The notes below the pieces were generated by a model. The model searched no databases. It saw only the letters and a program-made list of their open reading frames with translations, and was not told the origin of the DNA. Shown piece by piece: positions 1-64,000 of a stretch of DNA of 64,000 nucleotides. Location: the NCBI GenBank assembly GCA_004172865.1, contig SEBV01000007.1:124001-188000 (forward strand), given 5' to 3'. The DNA is from Gammaproteobacteria bacterium. GTDB taxonomy: Bacteria > Pseudomonadota > Gammaproteobacteria > Pseudomonadales > Cellvibrionaceae. The stretch's first letter is position 1. Each line of letters starts with the position of its first letter. Made by a program: the position numbers and the translations under genes.

Positions 1-623
1 TGGCCATAGCACGCAGTGAAGGTTATGACTGCTATACCATGAGTTTCGATTATGGTCAGCGCCATCGCGTGGAATTGTTTGCTGCTGAGCGCACCGCGAA
101 AGCCATGGGTGCAATTTCACACAAAGTTATCAATTTGGATTTGCGCACCATTGGCGGCTCTGCATTAACCGACGAATCTATTGCTGTTCCTGAGCATGAA
201 ACACCTGGAATTCCTATCACTTACGTACCTGCACGCAATACCGTTTTTTTATCGATTGCTTTAGGTTGGGCAGAAGTTTTAGGTGCGGAAGATATTTTTA
301 TTGGCGTTAACGCGGTGGATTTTTCTGGTTACCCTGATTGTCGCCCTGAATATATTGCCGCGTTTGAAAAAATGGCAAACCTCGCCACTCGCGCAGGCGC
401 AGAAGGTGGCGATTTAAAAATTCGCACGCCGTTAATTGATTTGACCAAAGCTGATATTGTGAAAGTAGGTTTAGGTTTAGGCGTTGATTACAGCCTTACT
501 GTTTCCTGTTACCAAGCCAATAACAAAGGCGAAGCTTGCGGTAAATGTGATAGCTGCCGCTTACGCAGAAATGGCTTTGAGCAAGCGGGAATTGCCGATC
601 CTACGCTTTATGCGTCAGTGTAA
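1..623 (+). CDS. queC: 7-cyano-7-deazaguanine synthase QueC (5' truncated by window edge)
   Basis: QueC converts 7-carboxy-7-deazaguanine to preQ0 with ATP and ammonia, in the cytoplasmic queuosine pathway. The reading frame is already open at base 3, and the residues before the first in-window ATG ([12 protein letters not shown]) match the QueC N-terminal region. The true start and the ATP pyrophosphatase P-loop therefore lie upstream of the window, and the ATG at 39 is internal. The C-terminus carries the zinc site as four cysteines in [18 protein letters not shown]. The last 23 bases overlap the 3' end of the convergent GGDEF/EAL gene. Identification is confident; only the N-terminus is missing. 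Confidence 0.95.
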
Positions 624-3600
624 TAATCTCACGTAGCTGTTGTTCAAATTCTGCAATCGGAACCGGGTGGCCAAAATAATATCCCTGAAACATGGGGCAG
701 CCATTCAGTTCTAAAAATTCTTTTTGCTCTTTGGTTTCCACGCCTTCTGCGAGCACATTTAAATTCATATTTTTTGCCATAGCGATAATCGTACACACGA
801 TGATGGCATCATTGGGGTCGATAGTAATGTCGCGCACAAAAGATTGATCAATTTTTAATTGATACAAAGGCAATCGTTTTAAATAGGACAACGACGAGTA
901 ACCTATACCAAAGTCATCCATCGCAAACGAAATTCCGTGGGACTGCAACTCCTGCATTTTTTCAATACTTTGATCCACATTTTTTAGCAGTGAGCTTTCC
1001 GTTAGTTCAAGTTTTAACTGCAGCGGATTAATATTGCTTGTGCGCACAATATTCAATACATCCTCTACAAAATTAACTTGATTAAATTGCACGGGGCTAA
1101 CATTTACAGAAATAGTTAAGTGTGAATAGTTTGAATTATTACTCCATGCAGAAATTTGCGCACAGGCAAATTTAATAACGTCTCGTCCGATGCCCACAAT
1201 TAAACCGGTCTGCTCGGCGACGGGGATAAAATCCGAAGGTGGAATCATGCCTTTGGTCGGATGTTTCCATCGCAACAATAATTCAGCACCTACCGCCTGA
1301 CCGCCGGAATCAACTTGTATTTGATAGTAAGGAATTAGCTGATTTTCAAACTCAAACGCTTTGCGTAAATCCGATTCAATATTCGCACGGGTTTCCAAAC
1401 GCGATTGCATATGTGGATCAAAAAAACGTATGGCGTTACGGCCACTATCTTTTGCTTGATACATAGCAACATCGGCGTGACGCAATAGATCATCTATAGA
1501 GGTTGTATTGCTATTAAATAAATTCACGCCGATGCTAATCGTGCAGTGAAATACGGTTTGCTGAAGCGGATAGGGTAGGTTAATTAATTCGTGCAGCTGT
1601 TCGGCTCGCGTTTTTGCTTCAACAGCTGCCAATTCTGCATCCGTATGGAGATGATCAAACACGACTACAAATTCATCGCCACCGAGTCGTACGGCTAAAT
1701 CGGTCGAGCGAATAAAATTATTAATACGTTCTGCGACTTGAATTAAAAGTTGGTCGCCTATGTGATGCCCGCGCGTGTCATTTAGTAATTTAAAATGATC
1801 GAGATCAATAAATAACAACGCTGCGTGGTCGCCAGTACGAGCACTCTGTGCGGTAATTAATTTTAAGCGATCCAGCATCATGCGTCGGTTGGGAAGACGT
1901 GTTAGGGGATCAAAAAAAGCAAGGTTAAAGATTTTTTCCTGATCATTGGCGCGGCGTAATTCACCTGAAATACGCTCGGCAAAAATCAACATAAGTGATT
2001 GTGCTTGTGCTGAGATTGGACGCGGCGTTTCAGCTAGCGCAATCAAGCTACCGATAATATCGCCTTCGGTATTTTTTATTGCTACACCTAAAACACTTTC
2101 TATATTTGCCTTCCCAAAAATCGGCGTGTTAGGGTAAAAATTCGCGGCACCTGCCGCAATAAAGCAAATGTTATTGCGCAAAATGTCGTGGCTTGGCGTG
2201 TTGTCGCAAACATAACGGAAATTCGCTTGGCGCTCGCCGTTATAGAGGTAAGTGTGCGTATTTGCTTCATTATTGTTGTGTGGATCATTAATGCTGATCA
2301 TAACGTGCTCGGCACCTATGGCATCGCTTAATGATTTTAATAATGTTTCAAAAAAATCTGGAGCTGAGGCAGAATCTATAGCGGCCGTTCTGAGCGCAGC
2401 ATCCAGACGCTTACGCTCTGTGATGTCTTGAAAGGTACCCTGCAAAATAGGTGTATGTTCGTCACGGTTAATATTGCCTTGCGCATGCAACCAAAATATT
2501 TTGTCGTCTATCTTAATGCGAAATTCTACGGACAACATTGAGATGTTAGCGAGGCAATGATTGAGAGAGTAACGGAATGATTTTCGATCTGCAGTGAGTA
2601 CCACTGATGAAATAAATTTTTTAAATTGACCGCGTAATAATTTTTCAGGCAAGGCAAACAATTCAGCCATGGATGGGCTAAATGTGTATTCATCTGTCTC
2701 GGTATTCCAACTCCAATGCGCAACTCGCGCCATGATTTGTGCGCGCTCAAGCCGTTGCTCACTCTCTCCTAATGCATGAGCAACTTGCTTGCGCTCAATC
2801 AACTCCTGTTCGACTTGTTGCATAGCTCTGCGTTGTGGGCCCAGATCAATATCAAGGCAATACATTTCTTTGTCGTTGGGTGTTTGAATTAATACGTGAT
2901 TTGAATAAACCCAAACTTCGTTGCCGGATTTATCCTTCAATGGAATTTCGCCTGAGGGAATTTCGCTCCCTAACAAATGCCAATCTTCAATCGCATTGTA
3001 AACACCTTCGCGCATAAATCCGGGAATAATCAAATCTTCAAGTTTCTGGCCCATGGCTTCAGTGGCTTTGAATCCGTACAGATCTTCGCTAGCTTTGTTC
3101 CAGAAAATAACTTCATGAAAACGGTTGTAGCCCTGCACGGCGATGTTGGTCGTACTTTCAAATATTTTGCGGAATCGCTGTTCGTTGGCGAGATCATTTT
3201 TGTGATCGAAGATGCGCTTGGTAATATTGCGAGCGAGACAAATAAAGCGGTCGTCATCGCGATTTTCGCCAAGCCGTTTACTAATAGAAAGTTCAAACCA
3301 TAAGGAGCCCGGATGCGGCGGATGTTCATATTCAATCGTCTTGCCTTGTGAAATGCCCCAGTCATCGGCTTCGTTAAATGCTTTTTTCCAAACGGGCAGG
3401 GCCTTCGCCGGAAAAATTTCACTAACGTGTTTTCCTAAAATGACGGCTGGCGAAAAACTGGTAATTGGAGACGAACCGTTCGCAGATAAGCAATTGCCCT
3501 CGCGATCTATTTCAAATAATAAATCAGGAATAGTTTGAATAACCGCTTCGATATGTTTTTGCTGTGCCTCTCGCTCAATATCCAATTGACGCAAACGTGC

Positions 3601-4461
3601 AGATTTAAAAGCTATGTCGGCGCTTGCGATAGTGATCATTAAACTCAGCAAAGTTAAACCGGCAGAGTAAGACCAAATTAAATAATAACTAATGTGAGCA
3701 TCCACCGATGAAAACGGACCCAATCCATTTACTGTGGACCACACCGCAATAAAACTAAAACCTATAGTGCACAGCGCGCTACCTAATAAACCCAGGCGCA
3801 ATGCTGCCCAAGCCACGCATATAAAACTGGTGTAAACGATGGGGAGGTGTAAGTCATTGCCAAGGTTGTTGAGCGGAAAACAAATTAAGGCTACGACAAA
3901 GCAGACCGTTAAAATAACCAGCGCCTCAACTTTGCGTGAGAAAATCCGTTCGGCATTTTCGGCAGTCATACCGATAAAGAACGGAGCCGCCAGCAGCGCT
4001 CCCAAACTGTCGCCCATCCACCAGGAAAGAAAAGTATATCCATCTATGCTGATGCCGTTAACGATCAGCCCAAGGCAACCAATAGTGGCGGGGACGAGCA
4101 TGCTGAGGCTGGCAATAGTGAAAAAGCATAAGGCATTGGCACGATGTAAAACCGAAATCTGGCAGTTCAGGCGTTGCAACAGCAAAAATGCCACTACCGG
4201 CCCGAGGGTATTGCCGAAAGCGATTGTGCTGTTTGCAGCGAAATTCGTCCCCGTCAGCATGTTGATGCATAGTGCGCCGATAAAGATCCCCGGCCATACA
4301 TGGATTGACCAGCGGTACAGCGCGGCAATGGCGATTCCCGTGGGCAGCCAGAAAAGAGTGACTTTAGAGGTAGTAAAGGGTACGCAAAGCCCTAGCCAGC
4401 CGGTCGCAAAGTAGGCAATAGCGATCACGACTATACGGGTGAGTCGTGTGAGGTTCGGCAT
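601..4461 (-). CDS. MASE1-PAS-GGDEF-EAL membrane cyclic-di-GMP enzyme
   Basis: A membrane-anchored sensor that probably makes and/or degrades c-di-GMP. From the N-terminus it has a hydrophobic MASE1-like region (about residues 5-300, many membrane segments), two or three PAS domains (about 305-690), a GAF-like stretch (about 690-840), a GGDEF domain with intact RLGGDEF near residue 927, and an EAL domain near 1059. The EAL signature reads AELLLRW, so the catalytic Glu is kept although the motif is ELL. The DDFG loop and the AEGVET motif are intact, so phosphodiesterase activity is plausible. I chose the ATG at 4461 because AGGGA sits about 7 bases upstream; an in-frame ATG at 4494 would add 11 residues. 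It converges on and overlaps queC. Confidence 0.9.
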
Positions 4462-4791
4462 TAGAGTTCCCTGCCGGGGTGGTGCAAGCTGCATGCATGT
4501 CTCTCTAGGGGAAATGTCGTCATGTTGGCGTGGAGTTTCTATTTTTTTGGCGAGTGATTTATCTCATGAGTGAGCGAACCGTCCGAATCTGAGTATAGTC
4601 GTGTTTAAAAATGCGACGCACTGCTAAATCATAGATTGGCTTTCAGGTTTTGCTGTTAAATTGATAGATTGATTTGTTAATTCATGTGCAGATGGTGCAT
4701 ATAGATCTACACATAAACTTCGCAACTTGTATTTTAAATAAACAATCCGGATTCTTTGGCTCGGGTTTATAACTGCAAGCGTAAAAAAGGC

Positions 4792-4819
4792 TTGTCTTTT
4801 CAGCGTAAAACATTATTAT
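4792..4819 (+). promoter_or_regulatory. Candidate promoter of the tRNA-Lys genes
   Basis: TTGTCT at 4792-4797 and TATTAT at 4814-4819 are separated by 16 bases. They are followed by a GC-rich discriminator (CGCGCC), which is typical of stringently controlled stable-RNA promoters. The first tRNA begins about 70 bases downstream. The rest of 4495-4889 shows no other gene or clear element. Confidence 0.45.
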
Positions 4820-4889
4820 ACGCGCCTCTTAATTAGGCACTCTTGATTACGGCATTTAGTGATTAAGCGTTTGAGTGATTAGGATATTT

Positions 4890-4965
4890 GGGTCGTTAGC
4901 TCAGTCGGTAGAGCAGTTGGCTTTTAACCAATTGGTCGCAGGTTCGAATCCCGCACGACCCACCA
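4890..4965 (+). tRNA. tRNA-Lys (anticodon UUU), copy 1
   Basis: A 76-base cloverleaf. The acceptor stem GGGTCGT pairs with ACGACCC, the D-arm contains AGCTCAGTCGGTAGAGC, and the anticodon stem TTGG/CCAA encloses loop CTTTTAA with anticodon TTT. The T-arm contains GGTTCGAATCC, and CCA is encoded at the 3' end. It is identical to the second copy 49 bases downstream. Confidence 0.97.
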
Positions 4966-5014
4966 TATTTAGCTTTAAATATGTGTGTTGAAGATATTTA
5001 AAGTACCCCGTTTT

Positions 5015-5090
5015 GGGTCGTTAGCTCAGTCGGTAGAGCAGTTGGCTTTTAACCAATTGGTCGCAGGTTCGAATCCCGCACGACCCACCA
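5015..5090 (+). tRNA. tRNA-Lys (anticodon UUU), copy 2
   Basis: An identical 76-base copy of the tRNA at 4890-4965, with the same anticodon TTT, T-arm and encoded CCA end. The 49-base spacer has no separate promoter that I can see. Both copies are therefore probably transcribed together and end at the hairpin at 5113-5141. Confidence 0.97.
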
Positions 5091-5112
5091 TTATTTAGTT
5101 GGTTTTAAATAT

Positions 5113-5141
5113 AAAGAGGATGCCTAAGGCGTCCTCTTTTT
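5113..5141 (+). terminator. Rho-independent terminator after the tRNA pair
   Basis: AAGAGGATGCC, loop TAA, and GGCGTCCTCTT form an 11-bp stem with one G-T pair, followed by a T-run. It lies just 3' of the second tRNA-Lys. Confidence 0.85.
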
Positions 5142-5246
5142 GTTTCTACTCATCAGATTTACTCCGCTGTCGCCGTAAATTCCCGTCTTCGCTGTGATAG
5201 AATCGCCCCTCATTTTTTGTCTGTTGGTAGTAATGAGGGCGAGGTT

Positions 5247-6305
5247 ATGGCTGAATTATTCAATGTTGCGGTACGTGAAAATAGTGCTGCGGAGAATTTG
5301 GTTAGGGAGCATCTCGCTCGCGCCTGGAGCGCCCCACAATATACACCTGAGCAGGAAGCCGATTACAAATCCCGCATTAAAGCTTTGCTAAAACAGCACA
5401 ATGCAGTTTTGGTTGCGCATTATTATACCGACCCGCTTATTCAGGCCTTAGCCGAAGAAACTGGCGGTTGCGTGTCTGATTCCCTTGAAATGGCGCGTTT
5501 TGGTAAAAATCACTCTGCAGATACTTTGATAGTCGCAGGCGTGAAATTTATGGGTGAGACCGCCAAAATCCTCACGCCGGAAAAACGCGTGCTTATGCCA
5601 ACCCTCGAAGCAACTTGCTCGCTGGATTTGGGTTGTCCAATCGATGAGTTCTCTGCTTTTTGTGATAAGCACCCCGACCGTACAGTAGTGGTTTACGCCA
5701 ATACATCTGCAGCCGTAAAGGCGCGCGCTGATTGGGTAGTAACTTCTAGTATCGCGCTGGATGTGGTGGATTATCTCGATCGCCAAGGCAAAAAAATTCT
5801 TTGGGCGCCGGATAAGCATTTGGGTGGCTACGTCCAACAAAAAACCGGAGCAGATGTTCTCTTATGGGATGGCGCTTGTATAGTCCACGAAGAATTTAAA
5901 GCCAAAGGCGTTGAGGATTTAAAAACACTTTATCCCGATGCTGCTGTATTGGTTCACCCTGAATCACCTAAAGCTGTTGTGGAATTGGCGGATGTTGTGG
6001 GCTCTACCTCGCAGCTAATCAAAGCCGCACAAACTCTGCCTAACCGCGAATTTATTGTGGCTACCGACCAAGGCATTTTCTACAAAATGCAGCAATTGAG
6101 CCCAGATAAAACCTTCCACATTGCACCTACTGCCGGTAGCGGGGCGACCTGTCGCTCCTGTGCAAATTGCCCGTGGATGGCGATGAACGTGTTGGATAAT
6201 CTGGCGAACGTATTTGATCGCGATGACAATGAAATCCATGTGGATGCTGATTTAGCTAGCCGCGCTATGATCCCTTTACAGCGCATGCTCGACTTTAAAA
6301 AGTAA
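5247..6305 (+). CDS. nadA: Quinolinate synthase NadA
   Basis: NadA condenses iminoaspartate with dihydroxyacetone phosphate to give quinolinate for NAD synthesis, using an oxygen-sensitive [4Fe-4S] cluster. Visible features are [10 protein letters not shown] near the N-terminus, the cysteine segments [11 protein letters not shown] and [13 protein letters not shown] that carry the cluster ligands, and the family-typical length of 352 residues. I chose the ATG at 5247 because GAGG lies a few bases upstream and MAELFN is a reasonable N-terminus; an in-frame TTG at 5217 would extend it by 10 residues. It stands alone and is followed by a hairpin at 6315-6357. Confidence 0.95.
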
Positions 6306-6314
6306 TCTCTGTCT

Positions 6315-6358
6315 AAACCCATCCAGGCGATTGGAATAAGTCATTTGGAGTGGGTTTT
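6315..6358 (+). terminator. Probable terminator after nadA
   Basis: AAACCCA (6315-6321) pairs with TGGGTTT (6351-6357), with a further TCCA/TGGA inner pairing, and the 3' arm runs into a T-rich tail. It sits 10 bases after the nadA stop. Confidence 0.6.
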
Positions 6359-6443
6359 TACTTGTTTCACGGCGTTTCACTCAGTACCATTGCGCCTTCT
6401 CATTTTTTGTACGAACTCGAATTTTGGCTAACGGAGCTTTTTG

Positions 6444-7313
6444 ATGATCCAAGGTAGTATGGTTGCCCTAGTAACACCAATGAACGCAGACAACTCACTC
6501 GATTGGGCGAGCCTGCATAAGTTGGTTGACTGGCATCTTGAGCAGGGTACGCATGCCATAGTGGCGGTGGGTACTACTGGCGAGTCCGCTACTTTGAGTG
6601 TTGAAGAGCATTTGGCCGTTGTTAAAAAAGTGGTCGATCAAGTTAATGGCCGTATTCCTGTTATTGCAGGTACGGGTGCGAATTCAACGTCTGAAGCTAT
6701 AGAGTTAACGCAAGCGGCGAAAGATGCGGGTGTAGATGCATGTTTGCTAGTCACTCCTTACTACAACAAGCCAACACAAGAAGGTTTGTTTTTGCACCAT
6801 CAACATATTGCGCGTTCAGTCGCGATTCCGCAGATTTTATACAATGTACCAGGTCGCACTGGTGTGGATATGAAAACGGAAACAGCATTGCGTATCGCTC
6901 AAGTACAAAACGTTATCGGCATTAAAGAAGCGACCGGTGATTTAGCGCGCGCTAAAGATTTAATTGAACAAGCGCCACAAGGCTTCGCTATTATTTCCGG
7001 TGATGATGCAACGGCGGTTGAATTAATTTTGCTCGGCGGCCAAGGCGATATTTCGGTAACGGCTAACGTAGTGCCTCGCGAAATCGCCACCATGTGCGAG
7101 CTTGCACTTGCCGGCAAAGCACAAGAGGCGCGCGCGATTAATCAACGTTTGCTCGCGTTGCATGACGCTATGTTTGTTGAATCAAATCCTATTCCGGTTA
7201 AATGGGCAGTTGAACAATTAGGATTAATTCAATCGGGTATACGTTTACCCTTAACACGCTTGTCTGAATCCTTTCAGGCACAAGTTAAAGTAGCTCTGCA
7301 AGCTGCAAAATAA
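6444..7313 (+). CDS. dapA: 4-hydroxy-tetrahydrodipicolinate synthase DapA
   Basis: DapA condenses pyruvate with aspartate semialdehyde, the committed step of lysine and meso-diaminopimelate synthesis. The Schiff-base lysine is K161 in GIKEATGD, the catalytic tyrosine is Y133 in LYNVPGRTG, and GTTGESATL near residue 43 supplies the conserved threonines. The length of 289 residues is typical. The start is the ATG at 6444, with GGAG 7 bases upstream. In relatives dapA is followed directly by bamC; here an MFS transporter gene lies between them. Confidence 0.97.
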   Translation: MIQGSMVALVTPMNADNSLDWASLHKLVDWHLEQGTHAIVAVGTTGESATLSVEEHLAVVKKVVDQVNGRIPVIAGTGANSTSEAIELTQAAKDAGVDACLLVTPYYNKPTQEGLFLHHQHIARSVAIPQILYNVPGRTGVDMKTETALRIAQVQNVIGIKEATGDLARAKDLIEQAPQGFAIISGDDATAVELILLGGQGDISVTANVVPREIATMCELALAGKAQEARAINQRLLALHDAMFVESNPIPVKWAVEQLGLIQSGIRLPLTRLSESFQAQVKVALQAAK

Positions 7314-7323
7314 AATATAAGTA

Positions 7324-7348
7324 ACGTGCCGCCTGAACGGCACGTCTT
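7324..7348 (+). terminator. Hairpin after dapA, possible terminator
   Basis: ACGTGCCG (7324-7331) pairs perfectly with CGGCACGT (7338-7345), with a 6-base loop, followed by only a short T-run. It may separate dapA transcription from the inserted transporter gene. Confidence 0.55.
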
Positions 7349-7416
7349 TAAATTAAAAGATAAAAATTAAAAGTTTTACGTTACACATAATTATAAAGTT
7401 CTCCGATCGGCATCGG

Positions 7417-7428
7417 TTTGGTACCAAA
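7417..7428. promoter_or_regulatory. 12-bp palindrome TTTGGTACCAAA, candidate operator
   Basis: A perfect 12-bp palindrome 71 bases upstream of the MFS transporter start. From memory, it resembles the TTGGT..ACCAA half-sites bound by UxuR/ExuR-type GntR regulators of hexuronate genes, which would suit an ExuT-like transporter. No regulator gene lies nearby, so this assignment is inference. Confidence 0.4.
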
Positions 7429-7498
7429 CACAACAATCAAAAGCGATTTTGAGTAATCGTAACAGGTATATAAAAACGTAACCAAACAGAGAGAAAAC

Positions 7499-8884
7499 AT
7501 GAGTACATTTAATAAAATAAATGCCGATATTGGCAGGTATCGCTGGACTATTTGCTTACTGATTTTTTTTGCGACTACCGTTAATTATCTCGACAGACAA
7601 GTTCTAAGTTATCTCGCCCCGGATCTTTCAAAAGAGTTTGGTTGGACCAATAGCGATTACGGCAACATCACCGCCGCATTCACCTTCTTCTATGCGATTG
7701 CGATGTTATTTGCTGGTCGTATTATCGATAAGCTTGGAACAAAAATAGGTTACATAATCGCGATTGTTATCTGGTCGCTGGGTGCAATCATGCACGCCTA
7801 TGCCATTCAGATAGGCACCGCTGCAAATAATATTCTCGCCATTATTGGTTTGGCTGCTGTTCCAGTATCGATTGCAGGTTTCATTGTTTCGCGCGCTGTG
7901 TTGGCACTTGGTGAAGCGGGAAATTTTCCTGCCGCTATCAGAGCCACCGCCGAATACTTTCCTAAAAAAGAACGCTCATTTGCTACCGGGATTTTTAACT
8001 CTGGTGCAACTGTAGGTGCTATTTTGGCGCCCATGACAGTGCCCTGGATTTCGGTTCATTGGGGGTGGCAATCGGCCTTTATCATTATTGGTGCAATTGG
8101 CTTTCTGTGGATTGCTTTCTGGCAAATATTTTACGCCGCACCGCATAAGCAAAAACGTTTATCAAAAGCAGAGTTCGACTACATCAATAGTGATGTTGAT
8201 GCGCAAGACGTACTCACGTCCGACACCGCCGCAGAGCCTAAAACTTCCTGGTTTAAATTATTGAAATATCGCCAAACCTGGGCGTTTGTATTCGGCAAAT
8301 TTATGACCGACGGCGTGTGGTGGTTCTTTCTGTTTTGGTTGCCAACCTATCTCAGCGCCCAATACGGAATGTCAGTGTCTGGCACTGCTTTGCCATTGAT
8401 GGTTCTTTACGGCATGACGATGATTGGCAGCGTCACCGGCGGCTGGTTCCCCACTTATTTCGTTAACAGAGGCTATAGCGCTTTCGATGCCCGCAGACGC
8501 GCGATGTTTTTTATCGCACTCTTTCCGCTAGTCGTTTTGCTTGCTCAGCCTCTGGGATACATCAGCTACTGGGTGCCTGTGTTGTTAATCGGTATCGGCG
8601 CTTCGGCACATCAGGCGTGGTCTTGTAATATTTTCACAACCGTATCCGATATGTTCCCTAAAAAAGCAGTGGGTTCGGTAGTCGGCATAGGTGGTTTCGC
8701 TGGTGGTATGGGCGGCGTGGTACTTACTAAATTGGGTGGTTGGTTATTTGATTACTATGGCGCTTTGGGCAAGGTCTATACCGGTTACGCCATCATGTTT
8801 GGTATCTGCGCGGTGGCTTATCTGGTGGCGCTTGCTGTTATGGCTGCGTTAGTGCCTAAACATCAATCAATTACCGATTTATAA
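7499..8884 (+). CDS. MFS transporter, anion:cation symporter (ExuT-like) family
   Basis: An inner-membrane carrier of about 12 segments, 461 residues long. The N-terminal NYLDRQVLSYLAPDL and the loop GRIIDKLGTKIGY are typical of the ACS family, which includes hexuronate, galactonate and other sugar-acid symporters. The substrate is most likely a uronate or related acid from plant polysaccharide, inferred from the family and the host's cellulolytic character. The ATG at 7499 has AGAGAG upstream. It is inserted between dapA and bamC, with its own upstream region holding palindrome 7417-7428 and a hairpin after it. Confidence 0.85.
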   Translation: MSTFNKINADIGRYRWTICLLIFFATTVNYLDRQVLSYLAPDLSKEFGWTNSDYGNITAAFTFFYAIAMLFAGRIIDKLGTKIGYIIAIVIWSLGAIMHAYAIQIGTAANNILAIIGLAAVPVSIAGFIVSRAVLALGEAGNFPAAIRATAEYFPKKERSFATGIFNSGATVGAILAPMTVPWISVHWGWQSAFIIIGAIGFLWIAFWQIFYAAPHKQKRLSKAEFDYINSDVDAQDVLTSDTAAEPKTSWFKLLKYRQTWAFVFGKFMTDGVWWFFLFWLPTYLSAQYGMSVSGTALPLMVLYGMTMIGSVTGGWFPTYFVNRGYSAFDARRRAMFFIALFPLVVLLAQPLGYISYWVPVLLIGIGASAHQAWSCNIFTTVSDMFPKKAVGSVVGIGGFAGGMGGVVLTKLGGWLFDYYGALGKVYTGYAIMFGICAVAYLVALAVMAALVPKHQSITDL

Positions 8885-8931
8885 AGTGATCATTATTGAA
8901 AATAATGCTGCATGAGTTGCTGCAATAACTT

Positions 8932-8962
8932 AAGCTGGCGGGCTTTGAATGCTGCCAGCTGT
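8932..8962 (+). terminator. Hairpin after the MFS gene, weak terminator
   Basis: AGCTGGC (8933-8939) pairs with GCCAGCT (8954-8960). No T-run follows, so termination is uncertain. The remaining 8963-9090 only leads into bamC. Confidence 0.35.
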
Positions 8963-9090
8963 TAAATATGTGCGGCCGAACTTTATCAGGCGGCCCGTGT
9001 CTAGAAGCAAGCCTCTCTAGTCTGTGTGTTAGAGCATAATAGTTAGATGTTTGGCAAAGTGTATTCGGTTTATCCTCTTAGAGAAATTTC

Positions 9091-10299
9091 ATGAATTTAA
9101 TGACTGCAAAAGCCAGGCAATTAGCTACATCAAGATTGGCGCGTTACGGATATCTGGTTTGTTTAAGTGTTTCCCTCTCTGGTTGCGGAATGTTGTTTGG
9201 CGATGATGGTGTGTTCCGCAATCGCGAAAATGATTATCTGAAAGCGGACAGTTTGCCGCCACTGGTTCTACCGGCTAACGCAAATAAAGAAGCGCTTGGC
9301 GAGCTTTATCCCATTCCTCCTATTAGCGCCGCCGATTTTGGCTACGACGCAACTGCATCTGACTACGAAGTGCCGCGTCCTTTGCCCTTGTCGGCAAATA
9401 TGCTGCAAGACAACGTAAAAATTCAGCGCGTGGGCGAGAGCCAATGGATTCTGGTGAATGCTGCTCCCGGCGAGCTTTGGCCGCGTATCCGCAACTTCCT
9501 GAATGCCAATAATTTGAATACGACTCGTGCAGATTTGAAGCTTGGGATTATCGAAACCAGCTGGCTACAATTTAAAACCGATTTGAACAGTCAGGATAAA
9601 TACCGTCTGCAAATCGACCAAGGCATTCAGCCTGAAACCAGTGAAATTCACATCACTCACGTTAGCGTGCCCGGTGCGACCAAGCCGACTCAAGATCCAG
9701 AGTGGCCTACAAAATCTGTGAATCCAGAGCGCGAAAAGTGGTTGCTCGATGAATTGGCAGCAAGTCTAGCGAGCGATGAAACTGAAGGTGGTACATCGCT
9801 TTTAGCGCAGGGTATCGGTAGTACTGTTTCTGCTAAAGCTGCGTTGGGCATGTACAAGAATGAACCTGTAATGACTTTGAAGTTAGACAAGGTCCGCACT
9901 ATGGCAACTATCGCTTATGCCGCTAAGCGCGATGGTTTCCAGTTGTATGAATCGGATGCCAGCACCGGTCTGTTTTATGTGTTTTATCAAAATCCGGAAG
10001 ATGCAAAACCGGGTTGGTTCAAGCGTTTCTTCCATATTGGCTTGAATCCTAAACCAGCAACCACTCCTTACAGTTTGGATAAAATTGCGGCCAATATGCT
10101 TCAAGGCGATGCTTTTGAAACTGCACCTTTTTCAACTCGCGATGATGAGAAAAAGCTTAAAGATGCTCCTGGTTATGTGTTCGTAGTAACCGGTAAATCA
10201 GAAGATTATTTGGTTCGTGTACGTGATCCTTACGGTAAACGCCTTAAACCGCGCGAAGCTCGCGAGTTGATAACCAAACTGCGTAAGAACCTAATATAA
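9091..10299 (+). CDS. bamC: Outer-membrane assembly lipoprotein BamC
   Basis: BamC is a lipoprotein subunit of the BAM complex that inserts beta-barrel proteins into the outer membrane. A signal peptide ends in lipobox LSGC (Cys about residue 32). It is followed by the conserved unstructured N-terminal segment (NRENDYLKADSLPPL) that binds BamD in E. coli, then two NlpB/helix-grip domains to residue 402. Its stop codon abuts the GTG start of the next gene, which implies translational coupling. The dapA-bamC linkage is classical, here broken by the MFS gene. Confidence 0.92.
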   Translation: MNLMTAKARQLATSRLARYGYLVCLSVSLSGCGMLFGDDGVFRNRENDYLKADSLPPLVLPANANKEALGELYPIPPISAADFGYDATASDYEVPRPLPLSANMLQDNVKIQRVGESQWILVNAAPGELWPRIRNFLNANNLNTTRADLKLGIIETSWLQFKTDLNSQDKYRLQIDQGIQPETSEIHITHVSVPGATKPTQDPEWPTKSVNPEREKWLLDELAASLASDETEGGTSLLAQGIGSTVSAKAALGMYKNEPVMTLKLDKVRTMATIAYAAKRDGFQLYESDASTGLFYVFYQNPEDAKPGWFKRFFHIGLNPKPATTPYSLDKIAANMLQGDAFETAPFSTRDDEKKLKDAPGYVFVVTGKSEDYLVRVRDPYGKRLKPREARELITKLRKNLI

Positions 10300-11088
10300 G
10301 TGCTTGGGCTGTTCGCTTCAGATGCGCCACTGCGTTTTGCATCTTTAGGCAGTGGCAGTAGAGGCAACGCGACAATGGTGGAGTGGGCGCAAGGCTCACT
10401 CCTCATTGATTGCGGCTTTAGTGTAAAAGAAACCGAAATCCGGCTGGCTCGCTTAGGAAAGGCGGCAAATGAGTTGACCGCTATTCTGGTCACCCATGAG
10501 CATTCGGATCATATCAAAGGCGTTGCCGCCTTAGCGCGTCGCTACGGACTTCCCGTTTACATGACGCCAGGTACCTACCACAGTAAAGATCTCGGTGATC
10601 TCCCCAGTCTCAATCTCATCCAGGCATATGCGCCTTTTCAGCTTAACGGATTGCAAGTAAATCCGGTCGCTGTGCCTCACGATGCCCGTGAGCCAGCACA
10701 ATTTGTGTTTGAATATGCTGGCTTACGCTTGGGAATACTCACGGATTTAGGTAGTATTACACCCCACGTGGAAGCGGCCTATCAAGCATGCGATGCAATG
10801 CTGCTGGAAGCCAATCACGATCCGTTTATGTTAGCGTCTGGCCCTTATCCGCCATCGTTGAAACAGCGTGTTGGCGGTCAATGGGGACATTTAAGCAATC
10901 AACAAGCTGCCGGTTTCTTGCAGCGAATTGATACCCAGCGTCTACAACATTTGGTAGTGGCGCACATCAGCCAGAAGAACAATTCATTGGAGGTAGCGCG
11001 CGCAGCACTGGATCCCGTAACCCAAGCTGTAAAACAAGTAACTTACGCCTGTCAGGATCAAGGTTTTGATTGGCTTGCTGTTGTTTGA
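10300..11088 (+). CDS. MBL-fold metallo-hydrolase (YycJ/WalJ-like)
   Basis: A cytoplasmic metallo-beta-lactamase-fold protein of 262 residues. The metal motif THEHSDH is near residue 65, the N-terminal strand signature GSGSRGNAT is present, and further His/Asp ligands occur in PHDARE and LTDLG. It probably acts on a nucleic acid or phosphodiester, by analogy with YycJ/WalJ, which has been linked to DNA repair and cell-wall control in Firmicutes; the function here is not shown. It starts with GTG directly after the bamC stop and precedes purC, as in Pseudomonas. Confidence 0.85.
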   Translation: MLGLFASDAPLRFASLGSGSRGNATMVEWAQGSLLIDCGFSVKETEIRLARLGKAANELTAILVTHEHSDHIKGVAALARRYGLPVYMTPGTYHSKDLGDLPSLNLIQAYAPFQLNGLQVNPVAVPHDAREPAQFVFEYAGLRLGILTDLGSITPHVEAAYQACDAMLLEANHDPFMLASGPYPPSLKQRVGGQWGHLSNQQAAGFLQRIDTQRLQHLVVAHISQKNNSLEVARAALDPVTQAVKQVTYACQDQGFDWLAVV

Positions 11089-11174
11089 TGCGGAGCCTTA
11101 CGGAGATTTCGGTGCCGACCACGCATTATCCCAATAGTCGACTAGAATTAATTTCAACTTAAGTGAGTACAACA

Positions 11175-11885
11175 ATGGAAAAGCGCGAACAGCTCTATGC
11201 GGGCAAAGCCAAGTCAGTTTACAAAACCGATGATCCTGATCGTGTGATCATGGTTTTCCGTAACGACACTTCTGCATTCGACGGCAAAAGAATCGAGCAG
11301 TTGGATCGTAAAGGTCTGGTCAACAATAAATTCAACGCGTTCATTATGGGCAAACTGCAAGCCGCAGGTATCCCAACTCACTTTGAAGCATTATTGTCAG
11401 ACACCGAAGTGCTCGTGAAAAAAATGGACATGATTCCCGTCGAATGCGTTGTGCGTAATCTTGCCGCGGGATCGTTGGTTCGTCGCTTAGGTGTGCAAGA
11501 AGGTTTAGAGTTAAATCCTCCAACGTTTGAGTTGTTTTTGAAAAACGATGCCTTGGGCGATCCAATGGTTAACGAATCGCACGTGCAATCATTTGGCTGG
11601 GCAACTCCAGAACAGCTAGCGCGTATGAAGGAACTGACGTTTAAAATTAATACGGTTTTGAAAGAATTATTTGCTGACGGCAATATGTTGCTGGTGGATT
11701 TCAAAGTGGAATTTGGTTTGTTTAAAGGCGAAGTTATTTTGGGCGATGAATTTTCTCCCGATGGTTGCCGTTTGTGGGATAAAGACACCCGCGAAAAATT
11801 AGATAAAGATCGTTTCCGTCAAAATCTCGGTAACGTTGTTGAATCTTATGAAATTGTTGGTAACCGTTTAGGTTTAACTTTTTAA
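11175..11885 (+). CDS. purC: SAICAR synthase PurC
   Basis: PurC ligates aspartate to CAIR with ATP in purine synthesis. The protein opens with [20 protein letters not shown], the usual gammaproteobacterial N-terminus, and shows [12 protein letters not shown], the [16 protein letters not shown] segment and LVDFKVEFG. It has 236 residues. I chose the ATG at 11175 because it matches family N-termini; an upstream GTG at 11163 would add only four residues. It is the last gene of the dapA-bamC-MBL-purC block. Confidence 0.97.
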
Positions 11886-11928
11886 TTCGTAGCTTCTGCT
11901 TTATAAATTTTAATGTGTGAAAGGAACG

Positions 11929-11954
11929 CCAGGAGTGGATTTTTCTGCTCCTGG
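11929..11954 (+). terminator. Hairpin between purC and the PilZ gene
   Basis: CCAGGAG (11929-11935) pairs perfectly with CTCCTGG (11948-11954). It may end purC transcription, although no T-run follows the stem. Confidence 0.4.
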
Positions 11955-11995
11955 ATCTCTGCCAATAAGGGTATAACAATTAAAGGAGATCAGCT

Positions 11996-12262
11996 GTGAT
12001 AGAAAGACGTTTATTTGATCGCACAACTACATCCGTGCGAGTGGAAATGAGCAATCCCAGTTTTGGGACTATCGTTGGTTTTGCAAAAGATGTATCCGAT
12101 GGCGGTGCGCAAGTACAAATTGAAAACCAACCATGTCCGCCAATGGGCACGGAAGTTATGGTGATGTTTAAGAAATCTATTGGCCCTATCAACGCAGAGC
12201 CAGTGCGCATGAAAGTCATGCATCAATTCAGAAATACAATTGGTTTGATGTTTGTACGCTAA
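11996..12262 (+). CDS. PilZ-domain c-di-GMP receptor (short)
   Basis: A stand-alone PilZ domain of 88 residues. The c-di-GMP motifs are visible as RRLFDR at the N-terminus (RxxxR) and DVSDGGAQV (DxSxxG). Such small proteins bind c-di-GMP and pass the signal to partners in motility, exopolysaccharide or type IV pilus systems. It starts with GTG at 11996, preceded by a strong AAGGAG. The target cannot be read from the sequence. The window also encodes two GGDEF/EAL proteins that could set its ligand level. Confidence 0.85.
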   Translation: MIERRLFDRTTTSVRVEMSNPSFGTIVGFAKDVSDGGAQVQIENQPCPPMGTEVMVMFKKSIGPINAEPVRMKVMHQFRNTIGLMFVR

Positions 12263-12264
12263 TT

Positions 12265-12298
12265 AATTTGCTCTGCCGATAATTCGGTAGAGCAAATT
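12265..12298. terminator. Convergent hairpin between PilZ and LRR genes
   Basis: AATTTGCTCTGCCGA (12265-12279) pairs with TCGGTAGAGCAAATT (12284-12298): 15 bp with one G-T pair and a 4-base loop. It lies between convergent genes and could serve both, although flanking T-runs are short. Confidence 0.5.
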
Positions 12299-12313
12299 GC
12301 CGATTTATTATTG

Positions 12314-12847
12314 TTATTTGCACTGTTCAGGTAACGTCAGCTTTAAATCCCCTTTATGAAAATTAGCCGCGAATTGTTTTATGTCGCCGCAAACTAATTT
12401 TGCATTCTCTGAAACATCCAGTTCGCGCAATGCCAGCAAATGTAACAGTGGTTCAGCACTTGTTAAGTTATTTTTACGTAAAATTAACACCTTCAATTGG
12501 CTGAAATTGCTTAATGGCGAAATAGATTGAATCGCGTTTTCTGAAAAATTAAGTTGTTCGATACTGTAGAATTTTTCGAGGCCTGCGAGCGAAATTATTC
12601 CGGCATGACTACAGTTCAATTGTTTCAAATCTTCCGCTTTGGTGATTTTATTATCCGTAATGGTTTGTTCTACGCAGCTACGTAAGTGAGCATCATCAAT
12701 AACAAAGTCTTTAAATAAAGGCGCAGGAGTGTAAACAACGTTATTATTGACGCTGACCGAATAACTTTTGCAGCCAGCGATGAGGCTTATTAAAAAGAAG
12801 CCGCAGATTTTAAGAGGTTTGCTGTACATAGTGAGTTTGCTGTACAT
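12314..12847 (-). CDS. Leucine-rich-repeat lipoprotein
   Basis: A small secreted lipoprotein of 177 residues. The signal peptide ends in lipobox LIAGC, then come about four leucine-rich repeats of 21-23 residues (for example IEQLNFSENAIQSISPLSN and LKVLILRKNNLTSAEPL). The LRR part resembles internalin/SDS22-type repeats and suggests protein binding at the envelope. MYSKL and MYSKP form a tandem duplication at the N-terminus, so the start could also be the ATG at 12829. Function is unknown. Confidence 0.75.
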   Translation of the reverse strand: MYSKLTMYSKPLKICGFFLISLIAGCKSYSVSVNNNVVYTPAPLFKDFVIDDAHLRSCVEQTITDNKITKAEDLKQLNCSHAGIISLAGLEKFYSIEQLNFSENAIQSISPLSNFSQLKVLILRKNNLTSAEPLLHLLALRELDVSENAKLVCGDIKQFAANFHKGDLKLTLPEQCK

Positions 12848-13088
12848 AATAGTTTGCCTGTAAGTAGAAATGTAGGTGCGTAATATAGTTGGGGGTTTAA
12901 GTCATTCTGGCAGCCTCGCCGCCAGTTGCCAACCGCTTTATAAAGCTGACGCGTCAAGAACCTTTTATGACGATAAAAGTCTACAAAGTATCCGCATTGA
13001 GGTTGTATTGATTGCTAGAAAATAAGTGCTTGTGTTTTAAAAATTAGTATTGGAAATTGGTTAAAAATTTAAGGGGTTAAATAAATTT

Positions 13089-13745
13089 ATGAAAAAGTTA
13101 ATTGTATTTTTATCAGCTATAGCATTGGTGGGTTGTACCACAACAGATCCACAAACAGGCGATAAAAATGTTAATAAAACGGGGAAGGGCGCTGGTATCG
13201 GCGCAATCGCTGGTGCAGTTTTAGGTGCTGCTGCATCTAGCCGAAGTGATCGCGGCCGCGGTGCCGTTACCGGTGCATTACTCGGTGCTGCAGTAGGTGG
13301 CGGTGTGGGCCATTATATGGATAAGCAAGAACAGGATTTGCGCGAAAAATTAAAAGACAGTGGCGTACAAGTAAATCGCCAGGGTAACGATTTAAACCTG
13401 ATTATGCCGGGCAATATTACCTTTGCGGTAAACAAGTCTGATATACGTTCGGATTTTTATTCGGTGCTAAATTCAGTGTCATCAGCATTGAAAGAATACG
13501 ATCAGACCACAGTTCGCATTAGCGGTTACACCGACTCGACTGGTCCGCTATCGCTAAACCAACGTTTGAGTGAAGATCGTGCAAACAGTGTGCGTAGTTA
13601 TCTACTAGCGCAAGGTGTTGCATCTGATCGTATTGATTCAACCGGTTATGGCCCAGCGAATCCTATCGCGAGTAACGCTAGCGATGAAGGCCGTCAGGCG
13701 AACCGTCGTGTAGAAATTAAATTAATTCCCATTACGCAACAGTAA
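13089..13745 (+). CDS. OmpA-family lipoprotein with glycine-zipper (YiaD-like)
   Basis: An outer-membrane lipoprotein that probably binds peptidoglycan. The signal peptide ends in LVGC (Cys about residue 16). A glycine-zipper region follows (about 34-75, GIGAIAGAVLGAA and ALLGAAVGGGVGHY), then a C-terminal OmpA domain (about 100-212) with SGYTDSTG, LSEDRANSVRSYL and the terminal NRRVEI arginines that contact diaminopimelate in relatives. The architecture matches YiaD. The gene stands alone and is followed by a strong hairpin. Confidence 0.88.
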   Translation: MKKLIVFLSAIALVGCTTTDPQTGDKNVNKTGKGAGIGAIAGAVLGAAASSRSDRGRGAVTGALLGAAVGGGVGHYMDKQEQDLREKLKDSGVQVNRQGNDLNLIMPGNITFAVNKSDIRSDFYSVLNSVSSALKEYDQTTVRISGYTDSTGPLSLNQRLSEDRANSVRSYLLAQGVASDRIDSTGYGPANPIASNASDEGRQANRRVEIKLIPITQQ

Positions 13746-13794
13746 TCCTTAATACGCAATTGCGTCTTGCAATGCGAATTGAAACTGTTGATAA

Positions 13795-13822
13795 TGCGCG
13801 CCTCTTGCAAAGGCGCGCATTT
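13795..13822 (+). terminator. Terminator after the OmpA-like gene
   Basis: TGCGCGCCT (13795-13803) and AGGCGCGCA (13811-13819) form a perfect 9-bp GC-rich stem with a 7-base loop, followed by TTT. It ends about 30 bases before the SRP RNA. Confidence 0.6.
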
Positions 13823-13850
13823 GAAGCCTGAACTGCAAGCTGCAATGGTG

Positions 13851-13950
<100 letters not shown>

Positions 13951-14141
13951 TTGCCTCCATCTCAAGTTGAACCGTGTAAATCCCCCAAAAGTAGTTTGTC
14001 TTGCTCTTTAGTGAGTATTTAATTTCCACGTTTTGCTGCTTTCAGCTCATCATCTTTCACGTATTTATTTTGGTCTCATAACGCTATAATCGCTCTCTTT
14101 TTGGCGATCTCCTTTTTCGTTTTTCAAGGTTAGCAATTGGC

Positions 14142-16082
14142 ATGAGTTATCAAGTTCTCGCTCGCAAATGGCGACCCCGTATTTTCCGTGAAATGGTTGG
14201 TCAGGAGCATGTGTTGCAAGCGCTTATCAACGCGCTCGATCACGACCGTTTACACCATGCTTATCTGTTTACCGGTACTCGCGGAGTGGGCAAAACCACC
14301 ATCGCGCGTATTCTCGCCAAATGTTTGAACTGTGAAACTGGTGTTAGCTCTGAACCTTGCGGAACCTGTTCTGCGTGTCTTGAAATTGCTGAAGGCCGTT
14401 TTGTCGATTTGATTGAGGTGGATGCTGCCTCACGAACAAAAGTAGAAGACACCCGTGAACTACTTGAAAACGTTCAGTACGCGCCAAGTCGCGGTCGTTA
14501 CAAAGTCTATTTAATCGACGAAGTTCATATGCTCTCCAACAGCAGTTTTAATGCGCTGCTGAAAACTTTGGAAGAGCCACCGCCGCACGTTAAATTTTTG
14601 CTGGCGACGACTGATCCGCAAAAGCTACCTATGACAATTTTGTCGCGCTGCTTGCAGTTCAATCTTAAAAATATGACGCCAGAGCGCATCGTCAATCATC
14701 TCAAGTTTGTACTTGATCAGGAAGTAATTCCCTTCGAAGAAAGTGCGCTTTGGCTGTTGGGTCGCGCTGCCGATGGCAGTATGCGCGACGCCTTGAGTCT
14801 CACCGACCAATCAATCTCTTACGGTTCGGGGAAAATCACCCAAGCTGAAGTTGCCGCTATGTTGGGCACTTTAGATCAAGCCGCCGTTTATGAAATCGTC
14901 ACTGCACTCGTATCTTTAGATGGCAAAGCTATTCTCGGTGCCGTGCAGAATATGGCTGAGCAAGCGCCGGATTATGTCAACGCACTTGCTGAGATGTTGT
15001 CCGTGTTGCATCGCATCGCCATCGCCCAAGCCTTACCGGAAGCTGTTGATAATAGCCACGGCGACAAAGATCGAATTATGCAACTCGCCCAGCAGTTGCC
15101 TGCGGAAGATGTTCAACTTTTCTATCAAACCGCACTTTTAGGCCGCCGCGATTTACCTCTCGCACCTGATGCTCGTGCCGGTTTTGAAATGGTTTTATTG
15201 CGCATGCTGGCATTCAAGCCGCAAGGTGTAATGGATGTACCGACCCAGGCATTGCCCAAGCCAGCTTCTGTTCCGTCACAACCGCCTGTACCGCAACCCG
15301 TAATTGCTCCGCCTCAGCCGCAACCGACGCAATCAGCAGTTGTACAAGCCCAGCCAGTTGCTCCGGTTCAAGCGCTAGTCGCTGAAGTTGCGCCAGCCAT
15401 GAATACATCATCGTCTCAGCCGGTGCCATCACAAGCGCCTCCCTTTGACGGTCCATACGGGAACGCCCCTGATATTAGTGGCGATGAATATGATGAATAT
15501 GCCGCTGCACCAGCTTATCTGGATGCGAGCGACTACCACGCTGCGCCTAATGAGGTGCCCGAACCAAAAAAGCCTGAAGCGCCTGAAATTCAGGCGGCAA
15601 AAATTGCTGACGTAAAACCTCTAGCCGCAGCTGAAATAAAAATTATCGATACACCGCCAGTCAACGCCGGTATGAGTATCCGCAAAGTTCCTTACGAACA
15701 CGCTAGCCCACAAGATTGGCCGGAAATTTATTTAGGATTGGGCGTTACCGGAATTTTGCAAAGTACCATCGCGAACTGTCAGCTGGTTGCGCGCAGCGGC
15801 AACGAATTTCAATTTATTGTCGATGATAACAACAGCACGCTTTATGACCCGAGTCATCAACAGCGCCTGTCAGATTTATTGAGCAGTTATTTTATCGAGC
15901 GCATCCACGCGAAAATTCAGGTGGGAAAAATTACCGCAGAAACACCGGCACTAATTGCAAAACGCCACCAGCAAGAACGCTATGACACCGCAGTAGTCTC
16001 AATAAAAACAGATCCTATAGTCCAGCAATTAATTGAACACTTCGGCGCGAGTTTGCGCGAAGAATCCATACAAGCTATTTAA
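14142..16082 (+). CDS. dnaX: DNA polymerase III subunits tau and gamma
   Basis: The clamp-loader ATPase of the replisome. It has an AAA+ core (about 1-360) with Walker A GTRGVGKTT, four zinc cysteines in CLNCETGVSSEPCGTC and Walker B LIDEVH. A Pro/Gln/Ala-rich linker follows (about 365-500), then the tau C-terminal domain that contacts the polymerase and helicase. The full tau form has 646 residues, close to E. coli (643). The linker contains a -1 frameshift signal at 15551-15596 that would yield a gamma form of about 478 residues. It heads dnaX-ybaB-recR. Confidence 0.97.
   Translation: MSYQVLARKWRPRIFREMVGQEHVLQALINALDHDRLHHAYLFTGTRGVGKTTIARILAKCLNCETGVSSEPCGTCSACLEIAEGRFVDLIEVDAASRTKVEDTRELLENVQYAPSRGRYKVYLIDEVHMLSNSSFNALLKTLEEPPPHVKFLLATTDPQKLPMTILSRCLQFNLKNMTPERIVNHLKFVLDQEVIPFEESALWLLGRAADGSMRDALSLTDQSISYGSGKITQAEVAAMLGTLDQAAVYEIVTALVSLDGKAILGAVQNMAEQAPDYVNALAEMLSVLHRIAIAQALPEAVDNSHGDKDRIMQLAQQLPAEDVQLFYQTALLGRRDLPLAPDARAGFEMVLLRMLAFKPQGVMDVPTQALPKPASVPSQPPVPQPVIAPPQPQPTQSAVVQAQPVAPVQALVAEVAPAMNTSSSQPVPSQAPPFDGPYGNAPDISGDEYDEYAAAPAYLDASDYHAAPNEVPEPKKPEAPEIQAAKIADVKPLAAAEIKIIDTPPVNAGMSIRKVPYEHASPQDWPEIYLGLGVTGILQSTIANCQLVARSGNEFQFIVDDNNSTLYDPSHQQRLSDLLSSYFIERIHAKIQVGKITAETPALIAKRHQQERYDTAVVSIKTDPIVQQLIEHFGASLREESIQAI
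15551..15596 (+). promoter_or_regulatory. dnaX: Programmed -1 ribosomal frameshift site in dnaX
   Basis: Three elements line up. An internal Shine-Dalgarno, GAGGTG, lies at 15552-15557. The slippery heptamer A-AAA-AAG (15566-15572) sits in the zero frame as CCA AAA AAG, 8 bases further on. A hairpin of CGCCTGA (15580-15586) and TCAGGCG (15590-15596) starts 7 bases after it. After a -1 slip the next codons are GCC then TGA, so translation stops one residue later. The same layout in E. coli dnaX makes the gamma subunit. The elements are seen directly; use in vivo is inferred. Confidence 0.8.
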
Positions 16083-16108
16083 GAACACGCTATTAAAAAG
16101 AGGCAGCT

Positions 16109-16426
16109 ATGAATATCGGCGACTTAATGAAACAAGCTCAGCAAATGCAAGAGAACATGAAAAAAATGCAAGACGATTTGGTGAACCTTGAAGTTAAAGG
16201 CGAGTCTGGCGCAGGATTGGTTAAGATCGTAATGAATGGCCGTCACGATGTAAAACGTGTAAGCATTGACGATAGTTTGCTAAGCGAAGACAAAGAAATG
16301 CTCGAAGATTTATTAGCCGCAGCCGTCAACGATGCCGTTAGAAAAGTAGAAACGCAAAATCGTGATCACATGGCGAAGATGACCTCGGGCATGGGTTTGC
16401 CTGCCGATTTCAAAATGCCGTTTTGA
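16109..16426 (+). CDS. ybaB: Nucleoid-associated protein YbaB/EbfC
   Basis: A small dimeric DNA-binding protein of 105 residues. The N-terminal helix ([18 protein letters not shown]) and the following strand [20 protein letters not shown] are the family signature. It lies 26 bases after dnaX, with GAGG 9 bases upstream of the ATG, and precedes recR in the conserved order. Its role is nucleoid organisation or expression control; the DNA target is not defined by sequence. Confidence 0.95.
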
Positions 16427-16479
16427 TGCAAAAATTTTACAACAATAAACGCACTTATTAATCGAGATAACACACTTTA

Positions 16480-17088
16480 ATGTTCAGCCCTTTAATCGAC
16501 GAACTCATGTCTTCACTGCGCTGCTTGCCTGGCGTGGGCCCCAAATCTGCCCAACGTATGGCGTTGTATTTATTGGAGCGCGACCGTGAAGGTGCTGAAC
16601 GTTTGGCACAAAGTTTACATAAAGCAGTGGAGGGCGTGGGCCGTTGCAAACGTTGCCGCACGCTTACCGAACAACCGCTGTGTGGCATTTGCAATAATAA
16701 TCGTCGCGACAACAGTATTATTTGTGTAGTTGAAACTCCCGCCGACGTTTTAGCGATAGAACAATCCGGCACCTATCAGGGAAAATATTTTGTGCTGCTC
16801 GGTCATTTGTCACCTATCGATGGCATCGGCCCTGAAGATATAGGTGTGGATCAGCTAATTAATTTGCTGCAACAGGAAGCGAGCGACGCAACGCCTATTA
16901 AAGAAATTATTCTCGCAACCAATCCTACCGTAGAAGGCGAAGCGACAGCTTATTACATTAGCGAGCGCGCGAAACATCAAAACGTTGTTGTGTCGCGTAT
17001 TGCTCACGGTGTGCCTTTAGGTGGCGAGCTTGAGTTTATTGACGGCGGAACCTTGGCTCACGCATTTTCCAGTCGCAGAAACTTCTAA
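16480..17088 (+). CDS. recR: Recombination mediator protein RecR
   Basis: RecR works with RecF and RecO to load RecA at gapped DNA. The 202-residue protein has an N-terminal helix-hairpin-helix ([17 protein letters not shown]), a zinc finger with cysteines in [16 protein letters not shown], and a Toprim domain ([12 protein letters not shown], then [15 protein letters not shown]). It is the third gene of dnaX-ybaB-recR. The rnd start codon follows its stop by a single base. Confidence 0.96.
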
Positions 17089-17089
17089 T

Positions 17090-18244
17090 ATGATTATTTC
17101 CACTGAACCGGTTTGGATTGCGCAAGACCATGAGCTTGCGGCGCTCTGCGAACGTTTGCATCAACAAGCAGCTATTGCAGTTGATACCGAATTTATGCGG
17201 ACAGATACTTTTTATCCCATCGCCGGTTTAATTCAAATTGGCGATGGAAAAATCAGCTATTTAATTGATCCGCTAACCATCACCGATTTTTCATCGCTGC
17301 GCAAATTAATGCTCGATGAAAATGTTGTAAAAGTGTTGCATTCCTGTTCAGAAGATATTGAAGTTTTCGAGCGTCTGCTTGATGTTGTTCCTTCGCCCAT
17401 TTTTGATACGCAAATCGCCGCAGCTTTTGCAGGTTTTGGATTTTCGCTGGGCTACGCCGGTCTCGTCAAAGCGGTTTTAAATATTGACGTTCCCAAAGAC
17501 GAAACCCGTTCCGATTGGTTGCAAAGACCGCTCAGTGCATCGCAAATAAAATATGCGGCGCTCGATGTTGCGCACATGTTAATTGTGTACGGAAAACTAC
17601 TGCAGATTTTAAAAACCAGCGAGCGTTTGGCGTGGGTAAAAAGTGATTGTGCGGATTTAGTGATCAACGCGCGCAAGTCAGAACATTACGAAGAGGCATA
17701 TCAAAAAGTAGGATTCGCCTGGAAATTGCGGCCAGCAGAATTAGCCATTTTGCGCGATCTGTGTATTTGGCGTGAGGTTGAATCCCGCGCGCGCGATATT
17801 CCGCGCAATCGTTTGATTAAAGAAAGTTCGCTGTTCGAAATGGCGCGCAAAAAACCGCAGGATGCGGCACATCTGCAACGCATTGAAGATATTCCTTCAC
17901 GCACTTTACGCTCAGATACGGAAACTCTAATTGAGATTATTCGCAATTCAGCATCCGCCGATGCAACAAATTTGCCTGCCCGACTGGATGCGCCACTCGC
18001 GCCGAGCGATGCTCCGTTACTAAAAGCGCTAAAAAGATACGTGCGCGATACGGCCGAAGTTTTGAATCTGCCGCCGGAACTATTGATCCGTAAAAAAGAA
18101 TATGAGGCTATTGTTCGCTCTGGAATGAAAGGTGGCGTCTATACTTTACCTGAGCGCTTATTGGGATGGCGTTTTGAGGTGATAGGAAAAGGATTATTGG
18201 TCGTAACTGAAAATCCTGTTCTGGATGATGTAGAACCACTTTAA
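17090..18244 (+). CDS. rnd: Ribonuclease D
   Basis: A 3'-5' exoribonuclease that trims tRNA and other stable RNA ends. The DEDDy exonuclease domain (about 1-195) shows DTEFMR, the middle Asp in HSCSEDIEVF and YAALDVAHM. One or two HRDC domains follow (about 210-384). I placed the start at the ATG at 17090, which begins MIISTEPVWI as in relatives; an in-frame start at 17021 would lie wholly inside recR. It leads the rnd-ycgL-ycgN order seen in Pseudomonas. Confidence 0.95.
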   Translation: MIISTEPVWIAQDHELAALCERLHQQAAIAVDTEFMRTDTFYPIAGLIQIGDGKISYLIDPLTITDFSSLRKLMLDENVVKVLHSCSEDIEVFERLLDVVPSPIFDTQIAAAFAGFGFSLGYAGLVKAVLNIDVPKDETRSDWLQRPLSASQIKYAALDVAHMLIVYGKLLQILKTSERLAWVKSDCADLVINARKSEHYEEAYQKVGFAWKLRPAELAILRDLCIWREVESRARDIPRNRLIKESSLFEMARKKPQDAAHLQRIEDIPSRTLRSDTETLIEIIRNSASADATNLPARLDAPLAPSDAPLLKALKRYVRDTAEVLNLPPELLIRKKEYEAIVRSGMKGGVYTLPERLLGWRFEVIGKGLLVVTENPVLDDVEPL

Positions 18245-18260
18245 TTTTACGAGTTTACGC

Positions 18261-18554
18261 ATGAAAATTATTTGCCAGATTTATCGCAGTCCTAAAGAAG
18301 AGGGTATGTACCTCTACGTTAAAAAAGAAGAAGGTTTAACGAAAGTTCCAGAAGAGTTGTTAAAGCTTTTTGGCGTTCCGCAACCGGCGATGGTGTTGTT
18401 GCTTACGCCCGAAAAAAAATTGGCACGTGTTAGCGTCGAGAAAGTCGCCGAGAGTTTGGATTCGCAGGGCTACTATCTGCAATTGCCGCCGCGCGCTGAA
18501 CAAGATCCTGAAATGCAATCCATGCGTGCGCACAATTCCAAACTTTCGGGTTAA
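18261..18554 (+). CDS. ycgL: YcgL-domain protein
   Basis: A 97-residue protein of the YcgL family (function unknown). It begins MKIICQIYRSPKEEGMYLYV and contains PEELLKLFGVP and the C-terminal YYLQLPP, all typical of the family. It lies 16 bases downstream of rnd and 42 bases upstream of ycgN, the same neighbourhood as in other gammaproteobacteria. This association with RNase D suggests an RNA-linked or cell-division role but proves none. Confidence 0.9.
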   Translation: MKIICQIYRSPKEEGMYLYVKKEEGLTKVPEELLKLFGVPQPAMVLLLTPEKKLARVSVEKVAESLDSQGYYLQLPPRAEQDPEMQSMRAHNSKLSG

Positions 18555-18596
18555 TCGCCAGTAACAGTTTTTTCAAAGAGGGCGCAGGTTAGCTAA

Positions 18597-19037
18597 ATGC
18601 CAGTACAAGTATTTTGGATTGCCAAAAAATTACATGAGATGTCATCTTCAGAGTTTGAATCGCTCTGCGATGGCTGCGGAAAATGTTGCCTCCATAAATT
18701 GGAAGATGAAGATACTGGCGATGTTTTTTATACCAAAGTTGCATGCCGATTTCTTGATCACGATACTTGTAAATGCCAGGTGTATGAAGAACGCCAAAAG
18801 CATATTCCAGATTGTGTGACCTTAACGCCAGCGACCGTGAACGATACTTATTGGTTGCCAGAAACTTGCGCTTATCGTTTAATTGCTGAAGGCATTCCCT
18901 TATTTGATTGGCATCCGCTGGTATCCGGCGACCCTGATTCAGTGCACAAAGCGGGTATGTCAGTGGCAGGTCAAGTTGTGCATGAAAACTCCGTGGATAT
19001 AAATGATCTTGAAGATTACGTTGTGCGTTGGGTATAA
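18597..19037 (+). CDS. ycgN: UPF0260 cysteine-cluster protein YcgN
   Basis: A 146-residue protein with the CxxCxxCC-type cluster (LCDGCGKCCLHKLEDEDTGD) and more cysteines at VACRFLDHDTCKC and DC. This suggests a bound metal or Fe-S centre. The biochemical function is unknown. The ATG at 18597 gives the family's short N-terminal tail before SLCDGCG. It follows ycgL in the rnd cluster. Confidence 0.9.
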   Translation: MPVQVFWIAKKLHEMSSSEFESLCDGCGKCCLHKLEDEDTGDVFYTKVACRFLDHDTCKCQVYEERQKHIPDCVTLTPATVNDTYWLPETCAYRLIAEGIPLFDWHPLVSGDPDSVHKAGMSVAGQVVHENSVDINDLEDYVVRWV

Positions 19038-19064
19038 ATCGCGCGTTGGGTGTAGGAAAAAACC

Positions 19065-19580
19065 ATGAGCCAATTAACCAGTATTCAATACGCCTGGATC
19101 ATTTATTTTGCTGGCAGCCTCGGTTGCACAATCGCTGCATGGTGGCTTTTTTTATGGGCGTGGCGTTTTGTTCGCTACGCCGCTGTCGTCACAGTCATGG
19201 CAATTTTATTTACGCCCTACGCCATAGATGCGCAAACAATGACGATGGCGCCCGCGATTTATACACTTGTATTTGAAGGCATGTCGCAAGGCCCAAAGGC
19301 TATAGTGCCCTTAATAAAATTAATCATTGGAATTTGGTTGATTGCGATTATTTTGGTGGCAGTGTTTGTTCTTCTAACACGCAAGCATCAAGCAGAAAAG
19401 GTAACTTACAAAGAACCAGCGCCACGAGTTAAAAGACAATCGCGTCGTCTGGAACATCATGATGGTCGCCGCCATGAAAGCCCCATTAAAAGTTCAACGC
19501 GAGGTTTGAGTAACGATGAATATCAAGCGCGCGAAGAATTACTCAAAGGCGAAGTGCCTATGCGTGCATTGAGAGATTAA
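19065..19580 (+). CDS. Membrane protein of unknown function
   Basis: A 171-residue protein with about three hydrophobic segments (about 8-32, 35-55 and 80-105). A basic cytoplasmic tail follows (VKRQSRRLEHHDGRRHE) and ends in a helical segment with EYQAREELLKGEVPMRAL. I recognise no catalytic motif. It lies 27 bases after ycgN in the same direction and is followed by a terminator, so it is probably the last gene of the rnd operon. Confidence 0.75.
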   Translation: MSQLTSIQYAWIIYFAGSLGCTIAAWWLFLWAWRFVRYAAVVTVMAILFTPYAIDAQTMTMAPAIYTLVFEGMSQGPKAIVPLIKLIIGIWLIAIILVAVFVLLTRKHQAEKVTYKEPAPRVKRQSRRLEHHDGRRHESPIKSSTRGLSNDEYQAREELLKGEVPMRALRD

Positions 19581-19607
19581 ATATCGTATTGCTGTGATCT
19601 AAAAGAA

Positions 19608-19632
19608 AAAAGCCAGCAAAAGCTGGCTTTTG
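19608..19632 (+). terminator. Terminator ending the rnd operon
   Basis: AAAAGCCAGC, loop AAAA, and GCTGGCTTTT form a 10-bp stem that includes the A/T pairs, ending in a T-run. It lies 28 bases after the membrane-protein stop. Confidence 0.85.
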
Positions 19633-19740
19633 CTATTTAGACTGTCAGTAAATGGAAAATTGCCATTTAAGTGCTATAAATGAAGGGAGATATTCTAACA
19701 AAATAACGTTTTTCTCCCTCTGCCTGCCTAAAGGCCCTAT

Positions 19741-21828
19741 ATGCGAAATCGAATATTTATTGTTGTCTTGTTGCCTGCATTCCTCGCGTCTGCGACGTTT
19801 GCACAGGCGCAATCTCACGATGCGGCAAAAACTATTTCTTCAGCAACATCAACAGCAACTTCAACTGCTGCTTCAGCACCGGCGGCTGCAGAGTCGTCAT
19901 CTACAAAAAGTTCTGCAGTAAAAGAAGAACCAAAACTCGCGACCGAAACTAAAGTCGCTAAAATTTTACCTTCGGATGTTCGTGTACTGATTGATGTTTC
20001 CGGCAGTATGAAAAAAACTGATCCACAAAATTTACGCAAACCAGCAGTGGATTTAATTGTTCGTCTCTTGCCCGATAAAAGTCGCGCCGGTCTGTGGACA
20101 TTTGGTAATGACGTTAATATGTTGGTTCCCTTTAAACCTGTGGATGCAAACTGGCGTAAACAAGCTGCGCCCGCGGCCAACAAAATTAATTCGGTCGCCA
20201 TGTTTACTAACATTGGCAAAGCCTTGGAAGAAGTTAGTTTCGATAAAAAATCCTTAAGCCCAGATTTTAAAACACATATTATTTTATTAACGGATGGCGT
20301 CGTGGATATCGGCCAAGATGCGGTCGGCAACAATAAAGAGCGTCAACGCATTCTCACGGATATTTTGCCCAGCTTAAAGGCAGCGGGCTATATCGTTCAC
20401 ACAATTGCACTCTCGCCCGATGCCGACACAGATTTGCTAAAAAAATTATCGGTGGCTACTGATGGTGTATTTACCACCGCTATTTCTGCCGACCAATTAA
20501 TGAGTGTATTCTTAAAAATATTTGATCAAGCAGTACCAGCTGAACGAGTGCCCTTAGATAGCAATGGTTTTTTAGTGGATGCCAGCATTAAAGAATTTAC
20601 GGCATTAATTTTCAGAAAACCCGGCGAAGATAAAACACTTATTATCTCTCCCGAAGGTAAAGAATATTCTGGAACCAATCCCGCCGAAGGCATCAATTGG
20701 TATCGCACTGATACCTATGATTTGATTACTGCAGACTCACCAAAAGCAGGGCAGTGGAAAATAAAAACGGATATAGCGCCACAGAGTCGTATTACAGTGG
20801 TAAGTGATTTGCAGTTAGTTGTCGAGCCGCTAAAAAATAATATCCACAGCGATGATTCGTTGGCGGTGAATTATTCATTTCAAGAGAGCGGCAAAACGGT
20901 TAGCAATAAAGATTTTCTCGGTTTAATCGAAACTAATGTCATAGTTGCGAAAGATAAAACTGAAGAAAATTTTGACAATTCTTTCACTGCAACTACGCCA
21001 CCAGCCGATGGATTTTTCCACCAAACGCTAAACAATTTCAAAAGCACCGGTGATTACGAGATCCATATTTTTGTAGACGGAAAAACCTTTAAACGCGAAT
21101 TCAAACACAGCTTAAGCGTGCGCGACAGTCTTATGGTGTTGGAAAAAAATAACGCCAAAGCTGAAGATGGAAAGCTGACATACAGCTACAAAATTTCAAC
21201 CGACGAAAAAGTTATTGATGTAAAAAAAATGCAGGTTAGTGTAAGCATTAAAAATACTCAAAATAATAATGTTGAAAAAAATCTTAACCTGGTCGATGGC
21301 AATCATTGGGAGTTTTCGTTCGCTCCAGCACAGGAGGGTGAATACACAGTTGATATTCATGCGGTAGGCGAGCAATTGAATGGCGACAAAGTCGATGAAA
21401 CTTTGCATGCAGATAAATTTACTTATGCCATAGCCAAGCCCGAACATGCGGCGTCATCTGAAGTAGCAAAAGAGGAGCCAAAAGCTGAGGAAGAAAAAAC
21501 AAAAGATGACAATAATTTATTGCTTTACATTAGTATTGGCATTGGCAATTTACTGTTATTAGTTGCAGGTTTTTTTGCCTACAGAATGATTATGGGTGGC
21601 AAGGCTAAAGATGAGCTGGCGGAGTTTGAGAAAACTTTATCTACCGCTAAGGCAAATCCAACTCCTACACCTGTAAAAGAAGAAGTAAAAAAAGCGCCGG
21701 AAAAAACTGAAATTGATTTGTCGGATGAAGACCCTGCACACATTCCCATGAACAATGACGACGATGATATGGATAATTTATTTCCATTGGATAGCCTGGA
21801 CGATCCTAATTACACTGATGAAAAATAA
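19741..21828 (+). CDS. Secreted/membrane VWA-domain protein
   Basis: A 695-residue envelope protein. A signal peptide (about 1-23, cleavage near AQAQ) is followed by an Ala/Thr/Ser-rich stretch, then a von Willebrand A domain (about 78-265) with MIDAS motif LIDVSGSMKK (first Asp about residue 85) and LLTDGVVD. A large extracytoplasmic beta-rich region leads to a transmembrane helix (about 595-617) and an acidic cytoplasmic tail rich in Asp. I recall similar proteins filed as TIGR03503, but cannot check. The partner is unknown. Its stop overlaps the GNAT start by one base. Confidence 0.8.
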   Translation: MRNRIFIVVLLPAFLASATFAQAQSHDAAKTISSATSTATSTAASAPAAAESSSTKSSAVKEEPKLATETKVAKILPSDVRVLIDVSGSMKKTDPQNLRKPAVDLIVRLLPDKSRAGLWTFGNDVNMLVPFKPVDANWRKQAAPAANKINSVAMFTNIGKALEEVSFDKKSLSPDFKTHIILLTDGVVDIGQDAVGNNKERQRILTDILPSLKAAGYIVHTIALSPDADTDLLKKLSVATDGVFTTAISADQLMSVFLKIFDQAVPAERVPLDSNGFLVDASIKEFTALIFRKPGEDKTLIISPEGKEYSGTNPAEGINWYRTDTYDLITADSPKAGQWKIKTDIAPQSRITVVSDLQLVVEPLKNNIHSDDSLAVNYSFQESGKTVSNKDFLGLIETNVIVAKDKTEENFDNSFTATTPPADGFFHQTLNNFKSTGDYEIHIFVDGKTFKREFKHSLSVRDSLMVLEKNNAKAEDGKLTYSYKISTDEKVIDVKKMQVSVSIKNTQNNNVEKNLNLVDGNHWEFSFAPAQEGEYTVDIHAVGEQLNGDKVDETLHADKFTYAIAKPEHAASSEVAKEEPKAEEEKTKDDNNLLLYISIGIGNLLLLVAGFFAYRMIMGGKAKDELAEFEKTLSTAKANPTPTPVKEEVKKAPEKTEIDLSDEDPAHIPMNNDDDDMDNLFPLDSLDDPNYTDEK

Positions 21829-22298
21829 TGCTCGCTGAACCTGCTGTTATTGAATTGCAAAATACTGATTTCGAACGTGTAGAAGAATTGCGATTACCGC
21901 TAGTGAATCGCTTTTATTCAAATTGTAATTATCAGGTAAAATGTGGGCGTTTAGATTATGTGTATAGCATGAGTTTTTGCGGAAAAATAATCGCGGCAGC
22001 ACGTTTGTTGCCACAAGCCTCAGGTCACTTATTGTTACGTAATCTTTGCGTTGCTCCTGAGAAACGCAATCAAAAATTAGCAACTCATCTGTTGGAAAAA
22101 ATAATCATTGAATTAAGTTCTGCACAAAATCCTGTCAATTGTTACTGCTTTGCATTGCCTCATCTGCAAAATTTTTATCTCGCGTTGGGCTTTAAAAATC
22201 TTAACCCTGAGCAAGTTCCTCCAGAAATAGCGGAAGCACACTATCGCAATTGCGCCCGTAAGCGCGGGTGGATTTTGATGGGCTTTATAAATGTTTAG
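21828..22298 (+). CDS. GNAT-family N-acetyltransferase
   Basis: A 156-residue GNAT protein. The acetyl-CoA-binding strand-loop-helix is visible as LLRNLCVAPEKRNQKLATHLLEKII, and the later LPHLQNFYLALGFK matches motif B. The ATG overlaps the VWA stop (TAATG), so the two are translated together. The substrate is unknown. Pairing a cytoplasmic acetyltransferase with an envelope VWA protein is unusual, but the link may only be transcriptional. Confidence 0.82.
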   Translation: MLAEPAVIELQNTDFERVEELRLPLVNRFYSNCNYQVKCGRLDYVYSMSFCGKIIAAARLLPQASGHLLLRNLCVAPEKRNQKLATHLLEKIIIELSSAQNPVNCYCFALPHLQNFYLALGFKNLNPEQVPPEIAEAHYRNCARKRGWILMGFINV

Positions 22299-22416
22299 AG
22301 TGTTTAGGCAATAGGTATCATAAGCAAAATTAACTGGTTTCCCACTTCTTCACGCGTTATTCTCTGCCTGACCTTATTGGTATGCAGTTTTATATAACCC
22401 GGAAGGAGAAATCATT

Positions 22417-22884
22417 ATGAACATTAATATTGGCATTGATGAACAAGATCGTCAGGATATAGCTCATGGCTTATCCAAATTATTGGCGGATACTTACACA
22501 CTCTATTTAAAAACTCATAACTTCCACTGGAACGTGACTGGCCCCATGTTTCAAACGCTTCATCTTATGTTTGAAACCCAATATACCGAACTGGCGCTTG
22601 CAGTGGATTTAGTTGCTGAACGAATTCGTTCCCTTGGTGTTAATGCTCCCGGTACCTACAAACAATTTGCCGCGCTTAGCAGCATTAAAGAGGAAGATGA
22701 AATTCCACAAGCGAAAGATATGATTCGTTTGTTAGTAGAAGGGCAGGAATCTGTAGTGCGCACAGCGCGTTCGCTTTATCCTGTAGTTGAAAAAGCAAAC
22801 GATGAAGCAACTGCAGATTTATTAACGCAACGAATTCAATTGCATGAAAAAACCGCGTGGATGCTGCGTAGTTTATTAGAGTAA
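22417..22884 (+). CDS. dps: Dps-family ferritin-like protein
   Basis: Dps forms dodecamers that store iron, remove hydrogen peroxide and in some species coat DNA. The 155-residue protein shows the inter-subunit ferroxidase site residues in [11 protein letters not shown] and the helix with [19 protein letters not shown]. The start has a strong GGAAGGAG upstream. It is monocistronic, ended by the hairpin at 22905-22942. Control by peroxide stress is likely from the family, but I see no clear operator. Confidence 0.93.
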
Positions 22885-22904
22885 GTTTTAATAATTACTC
22901 AACA

Positions 22905-22942
22905 CAAAAAAGCCGTTGAACTCTCGATCACCGGCTTTTTTA
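22905..22942. terminator. Bidirectional terminator between dps and the kinase gene
   Basis: AAAAAAGCCG (22905-22914) pairs with CGGCTTTTTT (22932-22941). A-runs and T-runs on both sides make it usable from either direction between convergent genes. Confidence 0.8.
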
Positions 22943-22966
22943 TTTGGGAAATTTTATTACCAATTT

Positions 22967-24334
22967 TTAAGCAATTGGTAATTGAATATTAAAACAGGTA
23001 CCGAATTTCTCGTCGGATGTTACTGACATTTGCCCGTCATGATGATCGGTAATAATAAAATAGGAATAAGACAATCTATTCTCGACCGGGCACGCAGGTT
23101 CGCGATCTGATATAGAGAAAAATGGTTGGAAAATATCTTCTTGTTCAAGCGGGCTCAAAGCTTTGCCGTTATGCTGAACTTTAATCCACAGCGAATCGTA
23201 AAACTCACTGATTTCTATATTAATAGCAGGGTGTTCCTGTTCCTTGTGATTTAACGAGTGGAATGCAGCGCGCAACAAACGCACAAATACTTGCTGCAAC
23301 TCAGATTGATAACAAGGAATTTGAGGCAAGCCTTCATGATAATGACGTGTCAAATCAATTGCGCTAAATCTTAAACCCGATAAATCGGTAAATAAATTAT
23401 CGGCGACTTTGATACTTTGATCCATTAACACAGTAATGTCGGCCGGCGCTTTTTCATCATTGTGACTATTGGCCAAATCCAACAAATTTTGAATAATTGA
23501 GGATGCTTGTTCGCCGCTTAAGCGTGCCTCTTTCAAGGTTTTAAGTAATTCATTTTTTATTTGACTGGGGTCATTTTCAGCAAGCTTTTCTTGCGATGCT
23601 AATAAGCTAGACAATATAGATTGCAGTGGCAAATTAATATCGTAGGCCATTGCCGATGCAAGCTCGCCCATGGCAGACATTTTATCGCGCTCGGATACTT
23701 TGTTTTCAGCTTTCATTTGTTTGGTAATATCGTCCACCAAAATGACTACGCCGGTTTCGTCGTTGTCCGCTAATGGGTAGATAGTAATGTCAAAATAATA
23801 CTGGTCGCGCTGGCTATGTTTAATCGTTACCGTTTTTTTGCTGCGGAATACCTCAGAAACCTGGTCTGGTGTAAGCGTAATGGTGGGGTAGGCTTCCCAT
23901 AAATTTTTGCCCAACACATTGGCAACTGAGCGACCCGTTGCCGCTTCAGCAACCTGGTTCCACTGAGTGATGTGCATATCCTGATTTAGGCCAATGAGCA
24001 TCAATGGCAGAGATTCAACGATATTGGTGATGTATTGCTCGCGGCTTTTTAAAACTTCTGAAGTTTCAATTAGAGAAGCGGTTCTTCTGGCTACCCGATC
24101 TTCCAGTGTCGCTTTAATATCGGTTAATTCGCGATTTACTCGACGGCCACGGCTGTTCGCAATCAATAAAAAAATGGCTACTACGAGCAAGGTAATAATC
24201 AGCAGGCTGAGCGCACTATTGGCAACCCATTGCCATTTGGTAGTACCGTCCGGGTTTCTATAAATGGCGAAAATATCAGCATAGGCGTATACGCTGAGCG
24301 GATATAGGGTTAAAGCGGCTAACCATTTTTTCAT
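22967..24334 (-). CDS. Membrane PAS histidine-kinase-like protein lacking the phospho-accepting His
   Basis: A 455-residue sensor. A signal-anchor segment (about 1-20) and a second transmembrane helix (about 38-62) are followed by a coiled coil, a PAS domain (about 95-205), a HisKA-like helix pair and an ATPase-like C-terminus. The H-box reads AMAYDINLPLQ, so Tyr231 (codon TAC) replaces the usual His. The ATPase N-box Asn and the G2 glycines also look absent: the region after IFQPFF reads PVENRLSYSYF. It is probably a pseudokinase that scaffolds or senses. No response regulator gene adjoins it. Confidence 0.8.
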   Translation of the reverse strand: MKKWLAALTLYPLSVYAYADIFAIYRNPDGTTKWQWVANSALSLLIITLLVVAIFLLIANSRGRRVNRELTDIKATLEDRVARRTASLIETSEVLKSREQYITNIVESLPLMLIGLNQDMHITQWNQVAEAATGRSVANVLGKNLWEAYPTITLTPDQVSEVFRSKKTVTIKHSQRDQYYFDITIYPLADNDETGVVILVDDITKQMKAENKVSERDKMSAMGELASAMAYDINLPLQSILSSLLASQEKLAENDPSQIKNELLKTLKEARLSGEQASSIIQNLLDLANSHNDEKAPADITVLMDQSIKVADNLFTDLSGLRFSAIDLTRHYHEGLPQIPCYQSELQQVFVRLLRAAFHSLNHKEQEHPAINIEISEFYDSLWIKVQHNGKALSPLEQEDIFQPFFSISDREPACPVENRLSYSYFIITDHHDGQMSVTSDEKFGTCFNIQLPIA

Positions 24335-24724
24335 AAAGAGATCACTGTACGAGGAAGTTGGCCCTTCGCTTTTACTTATTGGGAAAAGTTGAAGGTTGTT
24401 AATTGTATTACATCTATGAACTTAGGTGAAATTCATCGTTCTATTCATAACACCTAATGTGATAACGGGGTAATGTGATAGGTGCTAATGGACAAGCACC
24501 TTGCGTCGTAACAGAATACATGCTGACAATTTACGAATAATTATTCAGACAAGATCACTAAACCACAGTTTCCGAATTGACAGAAATATTCGCATTATAA
24601 ATATCCCGGCAGAACCTTGGCTGAACAAAACACTTATGGTTTCGATACCTAATCAGATGTTTGCACAGTACATAAGTTGTACTATTAAACCTTAACTGCC
24701 ATTTATTTCTTTGTTTATAACATT
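24335..24724. other. Intergenic region between divergent kinase-like and retropepsin genes
   Basis: About 390 AT-rich bases separate two divergent genes, so promoters for both must lie here. I see no RNA gene, clear palindrome or long ORF that I can support. Confidence 0.5.
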
Positions 24725-25837
24725 ATGTCTACAGCCAAAATTTTGTTGCTTACTGTCACCGCATTTGTGCTGGGATTTGCGTTGAGCGAATATCGCATGA
24801 CATCAAGTGTGCGAGATCATGAGGTTTCTACCTCTGAAATAAAAGTACAATCGCAAAATGCTATTAAAAATGTCGATAAAACACAATCAGTGAACGAGCC
24901 TAGGTTACCAAATTCTTCACTAATAAATGATGAAAAAAGTGTTCAACGCGAGAAGGATGCAGAAGATTTTTCATGGGCGCAAGTCGATCAATTTATTGCA
25001 AGCTCACGCTATGACGATGCAATTCGTTTATTGGAAACCCGAATGGGCGACAACAAAGATGCTGCGCGCGCTTGGCTTATGTTAGCGTCTATCTACAAAA
25101 AACAGTCACAACCTATAGCAGCAGTAGACGCCTGGTTTCGGTATTTAAAATTAGAGTTAGATGATCAAAAAATAGATAAAGCGCTAAAAGATATCAAAAA
25201 TTATTTAGTGCAATTAAAGGAAAACCCAGCGTTATTTAATGAAGATTATTCCTGGCTAATAGGGCAGTTTGACGAACTGTTAAAATATCGCGCTAATGAT
25301 GGAGAACTGCATTTAATATTGGCGTCACTATTGGTCCAATTAAATGACGATTATCAAGCGCAGTATCATGCGCTTATGGCCGCAAATGATCCTACCGTGC
25401 AAAAACGTGCTGAAGCCATACTGGCGAAGCTGAACGGCGAAAATGCACCGGACGAAACAACTATTGCGCTAACGCGTTTCGGCAATCAGTTTTTGGTAGA
25501 TGCAAATATTGAAGGAAATTCCGCGCGATTATTATTGGATACAGGTGCATCACTCAGTGGTTTATCCTCAAGCTACACTGCAAAATATCCTTCGCTGCTT
25601 AAAGCAACCAAGCCCATTCGTTTAAATACTGCCAGCGGTACGCACGATAGTTTTTTATTTACGGTAACCACAATGAATATCGGCGATTTGGCGTTTAACC
25701 AGCATATTTTAACGCAGTTGCCTATGGATAATTCCCAAGGCTTTGATGGTTTACTCGGTGTGGATATTCTGGGCAGATTTGATTTTGTGATTGATCAAAA
25801 TAATGCGGTCTTGCGATTGAAGGTCAGAAAACAGTAA
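24725..25837 (+). CDS. Membrane-anchored TPR/retropepsin-like aspartic protease
   Basis: A 370-residue protein. An N-terminal signal anchor (about 4-22) precedes a polar linker and TPR-like helical repeats (about 75-235). A clan AA retropepsin-like domain ends the protein (about 250-370), with catalytic motif LLLDTGASLSGL and the later FDGLLGVDILGRFDF. Retropepsins act as dimers, so a single DTGA copy per chain fits. It probably faces the periplasm. Targets are unknown. The hrpA start follows by 68 bases. Confidence 0.85.
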   Translation: MSTAKILLLTVTAFVLGFALSEYRMTSSVRDHEVSTSEIKVQSQNAIKNVDKTQSVNEPRLPNSSLINDEKSVQREKDAEDFSWAQVDQFIASSRYDDAIRLLETRMGDNKDAARAWLMLASIYKKQSQPIAAVDAWFRYLKLELDDQKIDKALKDIKNYLVQLKENPALFNEDYSWLIGQFDELLKYRANDGELHLILASLLVQLNDDYQAQYHALMAANDPTVQKRAEAILAKLNGENAPDETTIALTRFGNQFLVDANIEGNSARLLLDTGASLSGLSSSYTAKYPSLLKATKPIRLNTASGTHDSFLFTVTTMNIGDLAFNQHILTQLPMDNSQGFDGLLGVDILGRFDFVIDQNNAVLRLKVRKQ

Positions 25838-25905
25838 CAGGATTTGGTTTCGCGTCGGTTTATCGCTCATGTTATTATGCGCACCTGAATTTAAGGGCGG
25901 TTTGC

Positions 25906-28900
25906 ATGACGAATATCTGGTTGGAATATAAACAAGCTATTGTAAACGTAATGGCACAAGACCATCATCGTTTACTGCGCCGTGTGATTGAGCTGGAAAA
26001 ACTTGCGCGCGCGAAAAAACCTTACGAGCTAGCCTTGGAAAAATGGCAAGCGCAACTTGCACGCTCGCAAACTGCCGTTGCAAATCGTCAACAACTTATT
26101 CCCACTAATATTCAATTTCCTGATCTTCCTGTTTGTGAAAAACGCGAAGAAATTGCACAAATTATTGCGGCTAATCAAGTTGTAGTTTTAGCGGGTGAAA
26201 CAGGTTCAGGTAAAACCACACAGATTCCTAAAATTTGTTTAACACTTGGGCGTGGTACGCGAGGTTTAATTGGCCACACTCAACCGCGTCGTATCGCAGC
26301 AAATACGGTTGCCAATCGTATTGCTGAAGAATTACAAACCAAGCTTGGCGAAAAAGTTGGTTATCAAGTTCGTTTTAGTGATCAATCCAGCGAACAAACT
26401 TTAATTAAAGTAATGACCGACGGCATTTTATTAGCCGAAATTCAGAACGATCCTTACTTAAATAAATACGATACCTTAATTATCGATGAAGCTCATGAAC
26501 GCAGCTTAAATATTGATTTTTTGCTCGGCTATTTGAAACAACTTTTGCCGCGTCGCCCCGATTTAAAATTAATTATTACGTCGGCTACCATCGACCTACA
26601 AAAATTTTCTGAGCATTTTAATAACGCGCCCATCATAGAAGTTTCTGGTCGAACCTATCTTGTAGATGTTTGGTATCGCCCATTGTTTGAATCTCAAGCA
26701 AAAGATGATGAAGGTGAAGATACCGAACAAGATATTTACAGCGCAATGGTCGAGGCAGTTCACGAAATTGAATTGCATGAAAAAACCGGAAGCGGTAAGC
26801 GCGGCGGCGATATTTTAATTTTTCTCAGCGGTGAACGCGAAATTCGCGAAGCGGCAGAAGCTCTACGCAAAGCGCAATTTGCCCATATGGAGGTCGTACC
26901 TTTTTACGCGCGTTTAAGTTTGGCAGAACAGCAACGCGTATTTGCAGCTCACACTGGGCGCCGAATTGTGTTGGCAACAAACGTGGCGGAAACATCAATT
27001 ACGGTGCCGGGAATTCGCTATGTAATTGATCCCGGTTTTGCACGCATATCGCGTTATTCCTATCGCACAAAAGTACAGCGGTTACCTATTGAACCCGTTT
27101 CGCAAGCCAGCGCAAATCAACGGAAAGGCCGCTGTGGTCGTATTGCGGAAGGTATTTGTATTCGTTTGTATAGCGAAGAAGATTTTAATAATCGCCCGGC
27201 ATTTACAGATGCAGAAATTCTCCGCACCAACCTCGCCGCTGTTATTTTGCAAATGTTGCAATTGCGCATGGGCGATATTCACAAGTTCCCGTTTATTGAT
27301 GCGCCGGATCATCGCTTAATTAGCGATGGTTATAAATTGCTGGAAGAGCTGCAGGCTGTTAATGCTAAAAATCAACTCACGCCTGTTGGTGCTCAACTTA
27401 GCAAATTACCGCTTGATCCCCGTCTTGCGCGCATGATGTTGGCTGCACAAGAACATTCTTGTATCCGAGAATTATTAATTATTGCCAGTGCCTTGTCGGT
27501 GCAAGATCCCCGTGATCGCCCAGGTGAAAAACAGCAGGCGGCTGATCAAAGTCACCGCCGCTTTTGGGCGGATTTCTCGGACTTTGCGGGCTTTGTAAAT
27601 CTTTGGGATTATTTTGAAACGCAGCGTCAAGAATTATCGCAAAACCAATTGCGAAAGTTGTGTAAGAAAGAATTTCTAAATTATTTACGTTTACGCGAAT
27701 GGCGAGATATTCACCATCAGTTATCGCTAGCAATAAAAGAATTGGGTTTTAAATCCAATACGGTGCCTGCTGGTTATGATGCAGTACATAAAGCCCTGTT
27801 GAGTGGTTTGCTCGGTAATTTAGGTTTCAATCACGAAGAGCGTGAATATCTCGGTGCACGTAATCGAAAGTTCAGTATTTTTCCGGGCTCATCTTTAATT
27901 AAAAAAACGCCAAAATGGATTATGGCTGCGGAGTTAATTGAAACGTCGAAATTGTTTGCACACACGGTTGCCAAAATTGAACCTGAGTGGGCGCTTGCTG
28001 CTGCAGAGCATTTGGTTAAACGACAATATTTTGAACCGCACTACAACAGCCACACGGGCCAGGTAATGGCGTATGAAAAAGTTAGCTTGTATGGTTTGAC
28101 GTTAATAGAAAAAAAATCTGTTCCCTATGCGCATATAGATCCTATAGTAGCGCGTGAAGTTTTTATTCGCGCTGTTTTTCTGGAGGGACAATATGCACAA
28201 CATCCAAAGCGAAAGAATCTTCAGCATAAAGGTCCAGTAAATGATTTTTTTACACATCAACAAGATTTGTTAAAGGAATTAGATGACCTTGAAGCAAAAT
28301 CTCGTCGCCGCGATATTCTTGCGGATGAGCAAGTTATTTTTGAATTTTACAATGAGGTTATTCCAGAGCAGATTATCAATTTAACCGGGTTCGAAAGTTG
28401 GCGAAAAAAAGTCGAACATGAAAACCCCAAAATTTTATATATTAGTCGTGAAACCTTAATGCGCCATGGCGCGCTTGATATTACGCACGCGCAATTTCCG
28501 AACGAACTGGAATGGCGCGGAATGGTGTTTCCATTAACTTATCATTTTGAGCCAAATCATCCTGATGACGGTGTCAGTATTCACGTTCCTATGAGTGTTT
28601 TGCACCAATTGCCGGAGCAACGTTTGGAATGGTTGGTGCCGGGAATGTTGCGCGATAAATGTATTAACTTGGTGAAAAGTTTACCGAAATCGTTACGCAA
28701 ACATTTCGTGCCCGTGCCCGATGTCGTTGATAAAGCCTTAGCAGCCATGTCTCCAGATAATAAACCATTAACAGATGCTTTAGGTTTGCAATTAAAACGC
28801 CAAACCGGTGTTGATGTTAGTGCTGACGCATGGCTTGAAACACAGGTCGATAATTATTATCGCTTCAACATTAAAGTGGTTGACGACAAGGGAAAAGTAA

Positions 28901-29865
28901 TTGCGAGTGGTCGCGATTTATTGCCGTTGCGTGAAAAATATCGCGCACAAGTGCAGCAAAATATTCAGTCTGCAGCGACTAATATTGAGCGTGATAACAT
29001 TACACAATGGGATTTGGAATCTTTACCGCAGGCAATCCAATTGCAACGCAACGGAATTGGTATTCGCGCTTATCCTGCGCTTGTTGATAAGAATAATTCA
29101 GTAGCTTTGCAAGTCCTGGATAATCCGCAACAAGCGTTGGAATTAACGCAACGTGGGCTTGCGCGTTTAATTTATTTACAACTTAATCAAACCGTAAAAT
29201 ATTTACAAAAGGAATTGCTGAAAGGGCAGGATATTGCTTTGACATTTGCCGGAATTGGTTCGCGCGATCAGGTAGTTGATGACATTATTCTCGCGGCGAT
29301 AAAACAATTGAGCGTAAATGATCAATCGCAATTGCCTCGTGATAAAACTGACTTTGAAAAGCGCGTCGCTAGCATTAAAGACAAATTAGTCGCAGTGGCA
29401 GAAGAAATTTGTAGTCATTTACTGGCGAGTTTAAAATTGCTAGTTGATGTTAAAAAAAGCATAAAACAACAAAAAAATGCATTGGTTTTGGCGTTTGCAT
29501 TAGGCGATATTGAAGAACAATTAAAGCAATTATTTTATGTCGGGCTAGTTTATAAAACGCCAGATGAATGGTTGCGCCAATACCCGCGTTATTTGCGTGC
29601 GATTCAACTGCGGTTGGAAAAAGCGTCGCTTAATCCGCAAAAAGACAAATTGACTTTGCTAGAAATTCAACCTTATTGGCAACGCTTGCAAGAATTTATC
29701 GAGAAAGAAGGCGCGCATGTAATAACGCAGAATTCTGCGCTAGTAGAGTACCGTTGGTGGATAGAAGAATTGCGTGTGTCACTGTTTGCCCAAACTCTCA
29801 AAACCCAAATCCCTATATCCCCGAAGCGGTTAGACAAGCAATGGGAAGCCGTTTTAAGTCTCTGA
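25906..29865 (+). CDS. hrpA: ATP-dependent RNA helicase HrpA
   Basis: A DEAH-box RNA helicase of 1319 residues, close to the E. coli length. Walker A is GETGSGKTTQIP, Walker B is IIDEAHERS, and motif III is ITSATIDL. Motif VI reads QRKGRCGRIAEGICIRLYS, then come HA2/OB domains and the long HrpA-specific C-terminal region. In E. coli HrpA resolves stalled ribosomes and processes fimbrial mRNA. The gene is followed by a 15-bp hairpin at 29895-29928. Confidence 0.96.
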   Translation: MTNIWLEYKQAIVNVMAQDHHRLLRRVIELEKLARAKKPYELALEKWQAQLARSQTAVANRQQLIPTNIQFPDLPVCEKREEIAQIIAANQVVVLAGETGSGKTTQIPKICLTLGRGTRGLIGHTQPRRIAANTVANRIAEELQTKLGEKVGYQVRFSDQSSEQTLIKVMTDGILLAEIQNDPYLNKYDTLIIDEAHERSLNIDFLLGYLKQLLPRRPDLKLIITSATIDLQKFSEHFNNAPIIEVSGRTYLVDVWYRPLFESQAKDDEGEDTEQDIYSAMVEAVHEIELHEKTGSGKRGGDILIFLSGEREIREAAEALRKAQFAHMEVVPFYARLSLAEQQRVFAAHTGRRIVLATNVAETSITVPGIRYVIDPGFARISRYSYRTKVQRLPIEPVSQASANQRKGRCGRIAEGICIRLYSEEDFNNRPAFTDAEILRTNLAAVILQMLQLRMGDIHKFPFIDAPDHRLISDGYKLLEELQAVNAKNQLTPVGAQLSKLPLDPRLARMMLAAQEHSCIRELLIIASALSVQDPRDRPGEKQQAADQSHRRFWADFSDFAGFVNLWDYFETQRQELSQNQLRKLCKKEFLNYLRLREWRDIHHQLSLAIKELGFKSNTVPAGYDAVHKALLSGLLGNLGFNHEEREYLGARNRKFSIFPGSSLIKKTPKWIMAAELIETSKLFAHTVAKIEPEWALAAAEHLVKRQYFEPHYNSHTGQVMAYEKVSLYGLTLIEKKSVPYAHIDPIVAREVFIRAVFLEGQYAQHPKRKNLQHKGPVNDFFTHQQDLLKELDDLEAKSRRRDILADEQVIFEFYNEVIPEQIINLTGFESWRKKVEHENPKILYISRETLMRHGALDITHAQFPNELEWRGMVFPLTYHFEPNHPDDGVSIHVPMSVLHQLPEQRLEWLVPGMLRDKCINLVKSLPKSLRKHFVPVPDVVDKALAAMSPDNKPLTDALGLQLKRQTGVDVSADAWLETQVDNYYRFNIKVVDDKGKVIASGRDLLPLREKYRAQVQQNIQSAATNIERDNITQWDLESLPQAIQLQRNGIGIRAYPALVDKNNSVALQVLDNPQQALELTQRGLARLIYLQLNQTVKYLQKELLKGQDIALTFAGIGSRDQVVDDIILAAIKQLSVNDQSQLPRDKTDFEKRVASIKDKLVAVAEEICSHLLASLKLLVDVKKSIKQQKNALVLAFALGDIEEQLKQLFYVGLVYKTPDEWLRQYPRYLRAIQLRLEKASLNPQKDKLTLLEIQPYWQRLQEFIEKEGAHVITQNSALVEYRWWIEELRVSLFAQTLKTQIPISPKRLDKQWEAVLSL

Positions 29866-29894
29866 TTTACCCTCGCGTGATTCCATTTTAATCA

Positions 29895-29928
29895 AATTTG
29901 ATTGTCAGCTAGGGCTGGCAGTCAAATT
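29895..29928 (+). terminator. Long hairpin after hrpA
   Basis: AATTTGATTGTCAGC (29895-29909) pairs along 15 bp with GCTGGCAGTCAAATT (29914-29928), with two G-T pairs and loop TAGG. It sits 29 bases past the hrpA stop. The nearest T-run comes about 15 bases later, so termination is likely but not textbook. Confidence 0.5.
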
Positions 29929-30079
29929 CTGTCTATGTTAAAGTTTTTTAATAGGTATTATTGTAATACAAATAAATCCGCAGTAAGCACCTTAACGCAT
30001 TTCATTTTTACTCATCACGACGCCCGAGCTTGAGGCTTTGGTCTGTCATATTTCTGCTTGACTTACGAGACTTAAAATA

Positions 30080-31777
30080 ATGAAACGGATCATTTTTGCC
30101 TTTTTTGTATTGGGCTTATCGGTTGCTTCGCTGGCTGAAACAACTGCTACTTCAGCTACCGCGGCATCAAAGCCAGTTGCCATTAATGTCGATATCACCC
30201 AACAAAAAGCGCCTCTCAAGCCTATTTGGGCCTGGTTCGGTTATGACGAACCCAATTACACCTACATGAAAGACGGCAAAAAATTGCTGACCGATATAGC
30301 AGCGCTCAGTCCGGTTCCTGTTTATGTTCGTGCCCACAATTTGATGAATACCGGCGATGGTACGGCAGCCCTGAAATGGGGTTCGACCAATATGTACACC
30401 GAAGACAAAGACGGCAAACCAATCTATGACTGGACGATTGTCGATAAAATTTTTGACACCTACATTGAACGCAATATGAAACCGCTTGCTCAAATTGGTT
30501 TTATGCCTGCAGCGCTCTCTGCAAAACCACAGCCTTATCAGCACACATGGGCGCCAGGCAAGCCTTATCCAGAAATTATGACCGGTTGGGCATATCCTCC
30601 TAAAGATTACACAAAATGGGCTGACCTTATTTCCGCATGGGTAAGCCATTCGGTTGAACGTTACGGTAAAACTGAAGTTGAAAGTTGGTATTGGGAATTG
30701 TGGAATGAGCCAGACGGTTTTTATTTAATCGCGCCCAATGTTGAAGAAGAGTATTTCAAGATGTATGACTACGCATATTTCGCCGTGAAACGCGCACTGC
30801 CGAGCGCGCGTATGGGTGGGCCACATACAGCACACGGTAATAATTTTTTTAAACATTTTATCGAACACTGTTTGCACGGAAAAAATTACGTTACTGGAGC
30901 GGTAGGAACACCAATTGATTTTCTGGCGTTTCATGCGAAAGGCGAACCGCGTGTTGTGAATGGCCGTGTGCAAATGAGCATGAGTCGACACTTCAAAAAT
31001 ATTAGCGATGGTTTATCAATTGTGGCTTCATTTCCAGAGCTAAAAAATATTCCGGTGATTATTGGTGAATCAGATCCTGAAGGTTGCGCTGCTTGCGGAA
31101 TGAAAACCAATCCAGAAAATGCGTATCGCAACGGCACGCTCTATTCAAGTTACACAGCAGCTTCGATTGCACGTGAATATGATTTGATGGAAGAGTACGG
31201 CGTAAATTTATTAGGTGCGGTGAATTGGTCATTCGAATTTGAAGATCAACCCTGGTTTGAAGGCTACCGCGATTTAGCAACCAACGGTGTAAATAAACCC
31301 GTGCTTAACGTATTTAGAATGTTGGGCATGATGCAAGGCAATCGTGTTGCTGTAAGTGGCGACCTAGCTTACAACGCGCAATCTATCCGTGCATCCAGCG
31401 TACGCGATGTAAAAACTGATATTAATGCATTGGCAGTTGCAGATAAAAAATCTATTAGCGTTCTGGTATGGAATTATCACGACGACGATATTTTGGATGC
31501 AGGCTCACCAGTTGAAATAAATATAACTGGAATTGATGCTAAAGAAGTAAAGCTTAATCATTACCGCATCGATACTGAAAATAGCAATTCTTACACTACA
31601 TGGAAAGCGATGGGATCGCCTCAGAAGCCAACTGCGGAACAAATTAAAACTTTGGAAAAATCAAGTGAGTTAGCTTTATTACAAAAACCTACAACGATAA
31701 AGGTAAAAAATCATCAAGTGACTTTAAAAATGCAATTGCCTCGTCAAGCCGTTTCATTAATAAAATTAACCTATTAA
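30080..31777 (+). CDS. Secreted GH39-like glycoside hydrolase
   Basis: A 565-residue exported enzyme. A signal peptide (about 1-19, ending SLAE) and an Ala/Thr linker precede a TIM-barrel of GH39 type. The acid/base is E210 in ELWNEPDG and the nucleophile is E330 in VIIGESDPEG; the spacing of 120 fits the clan GH-A family. A C-terminal beta-sandwich follows (about 440-565). GH39 members act on beta-xylosides, iduronides or related uronic-acid sugars, and the exact substrate is not clear. It lies 29 bases upstream of a cytochrome c-sugar dehydrogenase gene, suggesting hydrolysis coupled to periplasmic oxidation. Confidence 0.8.
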   Translation: MKRIIFAFFVLGLSVASLAETTATSATAASKPVAINVDITQQKAPLKPIWAWFGYDEPNYTYMKDGKKLLTDIAALSPVPVYVRAHNLMNTGDGTAALKWGSTNMYTEDKDGKPIYDWTIVDKIFDTYIERNMKPLAQIGFMPAALSAKPQPYQHTWAPGKPYPEIMTGWAYPPKDYTKWADLISAWVSHSVERYGKTEVESWYWELWNEPDGFYLIAPNVEEEYFKMYDYAYFAVKRALPSARMGGPHTAHGNNFFKHFIEHCLHGKNYVTGAVGTPIDFLAFHAKGEPRVVNGRVQMSMSRHFKNISDGLSIVASFPELKNIPVIIGESDPEGCAACGMKTNPENAYRNGTLYSSYTAASIAREYDLMEEYGVNLLGAVNWSFEFEDQPWFEGYRDLATNGVNKPVLNVFRMLGMMQGNRVAVSGDLAYNAQSIRASSVRDVKTDINALAVADKKSISVLVWNYHDDDILDAGSPVEINITGIDAKEVKLNHYRIDTENSNSYTTWKAMGSPQKPTAEQIKTLEKSSELALLQKPTTIKVKNHQVTLKMQLPRQAVSLIKLTY

Positions 31778-31806
31778 TTTTTAATATTGTTTGATGAGAG
31801 AAAGAT

Positions 31807-33204
31807 ATGATTTTTAGAAGTGTAATTATGTGTTTGATGTTGGCAGCCGCAATGTCAAGCATTGCGACAGAGGCTATTGATGGTGCAGCTATATATAAGC
31901 AAAACTGCGCCGCTTGTCATGGTCTAAATCGAGAGGGTGGGGTTGGTGTAAATTTAGCCGATAAAGTATGGTTAAAAGTAAAGCCAGAAAAGGATGACTT
32001 GGTGAAGTTTATCAACCAGGGTTCGGTGGCGGCAGGAATGCCTGCCTGGCAAAGTGTTCTTGATAAAGAAAAGATTGCTGCAGTTGCCGAATTTTTATTA
32101 AATCCCGCGGCGACTAACCTGGTAGCAACAAACTCTGCTTCAAAAGCTGATCCTTATCCTGAATTAAAAAAATTAATTTTACCTGCCGGTTTTTCAATTT
32201 CGGTTTATACCGATCAAGTTGAAAATGCTCGAGCTATGGTGGTTGCGCCATCGGGCGTTGTATTTGTTGCATCGCGAACCACAGGAAAAGTATTTGCAGT
32301 TATTGATAGCAATAAGGATTATGTCGTTGATAAAGTCATCACTGTGGCAGAGGGGTTAGATTCGCCCATTGGCGTTACTTATATAAATGGTGCTTTATTT
32401 ATTTCCGAACGTTTTCGTGTAGTTCGTATCGATAATATTGAAAAAACTTATACCAAGCATCCAGTATTCAAAGTTGTTAAAGATGATTTTCCTCAAGATA
32501 AATGGCACGGCGAAAAAATTATTAAAGCCGGACCAGATGGAAAACTATATATACCTATTGGTGCACCCTGCAATGTGTGTGATAAGGAGTCAGAACCTTT
32601 CGCAAAAATCTACCGCATGAATCCCGACGGTTCTGATTTTGAGGTCTATGCCAAAGGCATTAGAAATTCTGTAGGTTTTGCGTGGGAGCCGACAACTAAA
32701 GAGCTATGGTTTACGGATAACAATCGCGATCTTATGGGCGACAATATGCCTTCTTGTGAATTAAATCACGCACCTAAAGCGGGAATGCATTTTGGTTTCC
32801 CCTACTGTCATAGCGGTGTGGTGCTAGATCCTGAGTTCGGCAAAGACAGAAGTTGCAATGAGTTTATCCCTCCGGCTGCAAATCTAGGTCCCCATGTTGC
32901 GCCACTAGGTTTAGCTTTTTATGAAGGATCACAGTTTCCCGAGCAATACAAAAATCAATTGTTTGTTGCAGAGCACGGCTCCTGGAATCGCACGCAAAAA
33001 ATTGGTTATCGTGTGGAATTGATTACGATGTTTAATAATCAAGTGGTTTCAGATACGCCGTTTATTGAAGGATTTGTCCACGGCGATGAAGTGCTAGGTA
33101 GACCAGTAGATGTAGCTTTCTTAGCAGATGGCTCAATGTTAGTTTCAGACGATTATCTTGGCAGGCTTTATCGAGTTACTTATACTGCGCCCAAGAAAAT
33201 TTAG
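31807..33204 (+). CDS. Periplasmic cytochrome c-PQQ sugar dehydrogenase fusion
   Basis: A 465-residue exported fusion. A signal peptide (about 1-20) is followed by a class I cytochrome c domain (about 22-100) with heme motif CAACH (C34, C37, H38) and Met78 as the likely sixth ligand. A six-bladed propeller of the glucose/sorbosone dehydrogenase family (about 115-460) follows. It should oxidise a sugar or aldose with PQQ and pass electrons through its own heme to the respiratory chain. It shares a direction and a 29-base gap with the GH39 gene. Confidence 0.85.
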   Translation: MIFRSVIMCLMLAAAMSSIATEAIDGAAIYKQNCAACHGLNREGGVGVNLADKVWLKVKPEKDDLVKFINQGSVAAGMPAWQSVLDKEKIAAVAEFLLNPAATNLVATNSASKADPYPELKKLILPAGFSISVYTDQVENARAMVVAPSGVVFVASRTTGKVFAVIDSNKDYVVDKVITVAEGLDSPIGVTYINGALFISERFRVVRIDNIEKTYTKHPVFKVVKDDFPQDKWHGEKIIKAGPDGKLYIPIGAPCNVCDKESEPFAKIYRMNPDGSDFEVYAKGIRNSVGFAWEPTTKELWFTDNNRDLMGDNMPSCELNHAPKAGMHFGFPYCHSGVVLDPEFGKDRSCNEFIPPAANLGPHVAPLGLAFYEGSQFPEQYKNQLFVAEHGSWNRTQKIGYRVELITMFNNQVVSDTPFIEGFVHGDEVLGRPVDVAFLADGSMLVSDDYLGRLYRVTYTAPKKI

Positions 33205-33235
33205 TTTATCGAAAATCTTTGATTCAGTAGCTTGT

Positions 33236-33277
33236 AAAAGTGCTCTCGTTATTTTTAACCTGAGCACTTTTTATTTT
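33236..33277. terminator. Bidirectional terminator between the dehydrogenase and bufferin genes
   Basis: AAAAGTGCTC (33236-33245) pairs with GAGCACTTTT (33263-33272), followed by further T/A-rich sequence. It separates convergent operons, and the last DUF2063 codons lie next to its right arm. Confidence 0.8.
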
Positions 33278-34073
33278 AAGCTGATGGTTCTGTAATAATT
33301 CCAATTATCAATTCACTTTTAAGCCACTGTTGCAAATATTGTGCTGTTTGCAGCGGTACTTTTTCTTCTGCAAACCATTCGCACAAACCACCGCATACAT
33401 TCGAAAAATTATGATCAGTTATAAAAGCATTTAGTGCCCAAGCTTCTGCAGCGTCGAGAGGCCGGTAAACTACTTGCAAATTCTCTCGCCAAATTAGCCA
33501 GGTTTGAAATTCCGTTGCAATGACGGGTTCAATAGTGATTCCATCTTTTATCAGCGCTTGCCACTGTAGTGGTGCATTAATCACGCAGTTTAATAGTTGT
33601 AATGAGGGATGAAATACAAGTTTCATCGTCATCCAGGATTCTGGTGGTAGTGCGCGAATGTGATCGAGCGTTGAAACGATTTCATCAGCCGCGTCAAACG
33701 TCATAGCTTGCGCCCATTCAAATTCCGCTAGTTCTACGATATGAAGTTGCTCGTGCCAATCAGTATTTGATTTTAAAAACTCAGGTAGCTTTTCACCAAA
33801 CCATCGTAATGATGGATGATGCGATGGATGTGCTGATATAAATTCATTTGCAAGATTTGTAAATATATCCTCACCCAAAAATAGTTTTAATGCCGGATAA
33901 TCGTTGCTCAATGCATCTATTAAACGCAAACGGTAAGCTTCATGATAAATATGTAACCGTGCTTCCTTAGAAAATGCAGGCGTTTCCAATGTCAGATCGT
34001 CAGCGTCACGTTTTTTATCCAATAAAAAATCCTGAAGATCGCTTTGTAATTCAGCAAGGGTTTTATGGCTCAT
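33276..34073 (-). CDS. bufC: DUF2063 protein, bufferin/HvfC-type partner (BufC/GigB)
   Basis: A 265-residue protein with the DUF2063 N-terminal domain (about 7-95, with FLLDKKRDADDL, IYHEAYRLRL and DYPALKLFLGE), followed by a less conserved C-terminal half. In related systems this protein helps the MNIO enzyme bind or present the precursor peptide. It is the last gene of the minus-strand operon, 2 bases after the doxX stop, so it is probably translationally coupled. Confidence 0.85.
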   Translation of the reverse strand: MSHKTLAELQSDLQDFLLDKKRDADDLTLETPAFSKEARLHIYHEAYRLRLIDALSNDYPALKLFLGEDIFTNLANEFISAHPSHHPSLRWFGEKLPEFLKSNTDWHEQLHIVELAEFEWAQAMTFDAADEIVSTLDHIRALPPESWMTMKLVFHPSLQLLNCVINAPLQWQALIKDGITIEPVIATEFQTWLIWRENLQVVYRPLDAAEAWALNAFITDHNFSNVCGGLCEWFAEEKVPLQTAQYLQQWLKSELIIGIITEPSA

Positions 34074-34075
34074 AA

Positions 34076-34528
34076 TTATTTGTGAGTTAACCAGTAATCA
34101 ATTGAAGCTTTGCCCGCACCAGCAATAGCGAGCCAGAAAAATATGGCGAGGTATGCAGTTTCAGAGAATCCTAAAAGTGTATCCAAAGAATCGACTTGCT
34201 CCCACAACGCACTTTTAATCGCAACTATCATAATTACACCCAGAATGCCGGCAGAAATCCTTGTGAATAATCCAAGTATTGTCAGAATGCCACACACAAA
34301 CTCCGCGCCGGAAGTAAAAGGAGTAAGTACGTGTGGTAAAGGAATTCCCCAGCTAATAAAATTCTCAGTAATTTGATCGAGGTTTTGTAATTTACCCCAG
34401 CCAGCAGTTATAAATATTTCACCAACAACCAAGCGCGCAAATAATGGGCCGAGCCATTGAATATAAGATGCCACTTTTTCTGGCCAACCTAAGGTAATAT
34501 CGATAAAAGAATTAAATAAAGTTTTCAT
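34076..34528 (-). CDS. DoxX-family membrane protein of the bufferin locus
   Basis: A 150-residue inner-membrane protein with four predicted helices. Family features are FARLVVGEIFITAGWGKL, FTSGAEFVCGILTILGL and the C-terminal helix before DYWLTHK. DoxX proteins accompany DUF2282/MNIO/DUF2063 genes (HvfX, GigT); their role may be quinone-linked redox or export. The gene lies between the MNIO and DUF2063 genes, 18 bases after the former. As I recall, gigPABT places DoxX last. Confidence 0.85.
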   Translation of the reverse strand: MKTLFNSFIDITLGWPEKVASYIQWLGPLFARLVVGEIFITAGWGKLQNLDQITENFISWGIPLPHVLTPFTSGAEFVCGILTILGLFTRISAGILGVIMIVAIKSALWEQVDSLDTLLGFSETAYLAIFFWLAIAGAGKASIDYWLTHK

Positions 34529-34546
34529 AATCTGTCCCTTGAGTGA

Positions 34547-35404
34547 TTAAGCGCTAATGGCGGTTTGATGTTGTGTAAGTACCCCAGCGGAGATGGTGCG
34601 AGCTTTTTGCAATTCAGTTAATAACGTAGTTAAAGGCGGAATATCATCATCTCGTTCAATCATGGTGCTGATATGGCCAAAGCGCCTTACGCTTTCTGCG
34701 TATAGATCCCACACCGAATCAATAATTTCATGATCGTGCGTATCTATGCTGTAGTCCCCTTTATTTAAATGACCAGCCAGATGAATTTGTTGGATTCTGT
34801 CTGCAGGCATAGCTTCTAAATAAATGAGAGGATCAAAGTCGTGATTGTGTGCGCTTACGTGAATGTTGTTAATGTCGAGTAAAATTAAGCAGTCTGCCTC
34901 CTGCGCCACTGCACGCAAGAATTCCCATTCTGAAATCGTGGAATGCTGATAAGTTAAATAGCTGGAAACATTTTCTAATAAAACTCGTTGTCCTAAAAAA
35001 TCTTGAACTTGTCTAATGCGTGTAACTAAATGCGTTAAAGCTTCTTCGGTATAGGGTAGTGGCATTAAGTCATGCAAATTAATCCCCTGAGTTCCTGTCC
35101 AGCATAAATGGTCAGAAATCCATTTGGGCTTCACACGTTGCGCTAATTTTTTTAAATCTTTTAAATAATTTTCGTTGAGTGAATCTACACTGCCGATAGA
35201 AAGTGAAACACCGTGCATAACTACCGGGTAGCGTTCACAAATTCTGTCCAGATAATAAAGCGGCTTGCCACCTGCAATCATATAGTTTTCGCTTAGAATT
35301 TCGAGCCAATCTATCGGATGACGATTCTCAATGAGATCCAAATAGTGTTCACTGCGTAAGCCGAGCCCAAAACCTAAATGTGGTTGTAAATTGTTAGGTG
35401 TCAT
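34547..35404 (-). CDS. bufB: MNIO (DUF692) iron oxidase, BufB-type RiPP-modifying enzyme
   Basis: A 285-residue TIM-barrel enzyme of the multinuclear non-heme iron-dependent oxidase family. Motifs visible are FGLGLRSEHY, EILSENY, VMHGVSLSIGS, VLLENVSSYL, LLDINNIHVSAHNHDFD and HLAGH, which carry the His/Asp/Glu iron ligands in characterised members. These enzymes oxidise cysteine side chains of precursor peptides (thiooxazole or oxazolone/thioamide products). The likely substrate is the Cys-rich peptide encoded 87 bases upstream. Confidence 0.9.
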   Translation of the reverse strand: MTPNNLQPHLGFGLGLRSEHYLDLIENRHPIDWLEILSENYMIAGGKPLYYLDRICERYPVVMHGVSLSIGSVDSLNENYLKDLKKLAQRVKPKWISDHLCWTGTQGINLHDLMPLPYTEEALTHLVTRIRQVQDFLGQRVLLENVSSYLTYQHSTISEWEFLRAVAQEADCLILLDINNIHVSAHNHDFDPLIYLEAMPADRIQQIHLAGHLNKGDYSIDTHDHEIIDSVWDLYAESVRRFGHISTMIERDDDIPPLTTLLTELQKARTISAGVLTQHQTAISA

Positions 35405-35432
35405 CTTTAAACCTGAAAATAAATTTCTTATG

Positions 35433-35469
35433 AAAAAGGCTGTAAAATTATTTCTCTCACAGCCTTTTT
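35433..35469. terminator. Intercistronic hairpin (attenuator) between precursor and MNIO genes
   Basis: AAAAAGGCTGT (35433-35443) and ACAGCCTTTTT (35459-35469) are perfect 11-bp arms with a 15-base loop. Read on the minus strand it ends in T5, as a terminator would. It lies between bufA and bufB, so partial termination could make precursor mRNA exceed enzyme mRNA, a common feature of RiPP operons. Confidence 0.8.
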
Positions 35470-35491
35470 AGCACTTGAGTGATAACGGAAA

Positions 35492-35755
35492 TTATTTTGC
35501 GTCTTTAATTTCTTTGCCACCTTGTGCAGCGCAGTCTTTAGCGCTTGTTTCTGTAAAGCCTTTACCTTTGCAGCTATTTTGGCCTTTGCATGCATTGGTT
35601 GCAGTTTTACAAGCCGAGTGCCCTTTACATGCATTTACGCCGCCACATTTAACAGTGCCTTCACTTGCAGCAGGCTTATCATCGGCCAATGCAAAACCAG
35701 TAGAGAATAAAGAGGCGGTAGCTAATACGAGTGCAGAAGTAGTCATTTTGTTCAT
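35492..35755 (-). CDS. bufA: Cys-rich secreted precursor peptide, BufA2/bufferin-type metallophore
   Basis: An 87-residue protein. A signal peptide (MNKMTTSALVLATASLF, cleavage near ALA-DD, about residue 24) is followed by a mature part with six Cys in repeated CKG-type motifs (KCGGVNACKGHSACK, then NACKGQNSCKGKGF) and a last DCAAQGG. This matches periplasmic bufferin-type metallophores that sequester copper or other metals after MNIO modification. I chose the ATG at 35755 because GGAG lies 10 bases upstream; an in-frame ATG at 35821 would put 22 residues before the signal peptide. Confidence 0.88.
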   Translation of the reverse strand: MNKMTTSALVLATASLFSTGFALADDKPAASEGTVKCGGVNACKGHSACKTATNACKGQNSCKGKGFTETSAKDCAAQGGKEIKDAK

Positions 35756-36219
35756 GTTGTTGAATCTCCAATAAAGGTATTTAAATGTTTGATTAAGGCT
35801 GAGTTGCTTATGTATTTTCACTCAGCTCATATACTAGATGCATCACAGTTTTATTTGTTACAAAGAAAATTAAATAAAATTTATAAATGTGTTATTAAAT
35901 AAATTTTAATTGGATTGTCTGACAAAAAATAGTTTTACTTAAATTATGAAATGAACTTAAAAGGTGATCTTCCGTCTATTTTTGATTGAATGAAATTTAA
36001 TTCGCTTGATGTCATCGCCCATCAGTTACAATTGTCACTTATGGTATTGCTCGATGCTTTTATAATGGTTGAGCTGACAACCTACTATTTATGCACTTTT
36101 CTAAATAGTGTATTTACAACCTCTTTAAGGTTGTTGTAGCCAAGGACTTTGGGTAGAGTGAAGCATCCTTTCAACCCATCGCAAACCTTTCTGATATTAA
36201 CTCTGCATCTGGCGTATCA
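35756..36219. other. Divergent intergenic region with inverted repeats
   Basis: About 460 AT-rich bases lie between bufA (minus) and mlaA (plus). GCTGAGT (35798-35804) and ACTCAGC (35820-35826) form a perfect inverted repeat that would lie in the bufA leader or promoter. TATAAT at 36061-36066 is a possible -10 for mlaA. Three hairpins follow at 36084-36178. I see no gene. Confidence 0.5.
36084..36178 (+). promoter_or_regulatory. Possible structured mRNA leader of mlaA
   Basis: Three consecutive hairpins can be drawn: ACTATTTA/TAAATAGT (36084-36091, 36102-36109), ACAACCT/AGGTTGT (36116-36122, 36128-36134) and TGGGT/ACCCA (36150-36154, 36174-36178). They lie between a TATAAT and the mlaA start. 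It matches no riboswitch class I recognise. Confidence 0.35.
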
Positions 36220-37005
36220 ATGAACACCACTAACAATTCTCTCCTTAAAGCTTCAATCCTGGCGCTAGCGCTGACTACATATCCTGTGTGGGCTCAAGAC
36301 GAAACCGTGCAAGAAGCCGCACCGGTAGTAGAGTCACCGGCGACTATGATTAAGTCTGCTGTTGATCCTTGGGAGGGATTCAATCGCTCTGTATTTTCAT
36401 TTAATTTAAAAGCAGACAGATATGTATTGAAGCCATTGGCGAAAGCCTATGTGCGCCTCACTCCAAAGTTTTTTCGCCGTGGGGTGGATAATGCCTTGTC
36501 GAATATTATGGAAATTCCAAGTGCATTGAATGGTGTTTTACAAGGTAATTTCCGCAGTGCCGGTCACGACACGGGTCGTTTACTGGTGAACTCTACTATC
36601 GGTTTGGCAGGTATTCTGGATGTAGCCCAATACATGAACTTGCCGCAGACTGATAATGAAGATTTTGGTCAAACATTGGCGGTATGGGGATTGAAATCCG
36701 GCCCTTATTTGGTGTTGCCGTTGTTGGGCCCAAGCACGGTACGTGATACTTCTGCTGTTCCAATCGACTGGTACACCGACCCTAAATACTATATTGAAGA
36801 TGTTGCCACCAAAAATGCGTTGAGAGGTGCATCAATCATCAATGCAAGGGCGAATCTTATGCCTTTGGAAAAAAGTATTACCGGCGATAAATATGTGTTC
36901 TTTCGCGAGGCTTATTTACAGCGCCGTAATTTCTTGATCAATAACGGTGAAGTAGAAGATAGTTTTGGTGAGGAAGAGGATTCTGATAAAGACTCGGGGT
37001 TTTAA
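36220..37005 (+). CDS. mlaA: MlaA/VacJ phospholipid-transport protein
   Basis: MlaA sits in the outer membrane and removes misplaced phospholipids, passing them to MlaC. The 261-residue protein shows DPWEGFNRSVFSFN, NALSNIMEIPSALNGVLQG, FGQTLAVWGLKSGPYLVLPLLGPS and a terminal acidic tail. A signal peptide (about 1-25) is present, but there is no lipobox cysteine, so it is not the classical lipoprotein form. It lies next to the PilZ/RssB/STAS genes as in Pseudomonas. The 3' end overlaps a 9-bp hairpin. Confidence 0.92.
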   Translation: MNTTNNSLLKASILALALTTYPVWAQDETVQEAAPVVESPATMIKSAVDPWEGFNRSVFSFNLKADRYVLKPLAKAYVRLTPKFFRRGVDNALSNIMEIPSALNGVLQGNFRSAGHDTGRLLVNSTIGLAGILDVAQYMNLPQTDNEDFGQTLAVWGLKSGPYLVLPLLGPSTVRDTSAVPIDWYTDPKYYIEDVATKNALRGASIINARANLMPLEKSITGDKYVFFREAYLQRRNFLINNGEVEDSFGEEEDSDKDSGF

Positions 37006-37016
37006 GTCGAGTCTTT
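36988..37016 (+). terminator. Hairpin overlapping the mlaA stop
   Basis: AAAGACTCG (36988-36996) and CGAGTCTTT (37008-37016) form a perfect 9-bp stem that spans the stop codon at 37003-37005. Only a short T-run ends it. Confidence 0.5.
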
Positions 37017-37028
37017 AATCGCAAGGCC

Positions 37029-37337
37029 TTATTTCAGTATTTCAACGATTTCCAGACCTAGTACATAGCCGTTTTCACTATCACCAGACACGCGGGCAAC
37101 TTTCGCTTTCGCATGTAGAGTAGGGTTGTGGCCGTGATCAGACGATATTTCCACAACCAATTCAGTTTCTGCAGCAATATAGGTTTTAGTTTCTACCTGC
37201 ATCCCTCCGCCGCTTAAATCGCGGCACAAACCTTCGATAACACCGTCATCATGAGAGAGCTTGGCGCTTAGTGGAGCGCTAATTTTCATGCGGATAAAGT
37301 CACGTTTTTCACTAAAGCCTTTATCAATAGAACTCAT
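37029..37337 (-). CDS. PilZ-domain protein
   Basis: A 102-residue PilZ domain. The c-di-GMP motifs are KRDFIR (RxxxR type) near residue 11 and DLSGGGMQV near residue 40. It is on the minus strand, convergent with mlaA and divergent from the receiver-phosphatase gene 289 bases away. It probably links c-di-GMP to envelope or regulatory functions of this conserved cluster; the partner is unknown. Confidence 0.85.
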   Translation of the reverse strand: MSSIDKGFSEKRDFIRMKISAPLSAKLSHDDGVIEGLCRDLSGGGMQVETKTYIAAETELVVEISSDHGHNPTLHAKAKVARVSGDSENGYVLGLEIVEILK

Positions 37338-37626
37338 ATTTTGTCCTCTTATATGTTGTTATCTAGCATGGGCGATAGGTAGCGCTGTGGATTTAACAAT
37401 ACCCGTTGAGTGTAGCACAGGCTCGCAAAAAGCTACTCTGTCACCCAATTTCTCTCAAATTCAGCAGATCCAGTAACCCTGTTTATTGCCGCTTGTTCAG
37501 CTGAGGTATAACAAGAGCTGGTTAGCATAAATAGCACAACTAACCGCTTGCGGGATAAGGGCCGAGAGAGTAGTGTTATGCGCCTCTTGAAAGTTGCCTC
37601 CTTAACCACACCGAGATTGAGCCTGG

Positions 37627-38811
37627 ATGACAGAGAAACGCAAAAAGCTGCTCATCATTGATGACGATACACTCGTCCGTCGCAGTATCGCCGTCTATCT
37701 TATTGACAGTGGCTTTGAGGTTTTTGAAGCGAGCGAAGCTAACCAGCTTGTCGATGCTATCAAAGAATATGAGCCTGATTTAGTCATCACTGACTTACGT
37801 ATGCCCGGCGCCGATGGTTTGCATGTGCTTAAGCAGATCCGGCAATACCAGCCTGAATTACCGGTGATTATTATTTCCGGTGCTGGTAGCGTTAGCGATG
37901 TAGTTCAAGCCTTACGGTTAGGTGCGAGCGATTATCTGGTTAAACCGGTATTGGATATCGAAGTCCTGGTTCATTCAATCAACAAGGCGCTTGAGCTTAG
38001 AGGTCTATTGCTTGAAAACCAACGCTACCGAGAACAGCTTGAAGCCGCTAACCATGAGTTGCGGGAAAGTTTACGAGTTTTAGAGCGCGATCAGCTTGCC
38101 GGAAAACAAGTTCAAAAACGCTTGATGCCCAACCGCCTTACCACCGACCATTACGAAGTTTCGCATTACATAGCTCCCTCATTGTTTCTCAGTGGCGATT
38201 TCGTCGATTACGCTCATATTAAAAAACGTTATTTAGCGTTTTATCTTGCGGATGTTTCAGGTCATGGATCTTCCTCAGCTTTCGTCACCATTTGGTTAAA
38301 GCATCTCGTTAGTCGCATGGTGCGTGAAGAAGGTTTGTTTGGCGATGAGGAATCATTTGCCACGGGTTCAAATCATTTACTGCAAACGATTAATCGCGAA
38401 ATTAAAGAAACACGTTTAAATCATCATTTAACGTTTTTTGTTGGCGTGATTGATACCCATACGCAGTTAATGAACTATTCAGTCGCAGGCCATTTGCCCA
38501 TGCCTGTTTTAAAAACGGAAAATTCCTGTCATTACCTTGACGGTATTGGAAAACCTGTGGGCATTTTTAAAGATGTGACATGGAATGTGTATCAGCTACA
38601 GCTGCCTGAACAATTTACACTCTCCTGTTTTTCTGATGGCGTATTAGAGATATTGCCATCAGACACAATTCAGGAAAAAGAATCACAGTTATTGCAAAAA
38701 GTTGCCGAATCGACTGGCAGCCTTGATTCCATCTGCAATACTTTACACGTTAAGGATGATGGCGAAACGCCAGATGATATTGCCATCCTTACGATTGTCA
38801 GAGGTAAGTAA
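37627..38811 (+). CDS. Response regulator with PP2C/SpoIIE phosphatase output (RssB-like)
   Basis: A 394-residue protein. The receiver domain (about 7-120) has phospho-acceptor D56 in VITDLRMPGADG and acidic pair DDD near residue 17. A coiled-coil linker (about 130-165) leads to a PP2C-type Ser/Thr phosphatase domain (about 190-392) with SGDFVDY, LADVSGHGSSSAF and CFSDGVLEI metal motifs. It most likely dephosphorylates the STAS protein encoded next, in a partner-switching circuit that controls a sigma or effector. Confidence 0.88.
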   Translation: MTEKRKKLLIIDDDTLVRRSIAVYLIDSGFEVFEASEANQLVDAIKEYEPDLVITDLRMPGADGLHVLKQIRQYQPELPVIIISGAGSVSDVVQALRLGASDYLVKPVLDIEVLVHSINKALELRGLLLENQRYREQLEAANHELRESLRVLERDQLAGKQVQKRLMPNRLTTDHYEVSHYIAPSLFLSGDFVDYAHIKKRYLAFYLADVSGHGSSSAFVTIWLKHLVSRMVREEGLFGDEESFATGSNHLLQTINREIKETRLNHHLTFFVGVIDTHTQLMNYSVAGHLPMPVLKTENSCHYLDGIGKPVGIFKDVTWNVYQLQLPEQFTLSCFSDGVLEILPSDTIQEKESQLLQKVAESTGSLDSICNTLHVKDDGETPDDIAILTIVRGK

Positions 38812-38812
38812 C

Positions 38813-39295
38813 ATGCGTCCCGGTCAGATATTAGTAGCAGACCATGCAGGTATTTATATTATTAAGATGACCGGTGATGTTCGTCTTACCTTATGCATAT
38901 CCTTCGATAATTTTATCGATGCAATGCTCGCGTCTCCCAATTTCTCTTCCGTATTATTTGATCTTTCAGAAGCAGAAGCTGTTGATAGCACAACGCTTGG
39001 TTTGATGGCAAAAATTTCGTTGTTGGCGCAAGAAAAACGCAATATTACTCCTGTAATTCTAGCGACTAATGCGAGTATTAAACGCATTTTGGACACCATG
39101 GGTTTTGCCGATATTTTTAAAATTGTCGAAAAACTAGATGTAGAAATTGAGCCAGAAAAACCCTTAACTGCAATCGAATGTGATGAGCAGGAAGTAAAAG
39201 AAAAAGTGCTTGAAGCACATAAAATTTTGATGGGTTTAAACGAAAAAAATCACGAAACCTTTAAAAATCTCGTCACTATGCTTGAAAACTCCTAA
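38813..39295 (+). CDS. STAS-domain anti-sigma-factor antagonist
   Basis: A 160-residue protein with a STAS domain (about 10-115). The candidate phospho-serine lies in VDSTTLGLMAKIS. A charged helical tail (about 118-160) follows and is not part of the minimal fold. I placed the start at the ATG at 38813, one base after the upstream stop, with AGAGGTAAG as ribosome-binding site. It should be the phosphatase's substrate in a partner-switching module; no anti-sigma kinase is visible nearby. Confidence 0.87.
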   Translation: MRPGQILVADHAGIYIIKMTGDVRLTLCISFDNFIDAMLASPNFSSVLFDLSEAEAVDSTTLGLMAKISLLAQEKRNITPVILATNASIKRILDTMGFADIFKIVEKLDVEIEPEKPLTAIECDEQEVKEKVLEAHKILMGLNEKNHETFKNLVTMLENS

Positions 39296-39354
39296 GCAAA
39301 TTCCTCTGCAACACTCTTCCTCGTTATAGCGATTTAGTAATTACTATTTAATAC

Positions 39355-39816
39355 TTACAATGCTTTAGCTTTTGCTACTGATTTGGCGCGTACAAATTCA
39401 GTGTGCGATACATAAATTAAATCTGCAACTTTACGAATAACGTATTCCTCGTACTTATTTAATTCAGAATCTGCAAACGCTAATTCCCACATGGATACTA
39501 ACAATTCAAATTTTTCTTGCGGAGTGCAGTGCTGGTGAACCAGCGTTGTGAATTGGTGTAGCGATGTTGCTTCCGCAGTTTCATCTTTTGCTAATTCAAT
39601 GAGTTCACTAATTTGCATGTCAGTGATATCAAATTTTTGTTTGAGATGTTGTTGCAGCGAAACCATTTCACGAGCATCAAACACGTGATCAGCCATAGCA
39701 ACTTCAATTAATAAAGCAGCAACTGCCAGTTGTTTTTGCGAATGGGATAGGGGAGCAGAAACGCCACCTGCAGGCTGCAGGTGGCGTTCAAAAAACGCAG
39801 AGATTTTACTTAACAA
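39355..39816 (-). CDS. TerB-family protein
   Basis: A 153-residue, all-helical, acidic TerB-like protein. Typical features are VAALLIEVAMADHVFDARE, the repeated FADSELNKYEEYVI acidic motif and the length. TerB-like domains bind metal or act as stress-related scaffolds. It lies 14 bases downstream of tal on the minus strand and is probably co-transcribed with it. No tellurite-resistance cluster is present, so resistance should not be assumed. Confidence 0.85.
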   Translation of the reverse strand: MLSKISAFFERHLQPAGGVSAPLSHSQKQLAVAALLIEVAMADHVFDAREMVSLQQHLKQKFDITDMQISELIELAKDETAEATSLHQFTTLVHQHCTPQEKFELLVSMWELAFADSELNKYEEYVIRKVADLIYVSHTEFVRAKSVAKAKAL

Positions 39817-39830
39817 AATCGACTCTACTC

Positions 39831-40790
39831 TTATTGCTGGGCAAGTTCTTTAATCAATTTTTCAAGGCTAATCTGGTCTTTAACAAATCCACGAATACCT
39901 TCGCCCAGTTTGTCACTTGCCATTTGATCTTGATTAATTGAAAAACGGAAGCTCGCTTCGGTGTCGATTAATTTAGCAATTTTTTCGCCAGAATTAGTCG
40001 GAGAAAGTACGCGCTCCAAATTACCCTGGTCTTGTTCCAATTCTTGCAACAAGTTCGGGCTAATGGTTAAGCGGTCACAACCAGCCAAAGCTTCGATTTC
40101 GCCCAGGTTACGGAAGCTTGCGCCCATAACAACGGTTTTGTAATCGTTTTGCTTGTAGTAGTTGTAAATACGACGCACAGAAATTACGCCTGGATCTTCT
40201 TCTGCAGCATATTCTTTTTTATCAGTATTGGTTTTGTACCAATCCAGAATACGACCCACAAAAGGAGAGATTAAAAATACGCCCGCATCCGCACAAGCCG
40301 CTGCTTGGTTGAACCCGAACAACAAAGTCAGGTTACAGTTGATGCCTTCTTTTTCCAGCACTTCTGCAGCGCGAATACCTTCCCACGTAGAAGCCAGTTT
40401 AATTAAAACACGTGATTTATCGATGCCACCTTTTTGATATAAATCGATCAAGTAGTGGGCTTTATCGATGCTTGCTTTAGTATCAAATGACAAACGCGCG
40501 TCAACTTCAGTAGAAATGCGACCTGGAACGAGTTTCAAAATTTCCAGACCGAGACCAACAGCAAGGTTATCGCTTGCAGCGCTAAGTTGTTCAGAGCTAT
40601 TTGCAATGTGTTTAGCCGCACTAATAGAAGATGCCAATAGTTCTTTGTATTGCGGCATTTGCGCTGCTTTGTACACTAAAGACGGGTTAGTGGTTGCATC
40701 GATTGGCTTATACAAACGGATGGCTTCGATATCGCCGGTATCGGCAACTACATCGGTAAATTTTTTCAGTTGTTCGAGTTTGCTAGTCAC
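39831..40790 (-). CDS. tal: Transaldolase
   Basis: Transaldolase transfers a dihydroxyacetone unit between sugar phosphates in the pentose phosphate pathway. The 319-residue protein has [12 protein letters not shown] near residue 30, the Schiff-base lysine near 131 in [12 protein letters not shown] and [17 protein letters not shown]. It is of the classic TalB type. It sits between dusA and the TerB gene, matching the Pseudomonas tal neighbourhood. Confidence 0.96.
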
Positions 40791-40936
40791 AATGATTTTC
40801 CTATAACGGAGTTAGGGTTGATATATCTCGTTTGCCGTAGGATGTATTATAGTCTTTTTGACTCTTAGCTGATAGTCATCTTTTCCATAAAGCGTAGTGT
40901 TTGTAAAAAGCTTTATTCTGCGATGCTTTCGCTGTA

Positions 40937-41941
40937 TTAATCGGTCAATTCGTTTGTAAATGGTAACTCATTTAATGCGGTTAGGGCTGCTTTTATTACT
41001 TCAATTCCAGCATTTGGTTTGTGTGCTTGCTCAGAAATTACTCGTCTGAAACGTCGCGCGCCGGGTAGGCCTTGATACAAACCTAAAATATGGCGCGTCA
41101 TGTAATTTAAGCGAATGCCTTTGCTAAGTTGCTCTTCTGCATAAGCCATAAATTCTTCAATAATCTCATCACGAGTCGCTACAGGTCGATTGCTGCCGTA
41201 AATTTTTTGATCGACCTCGGCGAGTAAATAAGGGTTGTGGTAAATCTCGCGCCCTAGCATTACGCCGTCCACTTCGCTGAGCAAATTTAAGGAATGCTCA
41301 AGCGTTGTGATTCCACCGTTGATAATAATTTCAAGTTCGGGATGATCCTTCTTAAGTTGCGCCACCTTGTCATATTGCAAGGGCGGAATCTCACGATTTT
41401 CTTTTGGGCTTAAACCTTTTAGCCAGGCTTTGCGTGCGTGGACGATAAACGTTTTGCAGCCGGTATCGGCAATTGTGCGTACAAAATTCAGCATGCCTGC
41501 GTAATCCTCCATATCATCAATACCGATACGGTGTTTGATGGTGACAGGAATTTTCACGGCCGCTTGCATAGCTGCGATGCATTCGGCGACTAGCTTGGGT
41601 TCGGCCATCAGGCAGGCACCGATCATATTGTTTTGCACGCGATCACTGGGGCAACCGCAATTAAGATTTACTTCGTCGTAACCCCAGTCTTCTGCAATTT
41701 TTGCACACTCCGCCAAAGCCTTGGGATCGCTTCCGCCAAGTTGTAAGGCTAGCGGATGTTCGCTCGCGTTAAAATCGAGAAAGCGTTTGCGGTCGCCATG
41801 AATCAACGCGCCGGTCGTAACCATTTCGCTGTAAAACACTGTGTTTTTAGTAAGTAAGCGCCAGAAGCTGCGGCAATGGGTGTCTGACCATTCCATCATG
41901 GGGGCGGCGGTAAATCGGCGATTGAGAGGTTTGGTCGACAT
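40937..41941 (-). CDS. dusA: tRNA-dihydrouridine(20/20a) synthase DusA
   Basis: DusA reduces uridines in the tRNA D-loop with FMN and NADPH. The 334-residue protein begins with FTAAPMMEWSDTHCR, has the active-site cysteine in NLNCGCPSDRVQNN, the FMN/RNA segment TIKHRIGID, and INGGITTLEH near the phosphate site. It lies upstream of tal, separated by 146 bases, on the same strand. Confidence 0.95.
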   Translation of the reverse strand: MSTKPLNRRFTAAPMMEWSDTHCRSFWRLLTKNTVFYSEMVTTGALIHGDRKRFLDFNASEHPLALQLGGSDPKALAECAKIAEDWGYDEVNLNCGCPSDRVQNNMIGACLMAEPKLVAECIAAMQAAVKIPVTIKHRIGIDDMEDYAGMLNFVRTIADTGCKTFIVHARKAWLKGLSPKENREIPPLQYDKVAQLKKDHPELEIIINGGITTLEHSLNLLSEVDGVMLGREIYHNPYLLAEVDQKIYGSNRPVATRDEIIEEFMAYAEEQLSKGIRLNYMTRHILGLYQGLPGARRFRRVISEQAHKPNAGIEVIKAALTALNELPFTNELTD

Positions 41942-42428
41942 GTATTGAACTTGATTCTCGTAAGTGTCCGCCGGGAGATGGGCGGGGCGCTAGTTTATAC
42001 CGCACATCTCCGGAACCAAAGTCGCATTTGTAATCTCGTGGTCTTTTAATTTTTAACAATGAAACATGTGTACAAGTTTCACAAATTACCAAGGCTGCGG
42101 CGCCGATCCTTTGTTTATAGATAAAACTGGATTAGAATCACCGCGGTTACACTGGCTTGCTGTCAAACAGCGGCTTCCAAAATCAAATAAAAAGTAGGCT
42201 AAAAAGCCACTGAAAATCCCATATTGTTGTTCGGCTAGATAATTTGCACAAAGATTTCTCGTATTGCTCGACTAATTCTGCCTAGGCAGCAGTTAGTAAG
42301 TTTGCTATGTCTGTAGTTTGCTCCGTGCAATTTTGAGAAGTCTTGGTGTCCTGAAACGACCTAGGTCGTATAAAAAATAATCTTTTCGCGGCGTGCAAAA
42401 CAAATCGCGATTAACTCAGGAAATGCAT
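41942..42428. other. Divergent intergenic region of dusA and the cellulase
   Basis: About 490 bases with no gene I can support. It holds a perfect 14-bp palindrome at 42356-42369 (listed separately), which lies 60 bases upstream of the cellulase start. Promoters of both genes should be here, but I could not fix a convincing -35/-10 pair. Confidence 0.5.
42356..42369. promoter_or_regulatory. 14-bp palindrome ACGACCTAGGTCGT, candidate cellulase operator
   Basis: A perfect self-complementary 14-mer in the upstream region of the cellulase gene, followed directly by an AT-rich stretch. It could bind a dimeric regulator. No regulator of known specificity is linked, so this is inference from symmetry and position. 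Confidence 0.4.
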
Positions 42429-44261
42429 ATGTATCTATCTAAAACAGCGGCGGCGACAGCCGTTGCACAAGCTCCCTCGATTCGTAAAAATCTCTGGCGA
42501 CGCTCCGGCAGTGCTCTCGGTCTTGCTTTGGCTTTATCTGCTTTGTCTTCGGCATCAGCTTATGCTGGTTGTGAATACATTGTTAGCAATCAATGGAATA
42601 CCGGCTTTACGGGCACGATTAGAATCGCCAATACCGGAACCGCGCCAATTAACGGTTGGAATGTCAGCTGGCAATACACCAGTGGGGATCGTGTTACCAG
42701 CAGCTGGAATGCGACAGTGTCTGGCGCAAATCCTTACGCGGCGACGGGTTTAAACTGGAATAGTACGATTCAGCCGGGCCAATCTGCTGAATTCGGCATT
42801 CAAGGCACAAAAGGCGGTGCCACGGCAGAAATTCCGGTTATTAGCGGCGCGGCCTGTGCGGGCAATCAACCTGTTAGCTCCAGCAGCTCATCTAAAGTGA
42901 GTTCAAGTGCGGCTGTTAGCAGTTCGTCAAAATCTTCCAGCAGTTTTAGTTCTGCTAGCTCTGTTGTTTCTTCAATTTCAGTTGCTTCCAGCTCCAAGGC
43001 ATCGAGTGCCAGCTCTGTAGCAACGACTGGCGAACAATGTAATTGGTACGGCACTTTGTATCCGTTATGTGCGACTACTAGCAGCGGCTGGGGTTATGAG
43101 AACGGCAAAAGTTGTATCGCCCGTTCGACTTGTGCTGCACAACCTGCACCTTATGGTGTTGTCGGTGCCGGTTCGTCTTCATCGGTAGTATTTAGCAGCT
43201 CTTCAAAATCAAGCGTTGCGAGTTCAGTGAGTTCAAGTCGCTCCAGTGCCAACAGTGTTGTCAGCTCATCATCAAGTATTAAATCTTCCAGCTCATCAAG
43301 TTCATCAAGCTCAACGCCAGTTGTTGGATTAGCTTATAAAGGTGTGACTTTGGCTGGCGCTGAATTTGGTCAGAACAATATTCCTGGCATTTATTTGAAG
43401 GATTACATCTATCCCGATCAAACCGAGGTGGATTACTTCAAAGGTAAAAGCATGAATACCTTGCGTTTGCCATTCTTGTGGGAGCGTTTACAACCAAGTT
43501 TGAATAGCGCGTTTGATGCGACCGAGCTTTCCCGTTTGGATGCTTTTGTAACGGCGACTACTGCCAAGGGCGTTAATGTTGTGTTAGATCCGCACAATTA
43601 TGCACGTTACAACGGTGGTGTTGTGGGTACTGGAAGTGTTCCCAATGCGGCGTTTGCAGATTTGTGGAGCCGCTTGGCAACACGCTATAAATCTAACAAC
43701 AAAGTCATTTTTGCGATAATGAATGAGCCGCACGATATCTCTACCGAGCAATGGTTGGGCGCTGCAAATGCGGCAATTGCGTCGATTCGCGCAGCGGGTG
43801 CAACTAACCTTGTGTTGGTGCCGGGGAATGCCTGGACTGGTGCCTGGTCATGGAATCAAAACTGGTACGGTACTGCTAACGCCACCGCAATGTTGGGTGT
43901 TGTAGATAGCGGCAATAACTACGCTTATGAAGTTCACCAATACCTTGATTCGGATAGTTCAGGTACATCGCCAACCTGCGTTAGCACAAGCATTGGTGTT
44001 GAGCGTCTAACCGCATTTACGGCTTGGTTAAACACCAACGGCAAGCGCGGTTTCTTGGGCGAATTTGCAGGTGGCGACAACGCAACCTGTAAAACTGCGG
44101 TGACAAGCATGTTGCAATACATGCAGACTAACAACAATGTCTGGATTGGTTGGACCTGGTGGGCTGCTGGTCCATGGTGGGAAGAGTACATGTACACCCT
44201 TGAACCTAAAGCGGGTGCAGATCGTCCTCAACTAAGTTGGTTAACGCCTTACTTGTTTTAA
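42429..44261 (+). CDS. Secreted CBM2-CBM10-GH5 endoglucanase
   Basis: A 610-residue modular cellulase. A long signal peptide (about 1-46, cleavage before GCEYIV) precedes a CBM2 (about 47-145, cellulose binding), a poly-serine linker, a CBM10 (about 200-245, with GEQCNWYGTLYPLC and GWGYENGKSCI), a second serine linker, and a GH5 TIM barrel (about 305-610). Catalytic residues are acid/base E433 in IMNEPHD and nucleophile E545 in GFLGEFAGG. I chose the ATG at 42429 for its AGGAA spacing; in-frame ATGs at 42393 and 42423 are possible. The design closely recalls Cellvibrio cellulases. Confidence 0.93.
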   Translation: MYLSKTAAATAVAQAPSIRKNLWRRSGSALGLALALSALSSASAYAGCEYIVSNQWNTGFTGTIRIANTGTAPINGWNVSWQYTSGDRVTSSWNATVSGANPYAATGLNWNSTIQPGQSAEFGIQGTKGGATAEIPVISGAACAGNQPVSSSSSSKVSSSAAVSSSSKSSSSFSSASSVVSSISVASSSKASSASSVATTGEQCNWYGTLYPLCATTSSGWGYENGKSCIARSTCAAQPAPYGVVGAGSSSSVVFSSSSKSSVASSVSSSRSSANSVVSSSSSIKSSSSSSSSSSTPVVGLAYKGVTLAGAEFGQNNIPGIYLKDYIYPDQTEVDYFKGKSMNTLRLPFLWERLQPSLNSAFDATELSRLDAFVTATTAKGVNVVLDPHNYARYNGGVVGTGSVPNAAFADLWSRLATRYKSNNKVIFAIMNEPHDISTEQWLGAANAAIASIRAAGATNLVLVPGNAWTGAWSWNQNWYGTANATAMLGVVDSGNNYAYEVHQYLDSDSSGTSPTCVSTSIGVERLTAFTAWLNTNGKRGFLGEFAGGDNATCKTAVTSMLQYMQTNNNVWIGWTWWAAGPWWEEYMYTLEPKAGADRPQLSWLTPYLF

Positions 44262-44280
44262 TTAGTTGGTAATAGTGTGC

Positions 44281-44316
44281 AAAAGGCCAATATCGAAAGA
44301 TGTTGGCCTTTTTTTA
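44281..44316 (+). terminator. Terminator after the cellulase
   Basis: AAAGGCCAATATC, loop GAAA, and GATGTTGGCCTTT form a 13-bp stem with one G-T pair, followed by a T7 run. It separates the cellulase from moaC. Confidence 0.88.
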
Positions 44317-44363
44317 TTTTCGCTTATGATGCGGTAACAATATTGAAAAATTAAAAGGTTTTT

Positions 44364-44843
44364 ATGTCGCTGACCCATATCGACGAACAAGGCAAAGCCA
44401 GTATGGTGGATGTGAGTGAAAAGCTCTCCACTGTGCGTGAAGCGCGCGCATTTGCGCGTATTCGTATGCAACCGGAAACGCTTGCGCAAATTCAAACCAA
44501 TAGCTTAAAAAAAGGCGATGTACTTGCCGTCGCGCGCATTGCTGGAATTCAGGCAGCAAAAAAATGTGCTGACTTAATTCCTCTATGTCATCCATTAATG
44601 TTAAGTAAAGTCGCGGTAGATTTTGAGATTAATCCTGACTCTAATTCGGTAGAAATTTATACCTTGTGTAAGCTTACTGGGCAAACCGGCGTTGAAATGG
44701 AAGCGCTCACCGCCGCGAGTGTTGCGGCACTCACCATTTACGACATGTGTAAGGCGATAGACATGGGAATGGTCATCGAAAATATTTGTTTGCTGGAGAA
44801 ATCTGGCGGCCGTCGTGGCCATTATCAGCGAGTTGAATCGTGA
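44364..44843 (+). CDS. moaC: Cyclic pyranopterin monophosphate synthase MoaC
   Basis: MoaC, working after MoaA, makes cyclic pyranopterin monophosphate, the first stable molybdopterin precursor. The 159-residue protein begins [18 protein letters not shown] and contains [16 protein letters not shown] and [20 protein letters not shown], the family's catalytic core. Its stop overlaps the moaD start by four bases. No moaA is in the window. Confidence 0.97.
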
Positions 44844-45088
44844 TCACCATTTTATTTTTCGCACAATTACGCGAGCAATTAGAAACCGAAAAATTAACGG
44901 TGGATGTCATATCCTCAATGAGTATTGCGGCCTTGCGTGATTATTTAATTGAAAAAAATCCACAGTGGATAACATTTTTGAGCAACGGAAATTTATTATT
45001 TTCGGTAAACAAAACCTTAGTCAAAGCATCACATATAGTGAACGATGGTGACGAAGTAGCATTTTTCCCACCGGTAACCGGGGGCTAG
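44840..45088 (+). CDS. moaD: Molybdopterin synthase sulfur carrier MoaD
   Basis: MoaD is the small ubiquitin-like subunit that carries sulfur on its C-terminal Gly-Gly thiocarboxylate. The 82-residue protein ends FFPPVTGG, as required. It starts with GTG overlapping moaC (GTGA), so the genes are coupled, and moaE follows after 1 base. Confidence 0.95.
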
Positions 45089-45089
45089 T

Positions 45090-45536
45090 ATGATTTCTAT
45101 TCAGCAAGAAGATTTTGATGTGGGCGTTGAATATAAGGCGCTAACTGAAAATGATACGGCTGCGGGCGCAGTGGTAACTTTTGTTGGACGTGTGCGTGAT
45201 TTAAATCTCGAACGAAACGTGTTGGGATTGCACCTTGAGCATTACCCCGGTATGACGGAAAAATCTCTGCAATTAATTGTTGATGAAGCAAAAACGCGTT
45301 GGCAGCTATTGCGTTATAAAATTATTCACCGTGTTGGTGATTTGCATCTTGGCGATAATATCGTATTTGTGGGTGTAAGTAGCGCTCATCGTGAAGATGC
45401 ATTTCATGCGGCTGAGTTTTTAATGGACTATTTAAAAACTCGCGCTCCTTTTTGGAAAAAAGAATTAACGGCGCAAGGGAATATTTGGATTGAATCGCAA
45501 GAAAAGGATGCGCACGCCGCAAGACGCTGGGAATAG
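45090..45536 (+). CDS. moaE: Molybdopterin synthase catalytic subunit MoaE
   Basis: MoaE inserts two sulfurs from MoaD into the precursor to form molybdopterin. The 148-residue protein shows GAVVTFVGRVRDLN, LEHYPGMTEKSL, HRVGDLHLGD and the C-terminal segment APFWKKE with its catalytic lysines. It completes moaCDE. The cofactor would serve molybdoenzymes encoded elsewhere. Confidence 0.95.
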   Translation: MISIQQEDFDVGVEYKALTENDTAAGAVVTFVGRVRDLNLERNVLGLHLEHYPGMTEKSLQLIVDEAKTRWQLLRYKIIHRVGDLHLGDNIVFVGVSSAHREDAFHAAEFLMDYLKTRAPFWKKELTAQGNIWIESQEKDAHAARRWE

Positions 45537-45594
45537 TTTGCATTGGAATTTTTAAACCATAACTGAATTATGAATATCAACAGGATTTGCCGCC

Positions 45595-46662
45595 ATGCCT
45601 TATTCACATTTAACGCCTATTAAACAGCGCGCCATTGCTGCCTTAAAATTAATTTACGTTGCTGATGCGCTCGCCATGCCAGTGCATTGGTTTTATAACC
45701 CGCAAGATATTCTTAATATATTTCCCGGTGGTATTCAAAAATTCGAAGCCGCGCCGCCTAAGCATCCGCATGATTTTTTATCATTGCCTGCTCCCTCAGA
45801 AAAGCAAATCGTTGGCGACGTGATTTTAAAAGATAAACGAAAGTTTTGGGGAATTCCGAATCAACACGTTCATCAAGGTATGGCAGCAGGTGACAACACC
45901 TTAAATGCAACCTGCGCGCGTTTGGTGACACGTAACTTGGCGGAACATGCTGGTCATTATGATGAAAATGATTTTTTGCAAAATTACATTGCATTTATGA
46001 CCAGCGAAACTCCGCAACACCCGGATACTTACGCAGAGTTTTATCACCGCGCATTTTTTGAAAATCTGGAAAATGGTAATCCACCGGATAAATGCGGTAA
46101 AGCGGCGGATACCACTGCGTCCATGGGTGGATTGGTAACTATAGGACCAGTTGCTATTTCGGAATTGCTAATAGAACGAAATCTTCCCAATGTACAAAAT
46201 ATTTGCCGTGAGCATTTATGGCTGACGCATCCCGACGTAAGTCTTGCTAAAATATGTGATTACTATGTTGAACTAATCGATTCACTTTTATTTCGCTCCG
46301 AAAGTGAAAACGTTAAAGCGATTATTGCGGGAATAGCGTTTAAATCTATCGATCTCGATGTTAAAAAATTGTGTGAGAAAAGTCTGGATGACAATGAAGT
46401 GATTGGCGGTCAATTTGCCAAAGCATGCCCAATCAAAGATTCCTGGCCAAGCCTTTTATACCTTGCTTACAAATACAGTTCAGATCCGAAAGCAGCATTG
46501 CTAGCTAACACCAATGTCGGCGGCGAGAATTGTCATCGCGGTTCAGTGTTAGGTTTGCTTATGGGCTTGGCCAATGCAGATGGTTTGGATGAGCTATTTG
46601 ATCAACTCCTTCATAAGAACGAAATAATAAAAGAGATAAAAGCATTAGGTTTAGCCGCCTAG
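45595..46662 (+). CDS. ADP-ribosylglycohydrolase (DraG-like) family protein
   Basis: A 355-residue all-helical hydrolase. Family signs are ADALAMPVHW near residue 23, the metal-binding AGDNTLNA near residue 97 and DTTASMGGLVTIGPVA near residue 180. DraG-type enzymes remove ADP-ribose from proteins or small molecules. The metal motif differs from the usual GDDT, so activity is not certain. It begins 58 bases after moaE; no ADP-ribosyltransferase is linked. Confidence 0.75.
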   Translation: MPYSHLTPIKQRAIAALKLIYVADALAMPVHWFYNPQDILNIFPGGIQKFEAAPPKHPHDFLSLPAPSEKQIVGDVILKDKRKFWGIPNQHVHQGMAAGDNTLNATCARLVTRNLAEHAGHYDENDFLQNYIAFMTSETPQHPDTYAEFYHRAFFENLENGNPPDKCGKAADTTASMGGLVTIGPVAISELLIERNLPNVQNICREHLWLTHPDVSLAKICDYYVELIDSLLFRSESENVKAIIAGIAFKSIDLDVKKLCEKSLDDNEVIGGQFAKACPIKDSWPSLLYLAYKYSSDPKAALLANTNVGGENCHRGSVLGLLMGLANADGLDELFDQLLHKNEIIKEIKALGLAA

Positions 46663-46731
46663 GTTAGCCAGCGCACGTTGTTTGTTTGCATCAATGTTTA
46701 TTGTCGGTAGATAAACAAACAAGGTGACACT

Positions 46732-47859
46732 ATGACTAAGGTAGCAGGGACCACAGCAGCGAAGGCGACAGCGACAAGCGATATAAAAATCTCTTCAAAA
46801 AAAATTAAGGCAATTTTGCACGATGTAGAAAAAAGTGCGAAAGCGATTAACCTTGTCTATGTGCAAGATACCCAAGCTGGTATCAATCGCGTTAAGAAAG
46901 GCGAGGCCTTTCATTACTATCTCGGCAAAAAACAATTGCGCGATGAGGAAACGTTAAATCGAATTAAAAGTTTGGTCATTCCGCCCGCATGGGAGAATGT
47001 CTGGATTTGCCACCTTGAAAATGGTCATTTGCAAGCCACGGGCGTAGATGTAAAAAACCGCAAGCAATACAAATATCATAGCTTGTGGAACGCTTTGCGA
47101 AACCAAACCAAATTTTATCGCTTATACGAATTTGGGAAAGTTCTTCCATCCATTCGCAAACAGCTTGAAAAAGATTTATCGCTACCCGGCCTGCCGGTTG
47201 AGAAAGTCCTAGCGTTAGTTGTTAGTTTGATGGAGCAAACCAGCATTCGCGTAGGCAACAGCGCCTATGAAAAATTATACGGCTCTTTTGGGTTAACCAC
47301 TTTGAAAGATAAACACGTTAATGTCAGTGCAGGCAACATACAATTTGTATTCAAAGGTAAAAAAGGTATCTCGCATAACATCAGCATCTCGAATAAACGC
47401 TTGGCAAAACTCGTGAAGCAATGTCGCGATATTCCCGGCAAAGAATTGTTTCAATATTACGACGCTGATGGCAACCATAAAAGTATTGATTCCGGCATGG
47501 TTAATGGCTATTTAAAAGCCATTACCGGAGAAGATTTCACTGCGAAAGATTTTCGTACTTGGGCTGGCACTGTGCATGCACTCACAGAATTTGGCGGAGT
47601 AGATGCTGCGGAGACACAAACGCAAATTAAAAATAATATTGTGATGGTGCTTGATCGCGTTGCGGAACATTTAGGCAATACGCGCACGGTATGTAAAAAA
47701 TATTATGTTCATCCTGCCATCGTTAAGCTCTATGAAGACAATAATCTGCACGCTTACCTAGATAAACTAGTTAAAAAAGAAAGTAAAAATAATGAACTTT
47801 ACAGTACGGAAAAACTACTAATGACTATTCTTGAAAATGAAGGGCTTGTTTGCATCTAG
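46732..47859 (+). CDS. Type IB DNA topoisomerase (poxvirus-like)
   Basis: A 375-residue monomeric topoisomerase that relaxes supercoils through a 3'-phosphotyrosine link. The N-terminal domain (about 25-110) carries INRVKKGEAFHYY. The catalytic domain (about 115-345) contains TSIRVGNSAYEKLYG, FKGKKGISHN, DFRTWAGTV with the active arginine, and KKYYVHP with the likely nucleophile Y325. It is a stand-alone gene with AAGGTGA before the start. Such enzymes occur patchily in bacteria. Confidence 0.92.
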   Translation: MTKVAGTTAAKATATSDIKISSKKIKAILHDVEKSAKAINLVYVQDTQAGINRVKKGEAFHYYLGKKQLRDEETLNRIKSLVIPPAWENVWICHLENGHLQATGVDVKNRKQYKYHSLWNALRNQTKFYRLYEFGKVLPSIRKQLEKDLSLPGLPVEKVLALVVSLMEQTSIRVGNSAYEKLYGSFGLTTLKDKHVNVSAGNIQFVFKGKKGISHNISISNKRLAKLVKQCRDIPGKELFQYYDADGNHKSIDSGMVNGYLKAITGEDFTAKDFRTWAGTVHALTEFGGVDAAETQTQIKNNIVMVLDRVAEHLGNTRTVCKKYYVHPAIVKLYEDNNLHAYLDKLVKKESKNNELYSTEKLLMTILENEGLVCI

Positions 47860-48254
47860 GTCTCCTTTTAATCTGGATTCACGGGTGATAAGTTTACGCT
47901 TGGCGCATAAAGCTTCATTGGTGGCAGTCAATAAACTATGCATACGGTCATAATTGTTAACCATTTTTAATTTTTGCAATTATCAGACGTCTGCACTTGA
48001 AAATCCCGACATTCATTTCCTAAAATCACCTAATAGTTAGCGCAAGTTTAAGCGCGACGATTATTTGAAACAGTCTTTCGTTATCCTTCAATAAAAGCTC
48101 ATGGTTTTACGTCAAAAAAGCTAAATTACACTTATCATTATTTGCAAAGGCAGCACTTTGGAACAGGATTTCTCGTAGAAATAAATCCGTAACTAAAGTA
48201 CCTTAGACGACATCCGCTACAGGATTAATAGTCATTTCTGAGAGCCTATATTGC
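47860..48254. other. Intergenic region before the REC-GGDEF-EAL gene
   Basis: About 395 bases with no supportable gene. The only clear symmetry is a 10-bp palindrome CAGACGTCTG at 47984-47993; its function is unknown. The promoter for the downstream gene must be here, but I could not define it. Confidence 0.4.
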
Positions 48255-50126
48255 ATGAGTAATAATGATTCACTCCCTAAAGTTCTCATAGTTAACGACG
48301 ATGCCTCAACGCTTCTCGCGCTATCAGGGTTGTTGGAGGACCCGCTAGAAAACCCCAAATACGAAGTCTTTACCGTACAGTCCGGTGAAGAGGCTTTGCG
48401 CAAAGTACTTAAGCATAATTTTGCGGTAATTTTGCTTGATGTCAGCATGCCTACTATGGACGGTTTTGAAACAGCAGAGGCCATTCATTCACACCCACGC
48501 TCCGCGTCTGTGCCCATCATTTTTGTGACTGCCTATTATGGCGATGAATTTAACCGTTTGAAGGGTTATCAAAAAGGCGCGGCCGATTATTTGTTTGCGC
48601 CGATCATTCCAAAAGTGGTGCAAGCGAAAGTAGCGGTTTTCGTAGAATTGAATCAAAAAAATATTGAGCTTGAACGTAAAACTCGCGAGCTTGAAGCAAT
48701 CAACGGCGATTTGCGCATTCAAAGAATGCAGGATTTAGAAAGCGTTAATGCCGCGCTTAAATCTGAAATCCAAGAGCGTAAATTGGCTGAAGAGCGTGCG
48801 ACGGAACTCGCCACGCGCGACACACTGACCGGATTGTATAATCGCCGTTCTTTGTTGGATCGTTTGAAACAAGCCATTATTCATGCAAACCGCCGCCAGG
48901 AAGGTTTGGCGTTAATGTTTTTGGATTTAGATAAATTCAAAGAAATTAACGATACGTTTGGTCACGAAGTTGGCGATGAATTATTAAAACAAGTCGCTAC
49001 TAGTTTGAATGATTCAGTGCGCGAATCAGATACAGTGGCGCGACTTGGTGGTGATGAATTTGTTATTTTGCTGGAAGGATTTCCTGATAGCAGTGACGTT
49101 GTAAAAATAGCAAAAAAAATTGTCGCTGCTAATACCGAACCTCATACAATTGGCGCGAATCAAGTTAAATCTTCAGCCACTATTGGGATAAGTTTTTACC
49201 CGGAAGACGGCACTACCGCAGAAGATTTATTAAAAAATGCCGACATGGCCATGTACCATGCCAAGCAACAAGAGCGCGGTTCTATTCAATTTTTCCATGA
49301 AGAATTAAATGCGAATGAACGACTTCGCAATCAATTCGAACAAGATTTACAACTCGCGATAGAGAAGAGTGAATTCGAACTTTTTTACCAGCCAACTGTT
49401 GATATTGCTACGAGTAAAGTCACTGGTTTGGAAGCGCTTTTGTATTGGCATCACCCGCGCGATGGTTTGATTGCGCCCTGTGTATTTTTATCCCGAATTA
49501 CCCAAGCAACTCACGCAATAGCTATAGGCGAATGGGTTATTAATGCTGCTTGTGCGCAGCTACAAAGCTGGAAATCCGCAGCGCCATCGTTTGATTTACC
49601 GATTTCAATTAATGTTGATGTCGCACATTTCGCGTCAGAATTTTCAGAAACCATTTTCGCTGCACTAAAACAATATTCAGTGAAGCCATCGTCTCTCCAG
49701 CTTGAAATTGCTGAGGCCGCGGTTGTGCGTGATTCTGCAAAAATTAGCGATAATTTGCGCGAGTTAAATGAGGCAGGAATTAAAGTCACGCTCGATAGTT
49801 TTGGCGCAGGTTTTTCTTCACTCGCGATTTTAAAAACCTTGCCGATCAATCGAATTAAAATCGATCCATCTTTTATTCGAGATTCCAATAATAATTCCGA
49901 TGCATCACCGCTTGCCGTGTTTCCTGAGGATAAGTCGCTAGTATCAGCTTTGCTTGCAATTGCAGGTGCTTTTGATTTGCGTGTTGTTGCTGAAGGTGTG
50001 CAAACGCAAGAGCAATTTGATGCATTAAGATCTTTGGGGTGCGACGAATATCAAGGTTCGTTATTCAGTGATCCGCTGCCGGCTCGTGAATTGCTGCAAC
50101 GCTTGCAGTTAGCTCAGGTCGCCTAG
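48255..50126 (+). CDS. REC-GGDEF-EAL response regulator
   Basis: A 623-residue two-component c-di-GMP regulator. The receiver domain (about 8-125) has Asp in ILLDVSMPTMDGF, a coiled-coil linker follows (about 130-180), then GGDEF (about 185-345) with intact RLGGDEF near 264, and EAL (about 365-620) with LEALLYW near 392. In the EAL loop the usual DDFG reads DSFG (D514, S515), so one metal ligand is lost, and the later EGVE reads EGVQ. Diguanylate cyclase activity seems likely, phosphodiesterase activity doubtful. Confidence 0.88.
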   Translation: MSNNDSLPKVLIVNDDASTLLALSGLLEDPLENPKYEVFTVQSGEEALRKVLKHNFAVILLDVSMPTMDGFETAEAIHSHPRSASVPIIFVTAYYGDEFNRLKGYQKGAADYLFAPIIPKVVQAKVAVFVELNQKNIELERKTRELEAINGDLRIQRMQDLESVNAALKSEIQERKLAEERATELATRDTLTGLYNRRSLLDRLKQAIIHANRRQEGLALMFLDLDKFKEINDTFGHEVGDELLKQVATSLNDSVRESDTVARLGGDEFVILLEGFPDSSDVVKIAKKIVAANTEPHTIGANQVKSSATIGISFYPEDGTTAEDLLKNADMAMYHAKQQERGSIQFFHEELNANERLRNQFEQDLQLAIEKSEFELFYQPTVDIATSKVTGLEALLYWHHPRDGLIAPCVFLSRITQATHAIAIGEWVINAACAQLQSWKSAAPSFDLPISINVDVAHFASEFSETIFAALKQYSVKPSSLQLEIAEAAVVRDSAKISDNLRELNEAGIKVTLDSFGAGFSSLAILKTLPINRIKIDPSFIRDSNNNSDASPLAVFPEDKSLVSALLAIAGAFDLRVVAEGVQTQEQFDALRSLGCDEYQGSLFSDPLPARELLQRLQLAQVA

Positions 50127-50251
50127 GCATTGCGATTTTCCGTGTTGCGCAATTTGTAATTTGCAAAAAATAAATAACAAAGAGTTGCAGATTAAAAACT
50201 AATAATTTGAATTAATAACTTAAGAACTAAAAAAATAGTTCGGAGATATTT

Positions 50252-57102
<6,851 letters not shown>

Positions 57103-57103
<1 letters not shown>

Positions 57104-57948
57104 TGTCGGGTGCGGCAGCAATGACCATCTCTACATCACTTGAAGACATCGAAATCACGCTATTGCTTGAGGCGATTTATCAACGCTTTGGCGATGATTT
57201 TCGCGGTTATCAAAAGGAAGTGATTCGCCGCAAATTGCGTAGCTTTATGTTGGCTCATGACATTGCCACCGTATCCGCGCTGCAAGATCGCGTGCTGCAC
57301 GATGTGACCTACATAGACGCGCTCTTGTGCGCGTTGGATGCTCATCCCGCAGGCTTATTTGATCATCCCAAACATGTTGTTGAATTACGTAAAGCCTTGG
57401 TGCCATGGTTGCGATCATGCCCTGCGCCTAAAGTCTGGATTGCTGAATGCGCAGCAGCAGAGGACGTTTTCGCCATCGCGATTTTGCTGAAGGAAGAGGG
57501 CGTTTACGAGAAGACTCGCATTTATGCAACGGGCGCTAATGCGACTTTGTTAAGTGAGGCGCGCGAACGAAAGTTTGCGCTCGAAAAGCTTGCGCAGTAC
57601 GAAGAAAATTATCGCCTTGCGGGCGGCCTGCACGCACTCGAAAATTATATTGAAATGCACGATAGCATCGCTGTTTTCCGTGCCGATTTGGATCGCAATA
57701 TCACTTGGGCGCAATACAATCTTGGTACCGATGCTTCGTTCAACGAGTTCGATTTAATTGTGTGCCGCGGTGGTTTAAGTGATTACGCGTCGCGCTTGCG
57801 CCGCCGCGCATTACAACTTTTTTACGACAGCTTGCCAACCTTTGGAATCTTAAGTGTAGTGGGCGCAAACTATGCGGAAGTCGCGCCATTTGTTTCAAAT
57901 TACAAGGTTGTGTCGCCTGAATACGGTTTGTATCGCAGAATTCGCTAA
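57103..57948 (+). CDS. CheR-like protein with degenerate methyltransferase motifs
   Basis: A 281-residue protein with the CheR layout: an N-terminal helical domain (FRGYQKEVIRRKLRSFM) and a Rossmann-like C-terminal part. The usual SAM-binding motif (GCATGEE type) reads ECAAAEDVF near residue 115, and the later CRNVLIYF-type segment reads CRGGLSDYA. SAM binding is therefore doubtful. It starts at a GTG overlapping the kinase stop (taGTG); an ATG at 57121 is an alternative. It may act as a binding partner of the poly-HAMP kinase. Confidence 0.75.
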
Positions 57949-58015
57949 AATATTCTTTTCCCCGTTATTTTATATTTAGAAATTTTTAATTCCCGAACCT
58001 TTTAGCTAATCGGTG

Positions 58016-58038
58016 GCCTACTTTATTAGTGGGCTTTT
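58016..58038 (+). terminator. Terminator after the kinase/CheR-like operon
   Basis: GCCTACT (58016-58022) pairs with AGTGGGC (58028-58034), one G-T pair, with loop TTATT, followed by T4 and a further T-rich tail. Confidence 0.7.
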
Positions 58039-58073
58039 GTTGTCTTTTTTAGCTATCAATGAGGAAAAAGAAA

Positions 58074-58340
58074 ATGGCAGGTGGTTGGTCGCGCGATGGC
58101 GCTGTGCAAGATCAAATTGATGCAAGTGTTGAAGATGCAATTAATCTTGCACGCAGCCGTTTGCCTGTTGGCGAAAGTTTAAGTCACTGTGAAGAATGCG
58201 GAAATGTGATTCCTGAAGCGCGCAGAAAAGCGGTTCCAGGCGTGCGTTTGTGTGTCGTTTGTCAGTCTGAACACGATAAAGAAGAAACTGTTTTTACCGC
58301 GATAAATCGCCGTGGCAGTAAAGATAGTCAATTGCGATAG
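58074..58340 (+). CDS. DksA/TraR-type C4 zinc-finger protein (YbiI-like)
   Basis: An 88-residue protein with four cysteines in CEECGNVIPEARRKAVPG and CVVCQSEHD, the TraR/DksA zinc finger, and the ending NRRGSKDSQLR typical of YbiI. It lacks DksA's long coiled-coil tip, so direct RNA-polymerase control by ppGpp is uncertain. I chose the ATG at 58074 because family members start MAxGW; GAGGAAAAAG lies upstream, and an ATG at 58059 is in frame. Confidence 0.88.
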   Translation: MAGGWSRDGAVQDQIDASVEDAINLARSRLPVGESLSHCEECGNVIPEARRKAVPGVRLCVVCQSEHDKEETVFTAINRRGSKDSQLR

Positions 58341-58354
58341 AAAATTAATTTATT

Positions 58355-58407
58355 AAAAAAGTAACGAAAAAATTTAACGAAATATAAATTTTTTCACGTT
58401 ACTTTTT
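58355..58407. terminator. Bidirectional terminator between ybiI-like and tetR genes
   Basis: AAAAAAGTAACG (58355-58366) pairs with CGTTACTTTTT (58397-58407), and the inner AAAAAATTT/AAATTTTTT can pair too. It serves the convergent genes; the tetR stop codon (58399-58401) lies within the right arm. Confidence 0.75.
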
Positions 58408-59034
58408 ATTTGGCCAAGTTGGTTTCACTTTGAACCAGTGCTCTGGTTTTAAGCCGATTACGCGGTAAATACCTTCTGGCAAATCACGTTTAATATAGGT
58501 AAGGCAACGCTGCACACGGGTATGCATAATTGCGCCTTGAACATATTGTTGCATTAATCGCGCGCCTTGCTCCGGCTCGACATTGTCTTCCAAATAGTTT
58601 TCATTTTTCAGCGAGCGAATCAACGCTAAATTATATTTTGCGCTGCGGTCAGCCATCATCTGTAAAGAGTCAGTGACTTGAGTGTCGCAGCAACCTGTTT
58701 GTGTGCCCGCGCTAAAAAACGCACAACCGGGTACATTCTCTTTATCTTCACCAATCTTATTGATAAAAATAAATTCAATCCAGTTTTCAAGCTGTTCCAG
58801 TGGAGTGTTCACTGGGGACAAAAGCGCGTCCAAATCAATTCGGATTGTTTCCCAATAGTGGTTGGTCGCTTCACAAAACAACGCGGCTTTGGATTCAAAG
58901 TGATGGTAGAAACTGCCTTTAGTGACGCCTGCTTGTTTGCAGATTTCATTAACACCCACGGAGTTATAGCTGCTCTGCCAAATCAGGTCGAGGGCAGTTT
59001 CGAGTAACACAGTGCGGGTATCCAACGCGTTCAT
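58399..59034 (-). CDS. TetR-family repressor, probable regulator of the RND operon
   Basis: A 211-residue TetR protein. The N-terminal helix-turn-helix (about 8-55) contains VNEICKQAGVTKGSFYHHF. The C-terminal ligand domain resembles AcrR/NemR-type proteins, with cysteines in PGCAFFSAGTQTGCC that might sense electrophiles or oxidants. It is divergent from the efflux operon. Palindromic ACATACC/GGTATG sites lie in both facing promoters, so it probably represses both. Confidence 0.88.
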   Translation of the reverse strand: MNALDTRTVLLETALDLIWQSSYNSVGVNEICKQAGVTKGSFYHHFESKAALFCEATNHYWETIRIDLDALLSPVNTPLEQLENWIEFIFINKIGEDKENVPGCAFFSAGTQTGCCDTQVTDSLQMMADRSAKYNLALIRSLKNENYLEDNVEPEQGARLMQQYVQGAIMHTRVQRCLTYIKRDLPEGIYRVIGLKPEHWFKVKPTWPNKK

Positions 59035-59063
59035 AAAGGCTCGTCTCTTCAGTTGATTGTCTT

Positions 59064-59093
59064 AGTATAGATACCGGTTGGTATGTTTTTCAA
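59064..59093 (-). promoter_or_regulatory. tetR promoter with operator in the spacer
   Basis: On the minus strand, TTGAAA (59088-59093) and TATACT (59064-59069) are 18 bases apart. The spacer holds the inverted repeat ATACC-GGTT-GGTAT (59071-59084), so the repressor would block its own promoter. Confidence 0.6.
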
Positions 59094-59107
59094 TCATTAT
59101 TTTTAAA

Positions 59108-59123
59108 TACATACCGGTATGTA
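59108..59123. promoter_or_regulatory. 16-bp palindrome TACATACCGGTATGTA
   Basis: A perfect 16-bp palindrome with the same ATACC/GGTAT halves as the other two sites but no spacer. It lies between the two promoters and is a candidate auxiliary operator for the TetR protein. Confidence 0.6.
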
Positions 59124-59244
59124 ATTTTTTTTGGCTTTGGTGAAAATAGGTAAAATACCCTGTAAAGCCTTATATATATTGGGGTTTGGCCATTTTAGCG
59201 CAATCCAGAATACAAGTCTTCTCGAAACAAAATAAAAAATCTTG

Positions 59245-59274
59245 TTGACCTGCATACCTACCGGTATGTATAGT
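59245..59274 (+). promoter_or_regulatory. Efflux-operon promoter with operator in the spacer
   Basis: TTGACC (59245-59250) and TATAGT (59269-59274) are 18 bases apart. The spacer contains CATACC-TACC-GGTATG (59253-59268), the same geometry as in the tetR promoter. It lies about 80 bases before the adaptor start. The other parts of 59035-59352 show no gene. Confidence 0.65.
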
Positions 59275-59352
59275 TTTCTCAAATGACGTATTTGCCCCGC
59301 CCAGGGAGTTCCAAATAGGCATTGGTTTAACACTAAGCATCAGGAGATCGCC

Positions 59353-60525
59353 ATGACCCCTACACCGACATACATTCTCGCCCGTAGATACTATCAATTC
59401 ACTCTCGCTGCAGTGCTCACCGGCATTGCATCGTTTTACTATGTAACCAACGCAAATGCTGCTGCACCCGCTGCGACACCACCGGCTCCAGCGGTGGATG
59501 TTGTTGTAGTTCAGCCGCAAGAAATCCGTAGCTGGGCAAATTTTTCCGGTCGTCTTGCACCGGTTGAAAGCGCCACAATTAAGCCCTTAGTCAGCGGCAC
59601 CATCCAACAAGTTCTGTTTAAAGACGGTCAAGTTGTAAAGAAAGGTCAGCAACTGTTTGTGATCGATCCACGTCCACACCAAGCTTCAGTACAGCGTGCG
59701 CAAGCACAATTAGCTACCGCGCAATCCCGTGCAAAATTAGCGCACGATGAATTGAATCGCTCGCAACAACTCATCACCGCAAAATTAGTGTCGCAAAGTA
59801 TTTATGACTCGGCATTAAGTAGTGATCAAGTTGCACAAGCAGCGGTGAAAGAAGCTGAAGCAGCTTTAAGTCAGGCAACATTAAACCTTGAATACGCACA
59901 CATAAGCGCACCGATTGCTGGTCGTATTAGTCGTGCGGAATTAACCACAGGTAATGTGGTTGAGTCTGGGCCAAATGCGCCGCAGCTCGCGCAAATTGTG
60001 GCGAACGACAAACTCTACGCTGAGTTCAATGTAGACGAAGCAACTTATTTACAATTTGTACGCACCACCAAAAATACGCAAACAATGCCAGTTGAATTGG
60101 CGCTCGCCAGTGATTCAAGTGTGGTTTATCAAGGCAATATAGCGTCTTTCGATAATCGCCTCGATACCACCAGTGGTACCATTCGTGCCCGCGCAATTTT
60201 TGATAACAGCGACGGCGCACTTACCGCAGGCATGTTTGCGAATGTTCGTTTAGGTTCTGCAGAAAAAGTGTCGGCGTTATTAGTGCCGGAACGTGCGATT
60301 GGAACTAATCAAAGTAAAAAATTCGTTTTGGTTGTGGATGAAAAAAATATCGCCAACTATCACGAAATTACTTTAGGTGATCACTATCAAGGTCAACGTG
60401 TAATTCTTTCTGGTGTGAGTGCGGGCAGCAAAGTTATTGTGAATGGATTGTCACATGTTCGCCCTAATACTCCCGTTAATCCCAGCGTTGAAAAAACGCC
60501 TGCGCAAGTTGCTTCCAATCCGTAA
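59353..60525 (+). CDS. RND efflux periplasmic adaptor subunit
   Basis: A 390-residue membrane-fusion protein linking the pump to the outer-membrane channel. An N-terminal signal/anchor (about 15-35) has no lipobox cysteine, unlike AcrA and MexA. A lipoyl half (SGTIQQVLFKDGQVVKKGQQLF), an alpha hairpin (about 105-180), the second half (ISAPIAGRISRAELTTGNVV) and beta-barrel domains follow. It is the first gene of the operon, 150 bases before the pump. Confidence 0.9.
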   Translation: MTPTPTYILARRYYQFTLAAVLTGIASFYYVTNANAAAPAATPPAPAVDVVVVQPQEIRSWANFSGRLAPVESATIKPLVSGTIQQVLFKDGQVVKKGQQLFVIDPRPHQASVQRAQAQLATAQSRAKLAHDELNRSQQLITAKLVSQSIYDSALSSDQVAQAAVKEAEAALSQATLNLEYAHISAPIAGRISRAELTTGNVVESGPNAPQLAQIVANDKLYAEFNVDEATYLQFVRTTKNTQTMPVELALASDSSVVYQGNIASFDNRLDTTSGTIRARAIFDNSDGALTAGMFANVRLGSAEKVSALLVPERAIGTNQSKKFVLVVDEKNIANYHEITLGDHYQGQRVILSGVSAGSKVIVNGLSHVRPNTPVNPSVEKTPAQVASNP

Positions 60526-60674
60526 ATCCTAAGTTAGTTTTAATCATCGTTTAGTTATTTTGTGAAAAAACAGTCGCTGGCGTATTACACCAGCGCTGGA
60601 TTTTTTTCGCCCTGAATAATGTGTTTTCAACAAAAGCCATTTTTAATTTAAAGCCATCTGCAGGAAGGCGCATC

Positions 60675-63600
60675 ATGAACATATCCAAATTTTTTGTGGA
60701 TCGACCCATCTTCGCCGGCGTAATTTCGTTACTGATTTTTATCGCCGGTTTTCTCTCCATGTTTCAATTGCCTATTTCGGAATATCCCGAAGTATCGCCG
60801 CCCTCGGTGGTGGTGAACGCATCTTATCCCGGTGCAAACCCGAAAGTCATTGCTGAAACTTTGGCAACACCTTTGGAAGAACAGTTAAGCGGTACTGAAA
60901 ATATGTTGTACATGTTTTCGCAAGCAACAACTGATGGTCGCCTCACTTTGACGGTGACTTTTAAGATCGGCACCAACCCGGATTTAGCGCAACAAATGGT
61001 ACAAAACCGTGTGTCGCAAGCACTGGCAAAATTGCCAGATGTAACTCGTCAGGCAGGTGTAACAGTTGTAAAAAGTTCACCTGATTTAACCATGGTTGTG
61101 CATTTGGTTTCGCCAGATAAAAGTTACGACGAATTATATTTGCGCAACTATGCATTGATGAACGTTAAAGACGAACTTGCAAAAGTTCCGGGCGTTGGCG
61201 TTGTGCGTTTATTCGGTTCGGGCGATTACGCTATGCGTATTTGGTTGAATCCCGAAAAGATTGCAGAAAAAAATCTTAGCGCGACCGAAGTTATTAATGC
61301 GATTCGCGAACAAAACGTGCAAGTTGCTGCCGGTATAATCGGCGGTGCGCCCGTATCCAATTTGGTGGATGTGCAATTGCCCGTAAATGCAAAAGGCCGC
61401 TTGGATAATCCTGAAGAATTCGGCGATATTATTGTTCGCGCTGGTGCAACCGGTGAAATTACCCGATTGAAAGATGTTGCTCGCGTAGAAATGGGGCCAT
61501 CTGAATTTAGTTTGAATTCCATGCTGGATAATCAAAGCGCAGTAGCAATTCCTATCTTCCAATCACCTGGTGCAAATGCCATAGAAATTTCTGCTGGCGT
61601 GCGTGCAACTATGACTGAATTGAAAAAACGCTTTCCACAAGGTGTTGATTACCACGTTGTTTATGACCCAACTATCTTTGTAAAAAGTTCAATCAAAGCG
61701 GTTATTAAAACCTTGCTCGAAGCGCTCGCGTTAGTCGTTGTAGTTGTCATTTTGTTTTTGCAAACCTGGCGTGCATCTATTATTCCTTTGCTTGCGGTTC
61801 CAGTGTCCATCATCGGTACTTTTTCGTTGATGTGGGCATTTGGTTTTTCGATTAATACTTTATCGCTGTTTGGCTTGGTCTTATCGATAGGTATTGTGGT
61901 TGATGATGCAATCGTAGTGGTAGAAAACGTTGAACGAAATATTCACGAAGGTCTTTCACCTGTCGCTGCAACTTATAAAGCCATGCAGGAAGTGAGCGGT
62001 CCTATTATTGCGATTTCACTTACACTGATTGCGGTATTTGTACCTATTGCATTTGTAAGTGGTTTGACTGGTCAATTCTATAAACAATTTGCGTTGACCA
62101 TAGCAATTTCCACGGTGATTTCTGCAATCAACTCATTAACTTTGAGCCCAGCGTTAGCAGCACTTTTATTGAAAGGCCGCGATGAACCTAAAGATCGTTT
62201 GACGCGCGGAATGGATAAAATATTTGGTCGTTTCTTTGGTTGGTTTAATCGTACCTTTGCGCGAACTTCTGGCAGCTATTCAACCAAAGTTGGAAAAATC
62301 CTGGGCCGCAAAACTGCAGCAGTAGGTGTGTACGCTGTGTTGCTTGGTATTACTGCAGTTGGCTTTAATATTATTCCGAAAGGTTTTGTTCCTGCGCAGG
62401 ATAAACAATATCTAATTGCTTTCGCACAATTGCCAGATGGCGCAACACTTGATCGCACTGAAAAAGTTATTAGTGAAATGGGCAAGATTGGTTTGGCAGA
62501 AGCCGGTGTTGAAAGCGCGGTGCAATTTCCCGGTTTGAGTATTAACGGATTCACCAATAGCTCAAGCGCAGGCATTGTATTTTTAACCTTAAAACCTTTC
62601 GAGGAGCGCCACGGCAAAGCACTTTCTGCCGGTGCGATTTCACAAAAATTGCAAGCCAAATTCGGTGGCGTGCAAGAAGCTTTCATTGCGGTATTTCCAC
62701 CACCACCGGTTAATGGGTTGGGTACAACAGGTGGATTTAAATTGCAAATTGAAGACCGCGCCGGTTTGGGTTACGAAGCGCTTGCCGATGTACTAAAACA
62801 AGTGCAGGAAAAAGCCGCGCAACGTCCCGAATTGGCTAGCGTATTTTCAAATTACAAAATTAATGTGCCGCAACTTTATGCAGATGTCGATCGCACTAAA
62901 GCAAAACAACTTGGCCTGAATGTGAAAGAAATTTTCGACACCATGCAAGTTTATTTGGGTTCGCTTTACGTGAATGATTTCAATCAATTCGGTCGCACTT
63001 ACCAGGTAATCGCACAGGCGGATGCAAAATATCGCAGCACGCCAGCAAGCGCATTAAATTTAAAAGTTCGCAACAATCAAGGTGATATGGTGCCGCTCGG
63101 TGCAGTGTTAACCATGAAAGAAAGTTACGGGCCTGAAAGCGCGGCGCATTACAATGGTTACCTCGCAGCTGATCTAAACGGTAACGCTGCACCGGGATAT
63201 TCCAGTGGCCAAGCGCAAGATGCCATCACGCAAATTTTGAATGAAACTTTACCGAGCGGAATTGTATTTGAGTGGACTGATTTAACCTATCAGGAAGTAT
63301 TAGCGGGCAACACGGCAATTTATATTTTGCCACTGTGTTTGTTGTTAGTGTTTTTGGTTCTTGCGGCGCAATACGAAAGTTTGGCTTTACCTTTGGTAGT
63401 AGTTTCTATTGTACCTCTGTCAATTCTTTCAGCATTGTTTGGTGTTTGGATTAGCGGTGGTGACAACAATATCTTTACGCAGGTGAGTTTATTTGTATTG
63501 GCAGGCCTCGCGAGTAAAAACGCAATTTTGATTGTGGAATTTGCGCGGGAATTGGAACAGCGTGGCATGGCAACTTTCCAGGCGGCGATTACCGCAAGCC

Positions 63601-63890
63601 GTATGCGTTTGCGTCCAATCCTGATGACATCTTTCGCATTTATTATGGGTGTGTTGCCAATGGTATTTTCAACGGGTGCCGGTTCAGAGATGCGTAGTGT
63701 TATGGGTATCGCGGTGTTCTCGGGCATGTTAGGTGTAACTTTCTTTGGATTATTTTTCACGCCTATGTTCTATGTGTTGTTGCGCAAACTTGAAGGTAAA
63801 CGTGTTTACAAAATAGAAGGTAAATCTGAGCGCTATGAATCCTACGGTGAAGTAATGACGCCGAAGGATTTGAAGGAGTTGCATGTATGA
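60675..63890 (+). CDS. RND multidrug efflux pump (HAE1 family)
   Basis: A 1071-residue inner-membrane transporter with 12 helices and two large periplasmic loops. Visible are the N-terminal MNISKFFVDRPIFAGV, the proton-relay helix GLVLSIGIVVDDAIVVVENV with paired aspartates, and the second relay FVLAGLASKNAILIVEFARE. I chose the ATG at 60675 because GGAAGG precedes it and the family begins this way; the ATG at 60621 would add 18 untypical residues. The next gene overlaps its stop by four bases. Confidence 0.95.
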   Translation: MNISKFFVDRPIFAGVISLLIFIAGFLSMFQLPISEYPEVSPPSVVVNASYPGANPKVIAETLATPLEEQLSGTENMLYMFSQATTDGRLTLTVTFKIGTNPDLAQQMVQNRVSQALAKLPDVTRQAGVTVVKSSPDLTMVVHLVSPDKSYDELYLRNYALMNVKDELAKVPGVGVVRLFGSGDYAMRIWLNPEKIAEKNLSATEVINAIREQNVQVAAGIIGGAPVSNLVDVQLPVNAKGRLDNPEEFGDIIVRAGATGEITRLKDVARVEMGPSEFSLNSMLDNQSAVAIPIFQSPGANAIEISAGVRATMTELKKRFPQGVDYHVVYDPTIFVKSSIKAVIKTLLEALALVVVVVILFLQTWRASIIPLLAVPVSIIGTFSLMWAFGFSINTLSLFGLVLSIGIVVDDAIVVVENVERNIHEGLSPVAATYKAMQEVSGPIIAISLTLIAVFVPIAFVSGLTGQFYKQFALTIAISTVISAINSLTLSPALAALLLKGRDEPKDRLTRGMDKIFGRFFGWFNRTFARTSGSYSTKVGKILGRKTAAVGVYAVLLGITAVGFNIIPKGFVPAQDKQYLIAFAQLPDGATLDRTEKVISEMGKIGLAEAGVESAVQFPGLSINGFTNSSSAGIVFLTLKPFEERHGKALSAGAISQKLQAKFGGVQEAFIAVFPPPPVNGLGTTGGFKLQIEDRAGLGYEALADVLKQVQEKAAQRPELASVFSNYKINVPQLYADVDRTKAKQLGLNVKEIFDTMQVYLGSLYVNDFNQFGRTYQVIAQADAKYRSTPASALNLKVRNNQGDMVPLGAVLTMKESYGPESAAHYNGYLAADLNGNAAPGYSSGQAQDAITQILNETLPSGIVFEWTDLTYQEVLAGNTAIYILPLCLLLVFLVLAAQYESLALPLVVVSIVPLSILSALFGVWISGGDNNIFTQVSLFVLAGLASKNAILIVEFARELEQRGMATFQAAITASRMRLRPILMTSFAFIMGVLPMVFSTGAGSEMRSVMGIAVFSGMLGVTFFGLFFTPMFYVLLRKLEGKRVYKIEGKSERYESYGEVMTPKDLKELHV

Positions 63891-64000
63891 AACAGCCCGC
63901 ACGGTTTCTAAAAATTTTTAGTCTAGCGCTCTTGCCCTTAGTGATTGCAGCTTGCAGTACTTACAAAACAGTTGATGGTGTTCGTTCGTCGGTAGATTTA
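63887..64000 (+). CDS. Outer-membrane efflux lipoprotein (OprM-like), truncated at window end
   Basis: Only 38 codons are in the window. The ATG overlaps the pump's stop (ATGA). A signal peptide with lipobox VIAAC precedes STYKTVDGV, as in outer-membrane channels of RND systems. The position as third gene in an adaptor-pump-channel operon supports the call; the rest lies outside. Confidence 0.8.
   Translation, partial: MKQPARFLKIFSLALLPLVIAACSTYKTVDGVRSSVDL

Follow-up and report, generated by a model that had tools for sequence, protein, structure and literature searches.

A Buf2-type captophorin operon with DoxX between its MNIO and DUF2063 genes appears to occupy the site of a different copper-peptide operon

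The window, a stretch of 64,000 nucleotides from a gammaproteobacterium of the family Cellvibrionaceae, carries four minus-strand genes in the order bufA2-bufB-doxX-bufC; by its sequence, this locus is confirmed as a Buf2-type captophorin (bufferin) operon, an already-known kind of system, whose product would very probably be a peptide that is chemically modified and holds copper. The operon seems to have displaced a copper-peptide operon of another type, inheriting both its place in the chromosome and its control element. The best explanation of the whole, held with considerable confidence, is a Buf2 captophorin operon under ECF control, equipped with a dedicated DoxX, that replaced an EGKCG operon. 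The original prediction had described a minus-strand set of four genes with DoxX between the MNIO and DUF2063 genes and the last two genes 2 bases apart; order and strand are as described, the doxX stop lying at 34076 and the bufC start at 34073, and 18 bases separate bufB from doxX. The locus is not a product of chance, since all four proteins score against profiles and five more genomes of the genus repeat the order.

The bufA2 gene (35492..35755, minus strand) encodes an 87-residue Buf2 (Cys-Lys) bufferin precursor with six cysteines, scoring 86.2 bits against NF050166 (cut-off 60), and the MNIO maturase gene bufB (34547..35404, minus strand; 285 residues) scores 381.8 bits against NF050167 (cut-off 310); these curated bufferin profiles bear out the bufferin type predicted for the locus. 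The precursor gene had been thought to begin at a GTG at position 35821. Its six cysteines stand, but its start is the ATG at 35755, because GGAGATT and the ATG that follows are conserved in an alignment of the window with five relatives of the genus, and position 35821 falls within the predicted leader. The core holds five cysteines, the first in CGG, three in CKG and one in CKT, with the spacing C-x5-C-x5-C-x6-C-x5-C; of 215 distinct BufA2-like ORFs scoring 40 bits or more, a few of them Buf1-like, 164 have this spacing. The six-Cys pattern and the match to the BufA2 model together mark a Buf2 precursor. Inspected by eye, the N-terminus is signal-peptide-like, with a basic start, a hydrophobic stretch and an Ala-rich end; a Pfam search matched BufA2 to no family, and its profile found no relative among PDB sequences.

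BufB is also an MNIO by Pfam (371.4 bits, over the cut-off) and aligns with 3bww, TglH and MbnB. Eight residues invariant in the seven alignment rows (H64, H99, E144, D177, H208, D221, H223 and E250) fall at candidate ligand positions when aligned to MbnB, as expected of a bufferin-type MNIO, and are presumably the metal ligands. The substrate-selectivity position is occupied by Asp253, in a motif that reads ERD-D in the window and in four of the five genus relatives and ERD-E in the remaining one (L044). According to passages of PMC13097082, Asp in place of Phe at this site marks Cys-Lys substrates; the residue is Asp in 96 of 114 MNIO ORFs whose stretch contains a Buf2 precursor pattern, while MNIO ORFs associated with EGKCG repeats have Phe in 39 of 39 cases and Asp in none of the 39. 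The last gene, bufC (33276..34073, minus strand; 265 residues), encodes a PME-type-1 partner with a DUF2063 and an RRE-like domain (PF09836, 80.3 bits). Its predicted model (pLDDT 90.0) matches the MNIO partner NGO1945 (3dee; E 8.7e-7, 229 alignment columns including gaps) and chain A of the TglHI complex (8hi7; E 2.6e-6, 291 alignment columns including gaps), which we take to be the partner TglI; the PF09836 match and this fold match identify the DUF2063-RRE partner of a Buf2 system. The MNIO, DoxX and DUF2063 proteins are all over their Pfam cut-offs, but BufC is below the NCBIfam cut-off for HvfC (49 versus 142) and the operon DoxX below that for HvfX (66.4 versus 80), so that the latter is not assigned to HvfX.

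That the gene order is unusual, as predicted, is borne out by counts at three depths. Among 19 bufA2 clusters over the cut-off in the host family, 6 have it, and all 6 belong to the host genus (gene order being read from the 19 over-cut-off genomes of 26); it is present in none of 65 clusters of the class sample and in 1 of 79 of the phylum MNIO sample. For the class, 78 of 82 over-cut-off clusters were fetched, the other four being left out as their contigs end just downstream; 13 of the 78 lacked an MNIO ORF and 2 a DUF2063 ORF in the stretch. For the phylum, 80 of 112 additional MNIO loci were retrieved, chosen by hand and for the most part among the higher scores. The DUF2063 profile drifted on iteration (177, 218, 266 and 181 hits), and the first-round profile was used at E 1e-3. 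The order is not unique: L168 has an MNIO, a 509-residue membrane protein, a DoxX and a DUF2063 gene, with an EGKCG precursor and another type of DoxX. The uninterrupted order bufA-bufB-bufC is not found in the window, where DoxX splits bufB and bufC; that order is a reported regularity of the clusters and not part of the definition of the peptide.

The operon lies between an hrpA-like helicase gene (DEAH, DUF3418; 25906..29865, plus strand; PF11898, 669.5 bits) and the divergent lipoprotein gene mlaA (36220..37005, plus strand; PF04333, 234.7 bits), which border a site shared among the genomes of the genus. The MNIO cluster lies next to hrpA in all 15 EGKCG genomes and in all five other Buf2 genomes, and in the window two genes lie between hrpA and the operon. 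Of the 21 genomes of the genus, 15 have on the hrpA side a captophorin A-B-C operon of EGKCG type that is devoid of DoxX, and the 6 Buf2 genomes have the A2-B-X-C operon. EGKCG precursors and hrpA also occur together in L174 and L189, which represent two further genera of the family, and EGKCG is therefore likelier to be the older state; L212, from another family of the order, has an MNIO-DUF2063 pair near a weak hrpA match (30%), and the EGKCG pattern was not found there. A tree of hrpA from 12 of the 21 genomes fits one exchange, the relevant branch being weak (46/19) and L325 loosely placed.

A promoter-like box of ECF type, TGTAACAAA-N13-CATCTA (35835..35862, minus strand), starts 107 nt before the bufA2 start and is present on 6 of 6 A-B-X-C operons, compared with 6 of 1800 shuffled sequences. 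It recurs on the sigma locus and on 12 of 15 EGKCG operons; an element shared with the sigma locus is what an ECF regulon predicts at the level of sequence. The pattern was relaxed after inspection of three EGKCG upstream regions: a first, stricter version matched upstream of all 6 Buf2 operons, upstream of only 2 of the 15 EGKCG operons and in 50 of 6000 shuffles, and a reversed control pattern gave 23 genome matches versus 36 for the box pattern. The copy at the sigma locus of the host genome is degenerate (TGTAACATT...TCTCTA). An ECF sigma gene is present in 18 of the 21 genomes, exactly those with the box, and G015, G016 and G017 have neither, a concordance of 1 in 1330 by a figure that ignores kinship; as the 21 genomes are related, the concordances of box, sigma gene and doxX are not independent. 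The sigma locus reads doxX-sigma-anti-sigma in 12 of 12 EGKCG genomes with a sigma gene, the box preceding doxX in 11 of them, and sigma-anti-sigma with no preceding doxX in 6 of 6 Buf2 genomes. In the one genome so assigned (G027), NCBIfam identifies the sigma-linked doxX as HvfX (241.9 versus 80) and the small protein as an anti-sigma factor (56.6 versus 50). A second DoxX match is present in G026, G028 and G033.

Two inverted repeats lie downstream of the box. The first, GCTGAGT...ACTCAGC (35798..35826, minus strand), falls in the predicted leader and mostly reads GTTGAGG...CCTCAAC in aligned relatives, both arms changing together between window and relatives. The second is a terminator-like hairpin between bufA2 and bufB (35433..35469, minus strand) that folds in 6 of 6 operons (z -1.9 to -5.8), with 10 consensus pairs, 2 of them with two-sided changes, and may act as a partial attenuator; a scan for consensus terminators did not list it (8 found versus 2.4 in shuffles). 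A sigma-70 promoter scan did no better than shuffles (9 versus 9.8). A sigma gene located elsewhere in the genome appears to control this operon, which suggests that a Buf2 operon can sit in an ECF sigma regulon without a sigma gene of its own; reading regulation from the cluster only would therefore miss the regulon. Given the shared site, the shared box, the concordance with the sigma gene and the distribution of doxX, a captophorin operon of one type, along with the DoxX, probably gave way to one of another type inside the same regulon. This amounts to a natural swap, two peptides at the same site and behind the same promoter-like box, with the type of DoxX changing along with the peptide; the function and specificity of DoxX can thus be tested by exchange within one genus.

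The operon DoxX (34076..34528, minus strand; 150 residues; PF07681, 71.7 bits; model pLDDT 85.6) is a membrane protein that falls in a bufA2-associated clade, a lineage other than that of most DoxX proteins following a DUF2063 gene (tree of 140 of 145 ORFs; the five left out come from 5 loci, of 75 seeded by DoxX, that were set aside as copies). Of the 53 rows of this clade from outside the genus, 25 belong to a single Bradyrhizobium-type set, and for 17 the stretch retrieved contains none of the A, B and C genes. An origin of A-B-X-C by relocation of the terminal DoxX of an A-B-C-X operon was rejected because the two DoxX types differ, both in the tree and by identity (27% to the DoxX of L039). 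The DoxX profile gave a best E of 0.0083 against PDB sequences, taken as chance; the DoxX model places NACHO/TMEM35A first in the PDB (E 0.23, probability 1.00), which is a lead only.

Is this DoxX a partner or a passenger? We tentatively propose, at somewhat worse than even odds, that DoxX is a required captophorin partner specific to the class of peptide, such that, when the operon was replaced at an unchanged site and under an unchanged ECF sigma factor, the genome lost the HvfX type beside the sigma gene and gained a DoxX matched to Buf2 between the MNIO and its partner; if so, DoxX would take part in making, exporting or reducing the thiooxazole peptide, and its specificity would track the precursor. 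HvfX is termed uncharacterized in PMC13419390, and passages of PMC13097082 allow that factors such as DoxX are perhaps missing from the assays of that study. It is rather unlikely that DoxX merely rides in an ordinary bufferin operon, its position a neutral accident fixed once in an ancestor shared by six species, with loss of the sigma-linked doxX for unrelated reasons. The six B-X-C operons do form one clade for both BufB (tree of the 90 nearest of 191) and DoxX, and so reflect one event, and 57 of the 65 class-sample clusters have no DoxX in the fetched stretch, so that DoxX is not needed next door. However, DoxX (pN/pS 0.13-0.35 overall, dS being mostly saturated) is conserved about as strongly as BufB and more than BufC: relative to the same four nearest relatives, identities are 81-85%, 82-86% and 60-62%, and pN/pS values 0.13-0.17, 0.10-0.15 and 0.29-0.33, respectively. 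The regular place of doxX, mostly behind a box, before the sigma gene of EGKCG genomes also speaks against a passenger.

In the best explanation, the system works as follows. BufA2 would be synthesised with an N-terminal export signal and presented by cytoplasmic BufC, through its DUF2063 and RRE fold, to BufB, whose Asp253 would suit Cys-Lys substrates and which would oxidise core cysteines to 5-thiooxazoles, up to four of them if the first and last cysteines pair in a disulfide as in Buf1. The exported peptide would hold excess periplasmic copper, and DoxX would be a dedicated helper protein at the inner membrane. The ECF sigma factor whose gene lies elsewhere in the genome (G000:C2:393294-393911) would read the box and switch the operon on, and the hairpin after bufA2 would keep the precursor more abundant than the enzymes. 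Within the genus, the Buf2 operon would have replaced the EGKCG operon at the hrpA-mlaA site, its bufA2-lineage DoxX taking the place of the HvfX-type protein whose gene otherwise precedes that of the sigma factor.

A role of the peptide in oxidative or thiol stress rather than in copper handling is improbable, though compatible with the latter. According to passages of PMC2893595 and PMC7907618, DoxX, MNIO and methionine sulfoxide reductase genes of Neisseria and Haemophilus are under the joint control of ECF sigma factors with a small zinc-finger anti-sigma, and here a sigma gene and a zf-HC2 anti-sigma gene lie beside doxX. The box precedes msrP in only 2 of 16 genomes (G033 and G026), and MsrP was dropped as a general member of the regulon. 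Against this role, all characterised MNIO-PME1 cases install thiooxazoles and copper detoxification is supported, as far as passages of PMC13097082 go; PMC12538549 reports a copper chelator, and the sigma factor of the Caulobacter precedent answers to metals (PMC3511200). An assembly artefact or error of gene order can be practically dismissed: the host genome is a draft of 229 contigs, but five further genomes have the same order, four of these stretches also under public contig names (L213-L215, L217).

In comparison with known systems, GIG operons carry a DUF2282-type precursor, unlike the operon described here. Those of Cupriavidus and Legionella, as described in passages of PMC5413113, unite DoxX, DUF2063 and DUF692 in one operon as here, with DoxX at the end next to DUF2063 instead of between the MNIO and DUF2063 genes; the locus numbering given there fits the claim of the original prediction that gig operons end with DoxX. 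The hvfABCX/EGKCG captophorins, including Microbulbifer mmr (PMC12538549 and PMC13419390), share the MNIO and the DUF2063-RRE partner, and their precursor type occupies the hrpA-side site in the other 15 genus genomes; they differ in their EGKCG repeats, in Phe where BufB has Asp at the selectivity position, and in an HvfX-type DoxX that, if any, is placed elsewhere. ECF sigma factors control MNIO operons and DoxX in the Caulobacter sigma-F regulon (PMC3511200), which also includes YedY/MsrP, and in the Neisseria sigma-E operon (part of PMC2893595), with a -35 element GTAACC in the former and a -10 element CGTCTA in the latter. Neither of these systems involves a Buf2 peptide (a profile search of the C. 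vibrioides control genome gave no BufA2 match), and in both the sigma gene adjoins an MNIO operon, whereas here sigma gene and Buf2 operon are unlinked. The 'adjamnio-VI' genes of buf1 operons, which separate the MNIO gene from that for PME-1 (PMC12452194, section 18), are a precedent for an insertion between bufB and bufC, although of an unknown protein in Buf1 and not of DoxX in Buf2. Buf2 bufferins themselves (PMC12452194 and passages of PMC13097082) have the same families of precursor, MNIO and DUF2063-RRE partner and a six-Cys core, and in bufferin clusters DoxX is named among the core genes; PMC12452194 describes the bufABC order as strict and sigma genes as belonging to Buf1 and not Buf2 clusters, whereas in the window bufB and bufC are separated by DoxX and a sigma gene elsewhere in the genome appears to control a Buf2 operon.

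The window operon is a known kind of system with a confirmed unusual gene order. Its minus strand encodes the 87-residue precursor (bufA2, 35755-35492), an MNIO enzyme (bufB, 35404-34547), DoxX (doxX, 34528-34076) and a DUF2063 partner (bufC, 34073-33276), with gaps of 18 bases between bufB and doxX and 2 bases between doxX and bufC. The four genes and their order are as originally predicted; the precursor start, previously placed at a GTG at 35821, proved 66 bases too early and is set at 35755. The bufferin assignment also holds, as the precursor and the MNIO exceed the NCBIfam cut-offs for BufA2 (86.2 bits for a cut-off of 60) and BufB (381.8 for 310); DoxX falls under the HvfX cut-off (66.4 for 80) and the DUF2063 protein under that of HvfC (49 for 142). 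With Pfam, the MNIO, DoxX and DUF2063 proteins each exceed their cut-off, and the precursor belongs to no family. No MNIO gene other than bufB was found in the host genome, and the BufB protein can be aligned to 3bww, TglH and MbnB. The predicted model of the DUF2063 protein (pLDDT 90.0) matches two structures, NGO1945 (3dee) at E 8.7e-7 and TglHI complex chain A (8hi7) at E 2.6e-6; by sequence profile its match to 3dee is weak (E 0.0036).

Of 144 family genomes, 26 have a BufA2 match (19 of them over the cut-off), as do 97 of the 369 class genomes (67 of them over it). When stretches are classified by profiles grown from the window proteins, the order bufB-doxX-bufC occurs in 6 of 19 family clusters, all in the host genus (the window, L040, L044, L046, L047 and L053), in none of the 65 class-sample clusters having bufB and bufC, in one of 79 MNIO clusters of the phylum sample and in none of 11 DoxX-seeded clusters; the corresponding counts for bufB-bufC-doxX are 5/19, 2/65, 35/79 and 0/11. 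These counts in relatives bear out the claim of an unusual order. The phylum-sample case, locus L168 of genome G229 (minus strand, 457-4729), encodes an EGKCG precursor, an MNIO, a 509-residue membrane protein, a DoxX and a DUF2063 protein, in that order; it differs from the window operon in its precursor type, its extra gene and its DoxX, and is another way to put DoxX ahead of the partner gene. In the accessible text of PMC12452194, the bufABC order is said to be strictly conserved, DoxX is named as one of the proteins whose genes come after those of MNIOs, and buf1 operons are described in which other genes separate the MNIO gene from the partner gene. No report of the order bufA2-bufB-doxX-bufC was met in the literature searched, within which the evolutionary and regulatory setting of the operon appears to be new; the cluster-frequency figures or supplements of PMC12452194 may list this order. 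The family loci L041, L042, L048-L052 and L054, outside the genus, carry long BufA2 precursors with two BufA2-model matches each.

A search of genome contigs with the DoxX alignment as query yielded 75 loci, many of them from Bradyrhizobium and from MAGs of Gammaproteobacteria (Nevskia, Panacagrimonas and Steroidobacteraceae being among the names given). In a DoxX tree of 140 rows, built by a quick method from rows other than the named HvfX and GigT proteins, the window DoxX is placed in a 59-row set (support 98) inside which the six genus sequences form one clade (99); among the other 53 rows, 36 come from fetched stretches that also carry a bufA2, MNIO or DUF2063 gene, and the remaining 17 from stretches without any of the three. 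DoxX genes following a DUF2063 gene fall in a separate 45-row set (support 98) in 34 of 42 cases, the other eight being in two further sets. Tree placement and neighbouring genes thus assign the window DoxX to a bufA2-associated lineage, seen elsewhere ahead of bufA2 or on the opposite strand and here between bufB and bufC. Within the genus, the conservation of DoxX is close to that of BufB and exceeds that of BufC. A BufB tree (90 rows, weak backbone) joins the six genus sequences (support 100) and does not group them with other family members. At L227, L230, L255, L262 and L263, the fetched stretch lacks an MNIO ORF and has a DoxX of the window clade immediately ahead of a BufA2-like ORF.

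The Buf2 operon occupies a site between hrpA and mlaA in all six genomes that have it; in all 15 other genomes of the 21-genome genus set, an EGKCG-type MNIO cluster adjoins hrpA, with no DoxX in the stretch. The other flank of this cluster is a porin gene in 13 of 15, and mlaA lies on the same contig 8-10 kb off in 11 of 15, 39 kb off in G023 and 322 kb off in G027, and on a different contig in G029 and G032. EGKCG precursors also occur in hrpA-containing stretches of two other family genera (L174, L189). Because EGKCG stands beside hrpA in the genus and with hrpA in these two genera, sequence comparison makes it the likelier older state at the site, Buf2 being the probable newcomer. A 12-genome hrpA tree requires one change, with weak support. 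In the window, the interval separating the operon from hrpA lacks the porin and small exported-protein genes of the relatives' site, and no match to the porin of one relative (L321) turned up in the host genome. This interval holds two genes, one for a GH39 protein and one for a cytochrome c/GSDH protein (plus strand, 30080-33204), which are absent at the site in the five Buf2 relatives.

In the window MNIO, ERD is followed by Asp. Read by script, this position is D in 96 of 114 MNIO ORFs with a Buf2 precursor pattern in the stretch (the remainder being nine A, one each of E, S and G, and six unread), F in 39 of 39 from stretches with EGKCG repeats, and D in 7 of 9 where Buf2 and DUF2282 patterns occur together; of the 8 with only the DUF2282 pattern, 7 are unread, and the 40 MNIO ORFs with neither pattern are mixed. 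The Cys-Lys and Lys-Cys groups differ in the same way in the accessible text of PMC13097082. By analogy with relatives, the chemistry of the window peptide may resemble that described in the available portions of three papers: loss of 4 H per Cys in MmrA (PMC12538549), thiooxazole in characterised MNIO-PME1 products (PMC13097082), copper binding, and a first-last disulfide in Buf1 (PMC12452194). Elsewhere in the genus, L326 (G033:C2, minus strand, upstream of 4314) holds a second MNIO-DUF2063 pair. Ahead of the pair is a small lipoprotein-like ORF that ends in GGCGH and resembles none of the Buf1, Buf2 and EGKCG precursors. Five EGKCG genomes (G016, G019, G014, G030, G027; L312-L316) hold a more distant MNIO of 311-346 residues with 7-13 Cys and no DUF2063 or DoxX ORF within 1.5-kb flanks.

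All six operons have a hairpin with A-rich and T-rich flanking arms between bufA2 and bufB (z -1.9 to -5.8; 10 consensus pairs, 2 changed on both sides), which is not among the predictions of a consensus terminator scan. It is likely a partial terminator that would raise the precursor over the enzyme.

Upstream of bufA2, the six operons share an ECF-type promoter-like box, TGTAACAAA-N13-C(A/G)TCTA, as well as an inverted repeat and GGAGATT. A first search pattern is found in 6 of 6 Buf2 and 2 of 15 EGKCG upstream regions; a relaxed one adopted afterwards (TGTAAC-18 bases-TCTA) places the box ahead of the EGKCG precursor in 12 of the 15 genomes of the genus and at none of three loci outside it, and matches 6/1800 and 6/5400 dinucleotide shuffles and 3/636 window tiles, the operon's own site counted. 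A stricter pattern has 36 matches across the 21 genomes, against 23 for its reversed control; they precede captophorin operons (15), doxX (11), an ECF sigma gene (2) and msrP (1), with 7 elsewhere. Downstream of the box-preceded doxX come an ECF sigma gene and then the gene of a small zf-HC2 protein; in G027, the one genome tested, profiles identify this doxX as HvfX (241.9 for 80) and the small protein as an anti-sigma. The sigma gene (at least 285 bits) occurs in 18 of 21 genus genomes and is absent from G015, G016 and G017, exactly the three without a box. The 12 EGKCG genomes with the sigma gene have the order doxX-sigma-anti-sigma, with the box ahead in all except G022; in the six Buf2 genomes that doxX is missing and the order is box-sigma-anti-sigma. 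The box also precedes msrP in the Buf2 genomes G033 and G026 (L390, L391); G031 has a near-match, and the remaining 13 loci have neither.

This evolutionary and regulatory setting makes the role of DoxX testable. Similar regulons appear in the accessible parts of earlier reports: in Caulobacter, two DUF2282-MNIO operons, a DoxX and YedY are under the control of sigma-F (GTAACC-N16-CGAA; PMC3511200); in Neisseria, a DoxX-like gene belongs to an operon controlled by sigma-E (-10 CGTCTAAH; PMC2893595); and in Haemophilus, RpoE2 governs a doxX-UPF0276-DUF2063 cluster (PMC7907618). The accessible text of PMC12452194 reports sigma genes for Buf1 clusters and none for those of Buf2; in the present case the Buf2 operon and the sigma gene are unlinked.
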